DNA of 36,871 bases from Bacteroidaceae bacterium (lineage in GTDB: Bacteria > Bacteroidota > Bacteroidia > Bacteroidales > Bacteroidaceae): contig JAFSRW010000071.1 in assembly GCA_017445925.1 (NCBI GenBank), forward strand, positions 1-36,871, read 5' to 3'. The position numbers and the translations under genes were made by a program. The notes under the pieces were generated by a model. The model saw nothing but the letters and a program-made list of their open reading frames with translations. It was not told the DNA's origin and did not search any database. Numbering within the stretch: position 1 is the first letter of the stretch; each line of letters begins with the position of its first letter. Positions 1 through 36,871 of the stretch are shown here, piece after piece.

Positions 1-438
1 AACCTCGATACAGCCCGTTGCATGGTCTTGGAAGCTGAGCGTCACAGCGGTTTGGATTGCATAAGGCACGAGTTCTGCAACAGCTTTGCCCTCTGGGTGT
101 TAGGCAGGTTTGTAAAGCTTCAGCTAAAAGACTGGACCATCCTGCTTCGTGCCGCCTATACCGAGGAAGGTCAGCCCCAGGAGTTCCGCTATCAGGCGCA
201 GCGGCATTTCGCCATGTGGAACGATGTGAAGAAGAAACGTCGCGAGTGGATGGATAACAAGACCACCTGCCGCGCCTCGCTTCTTCTCCAACCAACCTCA
301 CGAAAGGTTCAGTTCCCCGACCTCATAGACATCTATCCCCCCAAAAACATCGAGATAGTTAACTCCAAGAGCCGTCGCTACCAGATGCAGGAACGCCTCC
401 GCAAAGTTCCCCGCCAATACGTCTTGCTGAAGGAGTAA
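1..438 (+). CDS. Unidentified protein, 5' truncated by the window edge
   Basis: The frame is open to base 1 (seven codons precede the first ATG at 22), so the true start probably lies outside the window. The visible 145 residues are basic, with a KKKRREW stretch in the middle and a K/R-rich end, and show no signal peptide or membrane segment, so the product is probably cytoplasmic and could bind nucleic acid, but that is only inference from charge. I do not recognise the family. The stop is followed directly by a repeat of the GGGACG type (441-480). No partner gene is visible to the left. Confidence 0.55.
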   Translation, partial: NLDTARCMVLEAERHSGLDCIRHEFCNSFALWVLGRFVKLQLKDWTILLRAAYTEEGQPQEFRYQAQRHFAMWNDVKKKRREWMDNKTTCRASLLLQPTSRKVQFPDLIDIYPPKNIEIVNSKSRRYQMQERLRKVPRQYVLLKE

Positions 439-440
439 CA

Positions 441-487
441 GACACCTTAATGGGACGTGGGACGCTGGGACGCGGGACGTTTTACTT
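441..487 (+). repeat. GGGACG-type dispersed repeat, copy A
   Basis: CACCTTAATGGGACGTGGG followed by GACGCTGGGACGCGGGACGT and TTTAC. The same block recurs at 5915-5930 (truncated), 7646-7690 and, inverted, 14288-14341. In copies A and the inverted one it directly abuts the end of the same coding sequence (the ...FYSALKVK tail), showing that gene tail and repeat were copied together. Confidence 0.8.
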
Positions 488-535
488 AACCTTCAGGGCG
501 CTGTAGAAAGCGTTTGATTTCCTCAAGTTTAGAGG
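482..535 (-). pseudogene. Remnant: 3' tail of a paralogue of the 13505-14296 gene
   Basis: On the minus strand this segment encodes a tail close to EIKRLDAFYSALKVK-stop, the exact C-terminus of the secreted protein at 13505-14296, with nearly identical DNA continuing past the stop into the GGGACG repeat. Only about 16 codons survive; upstream, the tail joins directly to a promoter-like segment (TAAATTTG at 545-552, minus). This looks like a gene from which almost the whole body has been deleted. The longer frame through it (to 760) overlaps the radical SAM gene and is not believed. Confidence 0.7.
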
Positions 536-540
536 ATGGA

Positions 541-640
541 ATAACAAATTTACATTAAGTTCAATAAAAATCCACGTTTTTCTTCGTGCCATTCCAGAAA
601 AAACACCTAAATTTGCGATGCACATTTTTAAACACATAAG
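541..640. promoter_or_regulatory. Bidirectional promoter block, copy 1
   Basis: TAAATTTG at 609-616 (plus) is a perfect TAnnTTTG -7 box 30 bp before the radical SAM gene. A second TAAATTTG lies on the minus strand at 545-552 and points into the gene-tail remnant. The reverse complement of the whole ~95-bp block aligns, with few mismatches, to 17103-17203, which carries the same two opposed -7 boxes. Confidence 0.7.
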
Positions 641-645
641 AAGAA

Positions 646-1728
646 ATGAAAGTAACACCCCTGTCACTCCGCAAGAAGCTCGCTCTGGAGCTTTGGCGAC
701 AACAGGATAAGATAGCACGCAAAGAACATCCACTGAAGCAGCTATTTTGGGAATGCACACTACGTTGCGACCTCAAGTGCCGGCATTGTGGAAGCGATTG
801 CAAGATGCAGTCCGAGAGCAAGGATATGCCCAAGGCCGACTTCCTGCGCGTGCTGGACAGCATAGCCCGTAAGACCAACCCGCACAAGGTTTTCGTCATT
901 ATAACTGGTGGCGAACCGCTGATGCGTAGGGACCTTGAGGAATGCGCCAAGGCAATCTACGACAAAGGTTTCCCATGGGGAATGGTCACCAACGGCCTAC
1001 ACCTCACGCCCCAGCGTTGGATTAGCCTCCAACGGGCTGGTATCCACTCTATGACCATCAGTCTGGACGGATTACAGGAAGACCACAATTGGATGAGGGG
1101 CAACGAGCAAAGCTTTCAGATGGTGAGCAAAGCCATAGATATGCTGGTGGCAAAGGAGGGCTTCCTCTTCGACATAGTAACCTGCGTGAACCGTCGTAAC
1201 TACCCCAAACTCAATGATATAAAGGAATTCCTCATCAGCAAGGGCGTAAAGCGCTGGAGGCTCTTCACCGTCTTCCCTGTGGGCCGAGCCGCCCAAGACC
1301 CCGATATGAGGCTCACCAGCGAGGAGTTCCGAGGTGTCTTTGATTTTATAAAAGGTACGCGCGAGGAAGGGCGCATCCGAGTGGATTACGGCTGCGAGGG
1401 TTTTCTGGGTAACTACGAGGGTGAGGTGCGCAACCGCTTCTACTCCTGTCAGGCAGGCGTCAGCGTAGGTTCCGTAATGGCCGACGGCTCCATAGCTGCC
1501 TGCGCCAGCATCCGCTCCGACTATAATCAGGGCAACATCTACGAGGACGATTTCATGGACGTCTGGGAGAATCGCTACGCTCCTTATCGCAATCGCGAAT
1601 GGATGCGCAAGGGCGAATGCAAGGATTGCTCCTACTTCCGCTATTGTCAAGGCAACGGAATGCATCTGCGTGATGGCGAGGGCAACCTGCTGCTCTGCCA
1701 TCTGAAACGAATAAAAGAAGCAGAATAA
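646..1728 (+). CDS. Radical SAM/SPASM enzyme of an rSAM/lipoprotein system (TIGR04133-like)
   Basis: A 360-residue radical SAM enzyme. The CxxxCxxC motif that binds the [4Fe-4S] cluster and S-adenosylmethionine is C41, C45, C48, with extra cysteines C37 and C52 close by. GGEP is at 88-91. The C-terminus carries a SPASM-type cysteine set (C268, C286, C325, C328, C334, C351; also C250) expected to hold auxiliary iron-sulfur clusters, as in peptide-modifying enzymes. No N-terminal RiPP-recognition (PqqD-like) domain is visible. The next gene, 37 bp on, is a small lipoprotein; this pairing matches the NCBI-defined rSAM/lipoprotein system of Bacteroidales, whose chemistry is, to my knowledge, undetermined. 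The expected role is modification of the lipoprotein or its precursor in the cytoplasm before export; that is inference. ATG at 646 follows a good promoter at 609-616. Confidence 0.9.
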   Translation: MKVTPLSLRKKLALELWRQQDKIARKEHPLKQLFWECTLRCDLKCRHCGSDCKMQSESKDMPKADFLRVLDSIARKTNPHKVFVIITGGEPLMRRDLEECAKAIYDKGFPWGMVTNGLHLTPQRWISLQRAGIHSMTISLDGLQEDHNWMRGNEQSFQMVSKAIDMLVAKEGFLFDIVTCVNRRNYPKLNDIKEFLISKGVKRWRLFTVFPVGRAAQDPDMRLTSEEFRGVFDFIKGTREEGRIRVDYGCEGFLGNYEGEVRNRFYSCQAGVSVGSVMADGSIAACASIRSDYNQGNIYEDDFMDVWENRYAPYRNREWMRKGECKDCSYFRYCQGNGMHLRDGEGNLLLCHLKRIKEAE

Positions 1729-1765
1729 ACAAACACACATAATTAACATTTTAAACAAAAAGAGT

Positions 1766-2227
1766 ATGAAAATTAGATTTTTTAAGTGGTGCAATGTCCT
1801 TCTGACAGCAATGCTTGCCGTACTGGGTTATAGTTGTAAAAACGACGACTATCCCGCTGAGTATGGTGCTCCCAGCGCAGATTATCAGCTTTCGGGCGTA
1901 GTTACGGACGAGGCAGGAAACCCCGTTGGCGGCATCTTGGTTTCTGTTGAGGAAACAGATTATTATAATGATTACAGAGATTATCTGGCTTCCAAAAAGT
2001 CGATGCTCGGAACAGGTGAATACTGGATGAGTTATACAAGCTACGGCAATTCCGATTTGACAAAAATTATAGTCCAGGATGTGGATGGTGAAGCCAACGG
2101 AGGCGAGTTTGCCAACGACACCATAGATATCGACTACGATAACGCCGTAAAGATAAAAGACGGTGACGGCCATTGGTACCATGGTGCCTGGAAGATTACC
2201 CAGAACATCAAACTTAAGAAAAAGTAA
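1766..2227 (+). CDS. Radical SAM-associated putative lipoprotein (TIGR04134-like)
   Basis: A 153-residue protein with a lipoprotein signal peptide: basic MKIRFFK, hydrophobic core, then LGYSC with the lipidated cysteine at C24. Next is a short acidic linker with YPAEYGAP (29-36) and a segment LSGVVTDEAGNPVGGILV that looks like the start of a carboxypeptidase-regulatory-like beta-sandwich. The middle is rich in Tyr, Asp and Asn and the end is basic (KLKKK). It lies 37 bp after the radical SAM gene, probably in the same transcript, which ends at the hairpin at 2250-2284. It is the likely substrate of the upstream enzyme. Which residues are modified, and whether it is cleaved, cannot be seen. 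Confidence 0.85.
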   Translation: MKIRFFKWCNVLLTAMLAVLGYSCKNDDYPAEYGAPSADYQLSGVVTDEAGNPVGGILVSVEETDYYNDYRDYLASKKSMLGTGEYWMSYTSYGNSDLTKIIVQDVDGEANGGEFANDTIDIDYDNAVKIKDGDGHWYHGAWKITQNIKLKKK

Positions 2228-2249
2228 AGCATCAAGCAAACAGAACAGA

Positions 2250-2300
2250 AAAGGCCCGCAAGATTTCTCCTGCTGGGCCTTTATTATTGTTAGCAAAACT
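2250..2300. terminator. Dispersed hairpin with conserved loop, copy 1
   Basis: AGGCCCGCA / TGCTGGGCCT stem with loop AGATTTCTCC, T-rich on the right, then TTATTGTTAGCAAA. It lies between the convergent lipoprotein and membrane-protein genes and can terminate both. The loop and the tail are conserved at other copies, more than a terminator needs. Confidence 0.8.
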
Positions 2301-2303
2301 ACC

Positions 2304-2951
2304 TTAGTTGTCACTCGCCTCGTTGCCTGCTGTAAGGTCGGCAATCTGGTCTAAGGCCTCCTGATATTGGCGTTTGCGGTGAAAATAACCCCAGAGAAAG
2401 AGGGCGATTCCTAATGGCAGACCTATCACAATCATTCCGAAATGAGCAGGTTGTGGCCCTACAATACACCATTTTTGATAGATTTCCCATACCAACCATA
2501 TGGGGAAAACAATGTTCAGTATCAAATCATATCTAAACCCTTGGGTGAAATGATTCTTGGCCAGAATAAGATTCTTCTGAACCTCTACCAGATTACCATC
2601 AAACAGATTTTTCTGGCTTAGTTTGCTTCTATCTCTATGATAATATAACAATCTGAGCGGCAAATAAAGGGATGAAAATATCCAAAAAGGTATAGAAAAA
2701 CCTAAACGATAAACAAAAAAGAAGTAAAACACGGGCACACTTAACAAGGCTGTAACCCAGTTGCTCCTGAACCCGCGGGTCAGTTGCCCCACCTTCTTCT
2801 CCAGCGCCTCCTTAGCCTTGCTGGTCATACGGTCGTTCAGTATCTCCTGCTGATGCAGTTTCTGTTTCAGAATCGCCATCTGCTGGCGCATCTCCTCCAA
2901 TTCGAAATTCTCGTTCATAACGGATGATTTTAAAGATTCTTCACTCTTCAT
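2304..2951 (-). CDS. Membrane protein downstream of an ECF sigma factor, possible anti-sigma partner
   Basis: Up to 215 residues. A charged, coiled-coil-like N-terminal part (about 12-50, FELEEMRQQMAILKQKLHQQ) is followed by four hydrophobic spans in two pairs (about 65-105 and 145-190) and a charged C-terminus. The topology suggests N-terminus in the cytoplasm. It begins 3 bp after the sigma factor stop, so the two are co-transcribed and probably coupled. A regulatory role is inferred only from this position; it has no zinc-binding anti-sigma motif. The first ATG (2951) lies in a short direct repeat that also encodes the end of the sigma factor; the ATG at 2918 (MNENFELEE) is a good alternative start. 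Confidence 0.75.
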   Translation of the reverse strand: MKSEESLKSSVMNENFELEEMRQQMAILKQKLHQQEILNDRMTSKAKEALEKKVGQLTRGFRSNWVTALLSVPVFYFFFVYRLGFSIPFWIFSSLYLPLRLLYYHRDRSKLSQKNLFDGNLVEVQKNLILAKNHFTQGFRYDLILNIVFPIWLVWEIYQKWCIVGPQPAHFGMIVIGLPLGIALFLWGYFHRKRQYQEALDQIADLTAGNEASDN

Positions 2952-2954
2952 TCT

Positions 2955-3437
2955 TCACTCTTCACTCTTCATGTTTTTGAGTTGTTCACGGATTCTGAAC
3001 AGACGAACGCTGACATTCTTGGCTGTGATGCCCACTATCTGCCCTATCTCGTCGTACGAAAGATTCTCCAGCCACAGCAGGACGATGGCGCGGTCGAAGG
3101 GTTGCAACTTGGATATACGCCTATGCAGCATATCCACCTGACGCGTGTCCTCGTCGCGGTCCTCAAACAGATTGATGTTCATGTTCAACCTTTCCGTGGC
3201 CGTGCGGCGTTTCTTTCTGTCGTAAGAGATACAGGTGTTCAGGGCTATACGATAAACCCACGAGCGGATGTTACTACGGTTCTCAAAGCCCTCGAATCCG
3301 TTCCAAAGGTTTATCAGCACCTCCTGAAAGAGGTCGTTCACCTCGTCTTCGTCCTTCGAGAACATGTAGCACACCGTAAAGATAGTGTCTTTTTGTTCCT
3401 TCAGCGTTTCTTCAAACGTTCTTTCTAAATGGTCCAT
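2955..3437 (-). CDS. ECF-type RNA polymerase sigma factor (sigma-70 family)
   Basis: About 160 residues with both ECF domains. Region 2 includes DEVNDLFQEVLINLWNGF and the -10-recognition part RSNIRSWVYRIALNTCISY; region 4 is a helix-turn-helix, LSYDEIGQIVGITAKNVSVR. The upstream ATG at 3464 would add nine residues but lies only about seven bases from the start point expected from the TACCTTTG box at 3478-3485, so ATG 3437 (MDHLERTF) is preferred. The gene is followed at once by a membrane protein, the usual arrangement for membrane-regulated ECF factors. Its last residues (MKSEE) are encoded by a short tandem repeat. The targets are unknown. Confidence 0.92.
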   Translation of the reverse strand: MDHLERTFEETLKEQKDTIFTVCYMFSKDEDEVNDLFQEVLINLWNGFEGFENRSNIRSWVYRIALNTCISYDRKKRRTATERLNMNINLFEDRDEDTRQVDMLHRRISKLQPFDRAIVLLWLENLSYDEIGQIVGITAKNVSVRLFRIREQLKNMKSEE

Positions 3438-3477
3438 TGTAATGTCTGTTGTTGAATCCCACATCCATTAGACGCAG

Positions 3478-3485
3478 CAAAGGTA
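3478..3485 (-). promoter_or_regulatory. -7 box of ECF sigma promoter
   Basis: TACCTTTG on the minus strand fits the Bacteroidetes TAnnTTTG consensus and sits about 40 bp before the preferred start at 3437. The -33 region is not clear. Confidence 0.6.
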
Positions 3486-3552
3486 CAAAAAACTACGCGA
3501 AAACCGAAAAATCTTCCAAAAACCTTTCCAAACACGTCTGGCACAGAACAAA

Positions 3553-3618
3553 ATAAAAGCCCCGCAAGATTTCTCCTGCAGGGGCTATTAAGCTCCTGCG
3601 TTTCGCAACGCAGGAGGG
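3553..3618. terminator. Two adjacent hairpins: conserved-loop element copy 2 plus a strong stem-loop
   Basis: AGCCCCGCA-AGATTTCTCC-TGCAGGGGCT at 3557-3586 is the second copy of the dispersed hairpin. Right beside it, CTCCTGCGTT (3593-3602) pairs with AACGCAGGAG (3607-3616) around TCGC. On the minus strand both lie downstream of the BspA-like gene; the first is followed there by TTTTATTTTG, a plausible terminator. Confidence 0.75.
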
Positions 3619-3694
3619 CTTTTGACGTCATGTTATTCACTTTTTGTTAAATCTAAAAACGAAACGATATCGTCCACGATTTGTTATATAATCA

Positions 3695-4435
3695 CTAGTT
3701 CGTGTAATACTCAATCCCATCATTATAAACCCAAACCCTGTTACAACATTTACCTGATTCTGGGAGGATTACAACCCTCAGATTAGGACATCCATAAAAC
3801 ATATCATAACAGAACTGGCCCTTTCGGATATGAGAACTCCATATCCATTCCCCTTTTACCTTCTTTAGATGATGCCCTCTGATATGGCGCAGGCTTAGAA
3901 AGTGAATTCCTTTTTTCTTCCTGCTTGTCATCCTATACGAATCAGCAGCCTCCACTTCTGCTCTATCATCTAAATTCAATAAAGCAAAATTCTTCCTGTA
4001 TCCCCAGGACGATCCTAAAATATAGGGAATTTCAGTCGCCTTACAACCCCTTGCCGATCGTTTTGAAAAACTTTCCTGAAGATTTGTGTAAATAGTCTCT
4101 TGATAAAGGCATAGATGCGCCAACTCTGCATCAACATAAAGATACGGGGTCTTGTCCGACTTAAAACGTGCACCAGACAGGTCAAGATATGCCAGCCGCC
4201 CAACCTTATCACCCTCCTGTTCCATGTATCCTGCCATTCGTCTTAGGATTTTGAGGTCAGCAGAGTTAAGCTTACCACTCACCACAAGCACACTACATGT
4301 ATCCCTCTCGGCAGGGTTCAGCATCCGGCTCAGACCGCCAGGATACGGATTGTGTATCGTTGTTATTCTTGCTTCCGCAAATAGTATTGCACAGAAGGCA
4401 AACACCCCAAACACAGCAAACTTCTTCATATCCAA
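3695..4435 (-). CDS. Secreted BspA-like leucine-rich-repeat fragment protein
   Basis: A 246-residue protein with an N-terminal signal peptide (about 1-22, ending near FAEA). Degenerate leucine-rich segments follow: LKILRRMAGYM, GRLAYLDLSGARF, HFLSLRHIRGHHL and, near the end, MFYGCPNLRVVILPESG, the typical consensus of the BspA/LRR_5 repeats that Bacteroidales use on surface and secreted proteins. It is much shorter than most BspA proteins and has only one well-formed repeat, so it may be a cut-down member. It has no close operon partner. A likely -7 box (TATCTTTG, 4566-4573 minus) gives a long leader of about 125 bp. Confidence 0.7.
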   Translation of the reverse strand: MDMKKFAVFGVFAFCAILFAEARITTIHNPYPGGLSRMLNPAERDTCSVLVVSGKLNSADLKILRRMAGYMEQEGDKVGRLAYLDLSGARFKSDKTPYLYVDAELAHLCLYQETIYTNLQESFSKRSARGCKATEIPYILGSSWGYRKNFALLNLDDRAEVEAADSYRMTSRKKKGIHFLSLRHIRGHHLKKVKGEWIWSSHIRKGQFCYDMFYGCPNLRVVILPESGKCCNRVWVYNDGIEYYTN

Positions 4436-4565
4436 TTAGTTTAAGATTTCTCTAAATGGCTAAATCACATTCTCCTTTTATATCTATAACGCACAAGCCG
4501 CTGATTTGTAACAACAATGGGCAATATTTAACACTTATTCACACAAATTCAACTCTCAGTCGCGG

Positions 4566-4573
4566 CAAAGATA
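4566..4573 (-). promoter_or_regulatory. Candidate -7 box for the BspA-like gene
   Basis: TATCTTTG followed by GCCGCG on the minus strand, with no other gene for it to serve than 3695-4435. Confidence 0.45.
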
Positions 4574-4592
4574 AGAGTTCTCTGCCTAACGC

Positions 4593-4623
4593 TTGGCTGT
4601 TACTGAGAAAAGTTGTACTTTTA
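4593..4623 (+). promoter_or_regulatory. Candidate promoter of the antitoxin-like remnant and 332-residue gene
   Basis: TTG at 4593-4595 and TACTTTTA at 4616-4623, 20 bp apart, 31 bp before the ATG at 4655. The -7 box departs from the consensus at the last base. Confidence 0.4.
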
Positions 4624-4654
4624 CGGCGTAAAACATTCAAAAGAGAGAAACAAT

Positions 4655-4836
4655 ATGAGTACGCAGGCATTAACAGGACTCCGCGATTATCTTTACGGAA
4701 CACTTTCCACTAACGATATGATGTGGCTTGTTGGGGAATTGCAAAATCAGAACGTGATGCTGCAGAAGGACGCTTTAGAACACACGAAGAAATTTTTGCT
4801 GAACTATTAAATGAAGATTTGACTGAGGCTGTATGA
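4655..4836 (+). pseudogene. Frameshifted small antitoxin-like gene
   Basis: From ATG 4655 the frame reads MSTQALTGLRDYLYGTLSTN then DMMWLVGELQNQ and stops at 4810 (51 residues). The start resembles small Bacteroidales proteins that often sit first in toxin-antitoxin-like pairs. In the -1 frame the DNA continues as AKSERDAAEGRFRTHEEIFA then ELLNEDLTEAV and stops at 4836, which resembles the usual C-terminus of the same small proteins (a GRxxxHEE motif). The most economical reading is one gene broken by a shift, probably with a deletion, near 4735-4755. Its TGA overlaps the ATG of the next gene (ATGA, 4833-4836), so the original pair was translationally coupled. The 51-residue form may still be made. 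The family match is from memory. Confidence 0.6.
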
Positions 4837-5831
4837 AAAGGATTCTATTAGTTAACATCCTGCTACTTGTAACACTTATTTGTTTTGCAGATGAGAAGGC
4901 TGACCTCAAAATGCAGAAAGGCTTAAAGAAGGTGTATGTGACAGAAACAATCACCGATGCCCCATATCCTCCTTATTATGCGACTACTCGTATAACTGTT
5001 GAGAGTCTGTACGAAGTAACAGAATCTACGCCTGATGGTTACATATTAGACGTTCGCAATACCAATGTCACCACAGATATGTGGACAAACAAAAAAGAAA
5101 ACAATTACATCGGGAATCCGGTTTTCTCTTATGAAACCGCGTTGGAAGAAGGTGCTCGTTACATATTTGCCACAGATAAAGCAGGTAAAATCCTGAAGCT
5201 TCTGAATTTTGATGAAGTAAAAGAAAAGAGAAAAGTCGCATTGCACAAATTCTTCTCTGCTGGCATGGTAGAGATTATAACAGATACCTCAGAGACCTAT
5301 CAAGCCGAAATAGAAGACTCCATGGTAAATAAAATTCTGGACGAAATGACCGAGGAGTCTGTCTTAAAGAAGTTCCTCTTTACAATCTCACCGTTGGGAT
5401 TAAACGGAAAGAATATTGTCGACGGTACAGAAGAAGAATATGAGGTGAAAAGGGGTATTAGAATGAAGCGAACATATCAGGTAAAATCCAACGGGGGTAT
5501 CAAATCCTCCTCGTCCTTAAATATGACTCCCGAAGAGGTAAAGCAATATTATATGAAACCATACAAGGATGCTTTTTCCAGATTAAAAGATGAGGATTAC
5601 CCTGATCTGACAGAGGAGGAATTCCATAAATTAGTAACAGAAAAACTTTCTAATTTTAAACCTGAAGACCCTGTTTGTATTACACTAATCCCTGCCTTCA
5701 AGCTTAAAGCCTCAGAAAAGGCCGCCATCACGTTCCTTCCTGACGGATGGGTAAAGACTGTCAATAGCACCTCAAGTATAGATGAATACGGAGAAAACAC
5801 AAAAACCACATATAAGATTTACTGCAAGTAA
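4833..5831 (+). CDS. Secreted protein of unknown function, 332 residues
   Basis: A signal peptide (about 1-19, MKRILLVNILLLVTLICFA) is followed by a soluble, charged, beta-rich-looking protein with one cysteine near the end (YCK). No catalytic motif is recognised. A conserved block FTISPLGLNGKNIVDGTEEE at about 187-206 and the end (LPDGWVKTV... TYKIYCK) recur in a truncated copy at 16861-17089, so this is a small family in the genome. The start overlaps the stop of the antitoxin-like remnant by the ATGA arrangement. Transcription probably ends at the hairpin at 5866-5900. It is probably periplasmic or surface-exposed. Confidence 0.8.
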   Translation: MKRILLVNILLLVTLICFADEKADLKMQKGLKKVYVTETITDAPYPPYYATTRITVESLYEVTESTPDGYILDVRNTNVTTDMWTNKKENNYIGNPVFSYETALEEGARYIFATDKAGKILKLLNFDEVKEKRKVALHKFFSAGMVEIITDTSETYQAEIEDSMVNKILDEMTEESVLKKFLFTISPLGLNGKNIVDGTEEEYEVKRGIRMKRTYQVKSNGGIKSSSSLNMTPEEVKQYYMKPYKDAFSRLKDEDYPDLTEEEFHKLVTEKLSNFKPEDPVCITLIPAFKLKASEKAAITFLPDGWVKTVNSTSSIDEYGENTKTTYKIYCK

Positions 5832-5863
5832 AGTGGTGTAAACAATCTTAAAGCTAAGAACAG

Positions 5864-5930
5864 ATAAGCCCCGCAAGATTTCTCCTGCTGGGGCTTTCTT
5901 ATTGTTAGCAAACCACCTTAATGGGACGTG
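5864..5930. terminator. Dispersed hairpin copy 3 with conserved tail
   Basis: AAGCCCCGCA-AGATTTCTCC-TGCTGGGGCTT (5865-5896), then TTCTTATTGTTAGCAAACC and ACCTTAATGGGACGTGG. The tail is identical to that at 7629-7660 up to the GGGACG array, which is cut short here. Confidence 0.85.
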
Positions 5931-5932
5931 GA

Positions 5933-6622
5933 TTACTTTATTCCGTTTTCTGCCATTATCTGCTTTAGGCGAGCATTCTCTTGTCTGAGGGCATTGATTT
6001 CCGCAGTCAGACGCTCTATGGTCTGGCGTTGAGTCTCGCGTTGACCTAAGCGAGCAGCAGTCATTCGCTCACGTATACCGCCTTCTGTGGTGAATTCACG
6101 GTCTTTAAGTTCAATGTACTTAGCCAGGGCTTTATCCACTTGATGACAGAGACATATTGCCATGTTTGCCAATTCCTCATCGTTCATCTTAACCATCATA
6201 GGCTGATAATCCGCCCATTGGCTGTGGTAACGGCAGAATTGATGGAGGCGGTCAAAGCGGTCATTACGCCCGAACCATTCCGAAAGTCCTTTGCGTTTCA
6301 GATAGTCTTGGTAGTCCTCAAGGAGTTCCTGATTGCTACCACGGGCAATTCCCAACAGTTTCAGTTCTGTCTCTGTTGATGTCTGCCCGTCTGTACTACC
6401 TTCCGCAATGTTCTGCTTGGTGCTGCGAGCAGCCTGTACCATCTGGTCAACGGTGCGATCACCATAACGAGGCAGGAAGCGCTGACAGAACACTTGCGTC
6501 AGTTGGTAAAGCACATCACTGCGCTGATAGAATCTCAGCTCCGTGTAAACCACCGCTTTACGTAGAACGCTAGCGGTACCATCCTGGTAATGTTTTATAG
6601 TGGGGCGTTTGTTAGTGTCCAT
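5933..6622 (-). CDS. Four-helix-bundle protein with suffix domain (S23/IVP-like)
   Basis: A 229-residue protein. The first half (about 15-120; VVYTELRFYQRSDVLYQLTQ, ARSTKQNIAEGS, LGIARGSNQELLEDYQDYL) fits the 23S rRNA intervening-sequence-like four-helix bundle family. The second half matches the Bacteroidales suffix domain, with MVKMNDEELANMAICLCHQV, and ends in a coiled coil (about 195-226, RLTAEINALRQENARLKQIM). The function is unknown; related bundles are suspected to bind RNA or act in mobile-element contexts. ATG 6622 is the only start in keeping with the promoter at 6697-6704. The leader contains a perfect 9-bp-period TCCGG array. Confidence 0.85.
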   Translation of the reverse strand: MDTNKRPTIKHYQDGTASVLRKAVVYTELRFYQRSDVLYQLTQVFCQRFLPRYGDRTVDQMVQAARSTKQNIAEGSTDGQTSTETELKLLGIARGSNQELLEDYQDYLKRKGLSEWFGRNDRFDRLHQFCRYHSQWADYQPMMVKMNDEELANMAICLCHQVDKALAKYIELKDREFTTEGGIRERMTAARLGQRETQRQTIERLTAEINALRQENARLKQIMAENGIK

Positions 6623-6644
6623 TGTTGTTGCTATTTATATGGTT

Positions 6645-6690
6645 AATCCGGTATTTCCGGAATATCCGGAGTCTCCGGATTATCCGGTAT
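6645..6690 (-). repeat. Five-unit 9-bp TCCGG array in the leader of the four-helix-bundle gene
   Basis: TCCGG begins at 6647, 6656, 6665, 6674 and 6683, exactly 9 bp apart. In the transcript, ATCCGGA-GAC-TCCGGAT forms a perfect 7-bp stem, with further alternative pairings between outer units. It lies downstream of the -7 box (6697-6704), so it is transcribed. Confidence 0.9.
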
Positions 6691-6696
6691 TTCATG

Positions 6697-6704
6697 CAAA
6701 GGTA
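6697..6704 (-). promoter_or_regulatory. -7 box of the four-helix-bundle gene
   Basis: TACCTTTG on the minus strand, 75 bp before ATG 6622. Confidence 0.6.
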
Positions 6705-6803
6705 CAAAATTATTTACTTACAATAATCTTATATCCTATTAAAAATAAACTGTGAATTGTGAATACTGTTGAAAAGAAATGGGAGTCGCAAGAATGCGTC
6801 TTG

Positions 6804-7505
6804 TCACTTCTTGAAGATTTTTACAAGTTTGTTTCCTATTTTATCAACAAACAAATTACGGGTGGTAGTATCAGGGGAGCACTTTTCTGTCGATTCTTTA
6901 CGCTTCTTACACCATTCCAGAATAGCATCGTAGCCATCTCCATTTGGGAATCTCATATAACATTTATGGTCTTTGTTTTTTGCCTCCATAATAATAGCTA
7001 TTGCTTCTTCTTCGCGATTATTATGGAGTAAAGCCATGATATAATCTAATCTGTCGTTATTAAAGGCCATGACTTTGCTTTCGTCGGGAAAGAATGTGTT
7101 AGCATCTGGATTCTCCTTGAGGAATTGAAGAATGTCAGATGCGGCTTTTCTGAAAATCCTATCCCAGATTTCCTCTAAGTCCTCTGCGGTATAACTATTT
7201 GTATCATTTACTAAGGCATCATATGTGGCAATCTTCTGAGCGCTAATGGCAGCAGCTCCATTACCTCTCAGGCTCATGGGCGGTTTCTTTTCATTCCTAA
7301 ATATGCCTGTTATCTCCCACCACAGGTCATCAAAATAAAGCGGTTTTACTTCTAACCACGCATCTTTGGACTCACAATGAAGCAAAATGAAAATATAGCC
7401 TTCTTCTACTTTCCAGTCAAGATAAGAACTCTGACGCCATCCATATTTCTTGGCAACATTCCTACGCGCAGCATCGTCTAATTTCTGAAAATCTTTATTT
7501 GTCAT
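6804..7505 (-). CDS. Hypothetical protein, 233 residues
   Basis: A soluble protein without signal peptide or membrane span, beginning MTNKDFQKLDDAARRNVAKK. The N-terminal ~100 residues (YGWRQSSYLDWKVEEGYIF ... DAWLEVKPLYFDDLWWEI) look like an alpha/beta fold loosely reminiscent of DUF4304-type proteins, and the C-terminal half is helical. I do not recognise it with confidence. A near-consensus promoter lies upstream (7543-7574). The minus-strand sequence after the stop carries GCGACTCCCATTTCT, also present in the hairpin after the DUF3987 gene, so it may serve as terminator. Confidence 0.7.
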   Translation of the reverse strand: MTNKDFQKLDDAARRNVAKKYGWRQSSYLDWKVEEGYIFILLHCESKDAWLEVKPLYFDDLWWEITGIFRNEKKPPMSLRGNGAAAISAQKIATYDALVNDTNSYTAEDLEEIWDRIFRKAASDILQFLKENPDANTFFPDESKVMAFNNDRLDYIMALLHNNREEEAIAIIMEAKNKDHKCYMRFPNGDGYDAILEWCKKRKESTEKCSPDTTTRNLFVDKIGNKLVKIFKK

Positions 7506-7542
7506 GATTTCATACGTATATCATTTAAGTCTGTCCATACCG

Positions 7543-7574
7543 CAAAGGTACTAGTTTTGGTTTTAGGCGCAAAA
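7543..7574 (-). promoter_or_regulatory. Promoter of the 233-residue hypothetical gene
   Basis: Minus strand TTTTG (7570-7574), 19 bp, TACCTTTG (7543-7550): a close match to the Bacteroidetes consensus, 38 bp before the ATG. Confidence 0.75.
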
Positions 7575-7594
7575 TAATTTGGGTTATTTCTTCA

Positions 7595-7690
7595 AAAAAG
7601 CCCCGCAAGATTTCTCCTGCTGGGGGCTTTCTTATTGTTAGCAAACCACCTTAATGGGACGCGGGACGCTGGGACACTGGGACGTTTTAC
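7595..7690. repeat. Dispersed hairpin copy 4 with full tail and GGGACG array
   Basis: AAAGCCCCGCA-AGATTTCTCC-TGCTGGGGGCTTT, then TTATTGTTAGCAAACC, ACCTTAATGGGACGC and GGGACGCTGGGACACTGGGA. It lies between two divergent genes (7505 minus, 7803 plus) and so follows the stop of neither; it cannot be explained as a terminator of a neighbour. Confidence 0.85.
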
Positions 7691-7702
7691 GGAATCATGT
7701 CG

Positions 7703-7773
7703 AAAAATGTTGCGCGCAAACAACACTTTTTATGTAAAAATGTTGCGCGTAATCAACACTTTTATTATCTTTG
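7703..7773 (+). promoter_or_regulatory. Tandem 33-bp dyad operator and promoter of the AAA ATPase gene
   Basis: TGTTGCGCGCAAACAACA (7708-7725) and TGTTGCGCGTAATCAACA (7741-7758) are two copies, 33 bp apart, of a dyad TGTTG-N8-CAACA, each flanked by AAAAA on the left and CTTTT on the right. The second copy contains the -33 TTG (7743-7745), 20 bp from a TATCTTTG -7 box (7766-7773). A regulator bound to the dyads would block this promoter. Confidence 0.75.
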
Positions 7774-7802
7774 CCGCAGAAATATAGCTAAAACCATTCA
7801 AT

Positions 7803-9014
7803 ATGGACACATTATTCAGAAAGAGTGACCGCCTTTTGGCCAATGTCAGCATGGAGATAGTGCGCGAAAAGATGAGCGAAATCCACTGGAACGCCCAACT
7901 TATTAGCATTATGGGTGCCAAGGGTGTAGGCAAATCCACGCTCATCAAGCAGTATCTGAAGCAGAACTATCAGCCCCTCGACCGCCGTATGCTGTATTGC
8001 TCGGCTGATACGGTTGAATTTTCCACCCGTACGCTGGTAGAATTAGCAGAGGAATTTGTAATTCGTGGCGGCGAACTGCTGGTAATAGATGAGATTCATA
8101 AATACAAATCTGGCACCTCGGACTGGAGCCGCGAAATAAAGGAAATCTATGAGCTGTTTCCCCAGTTGAAGTTGATAGTAAGCGGTTCCTCCCTTCTTCG
8201 GCTGAGAGAAGGCGATGCCGACCTCTCGCGTCGTGCCGTTAAATACACAATGTCTGGCCTTTCCTTCCGCGAATCCCTCCGCTTTTATCATGGCTTATCG
8301 TTCGAGAAATGGACACTGCAGGATATCTTAGAGCATCCTTACGACTTGTGGCAAATGGTGACCTCGAAGTGCAAACCCGTAGCCCTGTTCAAAGAATATC
8401 TGGAGAAAGGTTACTATCCATTCTTATTGGAGGGCGAGGGCGAATATTATACCAAGATAGAGCAGGTTGTGAATTACATCATCGAGATCGAACTGCCCCG
8501 CATTTGTAAGGTAGATGTATCCAACGTCAGAAAACTGCAGGCACTCATTGCCCTGATTTGCAGCGAAGTGCCTTTCGAGCTGAATGCCAATAAAATAGCT
8601 GCAGCTCTTGAGATTGGTCGTGATACGGTGGTGGAATATCTGAAATATCTAGGCGATGCCAAGGTGCTGAACCTGCTATATTCCGACAAGAAGAAGATTG
8701 GTAAGCTCTCGAAGCCCGACAAGGTTTATCTGGAGAATCCCAATATCCTCTACGCTCTGGCTCCCACAAAGGCCGACATTGGCACGCTGCGCGAAACCTT
8801 TGCCATCGGCAGCCTCTCTGAATTGCACAATGTGGAATACGGTAAGGCCCAGGGCGACTTCAAGGTCGACGAAAAATATACCTTTGAGATTGGTGGTCGA
8901 AGCAAGGATTTCTCCCAGATAGCGGGCGTAAAAGATTCCTACATCTTTGCCGACGACTGGGATATGCCCGACGGAGCCAAACTGCCCCTCTGGATGCTGG
9001 GCTTCCTATATTAA
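7803..9014 (+). CDS. AAA_14/DUF4143-type ATPase
   Basis: A 403-residue cytoplasmic ATPase. Walker A is GAKGVGKST (38-46) and Walker B is LLVIDEIHKY with D96-E97. The sensor region VSGSSLLRL (about 130-138) and the arginine-containing LSRRAVKY follow. The C-terminal half (winged-helix ALEIGRDTVVEYLKYL, then YLENPNILYAL and VDEKYTFEIGGRSKDFSQIA) fits DUF4143, a nuclease-like fold whose catalytic residues look partly kept. Such proteins are abundant, often orphan and of unclear role in Bacteroidales; links to mobile elements or defence have been proposed. It stands alone behind a dyad-controlled promoter. Confidence 0.9.
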   Translation: MDTLFRKSDRLLANVSMEIVREKMSEIHWNAQLISIMGAKGVGKSTLIKQYLKQNYQPLDRRMLYCSADTVEFSTRTLVELAEEFVIRGGELLVIDEIHKYKSGTSDWSREIKEIYELFPQLKLIVSGSSLLRLREGDADLSRRAVKYTMSGLSFRESLRFYHGLSFEKWTLQDILEHPYDLWQMVTSKCKPVALFKEYLEKGYYPFLLEGEGEYYTKIEQVVNYIIEIELPRICKVDVSNVRKLQALIALICSEVPFELNANKIAAALEIGRDTVVEYLKYLGDAKVLNLLYSDKKKIGKLSKPDKVYLENPNILYALAPTKADIGTLRETFAIGSLSELHNVEYGKAQGDFKVDEKYTFEIGGRSKDFSQIAGVKDSYIFADDWDMPDGAKLPLWMLGFLY

Positions 9015-9477
9015 TCCGAAAAATCATTACATCGTAAAATTCCCTAACTACCCCGTTTTTACTGCCTAGTTAGAGAAAATTTACTGCCACACGAGGGAAT
9101 TTTTGCGGCCCTTAATAGTAGCAATTGCTAGCATTAATAGTGCCGAAAGAGCCCATTTTACGGGCTTGCGAAGCGTTGCGAAAATGTTTGACAATGCGGA
9201 TGTGATTCACTGTCGGTTTTTAACAGTTTAACAGTTAATTTTTGAGCCCTACCCCCCTCTCAGACTTGCGTGGGGAGTGTTAATATTTATTAATATATAT
9301 TAATATATATATAATCATATAGATATAAATAATGTATTAATCTATCTCTCTTTCTGTGGGGTACCCTTTAAATTTTAACTGTTAAACTGTTAAACTGTTA
9401 AAGCTACCCCTTGGCTATGTGCTCAGATTGTTGTACCTTTGCTCCTCGAAAAATAAAAATGAATAATCCAATATTGT
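9015..9477. other. 463-bp gene-free region with dyads, AT-rich core and TTTAACAG arrays
   Basis: No ORF or RNA gene is supported. From left to right: a 10-bp inverted repeat AAAATTCCCT (9036-9045) / AGGGAATTTT (9094-9103) enclosing CTAACTA / TAGTTAG and two copies of TTTACTGCC; a GCCC-ATTTTAC-GGGC hairpin (9150-9165); TTTAACAGTTTAACAGTTAA (9220-9239); an AT-only stretch of TTAATATA units (about 9280-9345); CTGTTAAACTGTTAAACTG (9380-9398), the inverse of the first array; then the promoter of the next gene. Confidence 0.8.
9411..9441 (+). promoter_or_regulatory. Promoter of the 221-residue gene
   Basis: TTG (9411-9413), 20 bp, TACCTTTG (9434-9441), 37 bp before ATG 9478. The -33 box follows directly on the inverted TTTAACAG array. 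Confidence 0.7.
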
Positions 9478-10143
9478 ATGAATTCTAAGATACTGAAACT
9501 GGATGCACCTTACAACGTGATATACGCTGGAGGGCTTGTTGGGCGACACATCGCCACCATGGTTACTTGGACGGAGGACGAAGACGGGGAGATGACGGAC
9601 ACCGTTTCCTATCCCATCATAGACAGAGGCGAGGAGTTCCCTGCCGGCAAACTGGTAATGGAGGACTTGGATGACTGCCGCGTGATTTGTCCTTACGGGA
9701 AAAAAACTAACCTCTATTGGTTGGCTCATATCATAGAGTACGACTTCCAACAATTGGAGCCTGCTGGAACAGAATATATTATAGAACGTACCCAGCGGCT
9801 TGGCTGTAAGATAGTCTTTCCTAAAATAAAGAATGAGAATGGCGTAGAAATTACAAAGTGGGATTTTAACGCTACGCTGTACATTACGCCACTAAACGCT
9901 TCTTGGGAGGAAAAGCAGGAATTTATAGTCAAGAGCAACGTATATGAAGGATTCTATTTTCAGGCAGAGGGAACGGCCCATGAGATTCAAAACGAGCTAG
10001 AGTATCAGCTCTCGGTCTACACGGGATATTTCCCTAAAGAGTTAATCCGAATCCGTTTCCAGACATCGGACTTTGAATTGGACGATGTTATCAAATATCT
10101 GAACAAGTCACAAGGTATTAAGAATGAAGACAATGCTTACTGA
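9478..10143 (+). CDS. Hypothetical protein, first gene of the DUF3987 block
   Basis: A 221-residue acidic soluble protein beginning MNSKILKLDAPYNVIYAGGL, with no signal peptide, membrane segment or known motif. It overlaps the next gene by 20 bp, so the two are translationally coupled. Together with the following gene and the BT4734/DUF3987 ATPase it forms a block bounded by TTTAACAG repeats, suggesting a shared role, but what that is cannot be read from this protein. Confidence 0.75.
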   Translation: MNSKILKLDAPYNVIYAGGLVGRHIATMVTWTEDEDGEMTDTVSYPIIDRGEEFPAGKLVMEDLDDCRVICPYGKKTNLYWLAHIIEYDFQQLEPAGTEYIIERTQRLGCKIVFPKIKNENGVEITKWDFNATLYITPLNASWEEKQEFIVKSNVYEGFYFQAEGTAHEIQNELEYQLSVYTGYFPKELIRIRFQTSDFELDDVIKYLNKSQGIKNEDNAY

Positions 10144-10702
10144 ACTGCCACACATACCCGTTGACTTTGTTGCGGGCGTTGCCAAGACCAAAAAGACCGA
10201 CGGACTGCGCAAACCTTACGTGGAACTGATTAAGAACTGGGCCGAGCACGAGGGAATGGAAGAAGCCGGTATGCGCGCCATCTGCTCCATTGCCGGCACA
10301 CAGCAAGTGGATGCCGACCATATGCCCAAGGAGTTCTTCCCCGCCTTCCGGAAGGGCGGGAAGGCCGAAGAGCTGATTCAGATTATCCGCAAGATAAACG
10401 ATGACATACAGAGTGGTGAGGAAATGTGGACGTGGGCACACGTGATGCGCGTAATGGTGGACGAGACAATTATTATGCCATCTGTGACGGTTAACCGATT
10501 CGACACCATCATCTGCTCTATGATTCCTGGCAAGGGAAAGGATACCGTACGCAAGAACGGCGACTTCCGTATTATGAGCGACATAAAGAAAACTTATCAG
10601 ACGATGACATCGCAAAGTTACCTCGACCCCGTAGAAGCGTCGAACAAGGAAATCTGCCAACAGGTTGCCAAACGCTTTATGCCGTTAAAGGTTATGAGTT
10701 GA
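10124..10702 (+). CDS. Hypothetical protein, second gene of the DUF3987 block
   Basis: A 192-residue soluble protein (MKTMLTELPHIPVDFVAGVA). A second in-frame ATG at 10133 (MLTELPHIP) is an equally good start. It is helical in the middle (PAFRKGGKAEELIQIIRKIN) and has a basic end. The family is not recognised. It overlaps the preceding gene by 20 bp, and a 242-bp gap with the phased TTCCRA array and a fresh promoter separates it from the ATPase gene, so that gene can be controlled separately. Confidence 0.75.
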   Translation: MKTMLTELPHIPVDFVAGVAKTKKTDGLRKPYVELIKNWAEHEGMEEAGMRAICSIAGTQQVDADHMPKEFFPAFRKGGKAEELIQIIRKINDDIQSGEEMWTWAHVMRVMVDETIIMPSVTVNRFDTIICSMIPGKGKDTVRKNGDFRIMSDIKKTYQTMTSQSYLDPVEASNKEICQQVAKRFMPLKVMS

Positions 10703-10728
10703 ACGTTGATAATTAGCGTCCGAAAAGG

Positions 10729-10839
10729 TTCCAAACCCGTTCCGACGCACCCAACTCTCTTCCGATTTTATCCAACACGTTTCCGAGGGATTTCCAACCA
10801 GTTTCCGAAATCCTTCCAACCCCTTCAGACCCCTTAAAA
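10729..10839. repeat. Helically phased array of TTCCAA/TTCCGA units
   Basis: TTCC-like hexamers begin at 10729, 10740, 10750 (degenerate), 10760, 10770, 10781, 10792, 10803, 10814, 10824 (TTCAGA) and 10834 (degenerate): spacing 10 or 11 bp, mean about 10.5. The fifth base alternates strictly A, G, A, G..., so the true unit is about 21 bp (TTCCAA-N5-TTCCGA-N5), about five copies. It ends just before the -33 box of the DUF3987 gene. Confidence 0.9.
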
Positions 10840-10843
10840 CCTA

Positions 10844-10874
10844 TTGCTATACCTTATTTATTGTTATAATTTTG
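10844..10874 (+). promoter_or_regulatory. Promoter of the BT4734/DUF3987 gene
   Basis: TTG (10844-10846), 20 bp, TAATTTTG (10867-10874), about 70 bp before the ATG, directly downstream of the phased TTCCRA array. Confidence 0.65.
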
Positions 10875-10944
10875 TGATACGATTTTGATGCTGGCCAGCC
10901 AAAAAAATCGCCAAAAAAATGTGTAACATAAAATTATAACGAAA

Positions 10945-13224
10945 ATGAAAAATCAAACGATGATGGGCATTGCGCCCAACAGCTTTAGCAGCGTAGAGTG
11001 CTGCACCCTTGAGACTATGTACGCTCACATGGACAACCCTGAGACAGCGCAGATTTGCGCCGACATAGCTGCTGCCCTTGAGCAAGTGAAACGTGGCGAG
11101 ATGACACGCGAGGCCTTTGATGAGTTCAAGCTTAATAAGAAGAAGCAGCTGCCCGTACTGACCCCTCATGCCACCTATAAGGATGGTGTGCGCAAGAACA
11201 AGATGGCAATCCCCAGCGGACTCTCGATGTACGACATTGACCATATCGCCGACCCCAAAGGCTACTTTAATACTATGGTACGCGAGCGCGTGGGCGAGCT
11301 GGGCATCGATATGGCCTATGTAACGCCCTCTACTGAGGGTTTGCGCCTCATATTCGAGATGCCTGAGGGAATGACCTTGGCCGAGGCTCAGAAGTGGATG
11401 AGTGAGCAACTGGGCGACGCCAACTACGACGGCTCCGTTAAGGATTATGCCCGCTGCTCGTTCCTGGTTCCTCGCGCGTACCTTCTCTATATAGATGAGG
11501 AGGAACTTTGCAAGGAGCGTGAGGTGAAAGCAGTACCTCAAAACAAGGTAGTGCTTGAACCAGTGTTGCAAAACGCGACGGTGGTTAACGAGCCGAAATT
11601 TCGACCCGGCCAAGCCACAGCCCGTAACCTGCGCATCTTCGACCTCTGTCTGGCGGAAGCAGGTCTGAAGTTGGAGGAGATAGACAACATTGGCGTTTAC
11701 AACTGGCACAACACATTGGTGGCTATACTGAGCATAGGCATCTGCCGTCTGATGAAGCAAGAGGAACTGTTGGCCGTAATAGCCGAACGTATGCCCAACT
11801 ACGCCAAGGAGCAGGATTGCCAGCGACTCATCAGCGACTTCTACAAGGACTACACCCGGATGAATGCACCCATGAGCCAGCGTCTGCGTGCCATCTATGC
11901 CGAGAGTATGACGGAGCAGAAAGACAAGTCTGCAAAGGCAGAGGAAATCTTGGGCGAAGAGCCTCCACAGCTGCCTAAGCGCCTGCCCAAGAGCATCAAG
12001 CTGCTAGTCAGCAAGGAACCCGATGTGTACAAGCCCGCAGTCGTTATGGCCGTCTTTCCTGCCCTTGGAGCACATCTGGTAGGCACACGCTTTCTCTACA
12101 AGGACAACACACCGCACGAGGCAACCTTCATGACGTGCTGCATGGCTCCCATGAGTAGCGGCAAGTCCTGCATCAATCGCGTCTGCGACCTTATCATGGC
12201 CGACATAAAGGCGCGAGACGAGGAGAATTGTCGCCGTGAGAACGAATGGAAAGAGGAGTGTCGGAGCCTGGGTGCCAACAAGCAGAAGCCCAAGCGCCCT
12301 GAGGATCTGATTATCCAGATTATGCCCAGCGATATGACCAATGCCGCCCTCGTACAGCGACTGATGGATGCCGACGGCCATTTCCTGTACACGCATGTAG
12401 ATGAGGTGGAACTCTTCGACCAGCTGAAGGTGAACGGCAAGGCAGGACAGATAGGAAAGATATTCCGCTATGCCTATGACAACCAAGAGTACGGACAGGG
12501 ACGTGTAGGTCTGCAGAGTGTTTCCGGCTCGCCCACCGTTCGCTGGAACTGGAATGCAGCAACCACCATTCAGCGCGGTCAGCAATTCTTCCGACCTATG
12601 TTGGCCGACGGAACCATGAGTCGACTCACCCTCTCCACCATCGTTACCTATCGTGGTATGGAAATGCCCATCCACGGCATCTACGACGACAAGTTTGCCG
12701 AGGAGCTGAAACCTTACATCGACCGCCTGAATGCAGCCCAAGGCCTCATAGACATTCCACAGGCAAAGCGCCTTATCAGTACGCTGGATAAGGAGGCTAA
12801 GGATATGGCTTGGCTCTATGACGATGAGGTATTCGAGAGACTTTCCTATCGTGCCGTTGTGAGTGCTTGGCTGCGTGCTATGGTGCTCTATCTGGCAGAA
12901 GGCAAGTGGAGTAAGGAGATTGAGGCGCTGGCCATGTGGAGCCTGAAGTACGACATGTGGTGCAAGATGCACTTCTTTGGGCAGCAGATGAGTGCTCAGA
13001 TGGAAGGCGAGGTGGTTCGTACGCGTGGACCTCAGAACCTGCTGGACATGCTGGCAGACACCTTCACGCAGGAAGATGCCAAGCAAGTACGCATCCGTGC
13101 GAACAAGAAACCATATCCCAACCCTATGCTTTGTATGTGGGTGAAGCGTGGCTACATTACCCAAGATGCTGATGGCATTTACCACAAGACGGCATCTTAC
13201 CTTAAAAGATGTTTGGCAGCATAA
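10945..13224 (+). CDS. BT4734-like (VirE N-terminal) / DUF3987 ATPase
   Basis: A 759-residue two-part protein. The N-terminal half carries the BT4734/VirE-N type primase-like domain (about 60-190: YDIDHIADPKGYF, TPSTEGLRLIFEMPEG, YARCSFLVPRAYLLYI), including an acidic D-x-D near the start of the core and a D-x-A-R motif. The C-terminal half is DUF3987, with a Walker A-like APMSSGKS at about 401-408 and an acidic THVDEVELFDQL segment likely to be Walker B. Proteins of this make-up are widespread in Bacteroidales islands and beside capsule loci and are thought to be primase-helicase-like; the biochemical role is unproven. It has its own promoter behind the phased array, and the strong hairpin at 13234-13270 follows. 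Confidence 0.88.
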   Translation: MKNQTMMGIAPNSFSSVECCTLETMYAHMDNPETAQICADIAAALEQVKRGEMTREAFDEFKLNKKKQLPVLTPHATYKDGVRKNKMAIPSGLSMYDIDHIADPKGYFNTMVRERVGELGIDMAYVTPSTEGLRLIFEMPEGMTLAEAQKWMSEQLGDANYDGSVKDYARCSFLVPRAYLLYIDEEELCKEREVKAVPQNKVVLEPVLQNATVVNEPKFRPGQATARNLRIFDLCLAEAGLKLEEIDNIGVYNWHNTLVAILSIGICRLMKQEELLAVIAERMPNYAKEQDCQRLISDFYKDYTRMNAPMSQRLRAIYAESMTEQKDKSAKAEEILGEEPPQLPKRLPKSIKLLVSKEPDVYKPAVVMAVFPALGAHLVGTRFLYKDNTPHEATFMTCCMAPMSSGKSCINRVCDLIMADIKARDEENCRRENEWKEECRSLGANKQKPKRPEDLIIQIMPSDMTNAALVQRLMDADGHFLYTHVDEVELFDQLKVNGKAGQIGKIFRYAYDNQEYGQGRVGLQSVSGSPTVRWNWNAATTIQRGQQFFRPMLADGTMSRLTLSTIVTYRGMEMPIHGIYDDKFAEELKPYIDRLNAAQGLIDIPQAKRLISTLDKEAKDMAWLYDDEVFERLSYRAVVSAWLRAMVLYLAEGKWSKEIEALAMWSLKYDMWCKMHFFGQQMSAQMEGEVVRTRGPQNLLDMLADTFTQEDAKQVRIRANKKPYPNPMLCMWVKRGYITQDADGIYHKTASYLKRCLAA

Positions 13225-13233
13225 ACAATGTAA

Positions 13234-13357
13234 GAGAATGGGGGTCGCAAAATCGCGACTCCCATTTCTCGTTTAACAGTTTAACAGTTAACAGTTTAAT
13301 TTTAAGGGGTATGTGCAGAAGAAAGCCCCCGCAGGAGAAATCTTGCGGGGTCTTTAT
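13234..13357 (+). terminator. Terminator hairpin, TTTAACAG array and conserved-loop hairpin (copy 5, inverted)
   Basis: GAGAATGGGGGTCGC pairs imperfectly with GCGACTCCCATTTCTC (13234-13270). Then come TTTAACAGTTTAACAG and further units (13272-13302), and finally GCCCCCGCA-GGAGAAATCT-TGCGGGG with TCTTTATTTTTT (13325-13361). Both hairpins have T-rich right sides and can end the ATPase transcript. Confidence 0.8.
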
Positions 13358-13428
13358 TTTTTGTGCAGACCTCTAATACAGAAAAGGGAAATATTCCTTG
13401 GATGAGGAAAATTCTTCTTGCCTTTTCT

Positions 13429-13457
13429 TTGTTTTCTAAAAATTAACCGTATCTTTA
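13429..13457 (+). promoter_or_regulatory. Candidate promoter of the 263-residue secreted protein
   Basis: TTG (13429-13431), 18 bp, TATCTTTA (13450-13457). It lies downstream of the ATG at 13418, which rules that ATG out as the start and favours 13505. Confidence 0.5.
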
Positions 13458-13504
13458 CAGCAGAAATTATATTGTTTTTACCAATAAAAAGAAATAAAAC
13501 GGGT

Positions 13505-14296
13505 ATGAAAACTTTGAAAAGTACACAAGCATTGAGAGTTGTTCTTGGACTGTTCCTGGCATTCGCCATGAGCGGCAAAATGTGGGCGCAAAGTAGTAAT
13601 TCACGCTTTTTGGCTGAGGGTGCCGTGCATGAGTATTTAGAGGAAGATAGGGTTCAGATGCGTGCGAACGCCTTTATCTATGAGGGGAAGTTTGAGGAAT
13701 ACCGAAAGTGGCAATTGCATATCAAGAAGGAAAGCCGGAAGATGGAGGTAGCGCATAAGAAGAAGATGAAAAAGATTAAGGATGAGGATGTGCGAGACAG
13801 TCTATACGAGGAATACAAACGTCAGCGTTACGACTTTGTTTACCAGCCATGCCCTTATCCTCAGCACGAATATGTGGTGATTATCCGCCCAACGCTCAAA
13901 CCTACTCGCGGCTTTGCGGTAGAGAAAGATAAGGTGGTTTATATGGATTATAATAAGTTAGAGTCAGGCCCTTTGAATATTTCTGCAACAGAAATCAGTG
14001 AAGATGTGTGCAAGGCTCTAAAAAGTCTGATGGACAATATTGTGGAATCTGCCAAACTCACGTATGACGGGCCCAAGGTCTTGGACGGCACCACCTACAG
14101 CATCATCGACGGGCATTTCCCCTGTTACATGGTTAAGAGTCATGGGGGCAGCAGAAACAACGAAGAAGGCGCAGCTTGCCGCTTGCTGGAGAAGCTTTCT
14201 GAGGCTGCCAAGCAGAAAGATGCTGCCACCATAAACGCACAGCTTGAGGAAATCAAACGCCTGGATGCCTTCTACAGCGCACTGAAGGTTAAGTAA
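13505..14296 (+). CDS. Secreted protein of unknown function, 263 residues
   Basis: ATG 13505 gives a proper signal peptide (MKTLKSTQALRVVLGLFLAF, cleavage near MWAQ at 27); the earlier in-frame ATG 13418 lies upstream of the likely promoter. The mature protein has a strongly charged helical region (about 75-110, HIKKESRKMEVAHKKKMKKI) and then a mixed region with HEYVVIIRPTLKP and YSIIDGHFPCYMV. The C-terminal tail EIKRLDAFYSALKVK is duplicated as a remnant at 482-535. No catalytic motif is recognised. Probably periplasmic or surface-located. Confidence 0.78.
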   Translation: MKTLKSTQALRVVLGLFLAFAMSGKMWAQSSNSRFLAEGAVHEYLEEDRVQMRANAFIYEGKFEEYRKWQLHIKKESRKMEVAHKKKMKKIKDEDVRDSLYEEYKRQRYDFVYQPCPYPQHEYVVIIRPTLKPTRGFAVEKDKVVYMDYNKLESGPLNISATEISEDVCKALKSLMDNIVESAKLTYDGPKVLDGTTYSIIDGHFPCYMVKSHGGSRNNEEGAACRLLEKLSEAAKQKDAATINAQLEEIKRLDAFYSALKVK

Positions 14297-14341
14297 AAAA
14301 CGTCCCACACGTCCCAGCGTCCCACGTCCCATTAAGGTGGT
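14288..14341 (-). repeat. GGGACG-type repeat, inverted copy
   Basis: Read on the minus strand: CCACCTTAATGGGACGTGGG, ACGCTGGGACGTGTGGGACG, TTTTTTAC. It directly follows the stop of the secreted-protein gene, as copy A does for the remnant tail. Confidence 0.8.
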
Positions 14342-14421
14342 TTGCAATTTTCTTTGTACTTTTGATGAACGTTTTCCGTTTAGCGGTGTATATCTTTATG
14401 AGAGCAGCTCTGAAATAGAGA

Positions 14422-14465
14422 GAAGTTAAAGAAGTTATCGCTTCGCTAGAAGTTAAAGAAGTTAA
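14422..14465. repeat. GAAGTTAAA repeat pair around TCGCTTCGCTA core
   Basis: GAAGTTAAAGAAGTTA occurs twice, flanking TCGCTTCGCTA, just before the ATG at 14479. The layout (tandem short repeat, GCTTCGC palindrome, same tandem repeat) resembles the elements found inside the sigma-factor locus. Confidence 0.7.
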
Positions 14466-14478
14466 AAGAAAAAAGAAA

Positions 14479-15696
14479 ATGAGAAAGACAATAGTTATCC
14501 TGATGGCCCTGATGGGCAATATGTGGGGTTTTGCACAGAAGGCAGAAACAATAGAAACGTTCGTAGCTAACAAACACGAGCCGGAATGGTATGCGGCTCA
14601 GGCAGAGGCTTGGCAAAAGAAAGTAGATGCAAACCCCAAGGATCAATGGGCTTGGCGTAATCTGTTCCGTGCCACCTATTATCACGACACTTTTTCCAAT
14701 GGATGGGGAGAGGATCAAGATGAATCCAGAACGGCTGATGTTATCCGCAAGATGGAGACCACGTTGCCCGACAGCTATGTGCTGAACCTCAGTAAGTGTC
14801 GTTTCTGCCTGACTACCGATGAGGCTGCCAAGCGGGGAGACAACATCCCCCGCGCCATAGAACTGATGCCAGAAGAGATATGCCCAGAAGACCTCGAATA
14901 TCTGGCCACCCGTCTGTGGATTGCTGACCCTGAGAACCCCCGCGTCAAGGAGATGTTCACCAAATCGTACCAAAACAAGTATTTCCCCACCCGCATCATG
15001 CATTTCAACCATAATATGCTCCAATGTATGCAGCCAAATGCCCTCTACTTTTCCAACGGTGACCTTGACACAGAACCCATGAAGATGCTGCAAGAAGCGC
15101 TGGGTGAGCGAACGGATGTCACCATCATCAACTTCTCCTTCCTCCACGCAGATTCCTTCATGGAGGCTCTTTACAAGAAACTGAACATCAAGCCATTAAC
15201 CCTGAATGTACAGGACTATGGGAAGTACGGTGAGGACTGGTACAAACACTACGAATCCGACATTATTATGTATTTGATAAAGGAGAGCAAGCGCCCAGCC
15301 TACTTCTCGCCCACAAATGGCAAAGTCTCTATCTTGAATAAAGACAGCATCTATAACGAGGGCTTGATTCTGAAATACAGTCCTAAGCCGTACAACAACT
15401 TTGATGTGGCGATGCATAACGTAAAGGAGGTTTACAATCTGGAGTACTTGGCAGAACCCGACCTCGTCTATGACTCATGGCAGACAAGTGAAATGCTTGA
15501 TATGAACCATGTTACGCTCCTCGCAAACCTAATCTCCAAGTTCCGAAAGAAGGGTGATAAAGCTCAGTCAGAGCGTCTGTACAAAATCCTCAGCAAATGT
15601 GTGGAACGATGTGCAATGGCACATAAGAATACAGACCAACCAGAGGAGTTGAAAACGTATTACGAGAATCTGCTGAAGGAACAACTCGAAGATTAA
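14479..15696 (+). CDS. Secreted TPR-like protein with a DUF2723-tail-like segment
   Basis: A 405-residue protein with signal peptide MRKTIVILMALMGNMWGFAQ. The N-terminal part (WYAAQAEAWQKKVDANPKDQ, WAWRNLFRATYYHD) looks like helical repeats. At about 188-235 the sequence NALYFSNGDLDTEPMKMLQE followed by ALGERTDVTIINFSFLHADS closely resembles the soluble C-terminal segment of DUF2723 membrane proteins (FTNGDNDTFPLWYLQE ... RTDVRVVNLS), yet no membrane domain is present here. So it could be a periplasmic relative of that segment; the activity is unknown. It stands alone behind the GAAGTTAAA repeats. Confidence 0.75.
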   Translation: MRKTIVILMALMGNMWGFAQKAETIETFVANKHEPEWYAAQAEAWQKKVDANPKDQWAWRNLFRATYYHDTFSNGWGEDQDESRTADVIRKMETTLPDSYVLNLSKCRFCLTTDEAAKRGDNIPRAIELMPEEICPEDLEYLATRLWIADPENPRVKEMFTKSYQNKYFPTRIMHFNHNMLQCMQPNALYFSNGDLDTEPMKMLQEALGERTDVTIINFSFLHADSFMEALYKKLNIKPLTLNVQDYGKYGEDWYKHYESDIIMYLIKESKRPAYFSPTNGKVSILNKDSIYNEGLILKYSPKPYNNFDVAMHNVKEVYNLEYLAEPDLVYDSWQTSEMLDMNHVTLLANLISKFRKKGDKAQSERLYKILSKCVERCAMAHKNTDQPEELKTYYENLLKEQLED

Positions 15697-15760
15697 TGTT
15701 GACCTGCGGTCGAGCCTGCTCACGCTAGCTAATCATTGCTCTCGCTCAATCGCAGTCTTC

Positions 15761-15788
15761 AATGTTCAATGTTCAATGATTAATGTTC
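15761..15788 (+). repeat. AATGTTC heptamer array containing the sigma-factor start codon
   Basis: Units begin at 15761, 15768, 15775 (AATGATT) and 15782. Each contains an ATG, in successive reading frames; only the ATG at 15776 is in frame with the sigma factor. Confidence 0.85.
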
Positions 15789-16408
15789 AATATTTTAAAC
15801 CCCTTTCAGCCCTCACGGACGAGGAGCTGATGCAGCGGGTAAGCAGCAAGGACGATGATAGGGCTTACGGCGAGCTCTACCATCGTCATGCTCGCAAACT
15901 GATGGGCTTCTTCTTCAGGCAGAGCGGTGGCGATGAAGCTTTGGCTGCCGACTTAACACAAGATACCTTTATGAGGGTGTGGACAGCGCGTAGCAAGTTT
16001 GCCACTTCGTTCTCGCGTTCCGCTCGCGACCCCTTCGGCGTTCAAGATTCAGGGTTCCGAACGTGGATGCTCACCATCGGGTATAACCTTGTAAAGAACC
16101 ATTACAGGCTTAGCGAACACCAGAAGCAATACGAGCAGTTTGTGGTGCAAACGGGAGAGGAAGTGGCTGAGAGCAACATCGTGGAACACCTCGATAATAA
16201 AGCCTTCGACCAAGCCCTGAAACAACATCTGGAGAAGATGCCGCCAGAGAGCCGTTTGCTTTTCTCGCTCAGATTCGAAGAAGAACTGACCGTTCCGCAG
16301 ATAGCCGTCGTAATGTCGGTACCAGAGGGAACGGTGAAGTCCCGACTACATATTCTAACCCAATCGTTAAAACAAAAATTCAACTATCATGATACAGTTC
16401 GAAGATAA
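15776..16408 (+). CDS. ECF sigma factor with a repeat-derived insertion
   Basis: A 210-residue ECF sigma factor. Region 2 is normal up to DLTQDTFMRVWTARSKF, then a non-family stretch (SFSRSARDPFGVQDSG, about residues 82-97) interrupts it before FRTWMLTIGYNLVKNHYR. Region 4 contains LTVPQIAVVMSVPEGTVKSR. The insertion is encoded by a palindromic DNA repeat (16005-16044) that recurs, inverted, in the next gene. The start codon lies in a heptamer repeat. It overlaps the next gene by 20 bp, the classic coupled sigma/anti-sigma arrangement. Whether the insertion, at the junction used for promoter melting, is tolerated is not known. Confidence 0.9.
   Translation: MINVQYFKPLSALTDEELMQRVSSKDDDRAYGELYHRHARKLMGFFFRQSGGDEALAADLTQDTFMRVWTARSKFATSFSRSARDPFGVQDSGFRTWMLTIGYNLVKNHYRLSEHQKQYEQFVVQTGEEVAESNIVEHLDNKAFDQALKQHLEKMPPESRLLFSLRFEEELTVPQIAVVMSVPEGTVKSRLHILTQSLKQKFNYHDTVRR
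16005..16044 (-). repeat. Palindromic repeat inside the sigma-factor gene
   Basis: The minus strand reads TTGAACGCCGAAGGGGTCGC, GAGCGGAACGCGAGAACGAA, G. It matches 16590-16630 on the plus strand at about 34 of 41 positions, including an uninterrupted core GCCGAAGGGGTCGCGAGC. It accounts for the extra residues in region 2. Confidence 0.85.
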
Positions 16409-16856
16409 ACTCCATGCATCGGCTCAGCGCCTTGCTGAGCAGGAAAACAAAGGCCTGCATGTGCCCCAGAATCCTATGCAGCAGAAACGTACCTATTGGG
16501 GATGGATAGCCACACCCGCAGCAGCTGTGGTGGGCATTATCTTTGGTATGACTTTGCCTTTGTTTGTCGAGAAGGAACAAAGTTCAATGTTCAACGCCGA
16601 AGGGGTCGCGAGCATTATGCGAGAACAAAGTGGCAATGTTCAATGTTCAATGAACAAAGATACCGTACGCGTTATAGAATCGGTACGCGACACGCTTTAC
16701 CTTACGCAAGTGGTGGAAAAGGAAAAGGTAATCTATAAGTCCCTTCCAACCCAGCAAACAGCAGAGGCGGCACCAAGGGATTCCGACTATCAGCCCGGCC
16801 AATGTACCTCCATCCAATGCGATGGTATCAACTATTCCGTTCTGGCAACGAACTGA
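16389..16856 (+). CDS. Putative single-span anti-sigma factor
   Basis: A 155-residue protein: cytoplasmic N-terminal ~35 residues (MIQFEDKLHASAQRLAEQEN), one membrane span (about 39-60, IATPAAAVVGIIFGMTLPLF), then a periplasmic part ending in CTSIQCDGINYSVLATN. Position and topology fit a small membrane anti-sigma factor of the sigma gene it overlaps by 20 bp, but the N-terminal part is short and has no zinc motif. A repeat (16590-16630) plus an AATGTTC array (16635-16651) encode residues 68-88 just outside the membrane, an inserted segment like that in the sigma factor. Confidence 0.75.
   Translation: MIQFEDKLHASAQRLAEQENKGLHVPQNPMQQKRTYWGWIATPAAAVVGIIFGMTLPLFVEKEQSSMFNAEGVASIMREQSGNVQCSMNKDTVRVIESVRDTLYLTQVVEKEKVIYKSLPTQQTAEAAPRDSDYQPGQCTSIQCDGINYSVLATN
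16590..16651 (+). repeat. Palindromic repeat plus AATGTTC heptamers inside the anti-sigma gene
   Basis: Core GCCGAAGGGGTCGCGAGC at 16595-16612, then GCGAGAACAAAG, and CAATGTTCAATGTTCAATG about 16634-16652. It is flanked on the left by a further GTTCAATGTTCAA. Frame is kept throughout. Confidence 0.85.
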
Positions 16857-16860
16857 AAAC

Positions 16861-17089
16861 TTACTTGCAGTATACCTTATATATTAGGGTGACGGGCTCC
16901 TTGTCCTTTTTGTGGATGACGCAGTCGATGGTCTTTACCCAACCATCGGGCTGGAAGGTGTAGGTGGCTTCCTCGGTGTACTCCTCTTCTGTGCCGTCCT
17001 TAATGTCTTTTCCGTTCAATGCCAGCGGGCTGATGGTGCCTTGAAAGTGTAACAAGCAATAGGATGCTCAAATAAAGGATTTTCTTCAT
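16861..17089 (-). pseudogene. Truncated paralogue of the 332-residue secreted protein
   Basis: ATG 17089 gives MKKILYLSILLLVTLS, close to the signal peptide of the protein at 4833-5831. The frame is then lost, and from 17055 another frame reads GTISPLALNGKDIKDGTEEE followed by TFQPDGWVKTI ... LIYKVYCK, matching the family's middle block and C-terminus. Relative to the full gene, about 170 codons are missing after the signal peptide and about 90 before the end. It is thus a doubly deleted, frameshifted copy. A -7 box (TAAATTTG, 17130-17137 minus) survives. Confidence 0.85.
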
Positions 17090-17102
17090 TTTCCGATTCG
17101 AT

Positions 17103-17203
17103 TTATGTGTGATTTAAAAATGTGCGTTACAAATTTAGGCATTTTCTGAAATGGCAAGAAGGAAAACGTGGATTTTATGGAATTTAATTGTAAATTTGTA
17201 CCA
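17103..17203. promoter_or_regulatory. Bidirectional promoter block, copy 2
   Basis: Minus-strand TAAATTTG at 17130-17137 faces the truncated paralogue; plus-strand TAAATTTG at 17191-17198 lies 39 bp before GH43. The block aligns to the reverse complement of 541-640 along its whole length, for example TTTAAAAATGTGC and AAAACGTGGATTTT. Confidence 0.8.
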
Positions 17204-17236
17204 AAATAAAGCTAACATAATAAAAACCTACTGAAA

Positions 17237-19942
17237 ATGAGACGGAAACTACTGATTTTTCTAAGTTTTGTGCTGCCTCTGATAGCAAGAGCGGAGGGTG
17301 AGGTAAGCCAAGTACCCTTGGCCGACCCCTACATTCTGCTGGAGGACGGCAAGTACTATGCTTACGGCACGCACGATGCCAGCGGTATCAGGTGCTACTC
17401 ATCGGACGACCTGCGCACATGGAAGGACGAGGGGCAGGCGCTGAACAAGGCCAACACCACAGAACAGCAATGGTTCTGGGCACCTGAGGTGTATCACAAG
17501 AACGGACATTACATTATGTATTTCTCTGCCAACGAGCATCTGTTTGCTGCCGTAGCCGATTCTCCCAAGGGGCCCTTCAAGCAGGTGGGCTCTTACCAGA
17601 TGGAGAAGTTGATAGGTAGCGAGAAATGTATTGACTCACATGTGTTCTTCGACGACAACGGCAAAGCATACGTGTTCTTTGTGCGCTTTACCGACGGCAA
17701 CTGCATCTGGCAGGCTGAGTTGGAAGATGACTACATTACTCCAAAGGTTGGAACCATGCGCAAGTGTATCGCTGTGTCGCAAGAATGGGAGAACAAGTTG
17801 GGGAGAGTAAACGAAGGTCCCAATGTGATTAAGATAGGCAAACGCTACTTCCTGACTTACTCGGGTAACGATTTCCGCTCGCAAGACTACGGTGTGGGCT
17901 TCGCCAGCACTACCAACATAGCCACAGGGCAATGGGGCAAATATGGCTCGAACCCCATTCTAAGAAGGTTTGACGACTTGGTAGGCACAGGTCACCACTC
18001 ACTCTTCTATGACAAAGAGGGCATTCTGCGCATCGTATTTCATGCACACGAATCGAAGGAGAATGTGGGCACCCGACTGATGTACATCGGTACCATCAAG
18101 GCCAGCTCCTCCAAACTGACCATGAGCAACGAGCCCATCATTAGACCCACACTCTCTACAACTGCTCCCTATAACCCCGAAATGATAAGCAAAGAACGGG
18201 GTTTTCAAAACGGCGGAGCGGTCACCGTAGATCTGAACAATGACGGTAACCAAGACATCGTGGCCGGTGGTTACGCCAATAAAGCTCAGAACTCCGCCGA
18301 AGACGAACTGACAAGCAAACGAACAACATACGCTATGCTCTTTCTGCCTGCTACCAACAAATGGAATACTCCTGCCAAGGTGCCCTTTATGGTGGCAAAT
18401 GCTCCATCCGTAATTCCCTGCGACGTGAACAACGACGGCAACATGGACATCGTGGCCTTTGAGAACAACACAGAGGAAGATGTCAAGTTCAGTCAGGAAG
18501 GTATCTTCCTAGGTAACGGAAGGGGGAACTTCACCGTTCCTACCCTATCCTTTACAGACGCAGAAGGAAACGCCCTCACCTTTAACCTCAGAGGCCCCAG
18601 CAGCGCCGACATCATAGACATCGACAACGACGGAAGGCTGGACGTAGTATGTGCTGGACATCTGGGCGACGAGAGCTACAACGTGATTCTGCACAACAAG
18701 AGCATCACCCCCGAAGAGCTTACCTTCTGCGTGGAGCCGTACGAGCAGGAGTTGCAATTCTCGGAAGCCATTATTCAGGCAGCCGACCTGAACAACGACG
18801 GCTTTCAGGACTTTGCCATCTCCTCGGTACTGGACAATGTGGAGGGACAAGTCCGCTTTACGGATGTATATCTGAACGACACCTTGCAGCACGGACGATT
18901 CCTGCGCCAAGGACTGGGCGAAACGGGAGGAAGCATCAAGAGGAAATCAAGCGGAAGCCTGCAGTTGGCCGACCTGAACAACGACGGTTGGCTGGATATC
19001 TATCTGGCTGGATTGGGCGAAAGCTCATCGGGCGAGGCAACAACACGTCAGCGCATCTATGCCAACAAGCAGCAGAGCAAGCCAACCTTTACCCAACTGA
19101 GTAACGCCGACCTCTTAAACGATATGTTCAACATACAAGCCAGCGTGAACAACTCGGCAGGCATTATCGACTGGAACGGAGACGGCGCTTACGACATCTT
19201 CGTAGGTGGACTGAAAGGGAATGCCAAGAACAGCTCTGGGCAGCTCTACCTGAATAACGGAAGGGGCAAAATGAGCCGAAGTGTAGTCATCCCAGGCACC
19301 ACAGCCTCCTCAGTAATCTTCCCTGACTGGAACGCAGACGGGCGTAAGGACTATGTGACCTTTGGCAACTGCACAGACGAGAATTACCTGAAGCAATGCC
19401 CGCAAGGCGTTAACGCCATTCTGTGCTACTATCTGGGTGCTATTCCCTCCAGACCCGATGCCCCACAGAACTGCCAGGCAGAAGTGAATGCCGACGGCTC
19501 CGTAACCTTATCGTGGGAAGCCCCTGAAACTGCCCAAACCTGCTTTACCTACGAGGTGTATATACAAAATGCTGAGGGCAATCAGCTGAACAGCACACCC
19601 GCCTTCATAGGTGGAGACAAGGACGGCTTGCGCAAGGTGAACAGAATGGGGCGAGTAGGTTGCAGGCAGACGTGGACCTTCCTCCCTCCCACCACAGGAA
19701 CCTACAAGTGGGGCGTTCAGACCATAGATGCCGCTTATACAGGCTCTGCCTTTACGGAAGGCCCCGCATTCACGGTTACCTCAGAAGAGGATGGAATAGA
19801 GGAAGTGAATGAGACTTATGAGTCCCATAGGTCTTATGGGACCTATGAGGCTAATAAGGCCCATGACCTCTCAGGCAGGAAGGTTTCAAAACCCGTTCCT
19901 CACCTTATATATATTAAGGAGGGAAGGAAAGAGTTGAGATAA
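17237..19942 (+). CDS. GH43-family glycosidase with FG-GAP repeats and fibronectin III domain
   Basis: A 901-residue secreted protein with signal peptide (MRRKLLIFLSFVLPLIARA). Residues about 25-310 are a five-bladed GH43 domain with the expected triad: D30 in ADPYI (base), D133 in IDSHV (pKa modulator), E193 in NEGPNV (acid). Substrates are likely arabinan- or xylan-type plant polysaccharides. About 330-715 carries seven FG-GAP/VCBS calcium-binding motifs (DLNNDGNQD, DVNNDGNMD, DIDNDGRLD, DLNNDGFQD, DLNNDGWLD, DWNGDGAYD, DWNADGRKD), perhaps a second propeller. A fibronectin III domain (about 738-850) follows, then a C-terminal DLSGRKVSKPV...IKEGRKELR motif seen on many exported Prevotella proteins. 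The linker before that motif is encoded by a dispersed repeat. Confidence 0.93.
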   Translation: MRRKLLIFLSFVLPLIARAEGEVSQVPLADPYILLEDGKYYAYGTHDASGIRCYSSDDLRTWKDEGQALNKANTTEQQWFWAPEVYHKNGHYIMYFSANEHLFAAVADSPKGPFKQVGSYQMEKLIGSEKCIDSHVFFDDNGKAYVFFVRFTDGNCIWQAELEDDYITPKVGTMRKCIAVSQEWENKLGRVNEGPNVIKIGKRYFLTYSGNDFRSQDYGVGFASTTNIATGQWGKYGSNPILRRFDDLVGTGHHSLFYDKEGILRIVFHAHESKENVGTRLMYIGTIKASSSKLTMSNEPIIRPTLSTTAPYNPEMISKERGFQNGGAVTVDLNNDGNQDIVAGGYANKAQNSAEDELTSKRTTYAMLFLPATNKWNTPAKVPFMVANAPSVIPCDVNNDGNMDIVAFENNTEEDVKFSQEGIFLGNGRGNFTVPTLSFTDAEGNALTFNLRGPSSADIIDIDNDGRLDVVCAGHLGDESYNVILHNKSITPEELTFCVEPYEQELQFSEAIIQAADLNNDGFQDFAISSVLDNVEGQVRFTDVYLNDTLQHGRFLRQGLGETGGSIKRKSSGSLQLADLNNDGWLDIYLAGLGESSSGEATTRQRIYANKQQSKPTFTQLSNADLLNDMFNIQASVNNSAGIIDWNGDGAYDIFVGGLKGNAKNSSGQLYLNNGRGKMSRSVVIPGTTASSVIFPDWNADGRKDYVTFGNCTDENYLKQCPQGVNAILCYYLGAIPSRPDAPQNCQAEVNADGSVTLSWEAPETAQTCFTYEVYIQNAEGNQLNSTPAFIGGDKDGLRKVNRMGRVGCRQTWTFLPPTTGTYKWGVQTIDAAYTGSAFTEGPAFTVTSEEDGIEEVNETYESHRSYGTYEANKAHDLSGRKVSKPVPHLIYIKEGRKELR
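19814..19867 (+). repeat. Repeat-derived linker inside the GH43 gene
   Basis: Nested dyads CCCATA/TATGGG and CATAGGT/ACCTATG. A 27-bp part (AGACTTATGAGTCCCATAGG then TCTTATG) matches about 23 positions of the minus strand at 30111-30153 upstream of ridA. Confidence 0.75.
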
Positions 19943-19944
19943 AC

Positions 19945-20016
19945 AAAGAAAGCGAGGATTTCTCCTCGCTTTTCTTTTTATCTCATAATTGTCAATTATC
20001 AATTGTCAATTGTCAA
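19945..20016. terminator. Hairpin and TCAATTG repeats between GH43 and the FAS1 gene
   Basis: AAAGCGAGGATTTCTCCTCG CTTTTC (19948-19974) is a strong hairpin with T-tract, able to serve both convergent genes; its loop again contains ATTTCTCC. It is followed by repeated GTCAATT units (19988-20016). Confidence 0.8.
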
Positions 20017-22149
20017 TTACCATATATCCTCCGGCTCAGATGGGTTATCGTAAACCTCCTTAGCACAATACTCCAGATAGTCCATATAGAAGTAGTGTGT
20101 AGGATTATCCAACACGGTCTTAAACTTAATGTAATAGGTAACATCTGGGTCCATAGTCTGACGGAGCATGATTCGGCGCAAGCAGATGTTAGATGCACGC
20201 ATCATGGTAGAACCACCAGGACCACCAGCTACGTATTGCTGACAACCCTTCATGAAGTCGTTGTTACGCATACGCTTGTCAACTTCGGCATTGTAGTCGT
20301 CATCGTTTCTGTCGTCATCGTAACCAATATCGCTGGGGATATTACCCTTACGAGTCTGCAGATAATAAGCTCCCTGACGAAGGTCCATAGGAATACCCAT
20401 AGCAGCCAACTTGTCGGGATCGCTTCCCCAGTAGAACTGAGCCATACCACGCTGTACACCACCACACTGCTGGCCAAAACGCAACTCGTAGGTTCCACGT
20501 ACAGGAACGGGAGGAAGCTTCATGGTAACCTCGTAAAGACCACGAATAGTCATCTCATCGCCCTGCATATTAGCCCAACCGTTGTTACGGCCAGTCCAAT
20601 AAGCAAATACGGTTTCCTTCTCGATAACCACATCGTTCAGATACTGATAGCCAAGTTCGGCATCGGTGGGGATTAAAACATTCTTATGACGGTCGTCGGT
20701 AAGTTTGGAAATACGAATGTCGTTATTCATAAACTCAGGCCACATAGCGGTTACATTCCAGCGAATACGGCTACGCATCATCTGGGTACGTGTATTGTCG
20801 CTATAATAGAGAAGATCCTCAATAGGATAGATAATACCATTACGGACATTGAACTCGCCCTGAAGATTCGGGTCACCAATCTTGATACCCACATTCTTGG
20901 GGTCACAAGAATTCTCGTGATAATCACCACGACGACCATTATTCAGGTTGGGGAAACGGTTCAGGTAAACACCATTACTTTCCTTACTCTCGAAGGTCTT
21001 CAGCAAACGACGCTTACCCATAGTGGTATAGAACTCAAAGATGGCAACGGTGGGCACACCGGTATTATTGTTGTAGCCCTTCTCGTTGTAATGGTTCACC
21101 AGACGGTCTGTTGACAGACGCATGGGCAGCATGTGATAGGTAACAAACTGATTCAGCAGGTTATCCTCACTCTTGTAATCCTTGTCGCGCTTAGCATCGG
21201 GATAGATACCCAGATTATCAAGGTAGTTGACAACATCGTCTACAGTAATATCTTCAATGGCCTTACCTAATGTCTTGCTCCAGAATTCGTCCGTCTCAGC
21301 AAAGAGGGTGAAGCCAAAATAGCGGTGCTCTGGGGAGTAGAAGGTAATATTTCCTTCACCATCATCACGGGTAACGGACTGAGTGATGGACTGTGTCTGA
21401 TACTGACGCTCGTAAACTTCGTCTTTTATCTTGTCAAGGCTGTCCACCATACCACAGGCAATTATCAACCTTGCCATTACTACAAAGCCACCTTTATTGG
21501 AGTCTATCATATTCTTCAGCAAGGAAGCCATAGAATCTCCACTTGGAGCAACCACCTGATGTACACAATGTATAACACCGTTGATAGAAAGAATATCACG
21601 ATTCAGACGGTCAATCATACAATCGTTAACAAGAATGCTATCAGGATCCTCGGTCTGCAGAATAACCAACTTACGGTCGTTCATGTTGGGAACCTCAATC
21701 TCAGCTGGAGCGCCAACGGTGGTGGTTGGGAAAGCACTAATTTCGAAGGTGCCGTTATCATCTCCACCATCAATAATACTGTTGTAAACAATAACCTTAC
21801 GAATAGAGTCCAACTTGTGGCTGTCTGTAAATGCATCCCATGAGGGCTCACTAATCAGGCCCTTGCTTACCAACGAATCCAGATAAAGCTGGATGGCATC
21901 GTTAGTAGGCGCAAAAACAGTATAGTTTCCGCGTGCCGACAAAAGCTGGTAAACGGTTGTCTTAGATACACTACTAACAGGCACCTGCTTCAGCAACTCC
22001 ACATACTCGCTATACTGATCATGCTTAGACAGATAGCCGGAAATAATTTCTTCCTTAAAAACATATCGAGCTGAGGTATCAATGTCCTCAGAACAACTGG
22101 CCAAAAACAAGGAAATGACGGCCAACACGTAAAACGCGATTTTTTTCAT
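20017..22149 (-). CDS. Fasciclin (FAS1) domain lipoprotein, 710 residues
   Basis: ATG 22149 gives a lipoprotein signal peptide MKKIAFYVLAVISLFLASCS with the lipidated cysteine at 19; the longer frame to 22215 includes the promoter and is not used. A first FAS1 domain (about 40-210) has the YTVFAPTNDAIQLYL and INGVIHCVHQVVAPSGD motifs; a second, more divergent one (about 225-440) has ITFYSPEHRYF and NVRNGIIYPIEDLL. The C-terminal ~220 residues are beta-rich (YEVTMKLPPVPVRGTYELRF) and may bind glycan. Surface lipoproteins of this type are common in Bacteroidetes, often beside SusC/SusD, which are absent here. It is likely an adhesin or glycan-binding protein. Confidence 0.85.
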   Translation of the reverse strand: MKKIAFYVLAVISLFLASCSEDIDTSARYVFKEEIISGYLSKHDQYSEYVELLKQVPVSSVSKTTVYQLLSARGNYTVFAPTNDAIQLYLDSLVSKGLISEPSWDAFTDSHKLDSIRKVIVYNSIIDGGDDNGTFEISAFPTTTVGAPAEIEVPNMNDRKLVILQTEDPDSILVNDCMIDRLNRDILSINGVIHCVHQVVAPSGDSMASLLKNMIDSNKGGFVVMARLIIACGMVDSLDKIKDEVYERQYQTQSITQSVTRDDGEGNITFYSPEHRYFGFTLFAETDEFWSKTLGKAIEDITVDDVVNYLDNLGIYPDAKRDKDYKSEDNLLNQFVTYHMLPMRLSTDRLVNHYNEKGYNNNTGVPTVAIFEFYTTMGKRRLLKTFESKESNGVYLNRFPNLNNGRRGDYHENSCDPKNVGIKIGDPNLQGEFNVRNGIIYPIEDLLYYSDNTRTQMMRSRIRWNVTAMWPEFMNNDIRISKLTDDRHKNVLIPTDAELGYQYLNDVVIEKETVFAYWTGRNNGWANMQGDEMTIRGLYEVTMKLPPVPVRGTYELRFGQQCGGVQRGMAQFYWGSDPDKLAAMGIPMDLRQGAYYLQTRKGNIPSDIGYDDDRNDDDYNAEVDKRMRNNDFMKGCQQYVAGGPGGSTMMRASNICLRRIMLRQTMDPDVTYYIKFKTVLDNPTHYFYMDYLEYCAKEVYDNPSEPEDIW

Positions 22150-22193
22150 CGTATAATAGTTCAAGTTTTTTATAAATATTAACAAATAATCGA

Positions 22194-22201
22194 CAAATAT
22201 A
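22194..22201 (-). promoter_or_regulatory. -7 box of the FAS1 lipoprotein gene
   Basis: TATATTTG on the minus strand, 44 bp before ATG 22149. Confidence 0.55.
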
Positions 22202-22254
22202 GCCCTTTTTGACATTCACTCCAAATAAAATGGGATTTTCTTGCAAAAAAAGTA

Positions 22255-25200
22255 TCATTTTTGCTGAATAATCAGCCGATTAGATGCAGTAAACGATTGA
22301 TATTCGGGTGCATAAAGGCACTTTATGACGGTGGAACCCATCTGATAATTACCTGTGCGAGAAATCAGCCAATCTTCCTCGATTACATAGGTGCCTTTTG
22401 GCATACGGTCGAAGTAATATTCCGTACGGTCGTCACGTATCTGTCTGTAATATCCCAACCCATTCTGATAACGGTAACCCGACAGGCTGGCATCCGGTTC
22501 TGCTGCAGCTGAACGAGGAGCCGTCAGCTGTACAAACTCATAGTCGCGGTCGGCAGTAATGGTATAGCGCACATGCAGGCGGTCACCGACCTTTGGCTGT
22601 TCCGTTGACACATCTCTGCGGATATGGAACCCTTGCCAACTGGCCCTTACACTATCCAACGGCATCTGATAGGTTGCATAGACAGCTCCCCACGAGAGTC
22701 CCTTCTCATTTTTCTCCACCCTCAGTTCCTTGGGGACAGATACTGTAAGGCTATCACGCAGATAACCCACAGAGGTATGAGGCGTTACAAAGGTATGCGT
22801 TTTCTGTCCTTCGCGCAACTTCAATACATCACTATTTCCCTTGGCCAACGGCTGCGAGTCGTCCTGCAACAAAGCATAAACGGCATTTACAGTCTTAACC
22901 GGCTCATCCCACTGCTGGGTACGCTTCTGCTGCAAGAGCCACTCGGTCATACCATTCAGCAACTGCTGCTCCTGAGGTTTCACCTCTTGGAAAGCTTCCA
23001 TCACTTGAACGTGTGTCTGCACCTTACGATTGATGCTGGTAAAACTGCCGCTAATATAAGAGATGTAATAGCCATCAGGGTGAGTTAGCTTCTTGTCCAA
23101 TCCCTCCAGATACCTTTCGGCCAACTTATCCTTACTGTTCCGTTTCAGCACGATGGCAGCAAGGGCAGCTTCTTCAATGGTATATTCTCTTCCCTCAGCA
23201 GGCTGGAGAAGGTCAATAAGCAGTTTCTGGTCTTTACGTTGCTCGTCCGTCAGTATATTATCAACCAGGCTTTGTATATAAAGGTAACGGAGTCCGTGAT
23301 AGGTTATCTGCTTGTCTTTCTTATTCTTCACATCCTTCAGTTGCTTGCGAACATCTTTAGCCAAATAATCCATAGCCCGCTTAAGCATACGGTCGGCCAC
23401 AACGGTTGCAGCATCGGAAGCTACGCCGACTTGACGCAAACGGGCCAGCTGATAGGCAACCTCAACAGTAAGATAGTTATTGGAGCCCATACCGGGGAAC
23501 CACATAAAGCCGCCGTCAGCACGCTGGAGGGCTGAAAGGCTGGAAAGCAAAGACATACGGTAATCAAGGGAAATCATACCATCGTAATGCAAGGAATCCA
23601 CCAATGCATCGGCATCGGGCACATGACGCAAGATATGCTGTGCCATACTGGTAGCATAGTAAGCTGCTGAGGTACAGAGCACACACTTGCAATGAGGAGT
23701 GAACAATGAGGGCAAAGCCTTCAGAGCCAGCCACGCAGGACGAGCCGTATATTCAACCACCATATTCCGGTTGGTGGCGCTGGGATGATTATGGGCAAAG
23801 AGGCTCTCCAAGTTAAACTTCGACGTGCTTTTTCCGCTAACAAAGAAGGCGCGCGTTTCTGTAACATCCTCAAGGTCGGAGAGGATAGGGAGCTGACGCT
23901 GCTCGCCGTCTGAGTAATCCGTTCCCTCAGCTACCCATTTAATCAACAGGGCGGTATTATCTCTTACTGAACCGACGGGGAAGGTATAAACCGTATCTCT
24001 GCTTGCTTCCAGACGGAACTGAACGGGGAAGCGGGCAAGCACCTTCTCTGTTTCGGCATCCATGATGACACAATTAGCCTTACCCTGCTGCAGACGTTCA
24101 GACATATTGCGGATGCTGGCCGTGAAGGTTGCCTCATCGCCGCTGCGCAGGAAACGAGGCAGATACAACTCGGCCATCAGTTCCTTCTGTGCCACAATGG
24201 TCTCGTCAATCTGAGCGGTATATAAATCCTTGTCATGGGCAAATCCCGTAAGATGCCAGCTGGTAAGACTCTCAGGCAACGTAAAGCTAATCTTCACCTC
24301 ACCGTTTGCATCGGTACGAAGCGTAGGACGGAAGAATGCTAATTCCGAGAAAGCATCCCTCTTGGTTCCTCGCACCTCGCCCTCAGCCAATTCTGGATCT
24401 TTTATATCCAGTCCTGCTATTTTCCCGTTTAATGCCTGATCTACGGATTCAAAGGCCAATCCTTCAACATCAGGGGCAGCTGCCATAACAGCTTCAGCAG
24501 AAACGCCTCGGTTGGCTTTGGCCATCAAGGGCGGGAAGCGCTGCACAGCACCAGAATATTCACGTGTTGGAATGTTCAAGCCAAAACGACCAGAACGACT
24601 CAGTGAGATATTTCTTGATGAAGATGGATCAAGCACATAATCGTGACTGAATTCACTAAATATCCAACTGTATTTTGCCTTATAGCCAATTAACTCGAAA
24701 CGGAAATCAACGTAATTATTATAAGGATACCAGCCTCCAAGATAATTTAATGATGATATCCTATGCATATAGTTCAACTCAAACCCTATCTTATGTTTCA
24801 GTATAGCATCCAGCGAGGCGTCGTACATACTGAGCAACACATTTGCATTAGCAGGCTTGCCGTCGGGCTGGCGCAAAGACAATCGCCATTCCTCCTGCTG
24901 ACCAGGACGAAGACGGTCTCGGAAGGTTTCCCAATGTTTGGTCAGTTCCTTCTTGGGCAAACCTAAATGAAGGTTGATTCTTTCCCCGCTAAAAGCTTTA
25001 TTATTATATAAGTAGGCTTCTAACCTGACCCCATCTCCATATTCCTCTTTATAAGGTATATCCCAAACAAAGGCCGTATCGCTCAGACACATTAGGGTAT
25101 CAAGCACAATCTTGTCATGATGAAGCATAGTGCAATACATCCATACATCCTTTAAGGGTGTTCCTATCTGCACCTTGGCAGGACGGTCGATGGCAAATGT

Positions 25201-27648
25201 ATCACAAGGTGAGTACATGAACACATCCTCCTTACTAATCACCCGTGTGTCGGCAAGAGAGAACAGTTCCGTCTGTTGTTCATAACGGGCAGTATCTTTG
25301 CCGTTCACATACTCGGCAACCACCTTATATGTACCAGATGGCAATGTCTTCAACTCATCAGGTGTCACGGGCTTGTTGGCAGGAATCACCAATCGGGCTT
25401 TCTCTGTATCCTTACCCTCAAGGATACGACATACAATATCGCCATCCACCTTAGTGCCTGTGCTGGAATAAAGGCCGAAAATCCAGGTGCGAAGATTGTC
25501 TTTATCCTGACGTGCAAGAACATTGCCATTCAGCACATAAGGACGCGAACTCATTCTGACGGTGATGTTACCTTGTTCTGTTTCGCCTTGCTGACTGAGA
25601 ACATCAACATCAAGCGTTAGGCTGGCACCATAGCGGATGTCTTCCTGAATATAATTCAAAGGCAGCCCTACCTTAAACCGCCCTTCGGCATCGGTATAAA
25701 GTGTGTCTTTCAACACTTTCTCTATTGCATCTCCTCTCCAACCCCAGAAGCCGGCATAGAAATTAGCTTTACCCGTTACACGGGCATTTACTACAGGTAC
25801 ACCGCTGTATGTAACGGCCTTACCCGTCAGGTGTATGCTGTCGGCAGGGAAAGATACAGCAGGTGCAGGATCCATCTCTACAGAGAATGTGGGACGCCTG
25901 TATTCCTCAACACGAACACTGCTGTATGTACTGCCAACCCTAAACCTGTAATTACCAGGTGCAGCATCCTTAGGTAAGGAAACTGAATCGCTGATAACAC
26001 CAAACTCGTCGGTCTTTATCCAACGCTCTGCCAGCTTATTTCCCTTTGTATCAGAGAAGGTGAATAAACATTCTTGTCCTGCAACAATAGCGGTTTCCTT
26101 GCCCTTCTGAAGAAATGCAACGCCACCAATGTAAACGGTCTGACCTGGCCGATAGATGCTACGGTCTGTGTAGATGTGCAGTTGTTCCACCTCATCTTCT
26201 TCGGGGTCATAGACAAAGTAATTCTCTCTTAGCAATGCCATAGTAGAAAAGCGGTCATCGCCTTTGCTTATGCCTACCCGGATTTCATCTTTCGAGATAG
26301 GAGCATCAAAGGTCACCTTTCCACGTTCGTCGGTAATATATTCCGTATAGGACTTTCTGGCTTTGATATTCTGCTCAAGCATTACCTTGACAGAGACTCC
26401 TTGCTCAGGTTTCCCGCTTTTACCATCAACTACTACAATCTGCGTCTGTTTATTGGGCAATCCAATCCTAAGCGCACGTAACTTAGAGACATAGAAACGA
26501 CAAAGCTTTCGCTTTTCATCATAATCTTTAGTGATACGCCCCTTATGGATTGGTTCTATAACCATTCCATAATATCCAAAATCAGAAGGTGCCTGCATAC
26601 GCAAAGTATCCTTCCAGGTCTCAAAATCGGAATGTGGAGCGAAAGTAAAGATTTCCTTCTTCACTTGCTTGCCAGCGCGTAATACATGAGCAAGAACCTC
26701 ATCCCAGTCTTCATCCTCGTCTTCTGAGAAATCATCAGGAAGCCGGTAGGTAATCAGCCTTACCCCACGCATATTCCTTCCGTTTTCTATCTCAACTTCA
26801 ATTTCCTCCCCTGGATACATGCAGTTGGGTATGCCACAGGTCAGGAGAGGATTCTTCAACTCCTCTATCTCGTTCTTGATACGATTTGATTTTGGATATA
26901 GCTTCAGGCCTTCTTCCAAAATTTGGAGTTTCTCTTCGTCCTTATTCTTTAATTCTGAAAGTTTGCAATACACTTCGTCGCAGAAAGGCAGATTATGATA
27001 ACCCGACTTGAGTTGCAACAAGTATTTCTCTTTTACATCCCGCTTCCACAACAAATCAAGCGAATCCATACACAAGCGGAAGGCTCCTTCTCTTAACTCG
27101 TGATTCTCATAGAACTGGATAAGCGTAGCATAGGAATATGGATTGAAGGACTTATTGCGATTCTCATATCTGAAATCCCTGCGCATTGCTTGGAATACGA
27201 CAGCAAGCATACTGCTATTGTACAACTTCTCGTCCTCCCCTCTCTTCACAAGGGGAAGCCAAGCATTGGTAGGCACGTTGTGTAGGAGTTCCAAATCTTG
27301 CAGCGCATAGTTATACAAACTTATTGCGTGCTGCAGATACTCCTCCCTGCCCCATTCTGTTATGCTGTCTGGATGACTTACCGTTTCCCTTTTCCTGCTC
27401 TGCCCCAAATACGCATTTTGCATCAATATATGAGCAAGAGTAGCACTATAGATGGCCTTGGCCGCAGAATCCTTCTGTTCCTTGATTTCTTGCTTCAACA
27501 ACAAGACATCCGAGAAGAAAGAGTCCGGAACCAAGTCTTCACGCTCCTTACATTCAGTAAGCAGAGATACCAGTTTTTTTGCTGGTGTATCTTTTTCCGC
27601 CCAAGCTACGACAGGCAGAAAGAGAAGGATAAACAGGAAACGACGCAT
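22255..27648 (-). CDS. Alpha-2-macroglobulin family protein, 1797 residues
   Basis: Signal peptide MRRFLFILLFLPVVAWA, then a helical N-terminal region (about 20-260), macroglobulin domains including the MG2 hallmark YTDRSIYRPGQTVYIGG (about 490-506), the A2M block LRTDANGEVKISFTLPESLTSWHLTGFA (about 1110-1137, quoted here in two parts: LRTDANGEVKISF and TLPESLTSWHLTGFA) and an alpha-alpha toroid thiol-ester-like region (about 1310-1560). In place of the CxEQ thioester the region reads TPHCKCVLCTSAAYY, so covalent trapping of proteases is unlikely. At about 1065-1078 VDQALNGKIAGLDI imitates the plug motif of SusC receptors. It is probably periplasmic or outer-membrane-associated and protective or structural. 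Confidence 0.9.
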   Translation of the reverse strand: MRRFLFILLFLPVVAWAEKDTPAKKLVSLLTECKEREDLVPDSFFSDVLLLKQEIKEQKDSAAKAIYSATLAHILMQNAYLGQSRKRETVSHPDSITEWGREEYLQHAISLYNYALQDLELLHNVPTNAWLPLVKRGEDEKLYNSSMLAVVFQAMRRDFRYENRNKSFNPYSYATLIQFYENHELREGAFRLCMDSLDLLWKRDVKEKYLLQLKSGYHNLPFCDEVYCKLSELKNKDEEKLQILEEGLKLYPKSNRIKNEIEELKNPLLTCGIPNCMYPGEEIEVEIENGRNMRGVRLITYRLPDDFSEDEDEDWDEVLAHVLRAGKQVKKEIFTFAPHSDFETWKDTLRMQAPSDFGYYGMVIEPIHKGRITKDYDEKRKLCRFYVSKLRALRIGLPNKQTQIVVVDGKSGKPEQGVSVKVMLEQNIKARKSYTEYITDERGKVTFDAPISKDEIRVGISKGDDRFSTMALLRENYFVYDPEEDEVEQLHIYTDRSIYRPGQTVYIGGVAFLQKGKETAIVAGQECLFTFSDTKGNKLAERWIKTDEFGVISDSVSLPKDAAPGNYRFRVGSTYSSVRVEEYRRPTFSVEMDPAPAVSFPADSIHLTGKAVTYSGVPVVNARVTGKANFYAGFWGWRGDAIEKVLKDTLYTDAEGRFKVGLPLNYIQEDIRYGASLTLDVDVLSQQGETEQGNITVRMSSRPYVLNGNVLARQDKDNLRTWIFGLYSSTGTKVDGDIVCRILEGKDTEKARLVIPANKPVTPDELKTLPSGTYKVVAEYVNGKDTARYEQQTELFSLADTRVISKEDVFMYSPCDTFAIDRPAKVQIGTPLKDVWMYCTMLHHDKIVLDTLMCLSDTAFVWDIPYKEEYGDGVRLEAYLYNNKAFSGERINLHLGLPKKELTKHWETFRDRLRPGQQEEWRLSLRQPDGKPANANVLLSMYDASLDAILKHKIGFELNYMHRISSLNYLGGWYPYNNYVDFRFELIGYKAKYSWIFSEFSHDYVLDPSSSRNISLSRSGRFGLNIPTREYSGAVQRFPPLMAKANRGVSAEAVMAAAPDVEGLAFESVDQALNGKIAGLDIKDPELAEGEVRGTKRDAFSELAFFRPTLRTDANGEVKISFTLPESLTSWHLTGFAHDKDLYTAQIDETIVAQKELMAELYLPRFLRSGDEATFTASIRNMSERLQQGKANCVIMDAETEKVLARFPVQFRLEASRDTVYTFPVGSVRDNTALLIKWVAEGTDYSDGEQRQLPILSDLEDVTETRAFFVSGKSTSKFNLESLFAHNHPSATNRNMVVEYTARPAWLALKALPSLFTPHCKCVLCTSAAYYATSMAQHILRHVPDADALVDSLHYDGMISLDYRMSLLSSLSALQRADGGFMWFPGMGSNNYLTVEVAYQLARLRQVGVASDAATVVADRMLKRAMDYLAKDVRKQLKDVKNKKDKQITYHGLRYLYIQSLVDNILTDEQRKDQKLLIDLLQPAEGREYTIEEAALAAIVLKRNSKDKLAERYLEGLDKKLTHPDGYYISYISGSFTSINRKVQTHVQVMEAFQEVKPQEQQLLNGMTEWLLQQKRTQQWDEPVKTVNAVYALLQDDSQPLAKGNSDVLKLREGQKTHTFVTPHTSVGYLRDSLTVSVPKELRVEKNEKGLSWGAVYATYQMPLDSVRASWQGFHIRRDVSTEQPKVGDRLHVRYTITADRDYEFVQLTAPRSAAAEPDASLSGYRYQNGLGYYRQIRDDRTEYYFDRMPKGTYVIEEDWLISRTGNYQMGSTVIKCLYAPEYQSFTASNRLIIQQK

Positions 27649-27654
27649 AATTAT

Positions 27655-27742
27655 AGGGATTAGGGATTAGGGATTAGAGGGGAAGGAAAAACAAGGTATC
27701 TACTCAAAACACACCTATTCCCTATTCTCTAATCCCTAATCC
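27655..27742. repeat. Inverted GGGATTA / TAATCCC arrays between A2M and GH97
   Basis: GGGATTAGGGATTAGGGATT at about 27656-27676, and CTAATCCCTAATCC at 27729-27742. They can pair across about 50 bp and would form a hairpin in the GH97-A2M intergenic RNA. Confidence 0.8.
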
Positions 27743-27744
27743 AA

Positions 27745-29688
27745 TTATTCTATTACAGCAGCGAAGCCGCCATTGCGAGCCATCTTGATGTGGAGCTTGG
27801 TACTCTTATTAACAGATGTTTTCTCCTGACGGTAATCCATTGCCATACGGTTGGCATTTACACCATCCACGAATGAAGTCATCTGCATATTCTTTCCCTC
27901 AGGAAGAATGCTCAGCGTTACATCCACTTCGCGCTGCTTATCGTTGGTAATACCACCAATGAACCACTTCTGACCTTTACGCTTAGCCGTAACGACATAC
28001 TCTCCTGCTTCTGCAGCCAAGACGCGAGTCTCATCCCAGTTTACAGGAACGCTGGTCAGGAAATCACGGCAGTCGGGCCACTTGTCATACCTGCAGGGAT
28101 TATCCATCAGCATCTGCAGATTGCTCTCGAAGATAACAAATACGGCCATATGGTACACCTTGGTTCCTACGCCTGGGCAAATAGGACGGTCACCACAATG
28201 ACGCTCTGGCTGAGAACAAAGCATTGAACCAGGAGTGTAGTCCATAGGACCTACTGCATTACGCAGGAAGGGGAACCAAATGCTGTTCTTAGGTGTACAG
28301 CTACCATTGTATTCCATTCCGCGAACACCCTCATAGGTAAGAATATTGGGATAACGGTATTCCAAACCGCTGGGATGGAAGGCTCCGTGGAAGTCAACCA
28401 TAACATGATGCTTTGCTGATTCCTTGGCAACACGGTCGTAGAAGTCAACCATCCACTGGTCTTGACGATCCATGAAGTCGATCTTGGTACCTACAATACC
28501 CCATTCCTCGAACGTCTTGAAGAGGTCCATGTGGTGCTCTACGGTCAACCAAGGCAACCAAACCCAAATACCTACATTCTTTGACTTAGCATAACGAATC
28601 AACTCAGGCAGGTTAACCTTGGGATTGGTACGATAGGGGTCGCGAGTATCCAAAGCCCAACCCTCATCCATAATTATATAAGGTACACCGTTGCGAGAAG
28701 CAAAATCCACAAAATACTTATAGGTTTCCAAATTGATGCCGCCCTCGAAGGTTACATCTGGTCCGTATGGAATACCGTTCAACCAATCCCAGCAAGTCTG
28801 TCCAGGCTTAATCCAACTGGTATCCTCAATCTGACACTTCTGAGCCAGACGCATAGGCATAGTATTCTCAGCCAGACGAGCATCCTCCTGAGTAATCAGC
28901 ATATAACGCCAGGGGAAAGTACGTGTACCGTTGGTCTTGGCAATATAATCAGCTTCCTTCAGGATACGGTGACTGCGGTCACCCTGATCCTCATACTCAA
29001 TAGGACACTTGGGCTGAACAGCATAAAGACTATTGTCTGCATTACCCTTCAAGAAAAGTCCAGGATAGCTGACGAGGTCGAACTCGCTCAGCAATATCTT
29101 CTGGTTCTTGCCCATGATGAGGACAGGAAGTTCAGACATTCTGTCTTCCTTCTTCCACTCGTTGCTCTTCACAAAAGAGTAGTTCTCCTCACAACTGGTC
29201 TTAAAACCACCAGGCTGCTGCAGCACCAGATCGCAGTTGTCGGCCAACTGGAACACGGTGTTCTCCTGAACAACCTCAATATCGCCTGGGAGAGCAGTTC
29301 TCATACGGAAAGCCACACCATCGTTATAAAGACGGAAATCTACAGCATAGCCGCCCTTCATATCAAGGGTGAGCAAGGTGTAGTTGTTCTCAATCTCACT
29401 ATACTTCAGCGGAAGAACTGGTTTTACGGTCTCGTTGACAGTACGAACGCTCTTTTTCTTCAAAACAGGATTAGCACCTAATGTCTTGTCTGACAATTGC
29501 ATACCTATCACGCTCTGCTTCAGCAACGTCTCATTATGACTTACCACATCGTAGTAGATACGGTCTGAAAGGGTTACGTTCACACTTGTCTGCCCGTCAG
29601 GACTCTGGGCAGTAATAACCTTCTGGGCATAACCTGAAACACAGATTGCTGCCATCAGTATAAAGGAAAAGAATCTTGTTGTTTTCAT
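27745..29688 (-). CDS. GH97 glycoside hydrolase (retaining, alpha-galactosidase-like)
   Basis: ATG 29688 gives signal peptide MKTTRFFSFILMAAICVSGYAQ and 647 residues. The N-terminal GH97 beta-sandwich (about 25-270) precedes a (beta/alpha)8 barrel (WDWLNGI, YIIMDEGWALD, GIWVWLPW) and a C-terminal beta domain. In GTKIDFMDRQDQ the aspartate D404 and in TYEGVRGME the glutamate E453 occupy the places of nucleophile and acid/base in retaining GH97 enzymes, which differ from the inverting SusB type. So an alpha-galactosidase or related retaining alpha-glycosidase, periplasmic, is expected; the substrate is not fixed by sequence. Confidence 0.92.
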   Translation of the reverse strand: MKTTRFFSFILMAAICVSGYAQKVITAQSPDGQTSVNVTLSDRIYYDVVSHNETLLKQSVIGMQLSDKTLGANPVLKKKSVRTVNETVKPVLPLKYSEIENNYTLLTLDMKGGYAVDFRLYNDGVAFRMRTALPGDIEVVQENTVFQLADNCDLVLQQPGGFKTSCEENYSFVKSNEWKKEDRMSELPVLIMGKNQKILLSEFDLVSYPGLFLKGNADNSLYAVQPKCPIEYEDQGDRSHRILKEADYIAKTNGTRTFPWRYMLITQEDARLAENTMPMRLAQKCQIEDTSWIKPGQTCWDWLNGIPYGPDVTFEGGINLETYKYFVDFASRNGVPYIIMDEGWALDTRDPYRTNPKVNLPELIRYAKSKNVGIWVWLPWLTVEHHMDLFKTFEEWGIVGTKIDFMDRQDQWMVDFYDRVAKESAKHHVMVDFHGAFHPSGLEYRYPNILTYEGVRGMEYNGSCTPKNSIWFPFLRNAVGPMDYTPGSMLCSQPERHCGDRPICPGVGTKVYHMAVFVIFESNLQMLMDNPCRYDKWPDCRDFLTSVPVNWDETRVLAAEAGEYVVTAKRKGQKWFIGGITNDKQREVDVTLSILPEGKNMQMTSFVDGVNANRMAMDYRQEKTSVNKSTKLHIKMARNGGFAAVIE

Positions 29689-29723
29689 CTTTTTAAGTAT
29701 TGTGTTGTTATACAAAAATCGGA

Positions 29724-30098
29724 TTACTTTACAGCTATCACTTCTATCTCCACCAAGGCTCCCTTGGGCAAATCCTTCACAGCTACTGCGCTACGTGCAG
29801 GGAAAGGCTCTGTAAAGAACTGGGCATACACCTCGTTCATAGGAGCAAAGTTGGCAATATCACTCAGGAATACTGTTGTCTTTACTACGTGAGAGAGGTC
29901 GGTTCCTGCCTCTTTAAGAATATTCTGGGCATTGGTCAACGACTGGCGAGTCTGCTCCTTGATGCCACCCTCAGGAAACTGACCTGTTGCAGGATCGATG
30001 GGAAGCTGACCACTTGCGTACACAAAACCATTTGCCTCTATGGCCTGACTATAAGGACCAATGGCTGCTGGAGCTTTTATTGTGCTAATTGCTTTCAT
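29724..30098 (-). CDS. ridA: RidA family reactive intermediate deaminase
   Basis: ATG 30098 gives MKAISTIKAPAAIGPYSQAI, the standard RidA start, and 124 residues; the longer frame to 30158 runs through a dispersed repeat and is rejected. Family marks: AIGPYSQA at the start, YASGQLPIDPATGQ, and the C-terminal block NEVYAQFFTEPFPARSAVAV with the arginine that holds the substrate carboxylate. It forms a cytoplasmic trimer that hydrolyses enamine/imine intermediates of amino-acid metabolism to ketoacids and ammonia. It is minus-strand, between pepD and GH97. Confidence 0.95.
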   Translation of the reverse strand: MKAISTIKAPAAIGPYSQAIEANGFVYASGQLPIDPATGQFPEGGIKEQTRQSLTNAQNILKEAGTDLSHVVKTTVFLSDIANFAPMNEVYAQFFTEPFPARSAVAVKDLPKGALVEIEVIAVK

Positions 30099-30106
30099 AT
30101 CTTTCT

Positions 30107-30168
30107 TTTTTATAAGACCTATAGGGCTCATAAGACTTATAAGCCCCATAAAGTTCAATGTTCAATGA
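30107..30168 (-). repeat. CTTATAAG/CCTATAGG repeat and AATGTTC units before ridA
   Basis: Minus strand: AGTCTTATGAGCCCTATAGG then TCTTAT, related to the segment inside the GH43 gene; beside it (30154-30168) GTTCAATGTTCAATG. Confidence 0.75.
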
Positions 30169-31620
30169 TTAGATTGCTTTCAGCAGCGCTTTCAGAAATT
30201 CCCAGAACTTAGCTACGCTGGGGATGTCGCAACGCTCATCGGGGGTATGAGGGCTACGCAAGGTAGGACCGAAGCTTACCAAATCCATATTGGGATAAAC
30301 ACCACCTATGATGCTGCACTCCAAACCTGCATGACAGACTTCCACACGGGCATCTTCATTAAAGATTTCCTTGTAAACCTTTACCATCGTTGCTACGATA
30401 GGACTGTCGAAGTTGGGCTGCCAAGCGCCATACTGACCTCCGTATTCCACCTTCATGCCAGCCATAGAGAAGCAGCACTCCTGCATCTCCTGAATGTACT
30501 CCATCATAGTCTCGTTGCTGGAGCGTGCCAAGATAAGAATGCTGGCCTCGCCTGCACCTATGTTGATAATACCCAGGTTGCTACTGGTCTCCACAACGGC
30601 AGGGATGCTGGGAATATGGCGCAGCACACCATCGTGGCAAGCCATAATAGCATCCACCAGATTGTCCTGAATCTCAACAGGTACCTGACCTGCAGGCATC
30701 TCTGTTGCCTCTACTGTCAATGAAATACCTTCCTCTACACCACGGAATTCATTCTGGAAGGTTTGCTCGCAATACTGAGCCAAATCCTTCAAGTCCTCCA
30801 GATTCTCCTTAGGAATGCTCAGCACCACAGTAGCTGTACGAGGAATAGCGTTGCGCATATTACCACCGTTCCAAGAACACAGACGAGCCTCATCATCGGC
30901 AATAGCCTGACGAACGAAACGAGCCATCAACTTGTTGGCATTAGCACGCCCCTCGTTGATTTCCAAACCACTATGACCACCACGCAAGCCTTTCAGCATC
31001 ACCTTTACGGCAATATCGCCTTCTTCAGGAATTACCTCTTTATATTGCATGGTAGCAGAAATATTCACACCACCGGCAGAACCAATGACAAACTCACCCA
31101 TTGTCTCATTGTCGATGTTAAGCAGAATGTCGCCCTTCAGTGTATCAGCAGCCAGATGGTTCACGCCATACATGGTGCTCTCCTCATCGGCAGTAATCAG
31201 CGCCTCCAGAGGTCCGTGCACTAAATCCTTGCTCTCCATAACAGCCATAATAGCAGCTACACCCATACCATCGTCAGAACCCAATGTAGTTCCTTTAGCC
31301 TTTACCCAATCACCGTCGATATAGGTTTCTATAGGGTCAGTCTCAAAGTTATGCGTACTCTCGTCTGTCTTTTGCGGAACCATATCCATGTGTGCCTGCA
31401 GAACTGCTGTCTTATGTCCCTCCATTCCTGGGGTAGCAGGTTTACGCATTACAATGTTCTCTGCTCCGTCCTTAAATGCCTCTATTCCATGTTCCTTTGC
31501 CCAATCTAACAGGAACTGCTGAATCTTCTGCAAATGACCACTGGGGCGAGGTACTTGAGTAAGCAGGTAAAAGTTCTTCCAGATAATCTGGGGATCCAAT
31601 TCTTTAATTGATGTTGCCAT
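30169..31620 (-). CDS. pepD: Aminoacyl-histidine dipeptidase (peptidase D, M20 family)
   Basis: A 483-residue cytoplasmic metallopeptidase hydrolysing Xaa-His dipeptides. The zinc and catalytic motifs of the M20C family are present: LQAHMDMVPQ (His and Asp), LGSDDGMGVAAIM (bridging Asp), ITADEESTMYGV (catalytic Glu followed by a ligand), VCHAGLECSIIG and, near the end, GPTLRSPHTPDERC (last His ligand). The length is normal for the family. Start ATG 31620 follows a promoter at 31664-31671 with an AT-rich leader. Confidence 0.96.
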   Translation of the reverse strand: MATSIKELDPQIIWKNFYLLTQVPRPSGHLQKIQQFLLDWAKEHGIEAFKDGAENIVMRKPATPGMEGHKTAVLQAHMDMVPQKTDESTHNFETDPIETYIDGDWVKAKGTTLGSDDGMGVAAIMAVMESKDLVHGPLEALITADEESTMYGVNHLAADTLKGDILLNIDNETMGEFVIGSAGGVNISATMQYKEVIPEEGDIAVKVMLKGLRGGHSGLEINEGRANANKLMARFVRQAIADDEARLCSWNGGNMRNAIPRTATVVLSIPKENLEDLKDLAQYCEQTFQNEFRGVEEGISLTVEATEMPAGQVPVEIQDNLVDAIMACHDGVLRHIPSIPAVVETSSNLGIINIGAGEASILILARSSNETMMEYIQEMQECCFSMAGMKVEYGGQYGAWQPNFDSPIVATMVKVYKEIFNEDARVEVCHAGLECSIIGGVYPNMDLVSFGPTLRSPHTPDERCDIPSVAKFWEFLKALLKAI

Positions 31621-31663
31621 AGTTGTTATGTTTTAATTGTTATTGTTTTAATGTTAAAGTGCA

Positions 31664-31671
31664 CAAAGTTA
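31664..31671 (-). promoter_or_regulatory. -7 box of pepD
   Basis: TAACTTTG on the minus strand, 43 bp before the ATG. Confidence 0.65.
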
Positions 31672-31717
31672 GTCATTTTCTGCGTAACACCAAGCGTTTT
31701 TACATTATTTATTAATA

Positions 31718-31803
31718 GTTGACAAGTTAACAAGTCGTTTGTTTAAACACGTGTGAAGTTCAAGACTCAACTCGTTTACTCGTCAACTCGTCAGCTTGTC
31801 AAC
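31718..31803. repeat. GTTGACAAG ... CTTGTCAAC inverted repeat with ACTCGTC units
   Basis: GTTGACAAGTTAACAAGTCG (31718-31737) pairs imperfectly with the ACTCGTCAACTCGTCAGCTTG TCAAC stretch (31778-31803), whose last base belongs to the tadA stop codon. It probably terminates tadA. Confidence 0.7.
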
Positions 31804-32237
31804 TATCTCTTTCTTTGAAAGAACTCCTTCATCAGCGATGCACACTCTTCTTCCATCACGCCCGATACCAGTTGCGTCTTGGGGTGAAGGGCTTGTGGGG
31901 CAAACTTACGGAATCCTCGCTTTTCGTCTTCTGCACCATAAACTACCCTGCCTATCTGCGACCAGCCTAAAGCACCAGCACACATAACACAAGGCTCTAC
32001 GGTAACGTACAACGAACAATCGTTCAGATACTTGCCACCCAGATATTCCGAAGCTGCCGTAATGGCTTGCATCTCAGCATGGGCTGTTACATCCGAAAGT
32101 CGTTCCGTAAGGTTATGGGCACGAGCAATGATGCGGTCACCGCAAACAACCACAGCGCCCACGGGTATCTCATCTTCTTCGAAAGCACATTTGGCTTCCA
32201 GAAGTGCCTGTTTCATATAGAAATTATCGTCTGCCAT
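31803..32237 (-). CDS. tadA: Nucleoside/tRNA adenosine deaminase (TadA family)
   Basis: A 144-residue zinc deaminase. HAEM (zinc His and catalytic Glu) and PCVMCAGAL (two zinc cysteines) are intact, with the family's NLTERLSDVTAHAE and YGAEDEKRGF. The closest role is conversion of adenosine 34 to inosine in tRNA-Arg(ACG); a free nucleobase deaminase is the alternative, hence some reserve about the symbol. It is divergently transcribed from yraN with a shared 72-bp promoter region. Confidence 0.88.
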   Translation of the reverse strand: MADDNFYMKQALLEAKCAFEEDEIPVGAVVVCGDRIIARAHNLTERLSDVTAHAEMQAITAASEYLGGKYLNDCSLYVTVEPCVMCAGALGWSQIGRVVYGAEDEKRGFRKFAPQALHPKTQLVSGVMEEECASLMKEFFQRKR

Positions 32238-32262
32238 AAAGATTATTCAATGAGTTTGCATG

Positions 32263-32289
32263 CAAAATTACAAAAAAGTCATAACTTTG
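32263..32289. promoter_or_regulatory. Divergent promoters of tadA and yraN
   Basis: Minus-strand TAATTTTG (32263-32270) for tadA and plus-strand TAACTTTG (32282-32289) for yraN, 11 bp apart. Confidence 0.6.
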
Positions 32290-32309
32290 CCGCATAAATA
32301 GAAACTAAA

Positions 32310-32678
32310 ATGGCTGCGCATAACGAATTTGGCATTGAGGGCGAGGATAAAGCTGCCAACTATCTTATCAGGGAAGGCTATACCATTCTAGACCGCAACT
32401 GGAAAAGCGGCCACAAAGAACTGGATATTGTTGCCGAGAAAGACGGAATACTGGTAGTGGTTGAAGTGAAGACCCGCACAAGCAGCAAATACGGAAATCC
32501 CGAGGATGCTGTTACGCCCAAGAAAATCAGAAATACTGTTCTGGCGGCAGATGCCTACATTCGTTTCAATCGCATAGATCTTCCTGTCCGTTTCGATATT
32601 ATCTCCGTTCTCAGCAGTAGCGGAGATGTTATCAACCACATAGAGGATGCCTTCCGTTCACCCGTTTGGTACAGGTGA
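32310..32678 (+). CDS. yraN: YraN family (UPF0102) nuclease-fold protein
   Basis: A 122-residue protein of the UPF0102 family, with the conserved G-E-D-x-A-A-x-Y-L start (GIEGEDKAANYLIREGY), ILDRNWKSGHKELDIVAEKD and VVEVKTRTSSKYGNPEDAVT. These give the E-D-ExK set of a restriction-endonuclease-like fold. The function is not settled, though a role in DNA repair or recombination is usually assumed. It is followed by short-repeat DNA and then birA. Confidence 0.93.
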   Translation: MAAHNEFGIEGEDKAANYLIREGYTILDRNWKSGHKELDIVAEKDGILVVVEVKTRTSSKYGNPEDAVTPKKIRNTVLAADAYIRFNRIDLPVRFDIISVLSSSGDVINHIEDAFRSPVWYR

Positions 32679-32683
32679 CGGAA

Positions 32684-32780
32684 CATTGAACATTGAGCAT
32701 TGAACATTGAACATTGAGAATTACGGAATTTCGAAATATCGAAATATCGAAAAAAAACGATAAACAGTAAACGGTAAACT
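32684..32780 (+). repeat. Three successive short-repeat arrays before birA
   Basis: AACATTG-type units (32688-32720), AAATATCG-type units (32726-32750) and the heptamers ATAAACA, GTAAACG, GTAAACT (32760-32780). The last ends two bases before the birA ATG. Confidence 0.85.
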
Positions 32781-32782
32781 AG

Positions 32783-33523
32783 ATGAGAATAGCTTTAGAT
32801 ACGGTAGATTCCACAAACGTCTACGCCAAGGCATTGCCTGTCGATGAGAGCAATGAACTTACCTTGGTGACAGCCGAATTCCAAGAGGCGGGGCGTGGTG
32901 CTGGTACAAACAAGTGGGAGTCGGAGCGTAGCAAGAATCTGCTCTTTAGCATCATAGCTTACCCTCAGCAACTGATGGCCAACCAGATGTTTGCGCTATC
33001 AGAAGTTACTGCTCTAGCTATTTGGGATGCGCTCAATAGCTATGCAAATGGCTTCCAGATAAAATGGCCCAACGACATATACTTTGGTGACAAGAAAGCC
33101 GTGGGTATGCTTATAGAGAACGACTTACAGGGAAAGTGTGTCCGCCGCTCTGTTATTGGCGTAGGGGTAAACATCAACCAGACCGTTTTCCTCAGCGATG
33201 CACCCAATCCCGTTTCTCTGGCACAGATTCTGGGGAGGGAAGAGGACCGCAATCAGGTGCTAGACCGCATTATGCAACAGTTCACCTATTATTATGGAAT
33301 GATGGAGAAAGAGCAGTACGCAGAACTCCATAACCTCTATATGCAGCACCTCTACCGTAAGGGAGAACTTCACTGCTACTCTGATGACAAAGGAACCTTC
33401 GTGGCTCGTATCATTGATGTGGAGCCATCGGGTCACCTCATCTTAGAGGACGAGAATAAATCACAAAGGCGCTATGCCTTTAAGGAAGTGAGGTTTATTC
33501 TTAACGGGAACGGTAAACAGTAA
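32783..33523 (+). CDS. birA: Biotin--[acetyl-CoA-carboxylase] ligase
   Basis: A 246-residue enzyme that makes biotinyl-AMP and attaches biotin to the biotin carboxyl carrier protein. It has DSTN near the start, GRGAGTNKWES (nucleotide-binding loop), KWPNDIYFGDKKAVGML (active-site lysine and biotin contacts) and a GVGVNIN segment. No N-terminal helix-turn-helix is present, so it does not regulate transcription. The codon directly before ATG 32783 is a stop (TAG), fixing the upstream limit. Its own stop codon lies inside a heptamer array that leads to pyrH. Confidence 0.96.
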   Translation: MRIALDTVDSTNVYAKALPVDESNELTLVTAEFQEAGRGAGTNKWESERSKNLLFSIIAYPQQLMANQMFALSEVTALAIWDALNSYANGFQIKWPNDIYFGDKKAVGMLIENDLQGKCVRRSVIGVGVNINQTVFLSDAPNPVSLAQILGREEDRNQVLDRIMQQFTYYYGMMEKEQYAELHNLYMQHLYRKGELHCYSDDKGTFVARIIDVEPSGHLILEDENKSQRRYAFKEVRFILNGNGKQ

Positions 33524-33547
33524 ACGGTAAACAGTAAACAGTAAACA
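33513..33547 (+). repeat. Perfect (GTAAACR)5 heptamer array across the birA stop and before pyrH
   Basis: GTAAACA, GTAAACG, GTAAACA, GTAAACA, GTAAACA, begun inside birA (its TAA is within the array) and ended 6 bp before the pyrH ATG. The same heptamer precedes birA. Confidence 0.95.
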
Positions 33548-33553
33548 AATAAT

Positions 33554-34264
33554 ATGGCAAGATTTAAAAGAATTCTACTTAAACTTTCAGGCGAGAGCCT
33601 GATGGGTGAACAAGGTTACGGCATCGACGTAAAGCGTCTGAATGAGTATGCACAGCAAATTAAGGAAGCCGCTGAGATGGGCGTGCAAATTGGTATTGTA
33701 ATAGGTGGAGGAAACATCTTCCGAGGCCTTACTGGAGCAGGAAAAGGTTTCGACCGTGTAAAGGGCGACCAGATGGGTATGTGTGCTACCGTTATCAACT
33801 CGCTGGCTCTCAGCAGCGCTCTGGGTGCTATTGGCCAGAAGAACCGTGTGCTTACAGCCATCCGCATGGAGCCCATTGGCGAATTCTACAACAAATGGAA
33901 GGCTATCGAGGCAATGGAGAATGGCGAGGTGGTGATTATGAGTGCAGGAACAGGAAGCCCCTATTTCACTACCGATACAGGTTCTTCCCTGCGTGGCATT
34001 GAAATAGAGGCTGATGTTATGCTAAAGGGAACTCGCGTTGATGGCATCTATACTGCCGACCCCGAGAAAGACCCCACAGCTACCAAGTTCCACGATATCA
34101 CCTACTCCGATGTCATTGCTCGCGGCCTAAAGGTTATGGACATCACCGCTACAGCTATGTGTATGCAGAACAATCTGCCCATCTACGTCTTCAATATGGA
34201 CATCGTTGGCAACCTGAAGAAGGTGCTGGATGGCGAGGAAATAGGCACCTTGGTTCACAACTGA
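33554..34264 (+). CDS. pyrH: UMP kinase
   Basis: A 236-residue cytoplasmic amino-acid-kinase-fold enzyme phosphorylating UMP to UDP in pyrimidine synthesis. It has RILLKLSGESLMG at the start, VIGGGNIFRG, RMEPIGEFYNKWKAIEAMEN, AGTGSPYFTTDT and LKGTRVDGIYTADPEKDP, all conserved. It lies 30 bp after birA, likely co-transcribed. It ends only 5 bp from the end of the convergent barrel gene with no terminator in between, so the transcripts overlap. Confidence 0.97.
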   Translation: MARFKRILLKLSGESLMGEQGYGIDVKRLNEYAQQIKEAAEMGVQIGIVIGGGNIFRGLTGAGKGFDRVKGDQMGMCATVINSLALSSALGAIGQKNRVLTAIRMEPIGEFYNKWKAIEAMENGEVVIMSAGTGSPYFTTDTGSSLRGIEIEADVMLKGTRVDGIYTADPEKDPTATKFHDITYSDVIARGLKVMDITATAMCMQNNLPIYVFNMDIVGNLKKVLDGEEIGTLVHN

Positions 34265-34269
34265 TTGGT

Positions 34270-35010
34270 TTAGAAAGCAATCTTAATACCGGTGGTCATA
34301 CTGGCGAACCCAGGACCAAAGCTGCTGCTGAGTACATTAAATGGATTGTACTTATAGTAGATACCTATGTGGTGAATGTTTATCTCGGCACCTACGCCTA
34401 CTGATACGCGGTTCTCATGCAGGTTGCCGGCAGTAATCTTCTGCTCCTCGCCGGTAGCGTCGTAGTATTTGGTCTTGAGTGAAGCCCAAGGGGTGACGTA
34501 CAATTCAGGACCAACTGCAAAGAATATCTTCTTGCTGAAATAATGATAGTATTTCAGGGGGAAGGAAAGGCTGAAGGTGTGAATACGACTGAACTTAGGC
34601 TCCGTACCTTCAGGGAAGGAAGATGTGATGGTAACGCCATCGGGTTGCTTCACAAACATTCTGTCGGTCATTCTGTAGTTGCGCCAGTCAAAGCCCATTC
34701 CCAGGCGCAAGAAGTCCTTTCTGCCTAGACGCAACTTGCCGCTGATAACATCGCCCCACTCTATCTCGAACGACTGTCCCATATTTATGCCTACGCCAGG
34801 ATCCTGACTGACACCGCCAATAAATCCGAACGAGAAGGTAGAACTAAGGGAGCCCTTTACCCTTGCCTTAGAACTGGTGGTAGACTTACTGACTTTCAGT
34901 CCTGGCAGTTCAAAGTCCCATCCGCCAGGGATTTCATCGTTGTCGTCGTCAGCTACTGCTGTTGATACTCCTAATGTTGCCAATAAAATGGCTGCAATAA
35001 TCTTTTTCAT
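34270..35010 (-). CDS. Outer-membrane beta-barrel protein
   Basis: ATG 35010 gives signal peptide MKKIIAAILLATLGVSTAVA (the frame extends three codons further). The mature part has alternating amphipathic strands (FSFGFIGGVSQDPGVGINMG, LRLGMGFDWRNYRM, TFSLSFPLKYYHYF, IFFAVGPELYVTPW, RVSVGVGAEINIHHIGIYYK), ending in a C-terminal aromatic-type strand (TTGIKIAF), as in PorT/OMP_b-brl barrels. An acidic DDDNDE follows the signal cleavage. Last gene of the minus-strand ECF cluster, so it may be a target or part of that regulon; no specific function. Confidence 0.85.
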   Translation of the reverse strand: MKKIIAAILLATLGVSTAVADDDNDEIPGGWDFELPGLKVSKSTTSSKARVKGSLSSTFSFGFIGGVSQDPGVGINMGQSFEIEWGDVISGKLRLGRKDFLRLGMGFDWRNYRMTDRMFVKQPDGVTITSSFPEGTEPKFSRIHTFSLSFPLKYYHYFSKKIFFAVGPELYVTPWASLKTKYYDATGEEQKITAGNLHENRVSVGVGAEINIHHIGIYYKYNPFNVLSSSFGPGFASMTTGIKIAF

Positions 35011-35070
35011 ACTTTTCATACTTTATTTTTAACCTTTTAACCTTTAATCTATAACCAATAACCTTTTAAC

Positions 35071-35532
35071 CTATTTTCTCTTAAATGTTTTTCTCAAGTC
35101 TGCAAGTGAGGCTTCGCCCTCCATATAGACCATGGTGATGTCGAATTTGGCCGACTTGGGTCTGCATTGGTAGCAGATGTAGCGATGTAATCCCTTTTCG
35201 TTATCTGTGAGCTGTACAATGGCGTAATAGATGAAGCCGTCGCGGCTCTCCATCTCCATGTTGCTATCGTCATCAGAGATGCGTTCTCTCATGTCTATGT
35301 TGAAAAGAGCATCCGCCCTTGCCCGCTGTGAGTTATTGGCCAAGAACTTGACCGTGTGAAGCAGCTTTAGCTTATAAGGTGCCACGTTGTCTCCCTTTGT
35401 AAGGCTTTCCTGCATATACTGCTTGGCGATGACCTTTCCTTCGAAGACCTCATTAATCTGCAATCCCCGCTGAGCTGAGGTGCTCAGGCTGATGCCAATA
35501 AGCATTGATAATATAAATAGTATTCGTTTCAT
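35071..35532 (-). CDS. Secreted protein of unknown function in an ECF sigma operon
   Basis: A 153-residue protein with signal peptide MKRILFILSMLIGISLSTSAQ. The mature part (INEVFEGKVIAKQYMQESLT, YYAIVQLTDNEKGLHRYICY) resembles small Bacteroidales proteins found behind ECF/anti-sigma pairs, possibly the DUF6108 group, though I cannot confirm the name. It overlaps the preceding gene by four bases (ATGA), so it is coupled to it, and it is probably a periplasmic member of the regulatory unit. Confidence 0.78.
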   Translation of the reverse strand: MKRILFILSMLIGISLSTSAQRGLQINEVFEGKVIAKQYMQESLTKGDNVAPYKLKLLHTVKFLANNSQRARADALFNIDMRERISDDDSNMEMESRDGFIYYAIVQLTDNEKGLHRYICYQCRPKSAKFDITMVYMEGEASLADLRKTFKRK

Positions 35533-35987
35533 TTTGCATTAAATAAATCTGTAAGTTGTTCTTCTTCGTTTCCGTTGCTGAATATCTCCTGCAGGGCTTC
35601 CTGCCCCATCTGCATGGCCAGCGCCTGATTAGTAATCGTCTCACCATCCACGTATGCTATAGCCATGTTCTCCTCGTACTTAGGCGGAGTCAGGAAGATA
35701 ACAGCAAAGGCTGCAACGCAAGCTGCTGCCACCAAGGGCCACAACTTAACACCTCGGCGAACTGCCGGAACCTGCCCCTCGGAGAAACGGTCCAAAGCTT
35801 CCACGCTGGGTGTTTCAGGTTTCTCTTCCAGCACAGCAAACATCTGAGCGTAGGGGAGCAATTCGGCTGGCAGGTCTTTGGTGTTGGAAAAGTATTCCTT
35901 CAGCGCTCTCAGTTCCTCCTGTGTACTCTCGCCGTCCATATACCGTCCGAGGTACTCAAGCACTTTTTCTGATGTCACCCGTTTCAT
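35529..35987 (-). CDS. Putative single-span anti-sigma factor
   Basis: A 152-residue protein. The cytoplasmic part (about 1-78) starts VLEYLGRYMDGESTQEELRA, a common anti-sigma N-terminus in Bacteroidetes (a short helical, non-zinc form). One span (about 83-101, LWPLVAAACVAAFAVIFL) and an acidic periplasmic tail rich in Gln and Glu follow. The order is ECF sigma, this gene, secreted protein. Sigma and anti-sigma are separated by 137 bp holding two copies of a 33-bp repeat, more than usual for such a pair. Confidence 0.82.
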   Translation of the reverse strand: MKRVTSEKVLEYLGRYMDGESTQEELRALKEYFSNTKDLPAELLPYAQMFAVLEEKPETPSVEALDRFSEGQVPAVRRGVKLWPLVAAACVAAFAVIFLTPPKYEENMAIAYVDGETITNQALAMQMGQEALQEIFSNGNEEEQLTDLFNAK

Positions 35988-36005
35988 ATCATTGAACTTT
36001 TTTTA

Positions 36006-36103
36006 AACGATAACGTTAACGATAACGATAACTTATTTGTAAATCTCTTATAATTGAGAATTCTTTTTTTAACGATAACGTTAACGATAACGATAACTTA
36101 TTT
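36006..36103. repeat. Two identical 33-bp AACGATAAC repeats
   Basis: 36006-36038 and 36071-36103 are identical: AACGATAACGTTAACGATAA then CGATAACTTATTT, 65 bp apart. Each is itself made of AACGATA-type units around the palindrome GTTAAC. Confidence 0.9.
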
Positions 36104-36124
36104 TTCTTCTTCATTACTATCTTG

Positions 36125-36634
36125 TTAACGTTCACGTTGACGTTCACGTTTCATTAGTTTCTCTAATAAACTTTTCCTTGCTTTGCAGAGAGCCGTCCTA
36201 ACGGTAGTTTCCGTGATGCCCAGCACTTCCGCTATCTCTGCGTTTTCCAATCCGTCCTGCTGGCTCATCCTCAGAATCTGCATCTGGGAAGACGGAAGTT
36301 CCTCTATCCTTTCCTCCAGCCATTGAGCATTCTCCTTCTCCTCAAGCATCCACTCCGAATCATGTGCGCTGATAACCTTGATCTCCTCGTTCAGTTCCAT
36401 AGGGATAATCCGCTTTTGTCGAAGTTTGGATACACACAGATTCTTACAGATAGCATAGGAAAGAGCCTGAACGGAACGCACTTCATCCAGTTTCTCGCGG
36501 ATAGTCCACAGTCTCAGCAATGTATCCTGCACATTATCTTCTGCCTCAGCCTCATCCTTCAGGAATCGTTGGCTCAGTGCCATGATGCCCGCCCTCAACT
36601 GGCGGGCTAATGTGCAGAACTCTTCTCTTTCCAT
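36125..36634 (-). CDS. ECF sigma factor, head of the minus-strand operon
   Basis: ATG 36634 (MEREEFCTLARQLRAGIMAL) gives 169 residues; the longer frame to 36718 runs back past repetitive leader sequence. Region 2 contains DEAEAEDNVQDTLLRLWTI and VQALSYAICKNLCVSKLRQK; region 4 is LENAEIAEVLGITETTVRTALCKARK. The C-terminus KRERQRER is encoded by AACGTGAACGTC-type tandem repeats and is unlikely to be functional. It starts the unit sigma, anti-sigma, secreted protein, barrel. A MITE-like element lies just upstream. Confidence 0.9.
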   Translation of the reverse strand: MEREEFCTLARQLRAGIMALSQRFLKDEAEAEDNVQDTLLRLWTIREKLDEVRSVQALSYAICKNLCVSKLRQKRIIPMELNEEIKVISAHDSEWMLEEKENAQWLEERIEELPSSQMQILRMSQQDGLENAEIAEVLGITETTVRTALCKARKSLLEKLMKRERQRER

Positions 36635-36731
36635 TCTTAATTTCTCTCTCTTAATTCTTAATTCGAATCTATCATGTTCTACTCTATAGACGCAGAACAT
36701 TTCGTTTTGTTCCCGCAAAGAAACAAAAAAA

Positions 36732-36871
36732 GAAGCTGTGTCAGAATAAAGAGATTACGCGGAAAGATTTTGTCCGACACGTGCGGACTTTTTGTCCGTC
36801 CCGTACGGACTCGGCGTCCGTCCCTTACGGACTATATTTCCCAAGGTATATCTTTATTCTGACACAGCCTC
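36732..36871. mobile_element. MITE-like element with terminal inverted repeats and three internal hairpins
   Basis: Ends: GCTGTGTCAGAATAAAGA at 36735-36752 and its exact complement at 36851-36868; extending outwards gives 21 bp with one mismatch (GAA/GAG). It is about 140 bp, with no coding capacity. Inside are three 17-bp hairpins of the form GTCCG(T)-N-(A)CGGAC beginning at 36772, 36794 and 36816, exactly 22 bp apart. The right end coincides with the window edge, so target-site duplications cannot be fully judged. Confidence 0.8.

Follow-up and report, generated by a model that had tools for sequence, protein, structure and literature searches.

A short, probably mobile repeat associated with heptanucleotide arrays lies in frame in an ECF sigma-factor gene and its overlapping partner in a Bacteroidaceae bacterium

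Two short segments, one inside an ECF sigma-factor gene and the other inside the overlapping partner gene, are probably copies of a single mobile repeat that enters heptanucleotide arrays after NNAA without a 7-bp target duplication and that is presumably moved in trans. Both lie in a 36,871-nt stretch (the window, by which we mean the whole stretch of DNA analysed; contig JAFSRW010000071.1 of GCA_017445925.1) from an assembly that is 84% complete and consists of 100 contigs (Table 1). The initial annotation of this DNA had reported the same repeat in opposite orientation in the two genes, keeping frame in each, and this is borne out by our analysis. The arms at 15999-16049 and 16586-16636 form an inverted pair of 51 nt with 86% complementarity, an 18-nt core is exact at 16022-16039 (-) and 16596-16613 (+), and both copies are intragenic and in frame. 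For comparison, shuffles of the window lead to an expectation of 0.01 core matches at up to 3 mismatches. The window pair is only mildly clustered, because the chance of any 2 of 11 random sites falling within 600 nt is 0.02.

Table 1. Repeat copies, flanking heptamers and genes in the analysed part of the window
Feature	Position	Strand	Remarks
Second repeat family member TTGACCTGCGGTCGAG...CTCAATCGCAGTC	15699..15757	+	abuts heptamer array; between upstream gene and sigma start
TTCAATG heptamer array	15758..15794	+	contains first ATG of sigma ORF (15776); absent in G051 and G200
ECF sigma factor, 210 aa	15776..16408	+	residues 76-93 between KF and FRTW: 18 residues vs 4 in ten closest orthologues
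Element copy 1	15999..16040	-	42 nt, short form, spacer GGAAC; inside sigma-factor gene; absent in 29 other sigma loci
Degenerate heptamer-like flank of copy 1	16041..16057	-	minus strand ends CCTGAATCTTGAA
Partner ORF, 155 aa	16389..16856	+	overlaps sigma gene; one hydrophobic segment
Heptamers GTTCAATGTTCAA	16582..16594	+	directly left of copy 2
Element copy 2	16595..16636	+	42 nt, short form, spacer ATTAT; inside partner gene; absent in 13 partner orthologues
Heptamers TGTTCAATGTTCAATG	16637..16652	+	directly right of copy 2

The sigma protein of the window contains Sigma70 regions 2 and 4, with PF04542, PF08281 and TIGR02937 all above cut-off. An insertion of about 16 residues had been suggested for it; the insertion stands, and its size is revised to 14 residues (42 nt) relative to the ten closest orthologues, to 13 relative to eighteen others, which make up most of the rest, and to 11 relative to one far relative. 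Alignment with orthologues, which the initial annotation had proposed as a check, showed the insert to be missing from 29/29 other sigma loci, including three that belong to other families of the order, and from 13/13 partner orthologues, and in the material searched no orthologue had the same residues encoded by unrelated DNA. The insert position aligns with specificity loop L3 in an HMMER alignment with E. coli sigma-E (1OR7), a match to 4LUP was also obtained, and AF2 assigns pLDDT <50 to residues 79-91, which lie between two helices. The available text of one source describes L3 as the specificity loop of ECF factors (PMC8103513). Judging from the alignment and the predicted structure, the sigma insert falls where ECF factors have this loop, and it is possible that it changes the promoter choice of the sigma factor.

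The partner ORF matches no Pfam or NCBIfam family. Its added residues had been placed just after a membrane span, and this position is correct: the copy lies in a variable linker directly after the hydrophobic segment. A clean insertion, on the other hand, is not what the alignments give, since about 90 nt of the window replace some 36 nt of G051 and G200, with a net gain of 54 nt (18 residues) over G051. Between ~16090 and 17100, identity of the window to G051 is 87-100% (100% at 16133 to 16552), but 62% around copy 2, and upstream of ~16090 the 60-base windows are only 68-92% identical. Copy 1 lies near the left edge of this tract of high identity (16090-17100 of the window against G051 and G200). 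Recombination between lineages likely explains the tract next to divergent upstream DNA, and the history of the partner insert is therefore clouded.

A genome search for the core had been proposed as well, and the core does recur, with many of the copies being intragenic. In the window's own genome it is found at 10 places with up to 2 mismatches (0 for a reversed-pattern control), while DNA search and profile search each yield 11 full copies. Together with related loci, these gave a family set of 54 distinct copies, for which the orthologous copies L048 and L130 were counted once and at least 30 nt of flank was required. The element consensus is C-GCCGAAGGGGTCGCGAGC-NNNNN-GCGAGAACGAAGTGGCAA, with a short form of 42 nt and a long form of 74-75 nt that has an additional internal 33-nt segment; copies in the own genome read C-GCC...GGCAA with minor changes. 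Leaving the leading C uncounted, the short form is represented by 39 copies of 41 nt and 2 of 40 nt, and the long form by 11 copies of 74 nt and 2 of 73 nt. The 41-nt copies are nearly invariant except for five central positions, where 17 different 5-mers occur. Conservation at element positions 1-18 and 24-30 is partly forced, because the loci from named genomes were retrieved by an exact pattern at these positions; other sources account for only 10 of the 39 copies of 41 nt, and several of these 10 were retrieved with the same core. The sequence to the left of the element is NNAA in 53/54 copies (AGAA 19, TGAA 17, TCAA 15, CCAA 1, TTAA 1 and AGGA 1), the base after this left target is C in 53/54, and the right end of the element, GCAA, resembles the left target. 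No longer relative with the same ends was found in the own genome, where a right-end search (<=1 mismatch) returned 14 places, namely the 11 known copies and 3 stray matches (4 for the reversed control).

The description of the repeat as palindromic found no support. As single-stranded DNA, the 42-nt short form has no stronger fold than its dinucleotide shuffles (z +0.57) and the fold of the long form depends on the spacer (z -1.91 with one, +0.07 with another), so that palindromicity is not borne out; the inverted repeat seen in the window consists of two copies in opposite orientation. As to terminal inverted repeats, the two halves of the element look loosely inverted, but only by eye.

Most copies are surrounded by heptanucleotide repeats, which are absent from the initial annotation. 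7-bp direct repeats (<=1 mismatch) are present on both sides in 34/54 copies (null mean 7.2, maximum 15 in 1000 shuffles), and TGTTCAA is such a repeat, exact, across copy 2; in 8/54 copies the two sides differ at 4 or more of the 7 positions. Autocorrelation of the flanks is high for lag 7 (0.457) and lag 14 (0.368), the remaining lags from 3 to 15 giving 0.23-0.28, and the heptamer phase continues through the element (0.656 vs 0.18-0.30). The heptamer words vary by locus (e.g., TTGAGAA, TGTTCAA, TTATGAA and TGGTCAA), while the core hardly does. Two copies from another genus (L234 and L239) are without heptamers. The window as a whole is rich in such duplications, with 19 exact tandem 7-mer duplications vs 1.8 expected (maximum 4 in 20 resamples); 6-mers (20 vs 7) and 8-mers (8 vs 1) are raised as well, and 5-mers (25 vs 30) are not. 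As a separate observation, the start of a peptidase gene (L050 and its orthologues L200, L201, L204 and L205) is occupied by heptamer arrays with differing words in five genomes, and the gene in G008 (L203) has none.

Sister genomes have empty sites for two other copies. For the copy on C49, which is intergenic and in front of a gene, the joined flanks align gap-free over 99 nt to G200, G143 and G051 (95-97%). For the copy on C22, which lies close to the beginning of a peptidase C1-like gene, by eye within its signal peptide, they align gap-free over 100 nt to G123 (83%) and G200 (85%). The C49 alleles of G045 and G123 and the C22 alleles of G143, G051 and G008 show further gaps or do not align through. 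At both loci the empty alleles already carry heptamers and the inserted length is exactly 41 or 42 nt; insertion was therefore precise and without a 7-bp duplication, and a 2-bp AA duplication is indistinguishable from none. A 7-bp target duplication had been our first idea from the exact flanking heptamers, and it was rejected on the basis of these empty sites. The element thus entered pre-existing heptanucleotide arrays precisely at two loci, once between genes and once inside a gene. Such earlier arrays are seen at C49 and C22 but are not shown for either copy in the window, because the partner site is a replacement and the sigma orthologues have no heptamer at the site.

The core (<=1 mismatch) is present in 16/200 genomes, the own genome included, compared with 1 match, in G057, for the reversed control. 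Eight of these 16 genomes, all of the same genus, have the whole element, and the other eight, which are without the right half, were dropped. A profile search of 399 genomes of the family gave 10 positives, among them G384 (L236, partial), which was rejected by eye, and G316, which has a diverged variant; the same search of 393 genomes of the order was positive for the own genome alone. Among named genomes, the exact pattern retrieved 37 stretches, all from records named Prevotella, Prevotellaceae, Bacteroidaceae or Bacteroidales. A ruminant gut source is named in 13 of the 37 stretch titles, and two stretches come from one viral-collection contig. Overall, the element belongs to Prevotella-like gut bacteria.

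Many copies lie in genes. A codon-usage score applied to both sides was coding in 14/41 short and 0/13 long copies (p = 0.013). A looser, hand-picked list adds 20 further host ORFs, some of which fail the codon score, including a second sigma factor (L114) and an MFS protein (L151). Pfam matches above cut-off were obtained for 14 of the 20 ORFs scanned: GH95, GH127, GH31, GH97, GH20 domain 2, alpha-galactosidase, two CotH, peptidase U32, ABC transporter ATPase, MFS transporter, peptidase C1-like, reverse transcriptase and the second ECF sigma factor. L120 is methyltransferase-like below the Pfam cut-off, L140 has one match below it, and the Pfam scan gave no match for L119, L143, L146 and L150. 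In L114, an ECF sigma gene of another species or genome, the element lies between regions 2 and 4, and in L158, on the viral-collection contig, it lies within the reverse transcriptase ORF. The length of the short form, 42 nt, is divisible by 3, and copies in genes extend the protein by about 14 residues, in frame; proteins can be lengthened by the element without being broken. Genic copies are read in several frames and on both strands, and all six frames are open in 38% of composition shuffles as well. The insert therefore lacks the look of a selected peptide, and selection for stop-free frames was rejected on the strength of the shuffles.

Other short repeats were noticed in the same material. 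A second family (TTGACCTGCGGTCGAGCCTGCTCACGCTCGG...CTCTCGCTCAATCGCAGCC), more abundant than the element and often beside heptamer arrays, is represented in the window (Table 1), in L044 (4826-4932), in L179, L174, L181 and L175, and in others; a match resembling it (7 mismatches) lies near a RAYT-like gene of G000. A third short hairpin, GGCGGCTTTGCCGC or GGCGGCTATGCCGC, is found within TTGAGAA-type heptamers in L046 (just before the element at 3008) and in an intergenic stretch of L120, where it occupies the place of the element in G051. Abundant A+T-rich repeats, promoter- or leader-like by eye, stand beside genes in several genomes, including L050 downstream of the element (2329-2416 of the aligned query) and the flanks of RAYT-like genes in L268 and L273. 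The window holds other dispersed repeats as well (443-527, 7641-7688 and 14243-14345; 2242-2306, 5857-5931 and 7593-7664), some of them with TGGGACG-type heptamers.

We propose that the element would be non-autonomous and that an enzyme acting in trans would move it, with insertion after NNAA and no target duplication. IS200/IS605-type HUH systems insert 3' of a short motif without target duplication, the end of the element resembling the target, and HUH enzymes use hairpins. An IS200/IS605- or RAYT-type HUH enzyme would be a candidate, since it would fit both the insertion rule and the right end GCAA. A search of G000 with PF01797 gave no match at E 0.001; the sole weak match (L264, E 0.025) is kinase-like by eye and not credible as a Y1 transposase. 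A RAYT-like family, mostly of 380-440 aa, was found in G000 by protein search, and its ORFs have what we take, by eye, to be HUH and tyrosine motifs. RAYT-like ORFs are present in 12/15 element-bearing vs 13/25 element-free genomes (p = 0.10). A closer subfamily (~70% identity or more, fragments counted) is present in 6/9 element-bearing genomes (eight of the genus plus G200) vs 1/25 element-free genomes (p = 0.0004, for a class drawn after seeing the data). No convincing copy of the element was found beside RAYT/HUH-like genes in 9 HUH-like and 8 RAYT-like stretches (partly the same genes; 1-1.5 kb per side); near the RAYT-like gene of L270 there is one chance-like right-half match with 4 mismatches. 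RAYT-like HUH genes are named here as a lead for the mobiliser. Genic copies, for their part, would most likely be tolerated by-products of insertion into variable loops.

Several other readings of these data need to be weighed against movement in trans. The element could be a REPIN-like substrate of a RAYT-like HUH transposase of the 380-440 aa family (e.g., G045:C16), that is, part of a RAYT/REP system proper. The occurrence of RAYT-like ORFs given above, particularly of the closer subfamily, and insertion without target duplication agree with this. But a different repeat, not the element, adjoins the genes inspected, such as the closer-subfamily genes of G143 and G200, and G000 has the closer subfamily only as a 28-residue remnant with a stop. 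In addition, the element folds weakly and none of the 54 copies has GTAG, CTAC or CGTC at either end (GACG is at the left in 2/54 and at the right in 0), and on balance we think this reading unlikely. Spread without a transposase is an equally tentative proposition: ectopic gene conversion or microhomology-driven template switching might copy the element from one heptamer array to another, with the heptamers acting as homology arms. Most copies do sit in such arrays, and element and heptamers are duplicated together in tandem in G051. Moreover, the left flanks of own-genome copies are alike past the first heptamer (identity of the second heptamer 0.55 vs 0.37 on the right), which keeps gene conversion between arrays a rival, and the 13-nt left flank CCTGAATCTTGAA of copy 1 also precedes the copies on C23 and C84, which suggests that flanks may move with the element. 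Against this, at C49 and C22 the flanks of filled and empty sites are the same, with no co-transferred units, and the words of the arrays are locus-specific while the core is not.

It is quite doubtful that the inserts have been domesticated, i.e., kept for changing sigma promoter choice through loop L3 and the linker of the partner. The position of the sigma insert and the copy between regions 2 and 4 of a second ECF sigma gene in another species would fit such a role, but the proteins struck are unrelated (glycosidases, transporters, reverse transcriptase, a signal-peptide-like stretch) and several frames are used, which argues for tolerance rather than selection. An assembly or binning artefact might be suspected in an 84% complete assembly of 100 contigs, but it is extremely improbable, since both inserts are in frame with differing spacers, the family recurs in many independently assembled records, and the flanks match those of sister genomes. 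A broader reading, which we put forward as speculation with a limited chance of being right, is that in these bacteria one insertion system might let several unrelated short G+C-rich cores (the element, the TTGACCTGCGG...GCAGCC family and the GGCGGCTNTGCCGC hairpin) land in heptanucleotide microsatellites, genic arrays serving as ports for ready-made 14-residue modules, also in the sigma promoter-specificity loop. By eye, and on one strand, the three core families start with TTG, and TTCA- or TCAA-type heptamers adjoin their other end.

Intragenic short repeats (Rickettsia, REP families), repeats that add residues, and heptamer repeats are known, and the combination seen here was not found in the literature searched; that literature, with subscription papers outside its scope, has no report of this element family or of insertion into heptamer arrays in Prevotella. 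Among heptamer repeats, the TAACTGA repeats of Beggiatoaceae, Cyanobacteria and five Bacteroidetes are, in the available text, likewise abundant 7-nt direct repeats near genes, whose possible mobility is discussed with no evident mechanism (PMC4679880), but they consist of one fixed word, whereas here many locus-specific words surround an inserted element. The BrickBuilt MITE of Porphyromonas gingivalis is also a small non-autonomous Bacteroidales repeat tied to a tandem repeat; as far as the available account goes, it holds 23-nt repeats inside itself and is always intergenic (PMC4596501), whereas the 7-nt array lies outside the present element and genic copies are common. The element also differs from MITEs in that target-site duplication is missing at the two empty sites, save for a possible 2-bp AA. 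GTAG/CGTC REPs are, in the accessible part of their description, repeats of 20-40 bp, some of them intragenic, with CGTC types found in Bacteroidetes among other phyla and having no dedicated transposase (PMC3733652). The element shares this size class and its partial location within genes, and differs in its terminal tetranucleotides, as well as in not being found beside RAYT-like genes (1-1.5 kb per side), whereas GTAG-type REPs flank a RAYT gene. Insertion 3' of NNAA without target duplication and an end resembling the target are shared with IS200/IS605-type HUH elements, but the fold is weak where that system needs hairpins, and the RAYT-like genes present are non-adjacent.

The Rickettsia palindromic elements, to which the initial annotation had likened the repeat, are a good analogy. 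In both cases short dispersed repeats lie in frame within unrelated protein genes and add residues to them, and to this extent the likeness holds; it does not extend to size, frames, heptamer tie or palindromicity. The Rickettsia elements are, in the available text, ~150 bp with a conserved encoded peptide (PMC10969869), whereas the present element measures 42 or 74-75 nt, uses several reading frames, lies for the most part within heptamer arrays, and in its short form is no more palindromic than shuffles. The link with heptanucleotide arrays offers a possible reason why some loops take up inserts, and the host proteins include assayable enzymes and a sigma factor hit at a loop that is swappable between ECF factors. 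Rickettsia provides the best-documented cases of short repeats adding segments to proteins, and the present family is compact and countable, with precise empty sites in sister genomes.
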